From Bolinopsis microptera (lineage: Eukaryota > Ctenophora > Tentaculata > Lobata > Bolinopsidae), in NCBI RefSeq assembly GCF_026151205.1, contig NC_087079.1, positions 5,227,230 to 5,291,229 of the forward strand: a DNA stretch of 64,000 bases, in the 5' to 3' direction. The position numbers and the translations under genes were made by a program. Every line of letters starts with the position of its first letter. Position 1 is the first letter of the stretch. Below, in pieces: positions 1-64,000 of the stretch. Under the pieces are notes generated by a model. That model did not search any database. It saw nothing but the letters and a program-made list of their open reading frames with translations, and was not told the DNA's origin.

Positions 1-889
1 CTGCTTAAACCGTTAATATTTGCAACGCAATATTTTCATCGTAATTTGTCATTGCGCGCGTGCAGGATTGCATGTTATCGAATATTTAGACGCCGCGCAC
101 AAATTTTGGGCTAATTTAATTTGAACGACATCGTTTGACATAACAATTGAAATTCGCGTTGGATACTGCAATTAACTAACACATGCTGAACGTCACGCGC
201 AGCATAACAGACGCTTCCTATACACTTAATTATAGGGGAGTGGTCTATATTGCGAAGGAGCAGACTTTTGTCGTCACCGCAGGTCCATCGGGATAGCTCA
301 TATATCCAAACCCGATTACTTATTCCCTACGATCTTTTTGCCTTCGGCAAGAGCAGGGAAAAAAATTGGGTAGAGTGGAAATTGTTCATAACGAAAAGAA
401 AGATGTGTAAATTTCCACAGTCGTGCTTGCCACCATTGTGATAAGGCAACATATTTATATTGTATTAAGCTTGAAGCTAGATTTTAATACTAATAGGTTC
501 TAATACTGAATTTTAAATACTTTTATTATACTTATAGAAGACATTCTGTTTCATTTCATCTGTGACATATATTTGTGGTAATCCTTGATCCTGCTTTTAA
601 TGCATTGCACAACATTGTTTAGATTCTATTTAAAAACTTGTTTGATTCTGGCTCTACTCTAATATCATTTTATTGTTATTATATTATTATTAGTGTAATT
701 ATCTAATTAATGTAATTATCTAATAATCTATTTAGTATTTACACTTACAGTTTTCTGATTCATTGTTTATTTTGGTCTGTCTATAAACATTAAACTGTAA
801 ACGAACATCATTATAAAAAGCTGTACAGTCGTATACTCAATATTATGACGTTGAGAATCAGTTGCTACTCGTAGTCGTACCGAAATATA
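1..889. other. Non-coding, AT-rich; nothing recognised
   Basis: Only short chance ORFs. The left edge has several GCGC-rich words (GCGCGCGTGC) in otherwise AT-rich DNA. Confidence 0.6.
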
Positions 890-2109
890 CAGGGTGGGCC
901 AAAAGTCAGTACCCATACGTTGGCCATAGCTCCGCCGTGTTTTATATTTGAGAGCTGTTGCTTTGCAGATGGCAAACTGTACTTACTGGTTCGAGGATTC
1001 CGTCGTCAAAATTTGAAAATTCGAATATTTTAGACCACGCCCATTCAATATTAAAACACCTATTTTGTTTTCTCTGAACATGAACATACTGAACGCCTAA
1101 TTTTTTCAGAGACGGTAGATTATCAAATGTTGCATATGATCTGAAAACATGAGGCAAAACGGATCAGAAATGACGAAGTTATCAAGCATTTTCTGTATCT
1201 CGTTAACAAAATCGACTGGGTGATTATGTGACAGTGACACGACACCTTAATTGGGCACCCTTAACAATTCCCATAATGTTTAACGGGGTAGTTAACGGGG
1301 GCACCTTATCACGTGATTAGGTAAACCAATCACCTGATCGCACGTAATGAATAAACTCGTTATGCTTTCTCCTTTTATAACTGGGTTTATTTAGAAGCAT
1401 TCAATTCTGTATAATAAAATATCTCGGTCATCTGAGAAGCTACAGTTCTAATTCTTTCAGGACAAACGTAATTCGAATGGCCAAACACAATTTAATAACA
1501 TTTAGCTTGATCTTACTGGGCGGCGCTCAGCCTGTCATTCCGCTGAATCTTTATTATGTTTATGAACATAATAGCCCGGGGTCCCCAGGCTATCCAAACT
1601 ATCAAATAAATGTAAAAAATGAACCTCCATTTGAAAAAAATGAACGCGAATATTTTTCGAGTTGACAAATTCCTCGAACCAGTGGTGGTACTAAGAGTAA
1701 GTCATACATTGTACATACCAGAAAGAAGTATTTAAATTGGGCACTCAGTGACCCCAGCAAACCCTACCGGCCGGGGAATATCTCCAAAAGTAAAATAGAT
1801 AGAACCTTCCGGTTTTCAACAAAATGTCCGTCTTGTAAATTTAAAAGAGGCTCCCCAGGAGCACAATTTGGGACAACTTAGATTCTGAATTAAACCGAAA
1901 ACTTTGCAAAGTCATGTCGTTGTCATGACTACTAAACTAAATGCAGCGTGCGAAAGGTAAACTCGATGTGACGCGCGACGCCAAACGTGCTGTTGAAAAT
2001 CTATCACCTCTAGCGAGCCCAGCAGGCGGTAAGGTTTTCTGGGACTGAGCTATAATAAAGGCCAATATAAAGGCCAACGTATCTAGGTACTGACTTTTGG
2101 CCCACCCTG
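890..2109. mobile_element. Tc1/mariner-type non-autonomous element with TA target site
   Basis: Ends are CAGGGTGGGCCAAAAGTCAG at left and its inverted copy at right (CTGACTTTTGGCCCACCCTG), each next to a TA. The inner TIR extends through GTACC..ACGTTGGCC with a few changes. No transposase frame survives in 1220 bp, so this is a deletion derivative or heavily decayed copy. Confidence 0.8.
1512..1592 (+). repeat. Dispersed direct repeat, copy 1
   Basis: Shares CTTACTGGGCGGCxCTCAGC, CTGTCATTCCGC and TATGAACATAATA with 2380-2455. Ends in a small hairpin (AGCCCGGGGTCCCCAGGCT). Lies inside the mariner-type element, whereas the second copy lies outside, so the repeat has moved independently. Confidence 0.6.
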
Positions 2110-2379
2110 TATTATTTTTTGGAATACGAGCGTCAACATTTTGCGGCGACAAAAAAATTAGCGGTCGCGGTTGGATAGTCGAGGACTTCGCCGCTTCACG
2201 CTTCGACGCGCCGCGCAAACTATGAACTAGCATTCTTGCTTCGCATCGACTGCAGAGAGAAAGTTAATACGACAATGCAAATGTTATACGTGTTTTCAAA
2301 TATAATAGGCGGGTGTGGTGCGGAGTTAACAAGGGTTAATTTCTATAACGATTTAAATAAAAATGGAAAGTGGTTCAAA

Positions 2380-2455
2380 ACTTACTGGGCGGCACTCAGC
2401 CTGTCATTCCGCCAAATCTTTATGAACATAATAACCTGGAGTCCCCAGGTAATTC
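2380..2455 (+). repeat. Dispersed direct repeat, copy 2
   Basis: Second copy of the 1512-1592 unit, with a matching hairpin (ACCTGGAGTCCCCAGGT). Confidence 0.6.
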
Positions 2456-3277
2456 AAGACGGGAGTGATGAGGTGTAATAGTCGGTGTGCAGACCTTATG
2501 ATCATGGAATGTGGTGCCTAATGGCTAATAATGACTTAATTATTCACAAGCTAAAGAACTGATTATGAAATTATTGTTTAAAATGCTATTGGGTCACCTA
2601 ATGCGGGTTTTGACTCAGCGGGTAATTACTCATACCCTTTTTAACTGCGACAGTGAAATCCCGGCCGAAGGCCGGGTTACATTAGTAAATTAAATAAAAT
2701 GAAGTGAGATTCACAACGTGGGACAAATGATTTGCAAAACAACAATCGATCGATTTTGTCAGCTCAGGTGTTTTAAAGAAATATAGTATAAAGGGTGCTT
2801 TGATCACTTGAAGTTGTTCTATCCAGAGCCCTTGCGCTTGCAGTAGCGCGCGCCCGCCTTACGGCGGTTGACTTGTGAAACAAGCGCGCCCGAAGTGGCG
2901 CGAAAGCACATGGTTAGGTGAACACTTGAAGCGAAGCAAGCATTGCGCGCGGCGCGTCGAAACAGCATCCAGCGACGTCCTCAAAATGCCAAAGTATTTA
3001 CTAATTAAACTTTGTTTAAATTTTACTTGAGGGCTGCGGCCTATGGGCGCGGGCCCAGGCCAATAATTTTTATAAACATAAGCATTAAATTTGCAGCAGA
3101 ATGACAAACTAAAATTAAAATTAAAATTTCAACTAACAAATTAAAAGGCCACAATTAATATTGCGTATACTGTATGTATTTGTTACACGTTGTAGATCTG
3201 CCGCGCACGAGTGCGCGGCTGTACTATTGACTATAAAAATTAAAAAAAAAAGAAAAAGTGTAACGACAATGGCAAAT
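2456..3277. other. Non-coding between elements
   Basis: Contains a CCCGGCCGAAGGCCGGG hairpin (2661-2677) and the GC-rich repeat listed separately. No gene. Confidence 0.6.
2815..2935. repeat. Dispersed repeat sharing CCAGAGCCCT and CACATGGTTAGGTGAA with 8890-8960
   Basis: Both places read TCT(A/AA)CCAGAGCCCT.(T/C)GCTT and later (G/A)CACATGGTTAGGTGAA. At 2815 the middle is expanded with a GC-rich CGCGCG stretch. Likely two copies of an old transposon. Confidence 0.5.
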
Positions 3278-3526
3278 CACAGGGGGAGCTGAAACCAGGT
3301 TTTCGATCAAACGCTGCCATGTGTAGTCAAACGTTGCCAAAAGTTGCTCTCGTCCAATGAAATCGCTGCATTATGTAAGCCAATCTCCGCATATGAATAT
3401 ATGTAATTCAATTATGCATTCTAACTTGCAAAATGCAGCGATTTCATTGGACGAGAGCAACTGTTGGCGACGTTTGACTACAAATGGCAGGATTTGATCG
3501 AAAACCTGGTTTCAGACCCCCCTGTG
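3278..3526. mobile_element. Fold-back MITE with ~100-bp inverted arms
   Basis: Left arm starts TCACAGGGGGAGCTGAAACC; the right arm is its inverted copy with few changes, through CAGGTTTTCGATCAAA and TTGCTCTCGTCCAATGAAAT. The loop is about 40 bp. No ORF. I found no clear target-site duplication. Confidence 0.8.
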
Positions 3527-4351
3527 AAATGGGAGTCACGACGTGATATAAACACATTTAGAATAGCGCTATTTCAAGTTTACTTATAAACCTTTCTTTT
3601 ATTCGGTGGGTTTGGCAAAGTCGTCCTCTCGGATTGCAACATCCTCCTTGCGAAAGAAGTGGATATCTTTAAATTGCACAATTAAATTTTATTGATCAAT
3701 TTTAAAATACCGAATATATCGTTTGTTTAATTGGGCTTGGTATGTTATTATTGTTATAAATCAGGTCAGAAGTTATTTTTAAATCTTGGAAGTCACTTAA
3801 GCATATAATGCAAATGCTAACATTGCTAATTATAATGACAGCTGATCCCTATCAGGTGTTAAAGTTATCAATCAAATCAATGATTCATGATTATCACAAA
3901 ATGCGATCGAAAATAGAAATAAAATCGTAGAAAGTCTCAGATCTCTGGTAGTTCCAGACACTGCAACAAAACAGCTGCTGCTGTACTTTTATTATTTATC
4001 TGAAGTTGCTGATCTGAAATCTAAATTGAAATTGTTCCTAGTTAACCCCTCAAATTGAAAGGCTGGGGGAATAGTAGACAAAGCGTCTCAAGCTACAAAT
4101 TGTATAATGCATATTTTTGTTAAATTAAGTAAAAAAGAGCTAATAATATAAAGTCATTTGATTTTGCAAACTGCTTTACGTCGCAATATTTGATTTTTGT
4201 TAAATCAACTTGGCTATTGAAATACCAATTTTGACTCTATATCCCCAGTTATTCACCATGGATTTGTTTGTTATTAAATAGTTTTTCATAAATTTTTGGA
4301 TTTAGATTAATTCGATGTAATGGGTCTAAGTTACTGCGGACATAGTTCACT

Positions 4352-4644
4352 CAGTGGCGTAACGATGCCTGTTGGCGCCCCCGCCGAAAAAGCGCCCCCC
4401 TGTTGGCGCCCCCTCCTCTTTTGGTACGCCTCCCTAAAATTGAACAAATTAGGTGATTTTAGAGGATACAGGGGTAAAATCTCTAAAAAAGTGTGCATCT
4501 AGAGCAAAACGCGCAGTTTTGCTAGTACTTTAGTTGAGTTTTCGAAATTGTCCCACATTCAAACGACGATTTGGCGCCCCCCTAAGACGGCACCCCCCCC
4601 CCCCCTGCACACCGGGGTCAGTGGGGCCATTCGTTACGCCACTG
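4352..4644. mobile_element. hAT-type MITE, 293 bp, with perfect 8-bp target duplication
   Basis: Terminal inverted repeat CAGTGGCGTAACGA on both ends; flanked by AGTTCACT at 4344-4351 and 4645-4652. An 8-bp duplication and a CAG(T/G)G start are hallmarks of hAT elements. The interior is C-rich (runs of GGCGCCCCC) and non-coding. Confidence 0.93.
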
Positions 4645-4652
4645 AGTTCACT

Positions 4653-5389
4653 ATGTGTCTACCGTGTTTGGGTGCCCATCATATTTTACAGATGGGGGCG
4701 ATATTTTGAACGATTCTATTTTATATTCATCTATTGCTGTACTCTGTAAAATTTGAAAAGTATTTAATTTAAAAAAATTGCAATTTCGTGGCATATGCCA
4801 CAAATAAACAAATAAATAAAATGACTGCACACTTGTATACGGAAGTTACCTAGCATGCCAATCCTAATGCGCGGCACTCTTTTTATACAATTTTTCCCCA
4901 TAATAAAAGTCAACCAAAAAAGCACCCCTAAAGTTGCAACATGCTGCAAATAATATACCATGGACCTTACAGTATTGTGTAAGTGAGGTGCATGCTCGTT
5001 GTACAGTGCAAATTGATAAAACTATCGATGGGTGAGATTCTGTGCTCAACAATGTACAATACAGTTTTATGGGGTCAGGAAGCGGCAGCACTCATAGTAT
5101 AGCGGATGGCCTTTCAACTGTGGTTTTCAAAACACCTGAAATATATTATGTCAGTGCACCACACAAGACATAATATCTGAACATACGAAATGTCTGTATA
5201 ATGTGTATTATATCACAGAATTATTATGTCACACTATGCAAGACAGCATAAAAGCATGGTAATACATAGAAGATCAAATACAAAAATATCATACCACTGC
5301 TTTTAAAACCTAACCATGAGATCCTAGCCTACGGGGCTCCTGTGGAAGCTACGCCTAGATGATTTGATTTGAAACTCTTTAAAATTAGC
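4653..5389. other. Non-coding, no gene seen
   Basis: AT-rich; short ORFs in several frames without protein-like character. Confidence 0.55.
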
Positions 5390-8300
5390 ATATTATATTC
5401 TAATGTACAGCAAATCGAACAAACATATAATACTTACTTACTTTGGGCGATCCTCAATCGAAATCCCATTCACTGTCTGCCTCCACACGTCTCGATCGCA
5501 CATAACAGTTCGAAGGTCGTCTAACTGGAGCCCAGTGTCACGAGCTACTACGTCCAGGAAGGTGAGTGGTCTCCTTCCACGGCCCGATTGGGCAAGTCGC
5601 CAGGGGAGGATAGTGGAGATAACTTGGTCAGAAGCTCTCATGCAATGCCCAGCAAATCTGGAACGCCTCGACGCAACCACTGAGGCAATAGATGGAAGGT
5701 TGCCATAGATCTGCTTGAGGGTTGGATGCTTCTTCCACGAGATGTTCTTGGCCTTCATTAAAAGACGGGTGTAGCATCCGTTGAGGCGTTTCTCAAGCTG
5801 CTTGTTTATGGTCCATGTCTCTGATCCATAGAGCAATACTGGTTCGACACAGGCTCTAAAGAACTTGACTTTCAGTTGTTCGGAAATGCCAGAGGACCAG
5901 ACTTTTTGCAGTTTAATACAGGCTGACCAGGCCATTCCTTTCCTTGTGTTGAAATCCTTTCTACTGTCCGCAATGAAAGAGCCGAGGTATTTAAAGTCAT
6001 CAACCTGTTTAATCTGGCGGCCTGAGATAGAATGTAAGTCGACAGTGTCAGGGATATTGATGGACATGAACTCGGTCTTAGAAGCATTCATAGCAAGACC
6101 AACTTGTGCGGCTGCATTTTCAAGGTCTGTCAGCAGAAGTTGGACTTGCTCTATGGTGTCTGAAATTAAGGCTAAATCATCAGCAAAGTCAAGGTCTGTG
6201 ATTTTGACCGCAGGCACTCTTCGGCTTTTCCTAGGCACGATGGTAAGACCGAATTCGTCACCCATGCAGCTTCTGAGGACATAGTCAAGGACGACGATGA
6301 AGAGAAAGGGTGCTAGAGTGTCCCCTTGAAGAACTCCAATAAGTGTCCTAAAAAAGTCAGTAAGGCCGTCGATGGTCTGGACACGAGAGAACGATGAGTC
6401 ATAAAGAAGCCTGATAGCATCTACAAGTGGAGTAGGGATACCGTAGAGGGAGAGGATGTGGAAAAGGGCATCCCGGTTAATGCTGTCGAACGCTTTCGAA
6501 AAATCGACAAACACAATTGCGGCTGAACGATTTCCGATCTTGCATTCCTCGAGTATACGACGTAGGGCAAGGACCTGTGGGAGTGTGGATCTTCCTCTAC
6601 GGAAACCATTTTGGTTTGGCCGCAAGAGGGGATCAATGAATGGGTAGATCCGGTTGAGGATGAGCTTGTTAAAAACTTTCGCTGCAACCGGTGCCAGTGA
6701 AATGCCACGGTAGTTTCCTGGATTAGTAAGATCACCCTTTTTGGGGATAGGAATGATAGAGGCCGTTTTCCAGGCTTGGGGGATCACACCATCCATGAGT
6801 GCTTTATTACAGAATCCGAGGAGGTTTTCACGTAGCTGGGGAAGCTTCCAGACTGAGGGAGGGATGCTATCTAGACCGGGTGACTTGGAGGACTTGGCGG
6901 ACTTCAGAACCGTGTCGAGTTCTGACATGCTGAAGGATGAGCAGCTGATGGGCAGGGTGTCAGAGACTCGCTGGTTGAAGAAGGGGAGGGTGAGGTCCGG
7001 CGGAGGCTGTTCTGTGCCTAGAAGGGACTTGAAGTGCTCGAACCAGATGTTGAGCCGTTCTTCGGTAGTGCCTCCTGGCACTTTGCAGTATGGCACAGTG
7101 TCGGAAGATGTTAGTTGCCTGATGATGTGCCAGGAACTGCGATGCCTGTGCTCAGGGTTAGTTTTCTCCAGCAGGTCAGTCTGTTGTCGAATGTGCTGTG
7201 AAGTAGCAGCATTATAGGCTTCGTCCAGTTGCTTCTTTGCGTCTTCAAGCTTTTCCTTGGACGAAAAAGAGGGGGAAATCCTGTGACTCAGGGACGCATC
7301 CTTTAGGATATTGCGATGGTGTGCAATATTAGGATCGTTGTAAGGATTTTCCCGTTTCCTCTTTCTCTTTTTTGGCAACACCTTAAGTGCTGTGCTTGTA
7401 ACGCTTTTAACGAGCAGGTCGTAGTCGGACTCGAGCTCTGCTTCCTCTAGGAGTGCACTGTACCTGTTTTTCACTTCCACTGCATACTGGTGTTTCATGT
7501 TGGAATCGTGGATCAGTGGAGTCCAGTCAATGCTCCTAAGAGGGTCCCGTGCTGGAGTTTTGTTGACTCTGTAGCTGGCTTGAACAAAACATGTTACAAT
7601 CCGGTGATCTGAACCGACAGTTTGCATGATGTTGTACGCTTGACAGTTCTTCACACTATTTGCCCACTTCTTCCGCCAGAGTACAAAGTCAATTTGATGC
7701 TTTGCTCTTTTGGGGTCTTCATAGGTCCAAATTTTATTAGCCGGTTTCTGGAAACAGCGGTTAGCAACTATCAGCTGGTGTTGGTCTACCAGATCCAGTA
7801 GTCGTTCACCGTTGTCGTTGGTTGACATATGGTATGTGAAACCGTAGCTATTACTGAGCTTCGCGTTGAAATCACCGCACACTGCTAGCATGTTGTGAGG
7901 AGGTACCTTAGAGATGATCCTGGTTAGAGCGTTGTAGAATGCAGTTTTTTCTTCAATATCACTGCAGTTAGTAGGAGCATAACATGAGAGGACTGTGAGG
8001 CGAGGATTCCCGTTTACATGGAGCAAGATGATTCTGCTATTAACTTTCTCTACAGATAGGAGAGATTTCTGAATTCTAGGAGATAAAAGAAACCCAACAC
8101 CACCAACCGATGCATTAACTGAATTCTTCGTAGCAGAAGCAGTGATGAGCTGATATGATAAGATGTTTTCAATTCTTAGGGATTCTTTGTGGTGTTGGCG
8201 ATGCTCTTGCAAGGAGATAACATCATTATGATGCAGGAAGGCTGAGTGAGCTAACTCCTGTTTACGTGATACAGGGTTGAGAGTCCTACAGTTGAAGGTG

Positions 8301-8800
8301 CTAACCTGAAAAGGGATTTTCCTACGAACTAAAAGGGTAGTAACAGGGTTGCTGCAACTATCAGGACCCACCCCTCCCGGGGGTTTTAGGGAGGGCCCGT
8401 CATACAGGGAGCTAGCTGCCACTGAGTAGTTAGGGGCTTGAACCCTAGTGCTGTTATCGTGTGTCATCATAAAAGTGAGGGGGGATTTTGTCTAATGGCT
8501 AGACATTGTCCAGGCACGGCGCCACTGCAACCTGGATGTGACACTATAATCCAATACCCTCATCAGTAGGTACAATCACGGGTGCAGGTCTTCATAAACC
8601 CGGCTTGTTTTTCGAGGTATGTGCTCCTCTAGATCCGCCGTGTTTAGTTGACCCAGACAGTCGGATTCTTCAATGACATGCCGGTCTAGCAGGGTCACCT
8701 CGTGCAGGATGTGGCTCTTCACCACGCACGGACGGTCTAAGCTCGATCTAGAGTCTAGACCGAGCCCTGGCCCATATTACAGGACCTTGAAACGGATCAG
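5390..8800 (-). mobile_element. RTE-type LINE insertion (approximate limits)
   Basis: The ORF with a ~330-base 5' leader and a very short 3' tail. Limits are guesses: homology-like GC content falls off near 8800 and the AT-rich context begins just below 5430. I found no clear poly-A or target-site duplication. Confidence 0.5.
5438..8470 (-). CDS. RTE-type LINE ORF: AP endonuclease plus reverse transcriptase, apparently intact
   Basis: Uninterrupted 1010-residue ORF of a non-LTR retrotransposon. N-terminal half is an apurinic-like endonuclease: FNCRTLN (about 60), QEHR, SCYAPTN, GDFNAKLS (about 200) and VGSDHRIV (about 287). Reverse transcriptase follows: NYRGISLAPVAAKVFNKLI, NGFRRGRSTLPQ, VFVDFSKAFDSINRDAL, GVLQGDTLAPFLF, the catalytic FADDLALIS (about 760) and YLGS. 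The C-terminal part (GSETWTINKQLEKRLNGCYTR...RFAGHCMR) is the ending usual in RTE-like elements found in cnidarians and other invertebrates. All catalytic motifs are present, which points to recent or ongoing activity. The first Met is followed by about 55 residues without a known domain, so translation may begin a little later. The clade is my judgement by pattern; CR1/L2 is less likely. Confidence 0.93.
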   Translation of the reverse strand: MMTHDNSTRVQAPNYSVAASSLYDGPSLKPPGGVGPDSCSNPVTTLLVRRKIPFQVSTFNCRTLNPVSRKQELAHSAFLHHNDVISLQEHRQHHKESLRIENILSYQLITASATKNSVNASVGGVGFLLSPRIQKSLLSVEKVNSRIILLHVNGNPRLTVLSCYAPTNCSDIEEKTAFYNALTRIISKVPPHNMLAVCGDFNAKLSNSYGFTYHMSTNDNGERLLDLVDQHQLIVANRCFQKPANKIWTYEDPKRAKHQIDFVLWRKKWANSVKNCQAYNIMQTVGSDHRIVTCFVQASYRVNKTPARDPLRSIDWTPLIHDSNMKHQYAVEVKNRYSALLEEAELESDYDLLVKSVTSTALKVLPKKRKRKRENPYNDPNIAHHRNILKDASLSHRISPSFSSKEKLEDAKKQLDEAYNAATSQHIRQQTDLLEKTNPEHRHRSSWHIIRQLTSSDTVPYCKVPGGTTEERLNIWFEHFKSLLGTEQPPPDLTLPFFNQRVSDTLPISCSSFSMSELDTVLKSAKSSKSPGLDSIPPSVWKLPQLRENLLGFCNKALMDGVIPQAWKTASIIPIPKKGDLTNPGNYRGISLAPVAAKVFNKLILNRIYPFIDPLLRPNQNGFRRGRSTLPQVLALRRILEECKIGNRSAAIVFVDFSKAFDSINRDALFHILSLYGIPTPLVDAIRLLYDSSFSRVQTIDGLTDFFRTLIGVLQGDTLAPFLFIVVLDYVLRSCMGDEFGLTIVPRKSRRVPAVKITDLDFADDLALISDTIEQVQLLLTDLENAAAQVGLAMNASKTEFMSINIPDTVDLHSISGRQIKQVDDFKYLGSFIADSRKDFNTRKGMAWSACIKLQKVWSSGISEQLKVKFFRACVEPVLLYGSETWTINKQLEKRLNGCYTRLLMKAKNISWKKHPTLKQIYGNLPSIASVVASRRSRFAGHCMRASDQVISTILPWRLAQSGRGRRPLTFLDVVARDTGLQLDDLRTVMCDRDVWRQTVNGISIEDRPK

Positions 8801-8889
8801 TTCAAAATGAAACAGAACATGACCCTCCCCAAACATATAATGGAATGTGCCGAAATTTATATAAGCTAAAAAGCGTGGGTCATTGATAC

Positions 8890-8960
8890 AAGTTGCTCTA
8901 ACCAGAGCCCTCTCGCTTACGTCCTGTAGTATGCAAAGACACATGGTTAGGTGAATGATA
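8890..8960. repeat. Second copy of the dispersed repeat at 2815-2935
   Basis: Shorter copy lacking the GC-rich middle; lies just upstream of the LINE leader. Confidence 0.5.
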
Positions 8961-10281
8961 CAGATGTTAGCTTTCGAAAAAGGAGTTTTATGGCTGCCCA
9001 GAGTCTTGACAACTTATGAATAAAATAATGAAATGTTCAACAAGTGTGAACAAAATCGAAAAATATAGTACATAAATACAATTGTCTCTAAAATATAGAT
9101 ACCGCCAGAATTAACTCTATATTATATGTATGATACTCATACATATACTCACCAGTGTCCTAGAGACATAAATTACTTCATGGTGTCCTTATAACACAGT
9201 TACAGACCTCCCTGTGCCGGATGTAGTGGCTGAGGTGAATCTGTTCAGTCCTATTCTTCTTCAGGTCAGTGATCAGATCTTCAGATGCTTCCTTCCTGCA
9301 AGCTCTTCACTGGATCTATGGTTACAGATCCATACATCTTTGTGGATCTGAGATAGCCTTAGTCTCCCTGTTTTGGCAGGTGCATTTGTTTTGGCATCTG
9401 TCAACGATTCTTGATATTTATTGGTCAATGCTGGAAGTTGACTAGTTAATTGCTGTACATGTCAGGATGAATGTGGTTTACCTCTCCACTGATAATTGAA
9501 CATTTAGCTCTATGAATTTGAAATGAGAAAGCAATGAGTGGAGTGCAGTATGTTGGGTCAATGACCCCAGAGCAGGAATCAAGGTGAGCAAACCTGTCAA
9601 TTTAAATAAATGATGCAGATGTACACTTGCAGAATCAAGGTTATATTGCTCTGAGCAGTGAGTACAATATTTTGAGCAAATTTCATTTAACTGGCTTCTC
9701 GTCTCTACAACTAATATACAAAGAAGAAACTAAGAGAACAGTATTAAACTGAAGTTTCTGGACTTTGACAAGGTAAAATTGATCTAGGAATAACATTGAC
9801 CTGTTCTGCAGTTTGGCAATAACAAAGCTAAAATATTTACTAATTTATGATATAATTGTGTTAAGTGCACGTCGGGGGTGCATTCTGCATATTAGGAAGT
9901 AAAGCTAAAAAATGCATTACATATTACAAGCTGACATGTGAGATCGTTTCCACATATATTATTCAGTTTAGGTTTTATGTATGAACATTGCAAGCATGAA
10001 ACCGAAACTGAATAATAGGAGTGGAAACGGTCTTGCAGATTAGTAATCATGCATGATGACTCTAGGATCCCCCTAATATCCACCATGCACTGTACACGTA
10101 ATTTTACATAATTTGGCGACTGTTTTACAATACTGTGGGACAGGGGCTCAGTGTTATTCCTGGTCCAGTTTTACTTTGTCTAGGACAAGTACGTGCCACA
10201 ACGTTGGTTTATTACTATACTCATTGTTTTGTGTTGTTCTTTGTGTATTAGTTGCAGACAGACGTGATATCAGTGATAAAA
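8961..10281. other. Upstream region of the NBEAL-like gene
   Basis: Presumed promoter lies here, but no TATA box or initiator can be named with confidence. Contains the decayed fragment at 9205-9440. Confidence 0.4.
9205..9440 (-). pseudogene. Possible decayed coding fragment upstream of the LINE
   Basis: On the minus strand one frame reads QESLTDAKTNAPAKTGRLRL...KDVWICNHRSSEELAG and then an overlapping frame reads KEASEDLITDLKKNRTEQIH then LSHYIRHRE before a GT. The composition is protein-like but the frame is broken and I recognise no family. It could be a relic of a LINE leader ORF or of an unrelated gene. Confidence 0.25.
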
Positions 10282-10320
10282 ATGCCTCCAAACAAAGAAT
10301 CAATGTCTGTAAATAGATCG
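10282..10320 (+). CDS. Possible first coding exon / start of the NBEAL-like gene (tentative)
   Basis: The first confident exon at 10574 needs two bases from an upstream exon, and the missing N terminus should be only a few residues. The nearest ATG that fits is at 10282 (MPPNKESMS...). No donor of the right phase is strong: GTAAAT at 10309 gives phase 0, while a GTCTGT giving the needed phase is weak. The start is therefore unresolved. Confidence 0.2.
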
Positions 10321-10573
10321 AACAACGCGAACGTTTTTATTAAACATTCAATTGGGATCATGGGTGAACTACATGATCACAAATATAGTCCCTACTTTTT
10401 GACTTAACATCCGATCCCTGCAATCCTACCTTTCAAGATTCTCAAATTCAAACATGATTCTAGTAGTGATCCGTGTTTGATTTTAGATCCCTCTTGTTTT
10501 GTTTCAAAATATGAAATTATAAAAAATACCCCGTTTTTATACTATCACCAAGTAAATAAACATTAAATTTCAG

Positions 10574-10747
10574 AACAATACAAAGTGCCAAGTTGCGAGC
10601 AACATGGCAAAGATTTGCCACGTCCCACCAAGTAGGAGACATTGAAGCAACAAATGCCAGCTTGGACATCCACCTGAAGGAGATGAGATCGGTGTATGGG
10701 TTTCATCATGACACTCTCCAGCAATCTCTGACCAGCTCTCTATCCAA
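10574..10747 (+). CDS. NBEAL-like exon (armadillo-like N terminus)
   Basis: Acceptor AAATTTCAG, donor AA|GTAAGC. Enters one base short of a codon and leaves two bases. It encodes a helical segment (LRATWQRFATSHQVGDIEA) that matches the very N terminus of NBEAL proteins in the spacing of its conserved Trp. Confidence 0.85.
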
Positions 10748-13700
10748 GTAAGCTCAAATCACTGAACTATCGATAGAATTTTTTAAGTACAAAATTTTTG
10801 TGTTCTACAGTCTTGCAAACCATGAAAAATGTAAATAAAGAAGTTTTCAAAATGGCTTTGAATCTTTCCAATTAGTTTATACATACTCTATCGAATACAA
10901 TTTGCAAAGATTACCTGTTAGAAACAACATTATTTGTCTTCAGGCAACAGGAAGCCCAGCTAAATCTGAAGAATCATCAGAATGACCTTCCAAAGATCCT
11001 AGCTAAAGAGCTGGAGAATCAGATGAGCTACCTTAAAGAAGGTTAAACAGAGTTTAAACCGACATTCATGTAAAATGAAATGAGTCATTTATCATATCTC
11101 AACTTTTCATCACTTTTATATCATTATTATACACGATGCTACTACTACTGCTACTGTATATAATATATTATATAAAGTAAATCTTGTATTTAGTTTGAAA
11201 GAAAAGGGAATACAGACTTGATAATACGCTCTACAACTAACTGTCTATTTGGATTAAGTACAGACCACTACTGAAACACAGAAAATCGATAATTCACATT
11301 ATAACTCTATATTTTCAGTTTTTGACTCAGGAGGGGACGCTACGCTGCCCCTATCTCGAGCTCACGGTCTCATACTTTATCTGGTGATATTATCGAGGTA
11401 CTCGTCTTTATCTTTAGTGTTCGAGTGGATATGACGTTAAATTCTTGAAAATTCTAGGTTTTTAAGAGAGACAAAGAAATTGTCAAATTACATGCTTAGC
11501 TAAACTGTTCAAGAAAAATGTTTTCCAACCAAATAAGTTTCTTACTTGAACAAATTTTTAACAGCTATACTCTACCTTTATTACATAATATCATAAAACC
11601 AGAACCAATCTCCTCAGATGCAGCGAGAACATACAGCCACTATCGCAAGCTCAGCTGGACGTGTCCATATCATACGCAGCAGTTGTCACTTCTCAGACCC
11701 TTACTAAGACGTGTATAGCTGTTGTGAACAATGCTAATCTGCCTGTCAGTAATGTCAACGCTAACCAAGCAGTAGCTAACTGGCTACAAGCCATACTTTT
11801 AGAGGTAAATTGAGAGAAATGTGGGTAATGGCTAAAGTTAATTATACTAGAACTTCTAGACAGTTTAAAATTGAGGAGTTCAGCTACATTATAATATTAT
11901 TATATTATTATACGATTGTTTGCTCTACTTGAATAACAAAAATAATACCTTGAGAAATTATGCATTCAAGTTTTAATCAGACATTGTCAAGAATGCAGAC
12001 ATGCTATAATGATGATTGGAGAGTGTAATTAGTGAAGATTGAGTTGGTCTGTTGTGTTAGAATATTGTTATTTCACACCACCTGTAATAACAAGAGTATG
12101 TTTTCAGATAACATGCTATTACAGTTTCATGTGCGATAGACAGAACAACTGGATGAACATTGTCAAGAGGTAACGATTATTACATTCGATATTATATTAA
12201 ATGTTTAATATTAAATTAATATATTAAATGTCAAATTTTAGTAAATTTGAATATTCTGATTACGACAGTCCTATGTCTGATCATCCCCACCAGAATCCAA
12301 ATTACATTACCAGATACTAAATGTTAATGTTGGGCAAGTAGAGACTGTCTGTTTAAGATCTTTAAAATGATGATTCCGAAACACCACCGCTGGCTTTAAC
12401 CCCCCCCCTATCACTATAACGACCCCACTTTACAGCTGTAAAGAAGAGACCCTGCTAGACGCACTAGCACTAGACGACCCCGCCAGTATACAAGCTCCTG
12501 TAGTAGTGTCTAACCTCAGCGCTCACAGCGTTCTCAACACCACTGCTAGAGGCAACTTTAGGATTGCCATTAATGGTAACATTATATATGTTTTAATTAT
12601 ATTAGTGGAGTTATGTAGTTCTAGCTACCAATTATGATAAAGGAATGCTGTTATCTCAATATCAGTTGTGACCTCATGATAGACCTTTACCGATAGTTGA
12701 AATTCGTCATCTAGCGCTAGATTATGCTATGACGATAGATGACACTAGATAACGCTATCTAGCGTCAGATAACGCTAACTACGCGACACTGTCGCCAGAA
12801 TACTCACTATTTGAAGAGAATTTTGGACTTTTTGTGGACAACATCTAGCACTAGATGTCGAATTTTAACGATCGGTAAAGAGGTAAAGGTCTCTCATGAT
12901 CTGGTAGGACGTCATAATAGGAAATGCATTATTCCTCATACTTTTCTGACTTACAGGTATCTTCAACAGTAAAGAGTGTAAAGTTAAGCACAAGCTCTTA
13001 GCTTTGGATTTGTTAGGAACATTCCTTTGTGGAGGAGAGGTAAGCAAGGAATTTATGATTTTGACGACAGTGACGACAGTCTACTTTGTGATGACAGTCT
13101 ACTTTGTGACGACAGTCTACTTTGTGACGACATCTAGTCTTATTCAATGACGATCGTTTTTCAATTTATTTAAATTAAATGTTTCGTTGGTATGGAATTT
13201 CTTTTCGATTTCCTGAACTTTCTATATTTTCACTTTCTATAATTTATTCACTGTAATTCTACATACAGTACTTTATAAATTTATAAAAATTCGAAACCTT
13301 GAAAATTTGGTTAAAGGCAAACCGGCTATATTCAATATTGTGACCCAGTTTTTCTTGTTTATTTATGTCAGCCCTTTTCCCAGATTTGTGTCCAACCACT
13401 TTATTTCAAACTGTAAGATTTCAATTTGGAACCCAATGAATAGAAGGCATCACAATAGTTCTAACGTTCTTTTTTATTATGTGATTTTATCACACCGTTT
13501 TCTGTGCGATTTTATCACACCGTTTTCTGTGCGATTTTATCACACCGTTTTCTGTGTGATTTTATCACACCGTTTTCTCTGTGATTCATCACACCGTTTT
13601 CTCTGTGATTTCATCACACCGTTTTCTCTGTGACTTCATCACACCGTTTTCTCTGTGATTTTATCACACCTTTTTCTCTGTGATTTTATCGCACTGTTTA

Positions 13701-16700
13701 TTGTGTGATTTTGTCACACCGTTTCATTGTGTGATTTTATCGCACCGTTTCATTGTGTGATTTTATCACACCGTTTCATTGTGTGATTTTATCACACCGT
13801 TTCATTGTGTGATTTTATCACACCGTTTCATTGTGTGATTTTATTATACCGTTTTCCGGTTTTCTGTGTGATTTCATCGCACTCTTTATTGTGTGATTTC
13901 ATCCCGTTAACCTGCAGTCTCCTCACGTGATTCTGACTGAAGTGTGCTACAACATGTCCTGTCTGGTGTCGGTGAGGGTCTTAGTCCGTGGTAGCACCGT
14001 TATACTGATAAACACCTGATTAATGATTACACGTCATATTACCTTAGTTCTCCCCCCCCCCACTATAACTCCCCCCACTCCCCCTCCCCGTGGTAGCACC
14101 GTTATACTGATAAACACCTGATTAATGATTACACGTCATATTACCTTAGTTCTCCCCCTCCCCCCCCCCACTATAACTCCCCCCCACTCCCCCTCCCCGT
14201 GGTAGCACCGTTATACTGATAAACACCTGATTAATGATTACACGTCATATTACCTTAGTTCTCCCCCCCCCCACTATAACCCCCCCCACTCCCCCTCCCC
14301 GTGGTAGCACCGTTATACTGATAAACACCTGATTAATGATTACACGTCATATTACCTTAGTTCTCCCCCCCCCCCACTATAACTCCCCCCACTCCCCCTC
14401 CCCGTGGTAGCACCGTTATACTGATAAACACCTGATTAATGATTACACGTCATATTACCTTAGTTCTCCCCCCCCCACTATAACTCCCCCCACTCCCCCT
14501 CCCCGTGGTAGCACCGTTATACTGATAAACACCTGATTAATGATTACACGTCATATTACCTTAGTTCTCCCCCTCCCCCCACTATAACTCCCCCCCACTC
14601 CCCCTCCCCGTGGTAGCACCGTTATACTGATAAACACCTGATTAATGATTACACGTCATATTACCTTAGTTCTCCCCCTCCCCCCCCCCACTATAACTCC
14701 CCCCACTCCCCCTCCCCGTGGTAGCACCGTTATACTGATAAACACCTGATTAATTATTACACGTCATATTACCTTAGTTCTCCCCCCCCCACTCCCCCTC
14801 CCCGTGGTAGCACCGTTATACTGATAAACACATGATTAATGATTACACGTCATATATTACCTTAGTTCTCCCCCTCCCCCCCCCCACTATAACTCCCCCC
14901 CACTCCCCCTCCCCGTGGTAGCACCGTTATACTGATAAACACCTGATTAATGATTACACGTCATATATTACCTTAGTTCTCCCCCCCCCCCCCCACTCCC
15001 CCTCCTCGTGGTAGCACCGTTATACTGATAAACACCTGATTAATTATTACACGTCATATTACCTTAGTTCTCCCCCTCCCCCCCACTATAACTCCCCCCA
15101 CTCCCCCTCCCCGTGGTAGCACAGTTATACTGATAAACACCTGATTAATTATTACACGTCATATTACCTTAGTTCTCCCCCTCCCCCCCCACTATAACTC
15201 CCCCCCACTCCCCCTCCCCGTGGTAGCACCGTTATACTGATAAACACCTGATTAATGATTACACGTCATATATTACCTTAGTTCTCCCCCCCCCCCTCAC
15301 TCCCCCTCCTCGTGGTAGCACCGTTATACTGATAAACACCTGATTAATTATTACACGTCATATTACCTTAGTTCTCCCCTCCCCCCCCACTCCCCCTCCC
15401 CGTGGTAGCACCGTTATACTGATAAACACCTGATTAATTATTACACGTCATATTACCTTAGTTCTCCCCCTCCCCCCCACTATAACTCCCCCCCACTCCC
15501 CCTCCCCGTGGTAGCACCGTTATACTGATAAACACCTGATTAATTATTACACGTCATATTACCTTAGTTCTCCCCCTCCCCCCCACTATAACTCCCCCCC
15601 CACTCCCCCTCCCCGTGGTAGCACCGTTATACTGATAAACACATGATTAATTATTACACGTCATATTACATTAGTTCTCCCCCTCCTCCCCCCACTCCCC
15701 CTCCCCGTGGTAGCACCGTTATACTGATAAACACCTGATTAATTATTACACGTCATATTACCTTAGTTCTCCCCCTCCCCCCCCCCCCCACTCCCCCTCC
15801 CCGTGGTAGCACCGTTATACTGATAAACACCTGATTAATGATTACACGTCATATTACATTAGTTCTCCCCCTCCTCCCCCCCACTCCCCCTCCCCTTGGT
15901 AGCACCGTTATACTGATAAACACATGATTAATTATTACACGTCATATTACATTAGTTCTCCCCCTCCTCCCCCCCCCCACTCCCCCTCCCCGTGGTAGCA
16001 CCGTTATACTGATAAACACCTGATTAATTATTACACGTCATATTACCTTAGTTCTCCCCCTCCCCCCCACTATAACTCCCCCCCCCACTCCCCCTCCCCG
16101 TGGTAGCACCGTTATACTGATAAACACCTGATTAATTATTACACGTCATATTACCTTAGTTCTCCCCCCCCCCCCCCCCCCCCACTCCCCCTCCCCGTGG
16201 TAGCACCGTTATACTGATAAACACCTGATTAATTATTACACGTCATATTACCTTAGTTCTCCCCCTCCCCCCCCACTCCCCCTCCCCGTGGTAGCACCGT
16301 TATACTGATAAACACCTGATTAATGATCACACGTCATATTACATTAGTTCTCCCCCTCCTCCCCCCCCACTCCCCCTCCCCGTGGTAGCACCGTTATACT
16401 GATAAACACCTGATTAATGATTACACGTCATATTACATTAGTTCTCCCCCTCCCCCCCCCCCACTATAACTCCCCCCCCACTCCCCCTCCTCGTGGTAGC
16501 ACCGTTATACTGATAAACACATGATTAATTATTACACGTCATATTACCTTAGTTCTCCCCCTCCCCCCACTATAACCCCCCCACTCCCCCTTCTCGTGGT
16601 AGCACCGTTATACTGATAAACACCTGATTAATTATTACACGTCATATTACCTTAGTTCTCCCCCCCCCCCCACTATAACCCCCCCCACTCCCCCTCCCCG

Positions 16701-19700
16701 TGGTAGCACCGTTATACTGATAAACACCTGATTAATGATTACACGTCATATTGTAACCTTAGTTCTCCCCCCCCCCCCCCCACTATAACTCCCCCCACTC
16801 CCCCTCCCCGTGGTAGCACCGTTATACTGATAAACACCTGATTAATGATTACACGTCATATTACATTAGTTCTCCCCCTCCCCCCCACTATAACCCCCCC
16901 CACTCCCCCTCCCCGTGGTAGCACCGTTATACTGATAAACACATGATTCTACTACACGTCATATTACCTTAGTTCTCCCCCTCCTCCCCACTATAACCCC
17001 CCCCCCCCCACTCCCCCTCCCCGTGGTAGCACCGTTATACTGATAAACACCTGATTAATGATTACACGTCATATTACATTAGTTCTCCCCCTCCCCCCCC
17101 CCCACTATAACTCCCCCCCACTCTTCCTCCCCGTGGTAGCACCGTTATACTGATAAACACCTGATTAATTATTACACGTCATATTACCTTAGTTCTCAAA
17201 CATTTGAGCGACAATAAATTTAGGTGGCCCTCTCTTTCAAAATTACCTCGTCTAAAAAAAGTAAAAAATGAATATCCTGCCGAAAGTTTTGGCACATAAA
17301 TCTTTGGGAACTAAGGTTTAATATACTGCTATTAGTGGTGTTAACACCTGATTCTCTGAAATATTATAGTATTTTAGTATGTCTGATCTCTTGTTGGTGA
17401 AGATTAGATTTAACTTTGATTCCGAGATTTGATCCCCCGGTCTTAGTGACCTGATCCCTTGTTCTTAGTAATGTGATCTTTAAAGAATAGGATCGTTCAA
17501 AGAGGAGATCCACTTGTATTAAAACACTTAGCAGAGATTCAATTAATGTTACGGTATCTCTTAAATTGAACCTAATTAGCTTTATTAGTCCTATTAGCCT
17601 GGTCAGCTGCTCTTCACTGTTATATCTATCATTGAAATGATCAGCCTCCTCATTTTTCATTGATCTGAGTTCTGACCCGTCTTTGTCTAGAAATATCATC
17701 TTATATCTCGTACATTTGATATCAATGTTAACCGGGATGTAATTATATCAAATAAGCACAGGTTTTATGTGTCCTCTGATTAACTACAGATTTTCAGGTC
17801 ACGTGATTATTAATTATGACTAATTAATTATGACTAATTAATTATGACTCATTGTCAATACCTGTCTTAGCTCCTGAGAGGTATGATATTGGGAATATTA
17901 ATTGAACTGAATTATATAACTGATGAACTGGTTATTTTTCTCATAAATTTCTAATTTTCTGGTAAAACCCACCCCAAATTTAACCTGTCTCTAATATTAT
18001 AATATTATAATAACCCAGGAAACAGCGTGTGGTATTATAAACGACAGTACGTTCACAGCCTTACTCTCCCTGATAAACACGTGCCCTGAACACAGAGACC
18101 TAGTTATACAGTGTGTTCTTATCTACATTCAGCAGACCCACAACTCCAGACCTGATAAGGTAGGACATCCTTCGTTCGTTCGTTCGTTCGTTCGTTCGTT
18201 CGTTCGTTCGTTCGTTCGTTCGTTCGTTCGTTCGTTCGTTCGTTCGTTCGTTCGTTCGTTCGTTCGTTCGTTCGTTCGTTCGTTCGTTCGTTCGTTCGTT
18301 CGTTCGTTCGTTCGTTCGTTCGTTCGTTCGTTCGTTCGTTCGTTCGTTCGTTCGTTCGTTCGTTCGTTCGTTCGTTCGTTCGTTCGTTCGTTCGTTCGTT
18401 CGTTCGTTGTATTTTGTGTTACTTGATATTAGTTCTGATTTGGAGCGCAGCTAACATATTATGTAATAATGAATATGTCGATTATAATGGTAATCGGTAA
18501 CGCACGTGATTATTATATTTATCATTTAATAATAGTGTAAATTCACACGATCATTCGAGTTAATATTCACAAATAATGATGTTCTTTATTGTTTCAGAGA
18601 CAAATTGACGTCAGATCCCTGCTGAGCATTTACCTTCAGGAAATTTCTCTCAAGTAAGTAAATTAGCAAACAGTTGAATGATTTTAAGCAGATGCCCGCT
18701 TTATTAACAAATATACTAGGGATCTGTTTACAGAATAAGGATGTTTGGAGATATCATGAAGATTGGCAGGGGTTTTGTTTTTTTGACCAAATCTGTTTGC
18801 AATGATCAGATGAATCGAAACAAAACTTGATATCCAAAATTAGCAAGGGATCACAATTGCATCCAAATATAATATTCTCATCAACATTTAAAGTTATCCA
18901 GCACAACATTGACAGATACAATGAGGCACAGAAACTGCTCCGTAGAAGCAACAATATATAAACTGTCACGTTAGGTATTTGATATACATGTTAGGTATTT
19001 GATATAACAGATTCAATACTAAACGTACCTCGGTTTCCTTCCGGAATACTATTGTATTGTTGCCATATCCCCTCGCCTAATATGTCATAACCACATCGAC
19101 TACTCAGTTGTTACTTGTCTTTATTTACTGAATTCTACTATTAAGTTTAAGAGAGTTTAACCGTCCAATAGAAAGCCCGGAATCACACCAATCACAAAGT
19201 GCTCTCAGATATTGCCACGGGCCTACTGTTTGACACAAGAATAAAGATGCAGTTCAGTGCTGTTATTGTATACGACACACATTGGAACTTCGGCACAGAA
19301 CAATGTGGACCATTTCTTTGACCTCAGTGTATAAAATAATTCTATAAAATACTTCTCACAGTATATTAAATAAAATAATTATATGAAATACTTCAGTATA
19401 TTAAATAAAATACTTATATGAAATACTTCAGTATGTTAAATAAAATACTTATATGAAATACTTCAGTATATTATGTAAAATAATTACATGAATAACTGAA
19501 GTACATTGTATTACTCCTTACCTCACAATAATTATTAACAATTGCCTCACCTTGTAATAACCTTTCCGTAACCAATACCACATGGCAGGTAAGAGGAGGT
19601 AAAAGGAGGAGCCATACATTTACATACCAAATATTTAAGCGTACATACTTACTTTGAGTACTTTGAGTACTTTGTACAATACGCAGAGACCACTGAATCA

Positions 19701-22700
19701 CCGGGATTAAGCTTTATCGTTGTCTTTATATCGATCACGTGATGCCCATATATGGTAACACGTGATGCCCATATATGGTAATAATATCTGGTGATGTACT
19801 CTGTGTAGTGTGTACTCGTATATTCGCATAATGAGAATAAGTTGACACCAGATGTGACCATTTCTAGGTCACGTGACCAAGTTTAAAACTAATATTTAAC
19901 GTGTGATTTCCTTGTTCGCTTAAATATGTAGTAAATTATACATAATACCTTGGATAAGCCTTGAAACATGATTAATGACAGAAGCTGTTTTGAACCCTGT
20001 ATTTACAGTTATTATATTACGTAGACACCGCATCATATTGATGTTAAAAATACTTTAGTGAAATCCAATGCTGCTCTAATATCTGTAAATACCATCCTGT
20101 TATCTTTATCGCCGAGCAAGTGGTTTCGTATATGTGTCGTAATTTGGAATACTTCAAAGGGAAGGATACAAACTTCCTCATTAGAATATATCTGATAATT
20201 GGTAAAACACAGTGTCTATAATTGTTACTCTGTTACTTCATAACAGTGCTGATGATAGTACGGAAGCAGTACTCGACAAGGCGTACTGGCGTGTCAATTT
20301 GAAATGTTGGGTGGAAACTGTACCATGTATACCTGATAAACCATTGTATAAGCACATGTGTAACAGGACATCATGTGTAACAGCACATCATGTGTAACAG
20401 GACATGTGTAACAGGACATGTGTAACAGGACATCATGTGTAACAGCACATCATGTGTAACAGCACATCGTGTGTAACAGCACATGTGTAACAGCACATGC
20501 AATGTGTAACAGCACATCATGTGTAACAGCACATCATGTGTAACAACATATCATGTGTAACAGCACATCATGTGTAACAGCACATCATGTGTAACAGCAC
20601 ATCATGTGTAACAGCACATCATGTGTAACAGATACCAACTGAAGGGATGTAGTGAGTTGCCTAAATATTGCTTTGTTTCAGAGCCAAGGATGAGGAGTAT
20701 GAAATGCTTTCCCTGTACATCGGTAAGTGACATTCCGATCATATCCACTGTCCGATTATAAATTTGAGTTTTTCTCATTTCTGTCACTGGACTCAAGATT
20801 GTGTTTGTACTGATTAACCTTGTAAATATTACGAACACCGTGTATATGGTCGTGTATTTTGAGTAGATTTTATGAAGTGACCACTGCGTAATCAGTTATA
20901 CAGACAATACCCAGACATTCACTGCGGCAATGCTCTGCATTTTGGTGGTCAAAGGGTCTACTTAATTTTAAATTGGAACGCGCGAGTCAAATTATTTTAT
21001 GTTTATCGCGCGAACGTCATGATATTCCCATGAAATATAGAATTTAAGATTGCAAATGAAATGGATCGAGAAAGCAAGTAAAAACAATCCCATAATCTGA
21101 TCTTTCGTTAACTAATAAACCCCCAACATTTCAGAACTAATCCCCCGGATTCTGAGAGTGAAGGACCGACCGTCTCTCCAGTCGTCTTTCCTCGGAGTGT
21201 TCGTGTTCGATAAGTTGTTCAGAGTTTTGAGCGAGTGCAACGCTCGAGAAGCTGTTATTATCAGTTGTATCAGAGCCTACTCTTCACTGATGAGAAAATC
21301 ATCCTCATGTGAGTTATAAATCAGGCTGGGTATTGATTCTGTTTGCTCTGGTGTGAAGCTATGTAATGATGAAAAAACAGTTAATCTTGTAATTAGTAAC
21401 TTGATAGGAGATAATAATATTATGTAGCAATGACATAAATCGTGCTCGAATGTTTGCAGCATTCTTTGAAATTATTGAATTTTGCTCAAATTTGTTTAAC
21501 TGAATTCCTGAACATCTTGTTTAGCTCGTTTAACCCTTCATTGGAAGTTATATTTAAAGTTAAACATACCTATGTTTAACGATTACATGAGCTTGGATTG
21601 GGTTTAGACAACGTTCCTTAAGCGTTTGCAAATACTGTGTCATCCTTCTACACATCGACATAGAGACAGAGAGATGAGAAAAATAATCAGAAAATTTGCT
21701 TTTTTAGATTGCAAGACTTTAATTCTACCATGATTTAATAGTATGATAGTTGGGTGATATTAACGTACTATACACATGTATCAGCGTGTTTAAAAATGTA
21801 TGGCCTGTTTCTCACTTAATACTTTCTATTTCCAGCCAAAGAGGAGTTCGAAGCCCACATAGGGTATTTAAAAATGCTGGATAATATAACATCCCCCTCT
21901 CTCAAGATCATACAAGCTATCCTTGACATGGTGAGCATTGATAATCGTCCTGAAATCTGTGTTTTCCAATCCAAGCACAACTCTGACATTTCTTAAATAT
22001 CTTAGGTTATATCCACTCTGCTCTGAACTATTGAACGAAAGCAAGGAGTATGTGTCTTACTTAAAGTATTTATATTGAAATTTTAGTCTCACCTACAACC
22101 CCCTGACTAGGTCGTGGAAGGACAACATAAAGCAGAGTTTATTGTAATCCAGAACTTGGAGCTGCTAAAAGTGTTTCTCAAGTGGTCCTTCACCATGCCT
22201 GGGGATTCTGAGAACGAGTTCTTATCATATCTTCTAGATAAGATCCTGGATATAATCACTGCCAACATGCTATCAGTCATGAGGTAAGAACCTAACAATA
22301 TGGTTATATCTGTATTCTATCCGTGAAACTGATAATTTGGATCCCATTTGGATAACTGGTAATGAAAAACGCCACACGACGTGTTCAGCTTTAGGCTAGG
22401 AAGAATGTCCTAGAATAAATAATGTGAAAAACCGTGAGAAGATCGCGCAGAAAGTGGAATTTCTGCAATTGTTTCAATATTATTTCAATACAAGTACTAA
22501 AGAACTAAGCATGATTTAACACTGAGATGGTTACAGGTGCAGCAGTGGCGGGATAATAACAGTTATAACAAGTTTCCTGTCCTCCCCCACACGACCCCTC
22601 ACCTCACATCTTGTCGAGCAGCTCCTGGCTATAGTGGAGAAAATAGGAGGGTACGTCACATTTGTGTCTCTTTTAAAGAGACGTGTCATTTGTACAATGT

Positions 22701-25700
22701 ACAATGTACAATGTACATGTTTCTCTTGTTGTCAGTTATTATATCTTTATATTCACTATTATCTTGTGTGTATATTTGAACTGCTATACTATAATGGTCT
22801 GGCAACCATCTAATGTTCGCATGTTTGTTATCTGAAGTTTCACCCAGCTTTTGTCGCTCTACCATGAGAATAGCCATATGGAAAATAATTTCCCTCCCCA
22901 CAATTGGTACTTTGCAGGTATTCTATATCTGCGATCGAGGTCCGACAATTCATCCTCCTATTTCAAGTAGATTATCAGATTGTGAGTATTAAATATTTAA
23001 AACGTATCTTACATTTTTCTAGCCTTTATTTCCGAATTGAAACACTTCACATGACTACATTTTTCCAGCCTCTATTTTCCGAACTAATAAGCCTAATAAA
23101 GAGGTCCGGTCATTTCATCATTAATTACGGCAGTGTAAGAAACGACCGAGGTACACAGAACATGTAAAATCCGGATTGGAATATTATTTATAAGTCGCAT
23201 AGTTGAAATGTTCTCTTGGGTAAATTTCTATTGATCCCGTTTGATGCGACAAGAAAAAGGCTCTTATCAGGAAAGGAATTATTCAACGTTTCAATGTGAC
23301 AACATCGTATTCATGATCTCAATAAATGTATTTAATTGTAGTTGTGAAAATAGTTTAAAAACTTCTTTAAAAAAAACCATTTTCACAACTACAATTAAAT
23401 ACATTTATTGAGATCATGAATACGATGTTGTCACATTGAAACGTTGAATAATTCCTTTCCTGATCATAAGAGCCTTTTCCTTGTCGCATCAAACGGGATC
23501 AATAGAAATTTACACAGAACACTTACTTACTTAAAATTTGATCATGACGGGAGTATTGTTAATTTCAGCCGAATTTCACGGAAAGGTTACAAGTTTCTCT
23601 TGAAAGGATGGCGAAAGGAAAAGGGGCTGAGGGTCCTAACCACTTCTTCGATCTACAGCACCAAACTGCCGTAAGTATTGTTACCACACTGGACTGGGAG
23701 ACTCGCCCGATCAAAAGGAGTGCCCGGTGAGATTTACTAACTATTTTAGAGAGGCAACTTGGTCGTTTAGCTCCGGACAGTCTATGCAACGTCTATGCAA
23801 CGTCCATGCAACAACAAAAGAACCGTCTATGCAACGTCTATGCAACGTCCCTGCACAATGAACACTCTATGCACACTCCCTGCACGGTCAGTCTATGCAA
23901 CGTCTATGCAACGTCTATGCAACGTCTATGCAACGTCCCTGCACAGTACCATATGAACACCGGCTACTAGCCGGCTACTAGCCGGCTAGTAGCCACTTTT
24001 GTAATAACAGCTCCTCAACTTCACATTACCAACCGGCTACTAACCGGCACTTGAAAAGTGGTCACTAGCCGGCTACTAACCGGCTACTAGCCGGCTAGTG
24101 ACCACAAAGTGGCTACTAACCGGCTACTAAGCGGTCACTAGCCGGCTAGTAGCCGGTTTAGAACCGGCTACTAATAGGTCTGCTTTAGAGCCGGCTAGTG
24201 ACCGGTTAGTAGCCGGTTAGTAGCCACTTGGTGGTTACTAGCCGGTTAGTAGCCGGTTAGTAGCCGGCTAGTGACCGCTTTTCAAGTGCCGGCTAGTAGC
24301 CGGTTGTTAATGTGAAGTTGAGGAGCTGTTATTACAAAAGTGGCTACTAGCCGGCTAGTAGCCGGCTAGTAGCCGGTGTTCATATGGTACTGTGCAGGGA
24401 CGTTGCATAGACGTTGCATAGACGTTGCCAACAGGGGACGCTTTTTCAGCAGGGGGGGGGGGCGCCAACAGGCAACGTTGCACCACTAAACCAGTGTAGT
24501 TGTCATGGTAACTAGTGTAGTTGTCATGGTAACCAATCTAATTGTCACGGTAACCAGGGTAGTTATCATATAAACACTGCTTTTCTGCAGGGTATAACTG
24601 TTCCAGAGATAAAAGTGTGGCCGCACGGTAAGAATTGTTACACGTTTGTGTGCTGGTTTAAACTAGACCTGAAGAGTGCCGGACGTCGTCCCATGTCCCC
24701 CGACACAACCCTCTGTGAAGAGAGATATACCTTATACAGGTTAGAGAACTGGTGTACATGTATCAGATTAAGAAACTTTGACGAAAGTTTGGGCATTTTC
24801 GAAATACATTTTGTACATATTGGAAATATTATAATTAAGGTTATTTCATGATTGAAAATATATTGTTTTCATGACACAAATAACTTTATTAAGACATGTG
24901 TTTTCAGTTTTTACAATGCTAACGGCTACGGGTTCGAAGGATTCTTCCGACCGGACGGAACACTACACATAGCAGTTTGTAACCGAAAAGAATTCACAAC
25001 AACTTCTGTTGATCACAACTTTCTAGACAACAAATGGGTAAGCAAGAGATTCTGAACCAGTTTCTGAGTTCTTAGAATCGTTTGATTGGAATCAGTTTCA
25101 GATGTGAACCCTGGCTTGGTGCTTGGTGGGTTTTACTATAATAGTAGGACGACTCCGAAAGCCGATTCCAACAAAATTACAAATTTCGGCTGAATCAGTT
25201 ATTATTAGAACCATGCAACTATGAGAAACCCCATTGATATGTCATATGGTAATACCATTCTCACTAACACATATTTATACATATTATAAACAAATAAAGA
25301 CTCCAACAATACTACTATAACTAGTGTATAGTTCTACCATATGTATAATATAATTTCAGCATTTCCTTGGTATTTCTCACCGTAGCCCCCCGCCAGTACC
25401 CACCAAATTCCCGGTACAACCTCGTACTGATCCCACTTTCTCTGCCAGCCCTCACGTGATGCCCTTATATGGGCATCATCTCACGTGATGCCCTTATATG
25501 GGCATCATCTCACGTGACCTATGGATCTCGGTAATCAGCGGGGAGGTGACCCATATTGACGCTACAATAAGCGAGACTTTTCGTTTAGTAGTCAGATTAA
25601 TCCGAATTACGCATAGTTCTGGAGTTGCATGTTGATTTAAACTGATTTTATCGAGTTTATTTTTTGGAATCGACTCCAGAAAAAAACTTCGATGAAATCA

Positions 25701-28700
25701 ATTTAAGCACTCAATGAGATCAGTAAAGGCATAATATTTGTTTAACTGTGTGCCCTCTACGTTTTTATGGGAGAAAATATGCGTCACCTCTCCATGAAAA
25801 CCGTTATTCATTTAACCATGATCATGCCCAACATATCGGACTCAGTAATTCTTATCACGCCCCTTTTCAATGTAGATTTTAGGAGCATCCCTACATCTTT
25901 AGGAAACTACGCTTGGTAAGTTGTCATGGTAACCAGTGCCACAGGGTGCCCAAATTATGTACTTCTTACAGCCATGTTTCTTCTCACCAAGTCCTTAATT
26001 CTTTATCTTATTGGAGCTCGATGCTTTATCTGTTGAGTGGATTGTTCTACTATAGATGCTCATAAACTTTCAAGGGTTTATGAAATTATCGACAGCTTTA
26101 TTAATATTATCGGTATTAGGACGGTTAAAAATCATGCTGCTTCACATTTCACTTCATCCAATGCAATGTAACGATCCAAATCATCCCCGATTCACATACA
26201 GCAGCCTCTATGATTGTATCCTTGTAATCAGGATGATAATCGTGTATTCTACATCTTTACACTGTTCAGAAGATAAGAGAAGTGTTGTACAGTGTACTCC
26301 GTGTACATTGTACAATGTACATTGTACACGGAGTTGTACTGTACTTCTTGAGGATTAACTTTGGGAGACTCTAAAACCAATTCTACCCCTTAATTATTAG
26401 CTCCTTTATTTTTGCATGATGCATAATTTCAATGGGAAATGATTATACTTTTATCTAAATTTCATTCAACTTATTTCAAGTTAAACCCAACTTTTCAGCA
26501 CTTTCTGGGCATCTCCCACCGCGGGTCTCCCCTCCTGGGAATGGGTGAAGTGTGTGTCAGGATAGACAAGAAACTTACCAACAAACTCCAACTAGCTTCC
26601 ATTAACTGTAATCAGGTAAAACTACCACAGGGATATTTTAAACAATTATATCGATATATGATAATTATTAATATATTATTATATATATATATTTATAAAT
26701 AAACTACATGTAAATAATAAATATACATGTAGTATATTTATAAATATATAGCTTAGTAATGTTATTGGGATAATATTATAATAGCTATAATAGAATAATT
26801 TCCGACATGTTCTGATTCTAACCCACTTTAAATATATTCCTGGAGGGGGATTTGTTTGAAAACATATAATATAAGATATACGAAAAGTTTGTTTTAGCAG
26901 GAGCTTTCAAAATACACGTGTAAATCGTCTTATATATTCCATTTGTCAGAGGAAGGGTTTTTTAATTTTCTACGAAAGTGGAAGGTAGGCCCCCGCCTAA
27001 CTGCCGGACTTAAGTTCATCTTATCAAGGGGTAAAACATTGTCATACAGCGCCGGGCCCATCATATTGATTAATGGGTCGTTGAAGGGGGTGCATGCGAA
27101 AGGGGTGAATGCTGCATGTGGAGCCGTACTTGATATGAGTCATGTCTTCACTCATCAATATCAGATTCGAATTGGTGATAAGAGCCACTAAATAGGGCCC
27201 TAAATAACGGTTGATTTCTTGAGAAGCCCCGGAGATAATTGTAAAATAATGATGTGGAGATAAAGCTTGTAATTTAAATTGTATTATACTAACATAGTCA
27301 GATCGAGGCCAGGTTTTAAGATTTGATTACTGCCGAGATAACCGGAAGCGGACTAGTTAACGACCGGATCGGAGTTGTTGATATGGAGTACAATGTTATC
27401 ACGACATGTGGTGAACAATGCGCGCTCATTATTGCACGTGTGTCCTGAGGACGTGATATTATAAAACAACTGTTATTATTAAATTGTCTTGATGAACAGC
27501 GCTTCGTAAAAACCTCGTACATAATGAACAGTGAACGTTATATATCAACAGTAAACAGTTAGGTAGGTTATGGGAAGTTAAGTAGGTCATGGGCCCCAAT
27601 TCGCGTCGCACATACTGGGGTATTATTTGTGAAGCAGAAGGAAAGTCGGATGAAAATACAGAGATTTGGGATGAAACTAGACAAAGTTGGGGTCTAATTA
27701 TCGCAAAATTAGGCCCCCGACTGAGAGCCGGTCAACAACCGCCCAGTCTAACTGATAACCAATTTTATTTTTTCTTGGTTCTCTATGGCGGTAAATTTTT
27801 TGATCATAATTTCTTGCTTAATTGTTGAATAATTTTTTAGATCGGCTCCTTTACACTTGATTAAAACGTTCAATTTTATGGTGGCCCAGTTCAACTACCT
27901 TTTACGTCATATTCATGAATTTAAATATTTCTTTTTCCTTTTAGACGGATCACGTGTTCACCGTATGGTACTGCCTTGGAGCCACCTTGAATTTTATAAA
28001 TCTGATCCTAACGTGGCCATATGATGGCTTGTTTTAATGGAAGAGGAGTTTGTCAGGTAGAAAAAACCTTAACCTTTTTGCTTCTCCAAGAACAATTCCA
28101 ACTACACATGTTTTTGGTCATATATTTTGTGACCAAACTAATATGAATCCTATCTGCACAAAATTATATGTTGTCTGCACACTAAACTTCTTTCAACTTT
28201 TCAAGGCATGGTTTGTTATTTACTCATTGGATGCTTTTACTTTATGAAGATTTTACGTACACTAAATGAAAAATCGCTGATAAACTGTAAAAACTTATTA
28301 AAATTAAAATACAGTATAAAACAATTATAATGTACCGTCGTTTCGGTGAACTGAAATTAAAAACATGTAAGTTCAACACAGCAATAGATTGGAAAGAGTT
28401 TATTAACTAACTTTTCTAATCTGAGGGTTTAAAATAAATTATTAAAGTTAAGTTAATAACACTCGTTCATCAACTTTAGGAGAGACCTCAAGATTAAAAG
28501 CATGCTGCATCTAAAGATCGAAACTGCAATTATATCTGAACAACGTGATTTAAACGGACAACCGCTAGTTTTATTAAGTACAATTCAAGTCATCACATCG
28601 ATATCAAATGCTGTAGAACTAAAACTTAAACTGTTCTTTCACTTGATATATAATATCATGTAAAACATGCATAAAGCTGAACTAGAGATCTGAACCTGGG

Positions 28701-31700
28701 GAGGTGAACCATGATTTGTTCTGACAAGTGACAGTGATCGACAAGCCAGCTTGTGACCAATCAAAAGCCATGATCACCATCACGTGACAAAGCAAATACA
28801 GTTCACCTGCCCACCCAGAATCCAGATCTTGTGGGTATCTACAATAACGTAAAAATACTTTTACTGCTGTTACTGCAGTTCTCGTAGCGTTAAAATACTT
28901 TAACTATTGATGACGGTAACCATGGTTACACATCATCTACTGTTCGAGAGTTTATCTGGGAGGTTATGCGGAGGATCCGGAGCCAGCCATATCCAACACA
29001 GCCGTGGAGACCATGGTAACACCATTCACGATGAGAAGGAGGGTGAGGCCGACTTTGTAGCCGCTCTTATTAAGGTATCGGGTGAAGTAAAGACCAATAG
29101 GGGAGGCCATTATAGCCACCACTGCACACACAAGGTACAGCCAGATGTCCTCCATGACAAACCAAGTGGTACTACCGTACTCCTCTGGGGGTGGGTTAGC
29201 CAGATAAGTGATAATTCTGACGCATGTGTTTACTGCAGCGATGACCGCTCCGTTTGCTTTTACCTCTACTGGAGGAAACTCGTATACGAAGAAGAATATT
29301 ATAAGGGGTGGACTTCTCACACCAATGAGTCCGGCGAGGAACCCGCTGAATAGACCAGCTACACACATCCAGATTATCTTCGGCCTGATTGGCCAGAAGG
29401 TCTGACTTATATCCTTAATTACCATCTTCATCTTGGTCTTGTTGTCTGTGGACTCCTTCTTTCCTGCCATCTTGCCGTTTTCCAGTAATCCGTCGTGTTC
29501 AGCATGGTTTCCGTTGGTGAGGGGCATGACAACGAGGTCAGTGTTGTGTTTTTCAAGGACGAGCCTCTGCTTCTCACTCCTGTCCCACTCCTTCGGGTTA
29601 TCTTCTCTCATAATGTCGTTTCGTCTTCTGGAGTCCTTCATCGTGAGTTGTCCTGAATTCCTCTATCTGATTCTTGCTGACTTTAGGTTTACTCTTGCTC
29701 ACTGTTTTGTAGCCCAGGTCTTTCATCTCGGAGAAGCATGCAGATTCGATCAGTTTAACGTCCTCGTCAGTTAGTTTACCGGTAGCCTTCCATCCTTCTG
29801 TCTGCTTGGTCTTTGTCTTTTTCTCGGGGGCCCCTCCAGACAGGAACTCATCCAGTTGATCCATCTGTTTACCCTTGTCTCCGACCACAGACTCGTAGTT
29901 AACCCTGTAGACACTGCCCTCTGGAAGTTCAGCTGCGGTTCTCTGCAGTTTAGCCCAGTTCTCTGCTTCAACGTAGACGTGGGAGTTGGCGTTGCTGGTG
30001 CTCTGGATCACGTCTCTGGGGTCTCGGTAAAGGTACACGAACTTGATTCTGCTTCCGAACTGTTTCTTTAGTTCCTCGTGGTATTCACCGGTTGTTTCCG
30101 ATTTGCAAAGCCAGGTGTTGCAGTTGTGAGCCTCTGTGTAGGTGTCCATTACAGCCTCAAACACAGCCGCTAGGGTGCGCTTCTCTCCGCACATCTTCAG
30201 GATGGAGTTGGACTCGAAGGAGAGTGGGTTTTTGCTCGAATCCAACCATGGAAGCGGGTTACTTTCGATGAACTCACACACTGAGTTTATCAGGGTTCTG
30301 AAGTTCTCCTCAGCAGTAAGGTCTCCGAAACTCTCCAGGATGGGAGCGAAGTGTTGGAAGATACCTGCTGCAGGTGGAGAAGCTATCTGTGGGTTCCTGT
30401 CGCTGATCAGCCCATGAAGCCAGTCACTGTCCTCCTTCTGGGATCCTACCACGAAGAACACGTCACTCTTTGCAGTTCCGTTAGTCCCTTCTTCCAGACC
30501 AACCTCTACCATCTCATATTTGCTTTGTTGTTTAGCAGCCCTCCAACCCCTCCATAAGTTAAATGCCTGCCATGCAGCTACCGCTATCGTTACAACTCCT
30601 ACGATTATCTTTAGGACTTCCGAAGGGGTGTAAGCTTGTAGGATTTGTCCGAGAGGAGCTCCAACCAGTTGCATTGGCACCATGGTCAGGATTAGATCCC
30701 ATCTAAAGTTCTTCCGGAGGTTCACGTTCCAGAGGACTATTGGTTGGATGACGGTCATGCCTATGGTCTGGATGAATACCGCATACTTTAGTCCAGGTAG
30801 TGCGCAACACTCTGTTAGTCCTGCTAGTGCACCGATCTGGTATACGAACAGGTAGCAGATGGCCATGCCGAAGCCCATGGCACTGAAGGCCACATTTCCG
30901 AAGAAAGTTGCCGCGGCAAAGTGTGCGATCACAGGAATGTTAAGCATCTTCCTAAGATAATGTTGGGTTAGTAAAATGTATGTCGATCATCGGGAAGATG
31001 TCTAAATGTAACATTTGGAAAATATTAAGATATATTTCGGTTTTAACAGTTTTACTATTTAGTAAAATGTCAAGCAATGGAGAACAGAACTAGACTAATA
31101 GAATGATAAATTATAGAAAATTCTACTGCAACTAAAATCAGGTCATAAACAAATATCGGGTCAGGTAGAAATGTTGTGCTGAGTTTCAGAATTACAATGG
31201 AACTTTGTTGGCCGGGTCACTTTATGCTTTAAATCCAAACTAATCGAAATTTAGGAATTTTTCATCAAATTAGATGACCTAGGAATTAGATTTTCGGTAT
31301 GTAAATGCAAGTAAGCTGGTCCGGCTAGTATAAATTTCAGATTGTGAGGGTCCAAAAATCAGCGTTTCACCTCTGCAGAAAATGCGAGTAGAATGAATGA
31401 ACTGGAGAATTAACGAATTATGCATCAATTACGTACCTGATTAATAAATTGTCTTGATGAGTATGTATTGGATTTCCGAGAATTGGATTTGGAAATGTGA
31501 ACCCTAATTCGATCAGTACCAGTAAAGTGCAACAAGGAGTTAAAACCGCAAAAAATAAACAATGCCGAAACAAAAGCTCTCGCAAACATCACTCTAAAGT
31601 CACGATTACGTAATCACTACGATAAAACAATAGCAACACACATTAACTACCTAACAGAAGCAGATAATTACTTAATAGCTAAACGTAATGCTCCTTACCG

Positions 31701-34700
31701 CCAAGTTAAGACCATTATGACGGCTAATTAGTAATTAAAGGGACTTTAATATAACACGTCATGCGGGGGGTGGGAATTACAAGTTCACGCACGTGGGGAG
31801 TTAGTTCACGTGTGGGCTTGCAGTCGGTTGCAGTACACGTTTTGCCCACACCCCCAATGAGTTATACTAGCTGCTGGAGAGAGAGAGAGAATACAATGTA
31901 CATCATGATGGATGATGGTGCACGGGGTTTCATGCGGGTCAGCATTAGCTCCGGCACTTTCTAGGTAGTGACACGCTGCACTGTCAAGTAGATTTATCTA
32001 GATTGTATCTACCTTACTGCCTTGTTCTGACTTGGGCGGGAGGGGGAGTTGGGGGCAACAGGAACTCAGTCCCTTTCGGTCTGCTTCAGTTTCGCTCTTA
32101 ACTATCTAATATCTTGAGTGTTGGTTTGGTTTGAATTGTCGAACAAACTTAGGTTCAGGACCTTCCCCCGTGGACGTATATAGGCAAGGTGCTAGAATAT
32201 GGGACACTATCGGCTACCGTTCTAACTTTAAATAAGCCATATAGTGAACACTGCCTCACCCTCTTGGTATTATTGGAGAAGTCAGGGGGTCAGTTCCTAG
32301 CATCGTGGTATACTTTCCTAATTCTTTTGTATATATACATCAAGAGGAGGCTATAAATGGTCACTGGTAAATTTGTGGTGGACTGGGGATATTATAAGCA
32401 ATTCATCTCATTACTTTGCAGAGTTTTGCAGGTCTTTAGTCTAGATTTTCACTGGCGAATGATTCGAATTGAGGCCGAGAAAATGATTTAAGTTTTAAGT
32501 TTCAAGGAACTAAGGTCAAGGAGGCTTCGTTGTATGAGTGTTTTTATAGCTTATATTGTTATTAGAATGGGATTTAAGCAAACATTTAGTAAGCAAGTGA
32601 CCGGATTTGAAATAAAACTTTGTGATAAAAATGGGATAAAAAACCTCGCAGGAAAAAATTGGAGCACTGAATAATGAACCAAAATAAATGATCGAAGCAC
32701 AAAGATGTTTTCTTTATATAACTGATACAAGTTATATCACGACCGACCGATCAGGATGTGTTGGGGGTGCCAAGCCGGATATTTCTGGAAGCATTCCCAC
32801 AAATCTGAATAACAAAATCACGCAGAAAATCCATTTTATAAAAATTTCTGCGACCAAGATCTGCATAATCTCATCCGCTTCACAGAAATTAAGTTCCCGG
32901 TAAGAGGAAATTTAAACATGATCCCCGGCATCGCGATTTCAATTTGGAATTCACTCAAGATTCGTTCTGAAAATTCGATCGATAATTTCGTCATCAAAAT
33001 AAACTTAAACTAAACTTATTTTAAGTTTAACAGGTTGTATTTTCGATGCGTGTTATACACGTCATAAACCTGGCTCCTATCAATATCGTGATCAATAAAC
33101 CTAGTGATTTTAAAATTAGTTTAAATTCGCTGATCAGCTCGCTACCTAAAATTTCTGAAATGCTGGTGAAATGCTGGAATTGTAAGAACATCCTGATCGT
33201 GATTTAATTTATTTTCTTTACATTTCCTTATTTATGTGAACGGAGTCCTCGTGCTCTCCTTCCTACCGTATGCAGCCGCAAATTAAAGCCCTCTTCCTTT
33301 CGCCTTTGACCATTCTTGCTAATGCAAATACGGTCTAGGAAGAATTGAAGCCTTTAATTGAACTGAAAGAGCACTATCTGGCAGAAATAAACGAGGAAAA
33401 ATGGAAAACCTTTAAATTAAAAAAGCTGCCCGTTAAAAACAAAGAAAAAGACAATACGATAAGATAACAGAAACCTGTACGTGCTATTCTAAAGAAGCGA
33501 GGTGTTAGTGTTACCTCGTACATTTGGCCTCAGCAATAGTCCGGAAATGCGGACAATACTCTCATATTATTCTTAAAACATTGTGTCTGAACAATGCGGA
33601 GCCCTACGGCACACTCGGATGAGTTACTGAACATAAACTAAGGCACTTGAAAAATTGAAAACAAGTTTCCTGTTAGAGGGTAGTGAGACGTATCACCATT
33701 GTTTGGATTGATGCCAAAAGTCGCCCAAATTATTCTGGACTACTTCTGTCCTTCCTGGTCGTGCGATGTGTGCATTGGCAAACTCCCAGCCATCTCTTTG
33801 TGATTTGGCACAGCTTCCTGGACAAGGAGGAGCTAAAAATGGCAACAATACGTTGGGTAGAGATTAGAGTTTGGGTTTAAAGTACTTATACTCTATAGTT
33901 ATTTGAACCTTTGCATGGTATGGCCGACCAAGACAAAGCTATTTTCACCTGAAGGAATTTGGGACAAACTCTAAAGAGGAACTGTGAACCCTGATGTGGG
34001 ACAGGGATATATGGAAGAGGTTATCTAGCGTAGATCGGTCTTAGTTTCGACCTAGTGGTAGCAGTAGTACTCGATGTACTCCAACTACCTCTTAAGTGAT
34101 TTAGCACGGTTGTCCGGCAAGAAGCTTCCCGGGCAAGAATGTATGGAGCTACGAAAAGGCTAATGTGGAACCACGAAAAGGCAAAAACGTAGAGTTTAGA
34201 TTTTAGATTTTTTAGTGCTCCCACGATCTTCCTTATGACGTACGGATATAAGATAAATTATTTTCCCCGACGTCAGCAGGGAAAATACGTCAGGAGAAGC
34301 CCTTTGGCATGCCCTGTACGACACAAAGTGTGATTCAGACAGAAATTAAAACTATCATAAGCTAAACTATTTGCGTGGAATGGATATTGTGTTCCTAAAT
34401 TACTTTGTGGTTAAAACTTAACCCCCTTGCACGCAAAGTGTGGAGCTACTTGGAGGAAAAGGTTAAAATACGTGAGGTTAATGAGTGATCACTGATCGCC
34501 TTGTTGTAGTTACCAGCAAACGACAAATTATTTTCTCCGATGTCAGAAAAATTTCCCAGAGGGTGCTGAAAATTCAATTTCCCGGATGACCTAGAAGAAA
34601 ATAAACCGCGAAGTATTGAAGAATGCTGCCTTGTCCGCTTTATAAACAGACATTCCGACTCCTATCTTATACTAAAGTTGCCCTGAACAAGGCATCGGGG

Positions 34701-37700
34701 GTCCCCTTCACTATTTGAAACTTTTACAGTTACACCCCGATATCTCCCCTACCAAAAGTATGAATTTCATTGCCTAATAAACGTTTGGGAGCTGGTACAT
34801 CAAGGAAGTTGGAGTTTGGATTATATCTAAAATTAGTCAGCACTGGATGCCCTATTCATCAAGAACGTTTCCGAGGAACTTCAGGACCTTCAGGACACCT
34901 GAAGTTCAGGTGTCAGTGTTACTAACTATCTAACAGGATGAAGTTTGAAGAGGAAAGTGGGACCTGCGCCGGCCTCGGTCAGGGGATCAGACCAAGTGAC
35001 GCTTCTGCTTTTGTACTCAAACCACTGACAAAAGTGTTCTCATGGTTCAAGGGACACTTGGGTGGCCGACATCAAAGGAATACCTTTTGCAATTTCTGGC
35101 AAAACGAGATTGAGTATAAATTCTAGTAAATGCACCAATAGGACAGTAATTATAATTACATTGAGCTGAACTATAAGAACTAAAGTAGGACGAATATAAA
35201 CTCGACTATTTCATCCCAGTTCCCCAGAAACGAAACTTGGAATACAGCCTTCATTACGGTGGTTAAACTGAATTTTCCATCAACATAACCTAATTTAAAA
35301 ACTAGATTAACAAGATTAATCATCGCGATCGTCATTCACGCCGGTTCACAGCCAATGCGAGGAAAGAATATTATTTCCAATGTTGGGAAAGTGCTGGGCG
35401 TACAATGGGGCCACCGACTGGCAGTCGGAGAAGAAGATGGCGTACGATTAGAGTTAGACCCGGGGGGGTCAGACGAATGAGTGAAAATGACGCCACTGTT
35501 GTGAGCAACAGGGAGTATTAGAAAATTAGAGGAGCGGTTTAGTCGTGTGATAATCAGATGTGGGTTAAGAAGGCAATTAAGGGAGACAGCTAGAATTGAT
35601 CCAATTATTATCGACTAGCACTTTGTGGGTGTACTGAGCTAGCACTTTGTGGCGGTACTGAGCTAGCACTTGTTATTTAAAGAAAAGATACGTGACGTGG
35701 TACTCCCGCTCGTACGTGGGTTTATAAATTGTGCAAAGATGGAAATAATGAACAAATAACGGTTGATATTCCTACAATTTAAATGGGTGAGAGGCCCCTA
35801 TTAGTTTATTGAACAGTATCTGAAGATAGATAAGATTATCTTCTTCCTGCGTACGGTCATATATGAACATAGTCATCAAAACGTAATTCAATTTAATCGT
35901 CGATAAACTGTTGTGCTGAACTCATTTTTAAGAGCGTGTGGCGGTGAGTCACTCACATGGTGATGTGAGCCTTATCGGCAACTTTTCGGCAACTTATCGG
36001 CACCAAATTTCTATATTTTCAAACGTTTGTACCTCATTGGACACTTTTAACTATGCATGATTACGATGATATCTTAGTATAAATATGAACAGTCGTCCCA
36101 GTTTTTTACAATGTTATATTTAAAACTTTATTGTATATCTGGACTTTTAATCATAATTCAAATGAAATCTGTTTGCTAAAGCATGTTAGGTTGCCTGCAC
36201 CTTACATGCGACAAGCTTGCAGTTCATGAGTTATGCTAATATTTTAACGAATTTCATGAGTTATGCTAATATTTTATCGCGATTGTAGCTTATCCATTCC
36301 AATTCGATCAAAAGGTGCACGGTATAGAAGTATATAACCTGGTATAATGAAGTTCACCTAATCCCCGGTAGCCTCTCGATTCTCGAATAACCTGACAAGC
36401 GAATTTTATGTACTCCATTATTGGGCCCTATATGCATGGCCATGTACTGTGACGTTTTGTCATGGAATACAGCTCGACGTGTACTAAAGTGCGATATGAG
36501 CTATGTCAAATCACATTTCTTGCACGAATTGGCCAATAATACGGGTGGATCGACTTAAAGTTTGGGGGAAAAGAATAGGCCTGGTATATTAGAGTACCCG
36601 GTATAGAGAGACACGGTATATAAAGTTACCCAAAATGCAAAGGTTCGAAGTTGTAATTTGATAATTTTGAGTTAAATTAAATACTTAATCGAATCGATTT
36701 ATACGAAGAAGGACTGACTTTATCAACACAAATTTTTGGTTTCACGCTTTTTTGGCTTTTCTATTGTTCCGATCCAGTAAACGTATTAAAATAGACTTTA
36801 TTCCGAAGAAAAATGTCCTGTTTCCTGGTACAAATCAGTGCACTATTAAATCAATCGCTATGTTTTAAGATGGAAAATTATGCCCTTTCTCGAATGTTAA
36901 AATGAAGCTATCGTTCTATTCGAGGCGAGTCTGACGGCAAAACGGAGCTCTGAAGTTGAATAGATGATAAAATATTTGTAAGTTTAACATAATAGTTAAT
37001 CGTTAAATCATCATGACCGCACGCGCAGATCAAAGGGCGGGAAAAACAAAAAACATGAGGACTATCGTGATAAACACAATAACCTATTCAAGTCTTAAAA
37101 TTAAGTTTATTAAAGTTTCGGTTTTGCGCATAAACTGTTATTCTAAGCTACGGGTATATGCCTCACAGAATGGCCAAAAAAAAGGAAGGTCTCTCAAAAT
37201 CACAAAACACACTTTATTCCAGTTTTTATCTCATAAGAAGCTAAGTTGACACTCATATTTTTCTTCCCGGGGGTTGATTTAATCTCATAACCATTTTTTC
37301 TTTGAGAAAAATTGGCCGGAAACTCTTCCTCCAAAAAAACATGCCTCACAGAATGGCCAAATCTGAATTTCTATAATTTTTTGATGGAGATATTTTTTAA
37401 ATTTCTATCACCACACGTTGTTAGAAAACCTATTAAGGAATGGGGTAATAACCTAAAACTCACGAAAAAACTGAGCTGTGAAAAATTATTTCACAAAAAA
37501 GAAAAATGCCTCACAAAATGGCCAAAAAGAAATGAAAACGAGAAAATTTTATTTTTCTAAAACCTTTGGCTCTTGTTTCAGGCATGCTGCTGGTATTAAT
37601 ATGCCTTGTTAACACCCCCATATAGGTGAAATTTCTTAGAACTGAATAAAAAGGGCATAATTTCCTACACCAAAAATGGCCATTTTGTGTGGCGTTGTTC

Positions 37701-40700
37701 ATATTCCCTGATTTCATGATTTATAACCTTCATTCGGCTGTAAAAACACTCCATCTGGGGTGTTATTGTATGATAAATAGCTTGTGAATACTTTAGACTT
37801 ATTGTTTCATTGAATAAAAGGAGTTTTAAATTTTGGCCATTTTGTGAGGCATATTTTGGCCATTTTGTGAGGCGTTTAGCCATTTTAGCATTTTTTTTCT
37901 TCCTATATTGAACAATGTTCGTTTTGTTTGATGAATACTATTCTTTAAACATCTTCTGTCATACTGGTGCCAGAAGTTCTCACCAAAATGCAAACTTAGT
38001 TCAAAAATTTGAAAACAAATTTTGTGAGGCATATTTTGGCCATTTTGTGAGGCGTGTAGCCATTTTAGCATTTTTTTCTTCCTATATTGAACAATGTTCG
38101 TTTTGTTTGATGAATACTATTCTTTAAACATCTTCTGTCATACTGGTGCCAGAAGTTCTCACCAAAATGTAAACTTAGTTCAAAAATTTGAAAACAAATT
38201 TTCAGTGCTCAAAATTTCTACATAAACAGTCATATTTATGCCAGAAAATGTGGTCCTAGTTAATGATTTCACCACAGGAAGTGTTGCCAGAAGACTTTTG
38301 TTTCATATGGTATCCACAAAAGCTACCAGTCTTATATAAAAAATTAGTTACAAAAACATTTACAAATTTGGCCATTCTGTGAGGCTAGCCATTCTGTGAG
38401 GCATTTACCCGTAAAGTAATAATCTTTGTTAAATCAAAGCTAATGTAAATAAACAACTGGAGTCACAAACCAGGAGTTAATATTCAAAAGAGGGTTTACT
38501 CCCGTGTATCATTAAAGGAAGGGAAAAGAAAACAGGGCTCGACATAGCAGCTAACGTTTTTTGGTCACCACTCCACAAGGCAGAAGAGAAAAACAAATGT
38601 ACGCTAATTAAGAGTTTAGAGGTAAGCTCTGGGTGACCCGTATGTAAAGTAAGCCCAGGATTAACCATGTGAGATTTATAGTGTGTACATGGACACTGGA
38701 AAGTATTGTAATCCACAATATGTCAAGATGAATGCATAAATTAATCAAGTTTTTGTAAGATCTCGAAGTTTAGTTAATTGTAGGCCCCAGTATAACACGG
38801 CCAATTAACCGTGGCTAATGGCCACAAAATGACCAGAAAAACAGAAGAAGACGTGAACTCCAGTGATCATAAAGCCCGGTTTCAGCGTTATAACCACATA
38901 GTAAACAAACCGAGCTTCAATCCAGGAGCAGGAGCCTTTAACCGATAAGAGGCCGTCAAAACAAACTTTAGATAGTGATTACTGTGAGAGGGCTCGCCTT
39001 AAATAGTGAAAACAATCGTGACGTTATCGGGCTAGCCTGCATTTCCTGTTGTATTCATTTCATAGGGTTTCAACTTCCCTGATGACGCTCAGTTTTGCTT
39101 TTAATTATATTTAACTTCAACCTTTCCCACCTTTAATTCTATTTATCTCTCAAGATTCGATTTCCGGCTGCAGGAATTTGCCCTACAGACTTCCTGTAAT
39201 TTCAACGATTTTTCACCTTTCTACCATAAAATTCGCTTAATAATATTCGATACGGATCTACCTTTCTTGGTAATTAACCAAGCGGACAGTATCGGTGATG
39301 AGATTTGCACTAAAACTGCCGTCTATTTTGTAACGATAGTCCTCCTTCCTTCCAGTATGTGTTTACATAATGTGATCAGCTGATTTCAGCTCCATTTCTG
39401 GTATTAAAGCTTTCCGCATTTGCAGGGTCAACCTGCAAGTTTTAATTACAAATACAACGTTTTGGACCTTGGTTCATACCAAGGAAATGCTTCGTGTTAA
39501 CCGAAGATAAATCAGAAAAAGCTAAAAGAAAGCCAGTTACAACTTTATGCAGTTTAAGTGAAGCTAGCGACTACTTTGAATGCCTATCACTATTCACTAT
39601 CAGAGACATATAATTTGAAACTTTCATCAAATAGTACAGAATTACACCTGGCAATGAAACTAGATAAAAACAATAGCGACAAAGAATTTGTATGCTTGGG
39701 AAATTCTCAGACTGGTTAGGGCAGGCACAAGCAAACAGAAAGGAGCCCTCCATAAAGAAGACTTCCATAGCTTGAAAAGAAGATGCCTTTACATCTTCAT
39801 CATGACATAATCTTAGTAAAAATAGAATAATTTTGTAACCAGAAATTCCTGGAACAATTGCATTAGAATTTCTCGATGCTGTTTTTTACGGAAATCATGA
39901 GGTAATAATCATCGATGTTACAGTTTAGGACAATGACAAACAATGATGCAATCTAAACTTGTTTATCGAGTTTTCCTCACTGAAGCAGATGTAACAGATA
40001 TGATTACTAGGAAGTGTTTCCTTGTGACGTAGTTTCTTGTGGTATGGATGCTGAGGGTGGGAGGGAAGGAGTTACCCAAAAATGACGTAGATTAGAAAGA
40101 GGCTGTGGGTAGTGAGACTGAGGTGATCTGATTTGTCGTGTTAGATTCGATAGATGGAGAATGATGAGCTCATAAACTATTAGAAGAGAAATGCGGAAGT
40201 CTGCATCTGAAGCTCACAAAATAGGATTTCATGATTACAAACAAGAACAACAGGGTGAAATCGTCTTATCTGATTAAGCAGTTTTTTTATTGGCTTTGGT
40301 TCGTCATCATCCCATGGTAGCCTGATCTGGCAAAGCGATTTAAGATGGGTTGAGAAAAGGAAGTATGCAGACTGCAGAGTGTTTCAGACCAGAAGGGTTC
40401 GAGGGGGGGGGGGCCAATGGCATAAATGGAGAAAATGGAGAATTACTCATGGGTTTTTCCATTTTCTCCATAGAAATAGTCTCCATTTTATGCCATTTTA
40501 TGCCATTTTATGCCATTGAAAACCTGAAAAATTTAGAATTTCGAGAAAAATTATTTAAAAAAAAGATATTTTCGGCCAATAATGAACAGGGTATCATGAA
40601 ACATGGAGAAAAGTGGTTTATAGAAAAACTTTGAAAAATTTTGAAAAATGTTGACTTAGAAAATGTTCGGTCCGAGTCATTTTCGATACGTACCTCCCGT

Positions 40701-43700
40701 ATCGAAAGCTCCCGATTCCGAGCTCGTGTTGCAAAGGGGAGGCCTGCCTTCCGAGATCGCATTACCTCGAGTCCAAAATTGTGTATCGAGGGGAAGGTGT
40801 GGACTTCAAAAAACCGAAAAAATATTTTCGGCAAATAATGAACAGGGTAGCATGAAACGTGGAAAAAAAGCGGTTTTCAGAAAAAATTTGAAAAATTTTG
40901 ACCGAAAAAATATTTTCGGCTTATAATGAACAGGGTAGCATGAAACGTGGAAAAAAGCGGTTTTCAGAAAAAATTTTGACTTAGAAAATTACCCCTCGGT
41001 ACACAATTTTGGACTCGAGGCTTCCCCCTGGTAATGCAAATGCGATCTCGGAAGGCAGGCCTCCCCTTTGCAACACGAGCTCGGAATCGGGAGCTCTCGA
41101 TACGAGAGGTACGTATCGAGAATGACTCGGGCCGAAAATTTTCTAAGTCAAAATTTTTCAAAGTTTTTCTAAAAACCACTTTTCTCCACGTTTCATGCTA
41201 CCCTCTTCATTATTAGCCGAAAATATTTTTTTGGTTTTTCGGTTTATCGAAGTCTGCACCTACCCCTCGATACACAAATTTGGACTTGAGGCTTCCCACT
41301 GGTAATGCGATCTCGGAAGGCAGGCCTCCCCATTGCAGTGCGAGCTTGTTTCGACTTTCGAGGATGTAGGTCTCACTTCTCAGTGCCTATTACTCTCCCC
41401 TATTACTCACTCCTGCTGTAGCCTGTTGAAATAACTTTACACTAGTCTTGAGTAATTATGAGTTTGCCTGAAGTGTGCCTCTACTAACCTAGTATAACTA
41501 TAAGCATCTAGTAGCCTACTATGAGCTTTCATAATCTTGTTACGCCCCTAGTAAGCGTAAATAAACATGTTAGGATGTCCAATTTAGGTGTTAAATAGTG
41601 TTAAAGATGAAATTTCGAAGACAAAATTCATGGCATAAAATGGAGAAAATGGAGAATTACTCATGGGTTTTTCCATTTTCTCCATAGAAAAAGTCTCCAT
41701 TTTATGCCATTTTATGCCATTGGCCCCCCCCCCCCCCCCCCCCCCCCGGTTCGAGTTTAAATGAATATGTCTTATGTCTCATAATTATAATATGGATAAT
41801 ATGTCTTATAGATGCATATGAATATTTTTCTTCAGTCTATTTGCTCCAACAAAAGAGTATGATTAATAGGCCTGGAGACCGGAGAGTAACACCTTCTTCG
41901 GAATTGAAGATATCCTAGGCGACAGCTTGGCTGTTAAAATAATATTTCTTACACGAATTAGCCAATAATACGGGTAGATCGACTTAAAGTTTGGGGAAAA
42001 AGAATAGGCCTGGTATATCGAAGTACCTGGATTAGAGAGGCACGGTATATAGACTTATAGAGTTACCCAAAATGCAGAGGTTCGACTGTAATTTGATAAT
42101 TTTGAGTTAAATTAAATATTTAATCGAATCGATTTATACGAAGAAGGACTGACTTTTATCAACACAAATTTTTGGTTTCATGCTTTTTTGGCTTTTCTAT
42201 TGTTCCGGTCCAGTAAACGTATTAAAATAGACTTTATTCCGAAGAAAAATGTCCTGTTTCCTGGTACAAATCAGTGCAACAATTAAATCAATCGCTATGT
42301 TTTAAGATGGAAAATTATGCCCTTTCTCGAATGCTAAAATGAAGCTATCGTTCTATTCGAGGCGAGTCTGACGGCAAAACGGAGCTCTGAAGTTGAATCT
42401 GAGACTGGAGAGTAACATCTTCTTCGGAATTGAAGATGTCCCAGGCGACAGCTTGACTGTTAAAATCAGGAGCCACTTATAGCCAGCAATGAGGCAGGAC
42501 AGGCGAAGCATCCCTTGATGATAGCCTTGCCTGCCCTGAGAATATCTCCAGAAAGCTAACATATTATTTCTCTAAGTCTATCGTATAGTAGGTATTTCTG
42601 TGCTCAAGATTCCGGATAATATATGGCAAAATGCTTAAATTTTCTAAAAAAGAACTTGTCGACCCACAAGTTTTGTTTACAACGTTTTAATAACCAAATT
42701 TTAATTAAAACACTTTAATTATAATAGCCTCATATTATGTTGACCAAATACTTCGTAACTTCGTGTCATCAGCGACTTTATGCCCGGTTGTAGTGAATTT
42801 GGCGACTACTTTGAATCCCTATCAGTGAAGACTTCCATAACTTGATGAGTCTTATCATAACATAATAATAATCGTCAGAAATTCATGATTAATAATAATC
42901 GTCAGAATTTCACGGAAGTATGGGATTGAAATTTTTCGATGATTTTTTTACCGAAATCTAATTACAACCCATGAGGTAATAATCATTAATGTTACGGTTT
43001 AGGACAGTGACACACAATGATGCAATCTGGCCTGACCTGTCTCATTGCTGATCTTAAGTATTCTGAAATGTCACAGTCAGTCTAGCCGTTACTTTTTAAA
43101 GGAATGTTTGTGGATGTACCAGGAAGTTATCTTCCTCTGAATGTAACAACAGCTACTACACTTTCGGCCTTCACCTCAATTTTTAAACACCTCCTATATT
43201 ATGGCACTAACAGATTGATCAAATTAAACACGAAAAACAAGTTTAAATAAAAATTGCGTTATTTGTTTGTTATTATTTCAACCTTGGAATTTCCGAAAGA
43301 TACTATAAACCTACCACAATTTGATTGCTCATTGGATTACAACTAATAATTGTTAGGGAGATTTGATGAGCCGTGTAGACTGGTACCGATGCGTTTTTTC
43401 CGGTTACTCTAGCCAAGTTAGACTAAAGTCTGACCTCAAAATTCTATTTCACAACACCACTGCCAAGTTCCAGCACGAATGTATTTTATTCTAACAAAGA
43501 AAGTAGACAAAAACCTCGACCAGGTCATGACAACAATGAAATGAAATGAAATGAAATAGAGCATTTATATCCCGCTTATATCAACACAAATTTTACCAGT
43601 CCTGATAAAATAACAAGAAACATTAAGAACATAAATAGGTTTTGGTTTTGGTTTAAAGAGCTTATACTTGCCACATATGTCCAGGTGCATTATAATAATG

Positions 43701-46700
43701 CAGGACTTCTAGGCAATGGGCTTCGTTGTGGGACACACTTAACTAGGGAAGTTGAGAGGCCTCAATCAAGTCTCATTAAAGAGATATCAACAGAGTGTGA
43801 ACCACTGCCAAGAACATAATTAACATTGAAACAAGAAACATAATTAACATTAAAACAAGAAACATAGATAAAGTCTAATGACGATCGTAATCATTTACAC
43901 CTAGCACCTGGTGTATTCGGCGTATCTTACTGTTATTTTATGATTTACGAAATTAAAGTTCAATTTATCATCTTGTTATTAATTTTTAAACTTAAAAACT
44001 TATATATTATGACACAGTGAAACTATGGGACTACGATGTACGGGGACTTGCCACCCCATGGCAACATTAAAATGTATTGGCTCTGTTACATCGTTTCCTG
44101 TTAATATAAAATTAAGTTATATATTAAGTTATTCATAAATCATGGACTGACGGTGTTTTATAGGTAGTAACAATCAAAATAGTGAAGCAGGTTCAGCAAA
44201 ATTTGTAGCATTTGACAGTTTCATGTCCTTGATACTCAAGGAAGTTTGCAGTTGACGTGAATCTTGGAACTCGTTTAATGATGTCATGATGCCCCTTATA
44301 ATAAACTCAAGATATCATTGTTAACACGATAAACAATGATACAATCTCATTATCTTCTCTACAATGCAACTGGGGCACTTAAAGACCTAGATAGTATCCA
44401 GAACATCCCCGGGGTGGCGGAATTGGTAGACGCATCCGATTTAAGATCGGACGCCGCAAGGTGTGCAAGTTCAAGTCTTGTCCCCGGTAATTCTTTTCGA
44501 ACGAGTTTACTTTATCATTAATGCAGTAGGAAAAATATTGGTAATAAAATAGCGGACAGATGTAAAATTAAAACCTCATTATTCATGAACTGCATGAGGA
44601 GGGTTGAGAGAAGATATCCGAGACAGTCCTTAGATATTTGAGGAATTGCACGAGAAAAACGGTTAAAATATAACAATAACGGTAAACTGTTTATATAAGT
44701 GAGAATATGACGAGTGTTTAAAGAGGGGGCGAGTGACAATGGGCGAGTGACAAGGGTATAACACCCCTAGGGAGTAATATTTATTGTATTTTATTGAATA
44801 AAATTAAATAAAATTGAATAAAAATGGGGTTTATTTCATATTCTGATATCGTGATTTATAGTGAAACTTGTGTGTAGCATCATTATCAATAAATTATAGA
44901 CAATGAAACGAAAAAACTTTCAGTCGACCCGCCTTTTTGTCACCATTTTATGTCTATGACCTAACGGGAAATTGGTATTGTAGGATATTCTAATTCTACC
45001 AATTCTACCGATCCAAAAATTTCATTAAGTCAGCGGCAAAACGTTGATGGCGCCCCCAACCCCTCCCTTTCTTAGTTTAATTAAATTCCCGGTTTTAACT
45101 GCAGTGATTAATCAGATAAACTTAACCACTTTCACCCATTTCAGCCGTTCACCTCCAACACTATTGGTGGAGCGGGATTACGGCAAGCAAACAGTAAAGA
45201 TAGAAGAGGGAGTGGCAATATTCTGACCGAGTTCGGCAGCTTTATATCCAGCAAAACAACCGCTAACAAGGTGAGGTTGAGTTGGAAAATAACTGTTAAT
45301 TATATCGACTTAAACTAAAATAATCCATGATAGAATCTAATAAAGTTTGTTGTCATGTAACCACTTCATATTTCGGGACGGTTATCCTGTGGTTTTGGAT
45401 GCCAACTAGGTAACAAGATAACAACTTTAAAACGAGACTTATCAAAACGTTCCATCAGATAAATCCTCATTATATTTGTGTGATCAAATTCTCTCAATCA
45501 TCTCCAGAAATTAAGAAATAAATATCATCTTATCAAGACTATGGCTGCAGCAGTTAACTCGAAATAAGCTCGATTATATTTCTCTGCAGAATAAACCTGC
45601 AAGGATGCAAACTATAACTATAAAATGGATAATCGATTTTTTTTAATAACTCGACATTATTTTGACTACCGGCGGGAAATCACATGCGGCCACTTTCTAA
45701 CGACCAGATCAAACAGGAACCATTCAAAATAATCATATCATTGCACGGTTTCGGCATTCCGCTGTATTAAATTATATAAACTTGTTTAACTTAATAATCA
45801 GTTAACAAGTCCCACCTTAAACTGAAGGATTATATAAAACAAGAGGAGGTCTAGCGAAACAACACAAAATAGAAACTCTGCTCGTACGATGTCGCTATAT
45901 TCCTTTGTGAAGGATAATCCCTTTTAAACCAACAACCATGTGGCTCGAGATCGTTTGATCAGCTAGTTCAAACACAAGCACAGTGCTAAATAAACTGTGA
46001 TAAACTCACAAAAAACTTGCCTTCTTTTCAGATCGAGTTGTGTGCTTGTTAACTTGTTACCTGCACTTTACTTGCCGTATCGGAGAAAGAGCGGGCGGCG
46101 CTGTGATTTAACCATAACTTTTTAAACGTGACTATATATATATATCTTTATTCTGATTGGTTTGCAGCGCAGTCTCGTGTGCAAGCTTTTGTTTTTCTTC
46201 TTAGGTGCTAGGCTGGCTTCATATACTTGCCTAAGAAAAAATAACTCTACTTTTCTGGAGAATTTTATTGTTCGGCAGAAATAGGCCAGACTTCTGCAGA
46301 ACAGAGTCTATTTAAAATAAAAATCGAAGCACACGAAAGTCGATAGATGGAATTTTATAAATTTCAGAGAAATGTAGTTTCGAAGAAGTGCAAGCAGTGG
46401 CAAGTTTAAAAGAAATATAAAATTGCTTCCAAGATCAGATGATGTGATAAACTAAAGACGTGTCAAGCAAGCTCTATTCATCTTATTCTCAAAGCGAAAC
46501 ATGTAGGAGGGTGGTAAACGTATTGTAGTGCGACACGTACTTTAGTGCCAAACCTGAAGTTCGACAAGACCTCCCTCTTTCGCACTAAAGTTCGTGTCGC
46601 ACTACAGTCCAGGTATCGTACTGTATAGTGCGACACCAGATCCTGTCATATTTCCAAGTTCAGGTCAGATCCTATCCTTCTTATGGACAATTAAGTGATT

Positions 46701-49700
46701 CGTCGGGTAGGTTCAAGCCACGTATGTCGAAGCGATCCACTGAGTCAGTTGTAGGCAGCAGATGATCCTAATTCCTATCACACGCATCGTATGAAGACAT
46801 ATCTCTGATTGGGATAACAAGTTCATATGCTTGGGCCATATATAAGGTCACGATGATTCTACCGAAGCATCCAACAACATGTCCACCTTTATTCATGGAC
46901 GTACTTCTGGTTCAAGAAACGTTATCCACGACGGATACCGCTACTGCCTGGATAAGACCTACTGCCTGGATAAGACCTACTGAAGATGCACTGATAAGAC
47001 CTGCTCCGGACGCCTCAATCTGATGAACGACACTACTGTGACGAATACGAAGCCTCATTCCCACCCTCCTACTCCTGAACTCAGTCTAGACACGTTTCGC
47101 ACTACAGTACGGGAGGAGGGTTCCTGAGTATTCCTTATTTTTTGGCCCTGATTTAAGGTTTTCACGACAGGAATCGTTTAGGGCCAGAAAAAGGGCTGTG
47201 AACAGGTTTAGTCTGGAAACTTAGGGCCATCCTCAAATTGAGCTATTTTCCACTTTCAGTTTCGGCTAAAATTGTTCGCATGTTCATAGCAATTTTAATG
47301 CAATTTCATGGAGTTAACGATTTTCCGTCTACTTGGTAGTTAGTCGCGGTCTTAAATTTAAATTAGTTGAACATTTGTCCTTGATTTCATTTATTGCTAC
47401 AAGCGGTAAGTCCAGAACGTACCAGGTATCTCTTCTCTTCCGGGGTAATTTCCGTACAATGAAAGAATATACTGGAATATAGATGGTGATTAAACTAGAG
47501 TCCGCAGAAACAGTCTGACCTTTTTTCATGGTAACTAGAAAACGTACGTTGCTCTAATTCGGAGGAGATTGTGAATTAGAAACCAAAAGTAGTCCTGTAG
47601 TCTACCGGGCCGCAGTTCAGTTCGCAACTTTATTTTTATTCCTCACGTTTAAATTGGAGAAATGGTCTCGTGAATGTTTAACTTCAGATATCGCACGTGG
47701 GGATGTAATCTTCAAAGTAAAATATAGCTGTCTTGTCCCTCGTACAATTAAATAGTATCTATTAGTATTACCTTTTTAATTTGTCTTGTAGAGCATAGAA
47801 TGGGTAGAGCATAGAATGGCAAATTACTCAAGAGTCAAGAAGTACCGTCTATTCAAGGGTCTTCAAGGCAATAATGATAATTATATGGCCCTTATAATGT
47901 GTCTATATGGAAAAATCAATCCTAACACCATCAACATCACAAACTGTAAATGTAACGCACCAACCCACCAAAGGTAAGTTTTACCTTTGGAAATGTACTG
48001 TGAAGACTGATTGGAAAATAATAGGAAAAAAGGAGATTTTTAGAAGGTAATTTGGTTTAGTGTAAAAAACCTTTGTTACTACACTTTTTACTACACCATA
48101 CACAAAAAAAAGGCAAAAGTGTATTGTAAAAAAGTGTAACAGAAAAAGTGTAGCAGACCCCCCCTCCCCCTCCCCCTCCCCTCCCCTCCCCTCCCCCTCC
48201 CCTCCCCTCCCCTTCCCCTCCCCCCACCACTATTTCAGATCTACCGGGGCATGAGCATCCACATATCGGGCCTAGCCATTCCAAAACGTTTGCAGTTATA
48301 CAATACAATTGATTGAGGTCAGTTGATAGAAATTCCTTTGCTAAATGAAGTTTGAGAGTGGCCGCAGAAAGAACCATTGACAATTGACATGGTTCTTTCT
48401 GATCACGTTTATTTGAGGGTGAAGTTTCCGCGCGCGCTGCACTCGCCAGCGAATGAATGAAATATCAGTCCACTATCAGCTCATACCCATTAGGGGTAGC
48501 GGAAGACCCACTCCTATCTCAGCACTGACTAATTGATGGAGCACTAATGACTAATTATCTAATTATCTACAGGGCAGCTAGACAGTGCGATTGTCTTGTT
48601 TCCAAACTTCAACAATCCCCAGTCGTTGGTTAAATGGTATATTTCCTACTTTTGGCCCGATTAAATCTTACATAATACAGATAAGGTTTCGGTGAAGAGG
48701 GTTTGAACGGTGATAAAGGGCGAAAGCCTTGTCTTGTACGGAGCGAAATTATAATAATTTGGATAGGATCATAAAATTTAATTTACTGATTGAATTTGCT
48801 GTGAGCCTTATCTCCTCCATTTCTAATGATCTGCGATGATATTCACTAGTAAAATGTAATTCATTCGTACCTCCTCACGTTCAGTCATGCTCAGGAGCAC
48901 GGGGTAGAGCGCCACTGTTCGTTTTTAATATGAAACTACTGTCGTGGAAATCCGCTAGATAGTAGATAAATTAAAAATGGTTTGGAAATTACCATTTCCA
49001 AACCATTTTTAATTTATCTACTATGTTACTTGAGAACTTCTTATAGGATTTTAATTTTGACCATCAAAACATATTTTAGGGATGTCTTCGCATCCATTTG
49101 ACTTTCGATGCAACACGTTACAATTAAACCTGAGTTATAAAGCTTTCTGCTAAAATTTCCGAAGGTTATTACACGGATTAGAACAAGTTTAAGACATTGA
49201 ATGGTGGAAAACTAAATCAAAATTACGTGAAACTCTGGTCCTAGTCGAAAATGTATGGTTTAACGAACCAAAATTTTACCTGTCATTGAGTAATATTGCA
49301 AGGATCGACTGCTTAGTCGACTTCCAGGTAAACTTTAAACTGATACCACATCACGCGAAGCGTCTAGCGATGCTTTTAACATTGTCATTGACCACTGTTT
49401 GCCATTTTAACGGTCAAACACAGATACTAGTACTTGATAGCACGAAGTGTACGCAACAAAATAGAAATGAACGCGCGCGAATACAATCACGTACTTGACA
49501 CGTGGATAAAGTGTGCTTTGCAGTTGCACGTGGAGCGCGGCGTTGAGCGTTCTTATTACATGATTATATACAATTGTTACGATACTCATACATTGAAAGT
49601 AAATACATATTGTAATAGTAATACCATTCCAAGTTGAGCCCTCTTTACCTTTTCTCCTATCTGACATCTCCAAAAGGTTAAGAACTTTGATTATATTCCG

Positions 49701-52700
49701 GCACAGATGGTGCTTAATGAATAGTCTACATCGCAGCCTAATATAACTGCACGTCACAGGATGTGAACGTTGTAACGGTAACGCCCGGACTACAAGACGA
49801 ACACTACGGTATCCCCACCTCACTTCACGGCCAGCTAGGTCCTGTGGCTCTCTTCTGGGAATCTCTTAGTCCGCAGGAACTCATCGATATTCACACTGTT
49901 GGTAGGTTTACCGCCGTAGTTATCATAATAACCAGGGTAACCGAGGTCACCATAATGACTGGGATAACCAGGGTAACCATAGTTAGTACCGGGGTTAGCA
50001 GTGTTAATTTATAATCGCCGGACTGAAAACACGCTACGCCTTCAGTTTATTTTCAGTTTTTAATATCAACGTCTTTCTGTGTGTCATTCGGCTTTCAATG
50101 GATTTTTGTAAATGAATAACAATTTTAATACAATTTTAGTGTCGAGTTCTGACTCTGGTTAAGGCTCCTCAATCAATCAGTCAAATCTGAGACGAAGACA
50201 AAAAGTCCCATTTTTGTTGTTGTCGAAAAATCGGCACGATTTTTTGGAAAACTGCCTAAAATCAACCAAATTATGAGTTAGAATCAAATGAGAGGCAAGA
50301 ATGAAATATGTAAAGTTTATGAACTGATAGCAATTCACCTTTCAAAATTTGCTCCTTCATTAAATAAATTATCGATTTTTACTTTCCACACACTATTTTC
50401 AACTCACCCTGTATATTCTGGATCCTCCTCTAATATTTATCGTTATTTCATGGAATGTTTAGAGAAAGCAAATCACATTTAAGTGATTGATTTCTATATA
50501 ATTTGTCCGGGATTGAATAACCCAGCTGCATTCCAGGACTAAACAACTTGGCTCTGTTCCAGCCCCATTACTCTGGACCCCGGAAGGAAACTCTTTGTGA
50601 TCTCTCAGACAAACTTATACTTTACTACAGCGCCAAGGTATTGTCACACCCCTTTAGAGTGAGCTTTATTTTCTTGAAATGTTTGCTTCAGGTCGGCAAA
50701 TCAGTTTGATGCGCGGGCGATTGGGACCCTCATCCAGGATCATAATAATAAAACCAAATCACAATTAACTGTTTTTATAGGAGGAATTGTCCCCAGGAAT
50801 TATGCCTCGTCTGGCGACAATTATTAAATTATTTTGATAAAAAGTTTAACCCGGTGAAAAAATATGATATCCATTTAAACAGGCGTCAAAGGAGCACGTG
50901 GTACTAGACCTGGTAGCCAACAAGACACCAGCAGAGCGGTTAAACGGCCGACTCACTGGACACAATCTCAGCACCTGGAACATTAAGGTAGATTAAAATA
51001 CTGTATAGTAAGATGGTAGGCCGGGCAGGCTTCTAAATTTTAGGGATTAGGGATGAGATGTGCGCCAAGTTCGAGGAATTTGTCGTTACAATTTTCTTGG
51101 AAATGTTGTTTTTCTTGAGTGACGTCATCGAAGAAAGGGCTTATTACATACAGAGCACATGCTCTTGGAAAAGTTTAATGTGCAGGTAACATATGCATGG
51201 TAAAACGTAAAATGCGTGTCATCTGTGTGTGGAACTGGACTGTGCGCCAAATGGCTGTTCGTTAACTGTACGCCAAGAAACAGCCGCGATCTATCGGGGT
51301 TCGCCGTGAATCGGGGTTTTGATTGTTCACATTATGTATGTTACTGGTGTAACCCGTGCCAACAGCCGGGACTTTACTATCGCAGTTGAATTGCAAAAAT
51401 ATAAATTCGCTCAGTCGAAACTGGCCGCATAATAGAGTAAATTTAGTTGAGAGCGCCTCTTACGTATCCAAAAGTAATACTTAATAGACAATCTCGCAGC
51501 TCCTGGCTCGACTGCCAGATTACCTCGTGAGTTATGTCCAATTTAAGGTTGGATCTGCAGGAGTCATTTTTATAGGGCCTACGAAATAATTTCCACAGGT
51601 ATTTTCTCGAGCTGAACCTTCTACACCCTTTGAAAATCTTCTATTTGCTTGAATCTCAAAAATGGCGAGCTGGAGGCCAGTCTTACAGGTTCTAATCGGA
51701 CGTATCAGAGCTACTTCAGCTAGTGAGTTATGTCTTATTGAAGGTCAAGACTGGATCTGCAGGAGTCATTTTAGTGCCTACGAAATAATTTCCACCGGTA
51801 TTTTGTCGAGCTGAACCTTCTACACCCTTTGAACATCTTCTATTTGCTTGAATCTCAAAAATGGCGAGCTGGAGGCCAGTCTTACAGGTTCTAATCGGAC
51901 GTATCAGAGCTTTTTCAACTAGTGAGTTATGCCCAATTTAAGGTTAAGACTGGATCTGCAGTCACATTTTGGGTACAAAACCATCAATTAAATCACTTAC
52001 CATTTTTTAATTTGCTTATTCATATTGGCTTCGTTAGAGTTTTGTCGAAACTATACCGAAAAAAACAGTCTCATATAAACTATTACCGTTTTTTATTAAG
52101 CCGTTCGTAAATAAACGCGTACGCTCAGACCCACGCACTTTTTGGGATTATATTAGTATAAAATGCAGCCATGATAGTTATCTTCATTTGGGAGAAGGAA
52201 ATGGCCTCAGAAAATCGGGGTTTACCGTTTATCGGGGCGTGGTTAATCGGGATCTTATATTACCACCCCCGCTATTACAATGTACGACCAGAATTTTAGG
52301 GAGATGAATATTGTTTAATAATAATAGTAGTTTAATTTATTGTGAGCCATTACGTCAGTTTACAACTGGAAGGTGACAATTTTCTCCATTTTATTATCAT
52401 AAGATGGGCAAATATGATCAATACTCAGTTGTGGGGATACGCATAATTTAACAATAACAACCATAGAAAAACATAACTTTTATTTATAATAGTACAATTA
52501 ATACATATTATATTATTCTTATAAATAATTCAAAATTCTAAGTTCAACCAATGACACAGCCCGCCGCAGTCTGCACACGCAGCCACATGGATCATTGGTC
52601 ATTTGAAAATCACCAGATGCGGGTGTGAGCGCCGCGCGTAGGGCCTGTTCAGTTTTAATCATCACCTTACAACTACAAGTCACCTTTATTAATTACCGAG

Positions 52701-54678
52701 CTTAATAATTTTCAGGATCTTAATAATTTTGAAAAATAATTCGATCGTAAGGGGCCATCTACTTAGGGCGTCCGGCAAATAGGGAGGGGGTGGTTTTGGA
52801 ATTTCGGAAAAATCGGGACAGGGGGAGGGGAGGGGGTGGTTTCTGAAAATCCGGACGTCTGGAAATTTTGGCGGATTAACGAAAAAGTCTCATTTATTAA
52901 TTATTTCAACTGTTTGAATTTTATTAACAATGAATTTGAGTTGGTTTTATTTGTACCCTTTAAACTTAAAGTAACTGGAAATCCGGACGTCCGGGGGAGG
53001 GGGGTGGTTTTGAAAATTCGGACACAACCGGACAGGGGGAGGCCAGGAGGGGTTGGTCTGAAAATCTGCGATTTTGGCGGACGTCCTAAGTAGATGACCC
53101 CTAAGAGCAGGCCGTGCGCGTGTGGCCGTCAACGTCGCCAATCCGCCATATTGCCAATATTATTATTAATAATGAATAAGTTAAAAAACCTTAACGGGTG
53201 ATACTCGTAGAATTAGGTAGTGCTCCATCGACAGTGAGCCGCGCGTGCCGACTGTAGGATGGTTTTTTAGCGCTAATTTCGGCCAGCACAATTTTCTTCA
53301 AACAAATAGATATTAAGTATCCTTCCCGACCTCTGATTGCAACAAAAATTGGTAAGCTTACTCATAGACTTACAAGGAAAGTGTCCGAAAAGTTTAAAGC
53401 ATATTCAACCATCAGAAATTATGTTACAGCTAAAAGCAACGTATTTCGCCCCATTTTCATCACTATATCAACTCCGATATCCACCAAATTTTTCGGACAG
53501 TTGTGAAAGCCCTATTGGAAGGTCGTCGCCAATTTTCAGAATGATCTCATTCAAGGAACTGAAGATATATCCAAATAATACGACAAAAATCAACGAATTT
53601 GGTCAAATTTGGTCAAATTACGCGACTTTTACAGCTAATTTTGCTCCAAAAGCCGCGCACCATCAATTATGGCATCTAGGCGAAACTCACTGATCTTTCC
53701 AAAAAGGTATGACAAATTTTGTATTGTGAAAATTCTCACAGTCTCTAGAAAACAATGGTACAAAAATTTTTAAAATCCGAGCAAGTTTATTTTTATGGTG
53801 CACCACCTAGTAGAATATTTGTTCCAATTATCAGGACCGTCGACGAGTCGAACTCGGCGCGCGTCCTGGTAGGTTGTAAACCTACATAACAAAACCTACA
53901 TAACAAACAAAACCGCACGCTCGTGATCGAGCACGCGACTCCGCGAACATCAAGAAAACAACAATTTTTCTCAAGAAACAATTTGAAGCAGCGGCGCTGC
54001 TCGAGCTTGGAACAGTACGCGGTTCTACGTAGTCGTCTAGAGCTCGACCTTCTTTCAACCACTTAATTATGTGACATGTACTTTGTAATTGTATTAAGAC
54101 AGAAATTATATCAATTTTAATAATAATTATCATTAACATGTGCTAGCAAGTTATTATTTGCATGTTGATGTACGTTTACACAACTATTTCTATAGAAATA
54201 AATTGATTAATTGCTTCGGTTTTCAACACTGCTAAAAACAAATCATGCCGGCCCACCGAGGAAGCAGTCGCTGAAACAACACTCAAAGTTAATCAGCCTT
54301 CGTACTTCCTTTCGGAGACTGTAAAATGTCAATGAATCATCAGTAATTGAGTAATGCTGTAATGGTGTCCTTGATGGACAAGCACTCGTCACACGAGGCC
54401 GAAACAAACGGCGCAGGCTCCGCCTTGCAACCACGTACTAATTTAAGGTGGGGTGGTGTACGCCGTCTGCACAATCTACAGTACGTCTTAGTAAGACACT
54501 CAACCGACACTCTCTCAGGATATCCTGGCATGTGTGGGTGGAGTGCAGCTGATATTTCCTCTTCTGGAGAGTATAGGACCGGTTCCTGAACCTGCTAACT
54601 CCTCTCTACACTCACAACTTAAACCGGTTTACCTCCGGTCCCATTACACCAGTGATTCCTCTGTTGGCATCCACGAAG
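10574..54678 (+). CDS. Neurobeachin-like (NBEAL1/NBEAL2-type) gene, N-terminal part, about 26 exons
   Basis: Large BEACH-family scaffold gene; relatives act in vesicle trafficking and granule or lysosome-related organelle biology. Exons were found by translating between AG acceptors and GT donors, and the phases join without conflict from 10574 to 26615 and from 49760 to 54678. Order: armadillo-like N-terminal helices (10574-23670), concanavalin A-like domain (24591-49901; residues such as WPHGKNCYTFVCWFKL, GFEGFFRPDGTLHIAVC and GIPTSLHGQLGPVALF), then the NGRLTGHNLSTWNIK and CVGGVQLIFPLLE segments typical of NBEAL proteins. By memory the N terminus aligns with human NBEAL1 from near its start, so only a short first exon is missing. 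About 940 residues are covered. The PH, BEACH and WD40 exons are not seen and should lie past the right edge. The intron between 27.96 and 49.76 kb holds an opposite-strand gene and a tRNA gene. Identity is confident; the 27945 exon and both gene ends are not. Confidence 0.9.
10944..11041 (+). CDS. NBEAL-like exon (armadillo-like N terminus)
   Basis: Acceptor TTGTCTTCAG, donor GAAG|GTTAAA. The phase joins the preceding exon (AA+G). It encodes a helix ending LAKELENQMSYLKE. Confidence 0.85.
11319..11397 (+). CDS. NBEAL-like exon (armadillo-like N terminus)
   Basis: Acceptor TATTTTCAG, donor CGAG|GTACTC. Encodes SRAHGLILYLVILSR, a hydrophobic helix that lines up with the early LSILLVKFFIILCR helix of vertebrate NBEAL1 (alignment from memory). 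Confidence 0.85.
11618..11804 (+). CDS. NBEAL-like exon (armadillo-like N terminus)
   Basis: Acceptor ATCTCCTCAG, donor GAG|GTAAAT. Encodes 62 whole codons after completing an Arg codon, ending NQAVANWLQAILLE. A longer run of ORF in another frame here is a shadow. Confidence 0.85.
12108..12169 (+). CDS. NBEAL-like exon
   Basis: Acceptor TGTTTTCAG, donor AGAG|GTAACG. Small 62-base exon, phase 0 in and phase 2 out, encoding ITCYYSFMCDRQNNWMNIVK. Confidence 0.8.
12436..12575 (+). CDS. NBEAL-like exon
   Basis: Acceptor ACTTTACAG, donor AATG|GTAACA. Completes a Ser codon and encodes ETLLDALALDDPASIQAPVV and following residues, with hydrophobic helix periodicity. Confidence 0.8.
12681..12892. mobile_element. 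Intronic MITE, 212 bp, with 8-bp target duplication
   Basis: Ends AGACCTTTACC...GGTAAAGGTCT with longer imperfect arms (CCGATxGTTxAAATTCG and CTAGCxCTAGAT). Flanked by CTCATGAT at 12673-12680 and 12893-12900. The 8-bp duplication suggests hAT or a related superfamily. Lies in an NBEAL intron. Confidence 0.88.
12957..13039 (+). CDS. NBEAL-like exon
   Basis: Acceptor CTGACTTACAG, donor GGAGAG|GTAAGC. Encodes VKHKLLALDLLGTFLCGGE, an armadillo-like helix. Leaves in phase 0. Confidence 0.85.
13480..13900 (+). repeat. Minisatellite, ~28-bp unit TTTTATCACACCGTTTTCTGTGTGA
   Basis: About 14 units with variants (CTGTGCGA, CTCTGTGA, CATTGTGTGA). Each has the small palindrome TGTGA..TCACA. Lies in the intron before the exon at 13918. 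Confidence 0.9.
13918..13971 (+). CDS. NBEAL-like micro-exon between two satellite-filled introns
   Basis: Acceptor TTAACCTGCAG, donor GTGTCG|GTGAGG. Exactly 18 codons (SPHVILTEVCYNMSCLVS). It is squeezed between a TTTTATCACACCG minisatellite (ends about 13900) and the 32-copy C-rich array starting at 13990. Confidence 0.8.
13990..17196 (+). repeat. C-rich satellite array: 32 copies of a ~100-bp unit
   Basis: Each unit starts GTGGTAGCACCGTTATACTG, goes on ATAAACACCTGATTAAT(G/T)ATTACACGTCATATTAC(C/A)TTAGTTCTCC and ends in variable C tracts around CACTATAACTCC and CACTCCCCCTCCCC. I counted 32 starts. Unit length varies from about 87 to 113 bases, nearly all from C-run length and loss of the CACTATAAC piece. 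Fills the intron 13972-18018 just after the donor. Confidence 0.95.
18019..18159 (+). CDS. NBEAL-like exon
   Basis: Acceptor TAACCCAG, donor GATAAG|GTAGGA. 47 whole codons (ETACGIINDSTFTALLSL and on). The donor is only 12 bp from a 238-bp TTCG microsatellite. Confidence 0.85.
18171..18408 (+). repeat. Perfect (TTCG)n microsatellite, ~59 copies
   Basis: 238 bases of uninterrupted TTCG, beginning 12 bases after the donor of the exon ending at 18159. Every unit contains one CpG. Confidence 0.97.
18598..18653 (+). CDS. NBEAL-like exon
   Basis: Acceptor ATTGTTTCAG, consensus donor CAA|GTAAGT. Encodes RQIDVRSLLSIYLQEISL and leaves two bases. Confidence 0.85.
19735..19778 (+). promoter_or_regulatory. 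Tandem E-box plus CArG box modules
   Basis: Two direct units of CACGTGATGCCCATATATGG. Each has the E-box CACGTG and a perfect CArG box CCATATATGG (19746-19755, 19769-19778). Confidence 0.4.
19865..19876. promoter_or_regulatory. Palindromic GGTCACGTGACC site
   Basis: Exact match to the CLEAR/TFEB-type E-box (GTCACGTGAC) on both strands. TCACGTGA-type sites are unusually frequent in this window. Confidence 0.35.
20345..20635 (+). repeat. Minisatellite, CATGTGTAACAGCACAT
   Basis: About 16 units of 16-18 bp with minor variants (ACAGGACATG, AACAACATATC). In an NBEAL intron just before the 41-base exon at 20682. Confidence 0.92.
20682..20722 (+). CDS. NBEAL-like micro-exon (41 bases)
   Basis: Acceptor TTGTTTCAG, donor TCG|GTAAGT. 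Completes a Lys codon, encodes AKDEEYEMLSLYI and leaves one base. Phase on both sides agrees with the neighbours. Confidence 0.8.
21135..21308 (+). CDS. NBEAL-like exon
   Basis: Acceptor CAACATTTCAG, donor CAT|GTGAGT. Encodes SSFLGVFVFDKLFRVLSE and AVIISCIRAYSSLMRK, matching the hydrophobic helices expected in this part of the family. Confidence 0.85.
21836..21930 (+). CDS. NBEAL-like exon
   Basis: Acceptor TATTTCCAG, donor ATG|GTGAGC. Encodes FEAHIGYLKMLDNITSPSLK and IIQAILDM, the run leading into the conserved (A/V)VEG(D/Q)H motif. Confidence 0.85.
22111..22283 (+). CDS. NBEAL-like exon with the conserved VVEGQH segment
   Basis: Acceptor CCCTGACTAG, donor GAG|GTAAGA. Encodes VVEGQHKAEFIVIQNLELLK and LFLKW-like helices. 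NBEAL proteins carry (A/V)VEG(D/Q)H at the same place, one of the better anchors for the identity. Confidence 0.88.
22537..22650 (+). CDS. NBEAL-like exon
   Basis: Acceptor ATGGTTACAG, donor GG|GTACGT. Encodes GGIITVITSFLSSPTRPLTS and HLVEQLLAIVEKIG, equivalent to the family segment just before the conA-like domain. Confidence 0.85.
22918..22981 (+). CDS. NBEAL-like exon
   Basis: Acceptor TACTTTGCAG, donor CAGATT|GTGAGT. Encodes SAIEVRQFILLFQVDYQI, aligning with the family's SxEEIRRLLRLL helix. Confidence 0.85.
23069..23134 (+). CDS. NBEAL-like exon
   Basis: Acceptor TTTTTCCAG, donor GGCAGT|GTAAGA. Exactly 22 codons (PLFSELISLIKRSGHF and on), phase 0 on both sides. Just downstream, in the same intron, is a 131-bp inverted repeat. 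Confidence 0.8.
23221..23512. repeat. Near-perfect inverted repeat, 131-bp arms, 27-bp spacer
   Basis: Arm 23221-23351 (TAAATTTCTATTGATCCCGT ... TAGTTGTGAAAAT) is matched by its inverted copy 23379-23512 with only a few differences. The whole intron 23135-23568 is little else, so the transcript would fold into a long hairpin. Confidence 0.93.
23569..23670 (+). CDS. NBEAL-like exon entering the conA-like domain
   Basis: Acceptor GTTAATTTCAG, donor ACTGCC|GTAAGT. 34 codons ending GAEGPNHFFDLQHQTA. The family's conA-like domain begins with this kind of 'G.x.FF.L....G' strand. Confidence 0.85.
23770..23960 (+). repeat. Minisatellite, GTCTATGCAACGTCTATGCAAC
   Basis: About 15 units of ~11 bp (GTCTATGCAAC, GTCCCTGCAC). 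The inverted form (GTTGCATAGAC) returns at 24409-24428, so this is the outer part of the big palindrome that follows. Confidence 0.88.
23883..24428. repeat. ~545-bp inverted repeat made of CCGGCTACTAG/CTAGTAGCCGG words
   Basis: Left arm GCACAGTACCATATGAACACCG...CCACTTTTGTAATAACAGCTCCTCAACTTC is matched by the right arm GAAGTTGAGGAGCTGTTATTAC...CGGTGTTCATATGG. Between and within them are about 30 ACCGGCTA(C/G)TA(G/A) words, each half-palindromic. Non-coding, inside the intron 23671-24590. Confidence 0.93.
24499..24554 (+). promoter_or_regulatory. Cluster of RFX X-box-like sites (GTTGTCATGGTAAC)
   Basis: Two exact copies at 24499-24512 and 24520-24533 and a third with one change (ATTGTCACGGTAAC). 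They match the RFX X-box pattern (GTNRCC..RGYAAC). More lie at 25920-25933, 28916-28929 (fully palindromic) and 61076-61089. Function is inference. Confidence 0.4.
24591..24739 (+). CDS. NBEAL-like exon, concanavalin A-like domain, first strands
   Basis: Acceptor TTTTCTGCAG, donor TACAG|GTTAGA. Encodes VPEIKVWPHGKNCYTFVCWF and KLDLKSAG, the 'P.i..WP...gftf..W..l' signature of neurobeachin-family conA domains. Confidence 0.93.
24908..25037 (+). CDS. NBEAL-like exon, conA-like domain core
   Basis: Acceptor GTGTTTTCAG, donor AAATGG|GTAAGC. Encodes SFYNANGYGFEGFFRPDGTL, then HIAVCNRKEFTTTSV and ending DNKW. Near-diagnostic for NBEAL1/2: vertebrate forms have FF(T)xSGxGFEAF and VAVCT(K/R)xEY here. 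Confidence 0.95.
25360..25413 (+). CDS. Candidate alternative or duplicated NBEAL exon (HFLGISHR copy A)
   Basis: Acceptor TATAATTTCAG followed by codons for HFLGISHRSPPPVPTKFP, then a possible donor CCG|GTACAA, giving 18 whole codons in phase 0. The first eight residues equal those of the exon at 26499, yet seven of eight codons differ synonymously. The frame continues with sense codons and meets a stop soon after 25500. It may be a mutually exclusive or extra exon, or a decayed duplicate. Confidence 0.45.
25451..25517 (+). promoter_or_regulatory. Second tandem E-box plus CArG box module
   Basis: CTCACGTGATGCCCTTATAT then GGGCATCAT, repeated twice and closed by a third CACGTGA. CArG boxes CCTTATATGG at 25463-25472 and 25492-25501; the unit is palindromic (GATGCCCTTATATGGGCATC). 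Directly after candidate exon copy A. Confidence 0.4.
26499..26615 (+). CDS. NBEAL-like exon, conA-like domain (HFLGISHR copy B)
   Basis: Acceptor AACTTTTCAG, donor AATCAG|GTAAAA. 39 codons, phase 0 on both sides: HFLGISHRGSPLLGMGEVCV, then RIDKKLTNKLQLASINCNQ. It continues the W-H...V/I.H strand after the exon ending DNKW. Confidence 0.85.
27945..27962 (+). CDS. Probable NBEAL-like exon with uncertain 3' end
   Basis: Acceptor TTTTTCCTTTTAG. The phase-0 frame reads TDHVFTVWYCLGATL and stays open to a stop at 28035. The WYCLGA part resembles the SCCIGSA segment of vertebrate NBEAL. A phase-0 donor that fits the next exon (GTATGG after 27962) would cut this off. If the longer form is used, another exon is needed or the message ends at 28037, giving a short isoform. 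Confidence 0.45.
28570..28575 (-). terminator. Candidate poly(A) signal of the permease-sulfotransferase gene
   Basis: AATAAA on the minus strand, about 390 bases beyond the stop codon at 28964. Position fits a short 3' UTR; no cleavage site can be seen. Confidence 0.3.
28964..30947 (-). CDS. TauE/SafE-type permease with an inserted sulfotransferase-like domain (one frameshift)
   Basis: Reads from ATG at 30947. Residues 1-133 are four hydrophobic spans like the first half of a TauE/SafE (DUF81) anion exporter. Residues about 163-420 look like a soluble sulfotransferase: VFFVVGSQKEDSDWLH at the place of the 5'-phosphosulfate loop and VYLYRDPRDVIQSTS (about 304-318) as the 3'-phosphate motif. 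That frame ends at 29598. A second frame (+1) starts at an ATG at 29641, overlaps by 44 bases and encodes the second membrane half, with GLFSGFLAGLIGVRSPPLII, the family's G..xGxxGxxGPP motif. Read together this is permease-half / sulfotransferase / permease-half, possibly coupling sulfate or sulfonate transport to sulfonation (inference). The canonical K/RSGTTW loop is replaced by QKEDSDW, so catalysis is uncertain. A CTAAC...TTATCTTAG acceptor just before the ATG suggests a 5' UTR exon upstream. Nested, antisense, in the long NBEAL intron. The frameshift may be an assembly indel, a pseudogene lesion or two cistrons. Confidence 0.75.
30948..36519. other. NBEAL intron, no gene seen
   Basis: The first part should hold the promoter and 5' UTR exon of the minus-strand permease gene. 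Otherwise unique AT-rich DNA with weak repeats; short ORFs lack protein-like character. Confidence 0.5.
36520..36961 (+). repeat. Long direct repeat, copy 1 (~440 bp)
   Basis: From TTGCACGAATTGGCCAATAA through TTTATACGAAGAAGGACTGA to ACGGAGCTCTGAAGTTGAAT. Repeated with a few indels and substitutions at 41943-42397. Non-coding. Confidence 0.85.
37151..38411. mobile_element. TIR element of ~1.26 kb with repeated GGCCATTTTGTGAGGC words, TA target site
   Basis: Ends CGGGTATATGCCTCACAGAA and the inverted TTCTGTGAGGCATTTACCCG, each beside a TA. Inside, TGCCTCACAAAATGGCC recurs in both orientations (37340, 37507, 37675, 37837, 37855, 38030, 38035, 38372) and a ~175-bp block is tandemly duplicated. 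No transposase. Probably a non-autonomous Tc1/mariner-like family that grew by internal duplication. Confidence 0.75.
37857..38203 (+). repeat. Tandem duplication (~175 bp x 2) inside the TIR element
   Basis: Two almost identical copies running from GGCCATTTTGTGAGGCG through CCTATATTGAACAATGTTCG to GAAAACAAATTTT. Differences are single bases, so the duplication is recent. Confidence 0.85.
39550..39955 (+). repeat. Diverged direct repeat, copy 1
   Basis: Shares GCGACTACTTTGAAT, AAGACTTCCATA.CTTGA and ATGAGGTAATAATCAT..ATGTTAC.GTTTAGGACA plus ACAATGATGCAATCT with 42790-43030. Confidence 0.65.
40404..41747. mobile_element. Fold-back element, 1344 bp, G/C-run ends, 8-bp target duplication
   Basis: Begins with a G run then CCAATGGCATAAATGG and ends with the inverted word followed by a C run. 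GGTTCGAG flanks both sides (40396-40403, 41748-41755). Inside are nested inverted blocks: CGAGCTCGTGTTGCAAAGGG with GGAGGCCTGCCTTCCGAGAT, a thrice repeated AATGAACAGGGTAGCATGAA unit, and a GGAGAAAATGGAGAATTACT hairpin present at both ends. No coding frame. Unknown superfamily. Confidence 0.82.
41943..42397 (+). repeat. Long direct repeat, copy 2 (~450 bp)
   Basis: Second copy of 36520-36961, about 5.4 kb away in the same orientation. Identity is high over the whole block. Together with the next pair it marks a segmental duplication around the fold-back elements. Confidence 0.85.
42790..43030 (+). repeat. Diverged direct repeat, copy 2
   Basis: Shorter copy of 39550-39955 in the same order; some intervening sequence has been lost. 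Confidence 0.65.
43031..44407. other. NBEAL intron, no gene seen
   Basis: Holds a short (TGAAA)n run near 43537 followed by GAGCATTTATATCCCGCTTA-like sequence that could be an old SINE; no terminal features found. Confidence 0.45.
44408..44489 (+). tRNA. tRNA-Leu(UAA), bacterial/organellar type
   Basis: A full cloverleaf can be drawn. Acceptor 44408-44414 with 44482-44488 (six of seven pairs; C-U at the first position), D arm 44417-44433 with loop GAATTGGTAGA, anticodon arm 44435-44451 with loop TTTAAGA (anticodon UAA at 44442-44444), a long class II variable arm CGCC-GCAA-GGTG, and T arm 44465-44481 with loop TTCAAGT. The D arm GGCGGAATTGGTAGACGC is the form of bacterial, plastid and mitochondrial tRNA-Leu, not of animal cytosolic tRNA-Leu. 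No CCA is encoded. The internal A-box-like (TGGCGGAATTGG) and B-box (GTTCAAGTC) sequences and a TTTT at 44494-44497 would allow pol III transcription. It sits alone in an AT-rich intron. Confidence 0.85.
44494..44497 (+). terminator. Pol III-type T4 stop after tRNA-Leu
   Basis: TTTT five bases past the discriminator base, the usual place for an RNA polymerase III terminator. Confidence 0.45.
44498..46514. other. NBEAL intron, no gene seen
   Basis: AT-rich, a small TA run near 46133-46144. No ORF of note. Confidence 0.5.
46515..47112. repeat. Possible TIR element with TGTAGTGCGAC ends
   Basis: GTATTGTAGTGCGACACG at left and the inverted TCGCACTACAGTAC at right, next to purine-rich AGGAGGG words. 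A nearer inverted copy (GCACTAAAGTTCGTGTCGCACTACA at 46580-46604) forms a hairpin with 46524-46548. No ORF; class unknown. Confidence 0.45.
46940..47010 (+). repeat. Short tandem repeat TACTGCCTGGATAAGACC
   Basis: Two and a half direct units of 18 bases, with a degenerate third (CACTGATAAGACCTGCTCC). Confidence 0.7.
47792..47973 (+). CDS. Candidate exon of unknown gene (strong splice sites)
   Basis: Acceptor TTAATTTGTCTTGTAG and consensus donor CAAAG|GTAAGT bracket 182 open bases in phase 0 (MANYSRVKKYRLFKGLQGNN, then ...YMALIMCLYGKI). It lies in the long NBEAL intron, but its exit phase (two bases) does not fit the next NBEAL exon at 49760. I do not recognise the peptide. It may be an alternative NBEAL exon, part of another gene, or chance. 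Confidence 0.25.
48158..48226 (+). repeat. Polypyrimidine CCCCT simple repeat
   Basis: About 70 bases of CCCCT/CCCCTT repeats on the plus strand. Confidence 0.9.
48959..49024. repeat. Perfect 30-bp inverted repeat, 6-bp loop
   Basis: ATAGTAGATAAATTAAAAAT plus GGTTTGGAAA (48959-48988) pairs perfectly with 48995-49024. Loop TTACCA. Confidence 0.95.
49760..49901 (+). CDS. NBEAL-like exon, end of conA-like domain
   Basis: Acceptor GCACGTCACAG, donor GTTG|GTAGGT. Encodes PGLQDEHYGIPTSLHGQLGP and VALFWESLSPQELIDI, the 'aGtQD...G.PtsL.GqlG.v..F.E.L' block found in all NBEAL proteins. Leaves one base. Confidence 0.93.
50537..50637 (+). CDS. NBEAL-like exon after the conA-like domain
   Basis: Acceptor CATTCCAG, donor GCCAAG|GTATTG. 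Encodes LNNLALFQPHYSGPRKETLC, then DLSDKLILYYSAK. The family has 'GpN...F........L..kLLLyYs.kA' here. Confidence 0.93.
50883..50987 (+). CDS. NBEAL-like exon (NGRLTGHNLSTWNIK)
   Basis: Acceptor CATTTAAACAG, donor ATTAAG|GTAGAT. 35 codons including VVLDLVANKTPAERLNGRL and TGHNLSTWNIK, matching the invariant 'ldLs.....dGRLtGh.v..WdiKD' block. Confidence 0.94.
51526..51963 (+). repeat. Tandem repeat, ~198-bp unit, 2.2 copies
   Basis: Unit from GTGAGTTATG(T/C)CCAATTTAAGGTT through GGATCTGCAGGAGTCATTTT, TCGAGCTGAACCTTCTACAC and CTTGAATCTCAAAAATGGCG to TCGGACGTATCAGAGC. A third partial copy starts at 51921. In an NBEAL intron. Confidence 0.9.
52751..53101. mobile_element. PIF/Harbinger-type MITE, 351 bp, TAA target site
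   Basis: Ends GGGG(C/T)CATCTACTTAGG with (G/A)CGTCCG; flanked by TAA at both sides (52748-52750, 53102-53104), the trinucleotide preferred by PIF/Harbinger. The interior has G-rich tandem words (GGGGGAGGGGAGGGGGTGG) and repeats of AAATCCGGACGTC. Confidence 0.82.
53105..54518. other. NBEAL intron, no gene seen
   Basis: Short ORFs on both strands, including overlapping frames near 53.8-54.5 kb, have no recognisable motif and no splice logic. Confidence 0.5.
54519..54678 (+). CDS. NBEAL-like exon (CVGGVQLIFPLLE)
   Basis: Acceptor ACTCTCTCAG, donor GAAG|GTTAGA. Joins the previous exon in phase 0 to give NIK|DILACVGGVQLIFPLLE, the conserved 'KDvincvGG...LfPLLE' segment. The rest is a variable linker. 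A longer ORF overlapping its start in another frame is a shadow. Confidence 0.92.
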
Positions 54679-55137
54679 GTTAGAAAGCTACCTTATTTTT
54701 TTCAATCAGCTAAATTATTATCTAAGTTAATTTCTCGACTGTATTGCTGTTAACATAACGGTAAACCCCAATGCAGTGATGGAGAAAAGTTCGAATTGTT
54801 TACATATTTTTGTAGTTTATTATAGTGGCGGCGAAGTATTACACCGCACGGCGCACGTGTTCAGTGTTGTGTCGGCGCACGTGTTGTGTCAGCTATGAAC
54901 AGTTCTCAAAGGAGTTTACGAATATTGTAAGATCATTGGTCCAAAGAATTAAAAATTTATAAACTTGAACCGTCTTGATATGTCTTTCAAAAAATACCGT
55001 ATTTCGCGTGACATTATACTGATTTTTGTCGTGATTATTTTCGGTTACTGAAACGTATTCTGACTGAACGGAAAACATGGTGTAAAAGATAACGTAGCCT
55101 ACTATAAACTTATCACTTCTTAACGACAACAAATTAT

Positions 55138-55590
55138 ATGAGTGATGATAAAGTTCCCAATTTATCATCACCATATAAGATGCAATCTCATAAGCGCACG
55201 CAGTCTTGGGGTACAATTGAAACGACGAATGGAAATTTTACTCACCCATCACCTACAGTGATATTTGCTGTTCCCTTTGTCAATCTGCAATGGGACTTCA
55301 ATAAAGTTCTTTGTGCTTTCAAAACCAACTTTCTCTCACTTCTCAATTACGAATAACAGTAAAATTATCAACAAATATTTCGAATCGTTGAAGAAGCCCG
55401 TTCACCTCGACACCTTACTCGCCTGTATGAACTGATACTAGATAAAGATCAGTTACTAGCAATTATTTGGGGGCCAGATCGTCATCTTGTTGGTCTCAGC
55501 TGTGGAAAACCTCCTCGCCGTGCGCCATCAAATCATCATAATACAATTGTTTTCTTCCCTGTTCCGATCTTTAACTTGAACACGATATAG
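55138..55590 (+). pseudogene. Possible decayed ORF, two in-frame stops
   Basis: One frame from an ATG at 55138 reads about 72 codons (...TVIFAVPFVNLQWDFNKVL), meets TAA and, two codons on, a second TAA, then stays open for 75 codons (EEARSPRHLTRLYELILDKD, QLLAIIWGPDRHLVGLSCGK and ending at 55588). The protein-like second half suggests an old gene or transposon ORF. I do not recognise it. Confidence 0.3.
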
Positions 55591-56317
55591 TACTCATATT
55601 AATAAATCACAGGGCTGCGGCACCGGTCGGGGCCATGTCAACCACTTTGTCGTTATGAAGATCATTTGTAGTTGCCGTTGGTTCTTAAGGATCGCGATTT
55701 AATCTACATATTTAACATATTTAACATGTTTAACATATTTAACATATTTAAGTATTTACGGTGGATTTACACACTCAACCCGGGTGCTGGCTGCCGCGGG
55801 GGAAACATCTTTATAGTTGTATTTAATCGGTACACTAACACGACTACCAGTAGCAGATCTGTAACATAATGACACTGAAAATACCAGGTTATCTACAGGC
55901 TGTAAGCGCACTTTTCAGGGTTACTCTCCTTTGACTTACAAAGTTTGATATGTAGAGAGCAAGACGTGTATTTGAGTAGAAAGTTTATAACTGTATAGTT
56001 CTCCAGTTCGAGCGTCAGTGTTGAATTGCTGAGATCCATGAATTGGATCTAATAACTGTACTGTAAATAAAAAGAGTAACGGATTAATAAAAAGAGTTTT
56101 AGCGGGAATGTATTATGAATTATCTAACGCAGAGGGTATAGGCTCTGTTTGTAGTGATAATAGTAATACCAACTATTTTGGTACTTAAGATTATGTTAAG
56201 CGCTACGCTCAGAACAGTACATAATTTAAACGAGAGATTGTAGTTGATGGAAGCCTAGCACTCAATTTCTACCCTTCATAGTCGAGTTCGGGAAAAGTCG
56301 AGTTCATCCACAAAATT

Positions 56318-56524
56318 GTGATCAATCAGGTTTTCTACAACGCTGACTTTTACAACTACAATTGGTGTGTGATGACCATGAGCAACTACAAGACTTGTAA
56401 AGATAATGCCAATAATGTAGATGTGTCAGTGTACCAAGGAGAAGAACACCATAAATCTTGTGGAACCCTCCAACTTTCATACGGACTAGAACGCTCAGAT
56501 CAGATCTACACCTTTTTTCTGTAA
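56318..56524 (+). CDS. Possible terminal exon, hypothetical protein
   Basis: After a possible acceptor (GATCAATCAG at 56329) the frame reads VFYNADFYNYNWCVMTMSNY, KTCKDNANNVDVSVYQGEEH and so on to a TAA at 56522. It is rich in Tyr, Asn and Cys like a small secreted domain. No family recognised; it does not fit the NBEAL sequence. Confidence 0.25.
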   Translation: MINQVFYNADFYNYNWCVMTMSNYKTCKDNANNVDVSVYQGEEHHKSCGTLQLSYGLERSDQIYTFFL

Positions 56525-57007
56525 TGTTGTAGGAGATTCTCTACGACTGTCAAAGAAAAGTTTGACCATTGTTAATGGTCTGGCCCGGCGCGCGCTTCTT
56601 CGTAACACTTGCCATCGGGCCATATAACTATATTATATTTCGAGAAGAAAGCAGCGCGCGCTACTTCGAAGAAATTTAGACGAGTAACATCCGTCAAAGA
56701 AAAGTATGCACATTTCCATCATCATATACTCGTGACCAGTTCCCAAGGTAAAATATTTATACCTCATGGCTCTTTCATATCCCTTGTTCTTCCCTATCTC
56801 AGTGCCCAGGCTCTTACTCTATCCCAGTATCTTAAACTATCTCTGGTTCTTCCAGTTCCCATCCCTAACTCTATATATATATACCCTCGATTATCAGATT
56901 GTAACCTTAACTCTGTAATATACCTTTACCTGATTCCCGGCCAAATTTTAACTTTAACTCAGATATGATAACAACAAGAACATTTCATCCTTGGTGGATC
57001 AGTTGAT

Positions 57008-57013
57008 TTTATT
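57008..57013 (-). terminator. Candidate poly(A) signal of the ENT gene
   Basis: AATAAA on the minus strand about 500 bases past the ENT stop. It is the nearest canonical signal found. Confidence 0.25.
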
Positions 57014-57511
57014 GTGTTAAGTGGTTTCCTCAACTGAAAAAAAAAATGTAAAAATTAAAATTGATTGATAGTCAAATAGAGCATAAAATTAAAGGCAGTA
57101 ATTGGGATTTTAAATTACCATAAAACCAGCTGTACATTAATTACATTACACAACAATGATTACATTTTACAACAAAAATTTGAATTTAAACCATCGAAGA
57201 AAAACCCACGCCATTTAAAAGTATGATAAAATTGGAATTTTCACTAAAATTGTAAGTTCTGGTATACGAAATTGGCGCACTACAATTACTTTCGCCTAAC
57301 AATCGCCTACGACGTGCAGCGAACTAAAAGTACGGAAATTTTCATCAAACTTCAGACAAATCCGAAATCAAAAATGTTTATGAACAATTAATAGAAACTA
57401 CTTGAGCGTTCACTGCGCGCAAAACTTATCGACATGCGCTATTTCATTTACCAGGACTTTTAAGTTGCAGAACGAAAATTCTTAAATGCTTCAAGATTTA
57501 ATAAATTACAA

Positions 57512-58863
57512 CTATTTGATGGCCAGGAACACAATATAAGTACTGAGACTGCCAAGTACTCTACCAAGTGCCCCATGGACACCCATAATAGTGCCAATAG
57601 TTGCCTTATCTGCACTACTACTCCCGATCTCGGATGCGTACCTCAAACAGAGAGTTAGGATCTGACCGCTGGTTGCTGCGAACAACAACACCAAGATGGA
57701 CGGTGTGATATCATCCAGGAACCAGACCGGAACACCTTCAGAGCGGGGTTGGAGGTTACACATTACCATCAGGAAAACAAAGAGCAGCCGCGCAGTGGTA
57801 TACCAGGGTATAACACGTCGTCCTGGAAACTCCGCGACGCGTGCAAATAGACGTCCTAGTAGATCTCCCACGTTGAACACCAGAAACAAGACCACGGGCA
57901 GGAAATACCGGACTGCCCAGGTTGAACTGGGATCTCGTCCGTAGACGTGAGGGTTGACAGGACTGCGGGAAACATGATGAAGGTGACGTAGAGGACAGAG
58001 AAGCAACAATACCCCTGGGTAAAGGTGTCCTTTATCAGCTGGTACATTGGGGTCCTTTCCGTCTTAGACTCAGTTGACTCCACGTCTGGTGACACTGGAG
58101 ACTTAGAGTCCACCTCCTTGTAACTCTCCTGGTAGTAATGGCAGTGGAACTGGGAGAATAACACCAGGGACACTAACAGAATCACAGCTGCTGCTACAAA
58201 GTACCAGAACCCTGCCTCCACGAAGTCTATCCCGGGGATAGACAAAGTGACGATATTGAGCACTGATGCGATTATCCCTGCCAAGGTCATGCCGATCAGG
58301 AACGCTTCAGTGTAGATAGTGTTCATAGAGGAGGTGACAGCCCACATGGTGCTGATAAACATAGCCCCACCACCGCACATCATACAAAAACATACTTCCG
58401 TCAGGAGGAAGAAGTCTTTAGCCCACAACGTGGAGTCCACTTTAGCCAAGACCGCTGTCAGCACGAACATGCTGAGCATGACTGAGTTTGAGAAATAAAT
58501 CAGTTTTGGGATCTTGATGTAGCGAACTAAGGGTACCGTCAGGAAACTGATACACACGTCCGTGCATATTGCTCCGGTTTGGAAATAGTTCTGGAAGTTT
58601 TCTTCGATGGCCGGAGTGGAGCCGTTGAACTTGGACTCGAAGTAGGAAGTTGCTGTGATGAACATATTCCAGGGTGTTAGAGACGCAATCCCGAACATCA
58701 CGAACATACAGAACAAATGGCCAGACCACGGCTTCGTGTCGGAGTCCGAGATCTGTGTTTTGTCGACGTCCTCGCTGATGGGCTTGTACAATAAGCCGTT
58801 AGACTCCAGAAAGATCGCCTTCCTAGTCTCTCCTAGTCGGGGGGACAGGATCTGTACTTCCAT
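57512..58863 (-). CDS. Equilibrative nucleoside transporter (ENT/SLC29 family), one frameshift
   Basis: Multi-span plasma or organelle membrane carrier for nucleosides. I take the ATG at 58863 (MEVQILSPRLG), which follows a possible acceptor (TTTCATCCAG|GAAATG), so a 5' UTR exon may precede it. The first span carries the ENT hallmark SLTPWNMFITATSYFESKF. Further spans follow up to a long loop (SPVSPDVESTESKTERTPMY) as in ENTs between TM6 and TM7. Near 57940-57960 the frame must shift by -1 to continue into STWAVRYFLPVVLFLVFNVG and DLLGRLFARV, where the TM8 Asp and Arg of ENTs are kept, and on to the C-terminal ALGRVLGSLSTYIVFLAIK. Without the shift the product stops about 40 codons later and loses about five spans. 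Total length about 450 residues is normal. No introns in the coding part. Substrate cannot be told from the sequence. Confidence 0.88.
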
Positions 58864-59160
58864 TTCCTGGATGAAATTTGGCAATTAGTGATAGAGTTTA
58901 AAATTGTAAACTATTCACCTAAAGATAATAATGATAATATATAATAATAAAATCACGATCTCAACACACCAGCATCAAATCTTCGCTAACATTTATGGAT
59001 TAGAGATATAACTAATTAACTACACTTTTGACCTATTTCTCGGCCACTCATATTTTTCAAAATAATAGAGTATTAGTATTACATCATATTGTGTAATATT
59101 ATGTTGAGTCGGTGCAGTAATTACTGATGGGAAAACAAACACAATCATATGAGTTACAAG

Positions 59161-59243
59161 TACCTCGGCATTTTACGGTGGGCCAGAGTCTGTTCTATTG
59201 TACCGAAGAGGAACACAGCAAGGCTCGGAACGTTCAGTGGTCA
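59161..59243 (+). CDS. Tentative next NBEAL-like exon
   Basis: Consensus donor TCA|GTAAGT and the right entry phase (one base carried from 54678) give VPRHFTVGQSLFYCTEEEHS then KARNVQWS. In NBEAL the next conserved stretch is a similar charged segment before 'RN.VA.F', so the fit is possible but thin. The acceptor (GAGTTACAAG) lacks a pyrimidine tract. If real, the ENT gene is nested in the intervening intron. Confidence 0.3.
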
Positions 59244-60191
59244 GTAAGTCCAGACCAACCCTATAAACTACAGACTGAGAATCCTCAAAATGTGATAGTA
59301 CTCTCGCTTATTCACTTGTAGAGTCTTTGTATGAGAAAGAATACGATTAAGTGTAATGTATTTGAAGCATAAATTCATGAATAAATCAGGGTAGGTAGTA
59401 CTGGAGTATGTGTCATTGTATTAATATTTATAGTGTACACTGCACTTATATTCCGGAGGGCTTGACAGAAGAGGGTGGGTATGGCTGCAGAGGCACCATG
59501 TAGGTGCGGTATTATATACAATTAGTGCGATACCACACTAAAACGTTTTTATGTGCGGCAAATTTTGAGACAAAAAACACCGCAATTAATTATTAAGCTG
59601 AACAAGTCGCCAAATTTGCAGCATTTAGGTTAATTTCTTCAGGTTGGATTATACATTATATAACAGCGTAGTATAAACCGTTGCATTACACAATTGTTCA
59701 GTCAACATAACTTACAAGGATATTTTCTTACTCCGAATTTCTGACAATTCGAGATGCACAATTATAGAATTGTCCTCATTGAAGTTTTTACAATTAGATG
59801 GACAGGATGACTGGGGCTAACTGAGCTGGTCATGAGCATAATCGAGGACTTAGTATTGAATATTGTAATTTTACATCATAATATTCCAACACATGGTGTG
59901 TATGATCGACTATTGTGACTAACGTGACTTAATTTAAATCTATCGCAAACTGATGATAATAGCAAAGAACTCTCAGGAAAAGATGTTACTAACAGTAACA
60001 TCATGTTAGGAAGAAAATTGTTCTATATATATATATATAATATATATACAACTGGTTTTCTTCTCTTATAGAAAAAGGGCTCTACTAGCTGTAGCTAGGA
60101 GCATGAAATATCGGTACAAAGCAAACTATGCAATTGTCAAACTATAAGTTTCATGTTTGAAAAGCAATCTTCAGTGACATAATTAACATAA

Positions 60192-61280
60192 CAAGAATTG
60201 CGCCGGTTAGCGGACGCTAGATTTCCATCAACCGTAGTGATTGCTATGCCTTTTAAAATTTAAAATTAAAATTAACGATAGTTTCATGTTGGTCAAAATA
60301 TTAAATAATGGTTCTTTATTCACCATTCTTGGGGCGCTACGGAACACAAAATGAAGGAGTTGCCATTGTCAATTAGTCAAATTTAAAAAGTTAAATGACC
60401 GGACACCTTAGCGCCTGCGCCTGTGTGGTGATATGCAGTTAAAAGTCGTGAAATCCGTAGTATGTAATGCAACTCATAATAACCGAGCGTACTAAATCAC
60501 TCTACAGTCGATCTTCGAGATTGTTCTAAAAGGGCCCCCGACAGTTGAAACCAACTTCAATAGATGTATTTTCGGACGCTGATTCCGAATCACCCCCCAT
60601 GACATAGGGTTAAAATGCTCCCCTGACGAGATATAGGTGAAAAACTGTTTCGATCACGTGATATGACCGCATAAGGAAGTTAGTCTAATTTCTTGTTAGG
60701 GTTAGGGTTTCGGCATATGCTTTTGTTAAGGATTGGGTTAGCGTTAGGGTTGGGATCAGATAAGAGGGTTAGGGTTTCGAATAGTCGTTCAGGACCAGCT
60801 AGAGAACGGGTTGAAAAGTCACGTGACAGTCGAGTGTAGAGTGATTAATTATCATCCCATAATAACATTTATGGTCCATTTCGTATAACAAATCAAGCAC
60901 TCACAACAAAACGAGAAGTTACTATGTTGTTCTGCATCATGATCAATGATCAAGTAAAGAAAAGCGTGAGCTACTTAACACATCCGGGAAATCGCTTGTT
61001 ATCTAAATCAATTGGCGCCGCGCAATCGAAAGTGTAATTCGATCAATCGTCAAATCGTACAAACGTATACGGAGGGTAACCATGGCGACTACACCATAAC
61101 TGCTCTGCGCGCAGAGAATATGCATTAAAATAACGTATGCGGAGGGTTATGCATGTTTTCCTTTGTGACACGATTCATGACTCACGTGACACGAAAAAGC
61201 TACCTACCCACTATACCCATTCTCGAATCCTTTCACTTCTATACATCTATTGCCTTTTTAAAGAAAAAGACAGTTGATGT
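60192..61280. other. Insertion inside the inverted PLE arm
   Basis: Comparing the two PLE arms, AACATAAAAATGGC is interrupted on the left by about 1.09 kb. The insert has no gene that I can see and no clear terminal inverted repeat. It includes a cluster of TTAGGG-like words (60697-60773) and two TCACGTGA sites. It may be a second transposon or a fill-in made during PLE integration. Confidence 0.6.
60697..60773 (+). repeat. Telomere-like TTAGGG cluster (degenerate)
   Basis: GTTAGGGTTAGGGTTTCGG, then GGGTTAGCGTTAGGGTTGGG and GGGTTAGGGTTTCG within 80 bases. Matches the animal telomere repeat on this strand, interspersed with diverged units. Confidence 0.6.
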
Positions 61281-61620
61281 AAAAAATGGCAAACATAATA
61301 CAACACAGTGCTCCTTTATCAAATTTTATAATTAACAATTAACAATTACTCAATACTACTAAACCTATATAAATAACTACAAATCCTAATAACTAATAAA
61401 TACTAACTAAATATGTCTAACTAAGAATTTTCTAGAGTGCCTACATTTAGAAATAATTTCTGATCTTTTATTAATAATGCCTGGGGTTTTAAGTATGTAT
61501 AGTTTCTCGTCTAAGCAGAGGCCACAATGCCCCGCTCCAGCCTTATATTTCTTCGATTTAGTAATAATCTTCCAGTCTATGCTATATTCAATCATCTTCT
61601 CCTTGAGGTCCCATTACTAA

Positions 61621-62730
61621 AAAATAAAAAAGATCATTCCGCAGCAGTACCTAGGATTATACCGGGATGACGGACTTGCAGTAATTAATAAAACCAACGG
61701 CCAGCGTCTTGATAAAATTAGGAAGCAACTACACTCACTATTCCAAAAAGAAGGCCTAAAAATAACGGTGGATCTCTGTCAGCATTCGGTTGATTTCTTA
61801 GATGTCGTGCTCGACCTAACAGACAAGTCATACAGACCTTATAGGAAACCAAATGACACACCATTGTACATTAACGCAGAATCCAATCATCCTCCCATCA
61901 TATTGAAGAACTTACCCTCAATGATAGAATCACGATTGATAAGCATATCCAGCAACAAGACATGCCTAAATGAAGCCAAAAGCGATTATGAGAAGGCAAT
62001 TAGAGATAGCGGATATAGTCACACCATCGATTATAAAACACCACCGCCTAAAAAGAGAAAGAGATCGCGGAAGAGGAACATCCTATGGTACAATCCCCCA
62101 TTCAGTGCAAACGTTTCAACCAACATCGGAAGAAAGTTCTTCGCTCTTATCGATAAGCATTTCCCGAAAAACCTACCGTTACATAAAATCATCAATAGGA
62201 ATACCGTGAAAATAAGCTATTGCTGCATGCCCAGTTTGGGAAGGATACTCAAAGGGCACAACAAATCAGTCCTAGAGAAACAATCTGAAAAGAAAAAAGC
62301 TCCAGAAAAAGAGTGTAATTGCAGAGACGCCTCGAAGTGCCCCCTCAAAGGACAATGTCTGGCCAAATGCATAGTATACCAAGCAACCGTTAAAACGGCA
62401 TCTAACAAGGAAACGGCCTATATTGGATTGACTGAAAACAGTTTTAAGACACGGTGGTACAATCATCGACAAAGTTTTAAGAATTCTAAGCACAGACTGA
62501 GTACCGAGTTATCAAAATTGATATGGGACCTCAAGGAGAAGATGATTGAATATAGCATAGACTGGAAGATTATTACTAAATCGAAGAAATATAAGGCTGG
62601 AGCGGGGCATTGTGGCCTCTGCTTAGACGAGAAACTATACATACTTAAAACCCCAGGCATTATTAATAAAAGATCAGAAATTATTTCTAAATGTAGGCAC
62701 TCTAGGAAATTCTTAGTTAGACATATTTAG
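61621..62730 (+). pseudogene. Penelope-like element ORF, 5'-truncated: end of reverse transcriptase plus GIY-YIG endonuclease
   Basis: The frame is open from 61621 to a stop at 62728-62730, so it begins upstream of the first in-frame Met. It carries the reverse-transcriptase catalytic motif LGLYRDDGLAVI (YRDD at 61660-61671), then the PLE-typical HSVDFLDVVLDL and YRPYRKPNDTPLYINAESNH, a Lys/Arg-rich KKRKRSRKR linker, a Cys cluster CNCRDASKCPLKGQC and the GIY-YIG nuclease (IVYQATV...TAYIGLTENSFKTRWYNHRQ). The finger and palm motifs of the RT are missing, so it is a dead 5'-truncated copy. PLEs are retroelements of animals and some other eukaryotes; GIY-YIG-bearing ones transpose genome-wide. 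Confidence 0.92.
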
Positions 62731-62957
62731 TTAGTATTTATTAGTTGTTAGGATTTGTAGTTATTTATATAGGTTTAGTAGTATTGAGTAATTGTTAATT
62801 GTTAATTATAAAATTTGATAAAGGAGCACTGTGTTGTATTATGTTTGCCATTTTTATGTTAATTATGTCACTGAAGATTGCTTTTCAAACATGAAACTTA
62901 TAGTTTGACAATTGCATAGTTTGCTTTGTACCGATATAATATATATATATATATATG

Positions 62958-64000
62958 TTTTTCCATATTTTTAAGAGTAATTACAATACTTTAGTATATA
63001 GGGTGGTGTCTGAGGTTAAAAACTCGTGCGCTGTGAAAGACGTTTGACCTTAACCATAATTATGGACATGTAGATTTGCGATCTTATATCATTGTACACA
63101 GCGATATAACTAAGTTGAAGTAAACAAATCGGATAGAAGAAAAACGGCCAGTAATGCAAAAAAGTGCGGTATTTATAGGTCGATTCTACATTCACCGCAC
63201 TTACATTCTGCCTCTGGCATGGCTGCAGATCTTAAGGGATGTAATCTGGCTCTCTGATGTATCATAAGCAAAGAATATTTACTAAAGATGACACCTTGGA
63301 CGCAGACTAGCCCTCTTGGATGGCAATCTCGCCATGAATGTATGTAAGAGCTAGAAAAGTGGCTGTAATTATAAAAGCGACTCTCTGTATCAGCTAAGAT
63401 TTTGGTTTATGCAAAAGCGCGGGCGCTACATTAGTGTTACTCTACACGTCCTGAAGAGCAGAATTTCCAACTCATAATTATATAGCTTATGTCTTAAGGT
63501 TGCTTTAACATAATTGACCTATAAATGCAGGAATATTGTGTTAAAGCGATCGGTTACGGAACATATTACATACTCCACTATAATCCATCTGAATCTAGAC
63601 ACGTAGACTATCACTAATAAAACCATACAAATGGTGCATCTCTTAACTTTAAAGTCTTACAAATTAAACATGTCAAGATAATCTACATTTATACACTAGT
63701 TTTGCAACTAACTGTCCTCAAATAAAATAGGACTGTAAAGTGTAAAATGAACAAATAAAAAGAAATGTAAGTGTCGCTTTATTCAAACGGAGTTCAAGTA
63801 TAAAAAGTAGAAGACGGGAATAAATCAGCAGCTGCACTACTCTAATCGCTTATATGGCATGATAGAGGTGACGACGTTATTGGTCGCTGACATTGACTGG
63901 CGTTATTACCATACATTACATATTATCTACACATATTCCTTTGTATTGGTCACATATGGATTATGTTGTAGCTCAGAATAATGCTTTTGCACAGAGAACA
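62958..64000. other. Right edge, no gene seen
   Basis: Non-coding. A GTGCGGTATT...ACCGCACTTACATTC stretch at 63163-63212 resembles, inverted, 59490-59540 on the other side of the Penelope-like element. Confidence 0.5.

What the first reader, a model, noticed from the sequence alone, without database searches (positions are those of the whole stretch)
28964..30947. A permease split around a sulfotransferase-like domain
The sequence shows TauE/SafE-like membrane spans, then a ~260-residue soluble region with YLYRDPRDVIQSTS (3'-phosphate motif of PAPS-dependent sulfotransferases), then the second TauE/SafE half. TauE/SafE proteins move sulfite, sulfoacetate or related anions, and sulfotransferases move sulfonate groups. 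A single protein joining both would be an unusual metabolic fusion. The donor-binding loop reads GSQKEDSDW in place of K/RSGTTW, so it may bind without catalysing, or use another chemistry.
Basis: partly seen in the sequence, partly recalled or inferred. Interest (0 to 1): 0.8.

Follow-up and report, generated by a model that had tools for sequence, protein, structure and literature searches.

The report
Comb-jelly transporter with built-in sulfotransferase
A comb-jelly genome carries two genes in which a sulfate-adding enzyme sits inside a membrane transporter for sulfur compounds; one copy reads as a single intact protein, while the copy in this window has lost its donor-binding residues and its reading frame changes once.

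Summary
On the minus strand, 30947-29598 encodes a TauE/SafE first half plus a PAPS-type sulfotransferase (ST); 29641-28964 encodes the second TauE half in another frame, so the window does not hold one open protein. A paralogue on another contig has all three parts in one 702-aa frame (48-49% identical): the fusion is real. The middle is predicted to fold as an ST (Z about 14 to tyrosylprotein, olefin-synthase and CurM STs). It belongs to a bacterial ST family: 54 of 57 loci examined carry a ChrA anion-transporter gene on the same strand (47 within 300 bp), some with PAPS-synthesis genes and cysQ. No transporter fusion appeared among matches in 1,379 sampled prokaryote genomes. The paralogue keeps the donor loop QRSGSN and the PHPPH segment; the window copy has lost both and is probably non-catalytic. 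Its frame change is best read as one base, assembly error or real lesion. The host is a ctenophore. Best reading: a cytosolic sulfotransferase coupled to an anion transporter, fused in the ctenophore, paired with ChrA in bacteria. Substrate and direction are unknown. Our paper searches listed no description of it.

The parts
29598..30947 (-). ORF-A, 449 aa: TauE first half plus sulfotransferase domain
30537..30917 (-). TauE/SafE first half (aa 11-137)
   Evidence: Pfam PF01925 positions 2-114; hydrophobic segments
29694..30476 (-). Sulfotransferase fold (model residues 158-418)
   Evidence: PF13469 2.2e-9; model and VIA-align
30420..30446 (-). Donor (5'-phosphosulfate) loop, reads GSQKEDSDW; bacteria GTQRSGSNL, paralogue GSQRSGSNW
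30363..30380 (-). Segment SPPAAG in place of the family's APHPPH
30000..30026 (-). 3'-phosphate motif RDPRDV..S, conserved
29598..29641 (-). Overlap of ORF-A and ORF-B, where the reading frame changes
28964..29641 (-). ORF-B, 225 aa: linker and TauE second half
29012..29392 (-). TauE/SafE second half (aa 84-210 of ORF-B)
   Evidence: Pfam PF01925 positions 121-237, 2e-11

Best explanation
This is the diverged second copy of a ctenophore transporter-enzyme fusion. A whole PAPS-dependent-type sulfotransferase domain sits in the central loop between the two halves of a TauE/SafE anion transporter. In the intact paralogue the domain most likely faces the cytosol, takes sulfuryl groups from PAPS and makes a sulfated anion that the surrounding transporter moves across the membrane. 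Bacteria keep the same kind of pairing as adjacent genes (sulfotransferase + ChrA, sometimes with ATP sulfurylase/APS kinase and CysQ). The window copy keeps the transporter halves well, but its sulfotransferase has lost the donor loop and the PHPPH segment; it is most likely a non-catalytic copy (pseudoenzyme or decaying), and its frame changes once through assembly error or a real lesion. Shown: architecture, family, intact paralogue, changed site residues, bacterial gene pairing. Inferred: cytosolic side, catalysis, coupling, loss of activity. Unknown: acceptor, direction.
For: Same three-part order in two diverged loci, one in a single 702-aa frame. ST fold and family membership: 36% to a Serratia ST, E 1e-39, and both ctenophore domains group within the bacterial family. 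Of 57 bacterial loci, 54 have ChrA on the same strand, 47 within 300 bp, 6 within 2.5 kb, 1 at 5.6 kb; ATP sulfurylase and/or APS kinase homologues in 19 (two of them on the other strand) and CysQ in 7. ChrA itself is found in 79 of 150 sampled genomes of one phylum, so chance pairing should be rare. Of 63 columns at least 95% identical in 51 bacteria, the paralogue keeps 49 and the window copy 32. Insert flanked by positively charged loop ends.
Against: No substrate, activity, expression or localisation data. TauE stands beside this ST in only 1 of 57 bacterial loci; the usual partner ChrA is a different family, and the Serratia TauE shows no significant similarity to the ctenophore one. The paralogue also departs from the bacterial consensus at 14 of 63 columns, more than any bacterial row in the leave-one-out check (lowest 0.877 kept). 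The TauE part of the model is of low confidence. Distant ST relatives have no ChrA within about 1.5 kb.
Confidence: 0.6

Rival explanations
1. The window copy is a plain pseudogene: its ST degraded under relaxed selection and a real one-base lesion now breaks the frame; only the paralogue works.
For: Long end branch of the window ST (1.9 against 0.57), lost site residues, frame change.
Against: Only one frame change and no internal stop in either ORF; TauE halves remain 67% and 61% identical to the paralogue with far fewer nonsynonymous than synonymous changes; a second gene of the window is also split between frames, which points to assembly error.
Confidence: 0.3
2. Programmed +1 frameshifting joins ORF-A and ORF-B during translation.
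For: The two ORFs overlap by 44 nt in the right relative frame.
Against: The paralogue needs none; no recoding signal was sought or found; another gene of the window also changes frame.
Confidence: 0.04
3. The insert does not act on what the carrier moves: it is a sensor or scaffold (for example of PAP/PAPS) that regulates a sulfite or sulfonate exporter.
For: The window copy keeps the fold but not the donor loop; some features such as RDPRDV remain.
Against: The paralogue keeps QRSGSN, PHPPH and RDPRDV; the bacterial relatives stand with PAPS-synthesis genes in some loci.
Confidence: 0.2
4. The joined architecture is an assembly chimera or bacterial contamination.
For: The assembly does hold a raw-read-like duplicate of this region.
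Against: Two diverged copies with the same junctions on two contigs of many megabases; bacterial relatives were never seen fused in the sample.
Confidence: 0.02

Closest known systems
TauE/SafE family (PF01925), sulfite/sulfonate exporters
   Same: Both halves match the Pfam profile in order.
   Different: A 390-430-residue loop with a whole ST domain lies between the halves; known members lack it (recalled).
Bacterial Sulfotransfer_3 family beside ChrA (for example Serratia WP_223498414.1)
   Same: Same ST family: shared GxQRSGSN, APHPPH, NPxPW, RDxRDV in the paralogue.
   Different: Separate proteins of about 330 aa, partner usually ChrA, not TauE.
Tyrosylprotein sulfotransferases, CurM and olefin-synthase STs
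   Same: Fold and donor motifs.
   Different: Golgi lumen or polyketide enzymes, no transporter (recalled); 15-20% identity.
Transporter-enzyme fusions such as SulP-carbonic anhydrase or TauE-rhodanese (recalled, not searched)
   Same: An enzyme acting on the ion or its product is joined to the carrier.
   Different: Another enzyme, and here it lies inside the carrier.

Membership tests
TauE/SafE transporter family | Pfam PF01925 above the curated cut-off | tested here: met
   40.8 and 44.5 bits against 32.6 for the two window ORFs; 80.6 bits for the paralogue
TauE/SafE transporter family | Two membrane halves | tested here: met
   Four hydrophobic segments before and three after the insert, in both copies; fold model too weak to test
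TauE/SafE transporter family | Moves sulfite or organosulfonates | not testable with these tools
   needs transport assays
PAPS-dependent sulfotransferases (PF13469) | Sequence family and fold | tested here: met
   38.4 bits against 27; Z 14.6 to 5wrj
PAPS-dependent sulfotransferases (PF13469) | Donor (5'-phosphosulfate) loop, window copy | tested here: not met
   QKEDSD for QRSGSN; met in the paralogue
PAPS-dependent sulfotransferases (PF13469) | 3'-phosphate motif RDxRDV..S | tested here: met
   kept in both copies
PAPS-dependent sulfotransferases (PF13469) | Transfers sulfate from PAPS | not testable with these tools
   needs an assay
ChrA-paired bacterial sulfotransferase family | Sequence kinship | tested here: met
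   E 1e-39; quick tree, long branches
ChrA-paired bacterial sulfotransferase family | ChrA gene beside it | tested here: not met
   no PF02417 match in G000 (a missing match there is not proof of absence); TauE instead
Intact single-protein fusion gene (window copy) | One open frame over all three parts | tested here: not met
   frame changes once in the overlap; met in the paralogue

The most novel reading that the evidence does not exclude
This ST family is the cytosolic half of a transmembrane sulfation relay. The ST charges a small carrier from PAPS and a dedicated anion transporter exports the sulfate ester; in Bacteroidota a periplasmic arylsulfotransferase encoded next door passes the sulfuryl group on. 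Ctenophores have welded the first two steps into one membrane protein, perhaps to store or move a sulfated metabolite such as a luciferin sulfate.
Probability: 0.15. Interest if true: 0.85.

Novelty: new variant of a known kind. Interest (0 to 1): 0.6.

Why it matters
If the coupling is right, this is one animal membrane protein that both makes and moves a sulfated anion. It also gives a likely role to a bacterial ST/ChrA gene pair that recurs in five phyla, and a reason why a 'chromate' transporter is kept beside a sulfotransferase. Both claims can be tested in cultured bacteria and by expressing the ctenophore paralogue.

Tried and rejected
Intron instead of a frame change: the best spliced model scored 1514 (25 nt, GC-AG) and the best GT-AG 1501 (40 nt), against 1518-1542 for 67 one-base models. 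A mini-intron is disfavoured, not excluded.

The duplicate in C10 as evidence on the frame: rejected. It covers window 17918-38116 at 88.4%. Mismatches are even over codon positions of ORF-A (29/27/27; ORF-B 17/9/7) and about 6% of coding columns are indels, as in the flanks, so it looks like an unpolished read.

Other STs of the genome as source: 20 of the 42 listed Sulfotransfer_3 places were fetched and read by eye. They look like ordinary Golgi-type or cytosolic STs without a transporter. Two more of the 42 are the fusion loci; the other 20 were not read.

Viral origin: no phage match; viral-contig scans gave one weak ST match and none for the fusion. A first genome-contig scan with the paralogue domain alone found nothing.

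Serratia TauE as the direct source: no significant similarity to the ctenophore TauE. The second Serratia plasmid's neighbourhood was not read.

The TauE part of the model: pLDDT mostly 29-82, not interpreted. No solved TauE structure was found by sequence for the Serratia protein. The second structure job was not used.

Naming the organism: a first glutamate receptor (L102) was uninformative; the second (L105) worked.

Papers: searched combinations of TauE, sulfite exporter, sulfotransferase, chromate transporter, cnidaria, ctenophore and coelenterazine. No listing described this fusion or the ST-ChrA pair. The library holds only open-licence papers, so this does not show that it is unpublished.

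Full report
Observation. On the minus strand, ORF-A (30947-29598, 449 aa) and ORF-B (29641-28964, 225 aa) together make up the finding's span. Pfam gives TauE positions 2-114 and Sulfotransfer_3 3-210 in ORF-A, then TauE 121-237 in ORF-B, all above the curated cut-offs. ORF-B lies in another frame and overlaps ORF-A by 44 nt, so the window does not encode one continuous protein.

The fusion is real. The genome (G000, 264.65 Mb, 232 contigs) gave four TauE matches at two loci: this one, and C2:14280843-14282885, where both TauE halves and an ST lie in one open frame. It reads as 702 aa from an ATG (L001). ORF-A and ORF-B are 48% (206/428) and 49% (105/213) identical to it. Nonsynonymous difference is well below synonymous (pN 0.34 against pS 0.82 for A; 0.32 against 0.79 for B), with synonymous sites near saturation. 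By part, identity is 67% (TauE first half), 43% (ST) and 61% (TauE second half), and 26-27% in the linkers. Two diverged loci with the same junctions speak against an assembly chimera.

The frame change. Across it the two proteins align without a gap. One-base models (67) score 1518-1542, against 1514 for the best spliced model. Whether it is error or lesion is open. For error: a nucleoside-transporter gene at 58884-57512 is also split between frames (no intron model was tested there), and contig C10 holds a raw-read-like copy of window 17918-38116. Against error as a general state: ten of 32 glutamate-receptor matches in this genome lie in open frames of 904-989 aa.

The middle domain. The model (read-through protein plus 43 bacterial relatives) is confident over most of the ST region and poor elsewhere (mean pLDDT 68.8, pTM 0.54). 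Residues 158-418 match tyrosylprotein ST-1 (Z 14.6, rmsd 4.2, 212 residues), the Synechococcus olefin-synthase ST (14.1, 3.4, 199) and CurM ST (13.8, 4.1, 216). Foldseek's first ten are all STs, E 7e-5 to 9e-4. A profile finds the same families by sequence (CurM 1.7e-21). Hydrophobic segments and charged loops suggest that the insert is on the inner side, where PAPS is made (recalled); this is an inference from the positive-inside rule.

The family. tblastn against plasmids found two Serratia records (36% identity over paralogue aa 158-494, E 1e-39). In the one read, the order is ATP sulfurylase/APS kinase, TauE/SafE, ST, CysQ, ChrA. A scan of bacterial genomes gave 56 loci. With Serratia (57 loci), iterated profiles found ChrA in 54, ATP sulfurylase and/or APS kinase homologues in 19 (two on the other strand), CysQ in 7 and TauE in 1, Serratia itself, whose TauE was the only seed. 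All 54 nearest ChrA genes are on the ST's strand: 47 within 300 bp, 6 within 2.5 kb, 1 at 5.6 kb. In two of the three loci without ChrA (L052, L056) the ST lies near a contig end. As a yardstick, 79 of 150 genomes of one phylum have any ChrA match, so pairing by chance should be rare; the loci are not independent of each other by descent. Among independently drawn genomes, two close members (L082, L097) also have ChrA; more distant ones show none within about 1.5 kb. Ten loci, all Bacteroidota by title, carry one more gene cluster (c7) just before ChrA; the one member tested is an arylsulfotransferase (PF05935, 9.5e-33). Pfam confirmed ChrA in the four loci tested.

No fusion seen in bacteria. 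In 395, 292, 398 and 294 sampled genomes of four phyla (1,379 in all, centres included), 29 (E <= 1e-20), 3, 4 and 6 (E <= 1e-40) had a match. The longest open frame holding one was 517 aa, too short for an ST plus TauE. The ctenophore genome gave no ChrA match (not proof of absence).

What the two copies keep. Alignment A2 has 53 rows: both ctenophore domains, Serratia, and 50 of the 56 bacterial loci. L034, L035, L039 and L050 (near-copies), L074 (broken) and L079 (partial) were left out. Of 63 columns at least 95% identical in the 51 bacteria, the paralogue keeps 49 and the window copy 32; the lowest bacterial row keeps 0.877 in a leave-one-out check, so the paralogue has diverged too. The paralogue keeps QRSGSN, APHPPH and RDPRDV. 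The window copy reads QKEDSD and SPPAAG, has a 31-residue gap against the paralogue over its KSVLWRN stretch, but keeps RDPRDV. In the alignment to tyrosylprotein STs the PHPPH segment falls on their GEETR stretch, which holds the catalytic glutamate (recalled). The tree groups the two ctenophore rows (99*) inside a 58-row set (95*) that holds all rows labelled ChrA-linked and three distant rows; the label was given to all A2 bacteria, three of which showed no ChrA. It is a quick tree, midpoint-rooted, with warnings about long branches; end branches are 1.9 (window) and 0.57 (paralogue).

Host. A receptor of this genome has ML032222a iGluR as its best solved relative (4yki, E 2.7e-121; that ML stands for Mnemiopsis leidyi is recalled). 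Contigs of 15-26 Mb fit the 13-chromosome lobate ctenophore Bolinopsis microptera, whose project used PacBio CLR libraries among others (passages of PMC10232365). A ctenophore is well supported; the species is likely, not proven.

Mechanism. The most economical reading is coupling: a cytosolic PAPS-dependent ST whose product is an anion moved by the attached carrier. Bacteria show the like in trans with ChrA, sometimes with genes that make PAPS and destroy PAP. Export seems likelier than import, because TauE and ChrA are known mainly as exporters (recalled) and because an arylsulfotransferase, usually periplasmic (recalled), stands next door in Bacteroidota. A luciferin sulfate is only a guess: Renilla has a coelenterazine sulfotransferase (search listing with the start of the abstract, PMC9576082), and no link to this family was tested.

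Verdict. A real transporter-sulfotransferase fusion that our searches found undescribed. The window holds its degenerate, frame-changed copy; the intact copy elsewhere probably carries the function. Interest is moderate to high, limited by the lack of a substrate and of data from other ctenophores.

Noticed in passing
L023-L079, e.g. L061:3227-6984: A recurring bacterial gene pair, sulfotransferase plus ChrA, in five phyla; in Bacteroidota with an arylsulfotransferase gene just before ChrA, in some loci with ATP sulfurylase/APS kinase and CysQ. A phosphonate-type binding protein (two members tested by Pfam) belongs to a cluster seen in 20 loci.
   Followed up: partly
G000:C10 about 14147000-14166970: A stretch of at least 20 kb looks like an unpolished read of window 17918-38116 (88.4%, even errors), probably an assembly artefact.
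   Followed up: yes
window 57512-58884, minus strand: An equilibrative nucleoside transporter gene (PF01733) split between two frames.
   Followed up: partly
window 13986-17197 and 18171-18408: A C-rich tandem array with a unit of about 105 bp and a run of 59 TTCG units.
   Followed up: no
window 5438-8491 (minus) and 61621-62730 (plus): A 1017-aa ORF that reads like a LINE endonuclease-reverse transcriptase and an ORF that resembles a Penelope-like element's end; both judged by eye only.
   Followed up: no
G000, glutamate-receptor and sulfotransferase places: Many long genes of this animal lie in single open frames of 500-990 aa, that is, without introns over most of the protein.
   Followed up: no
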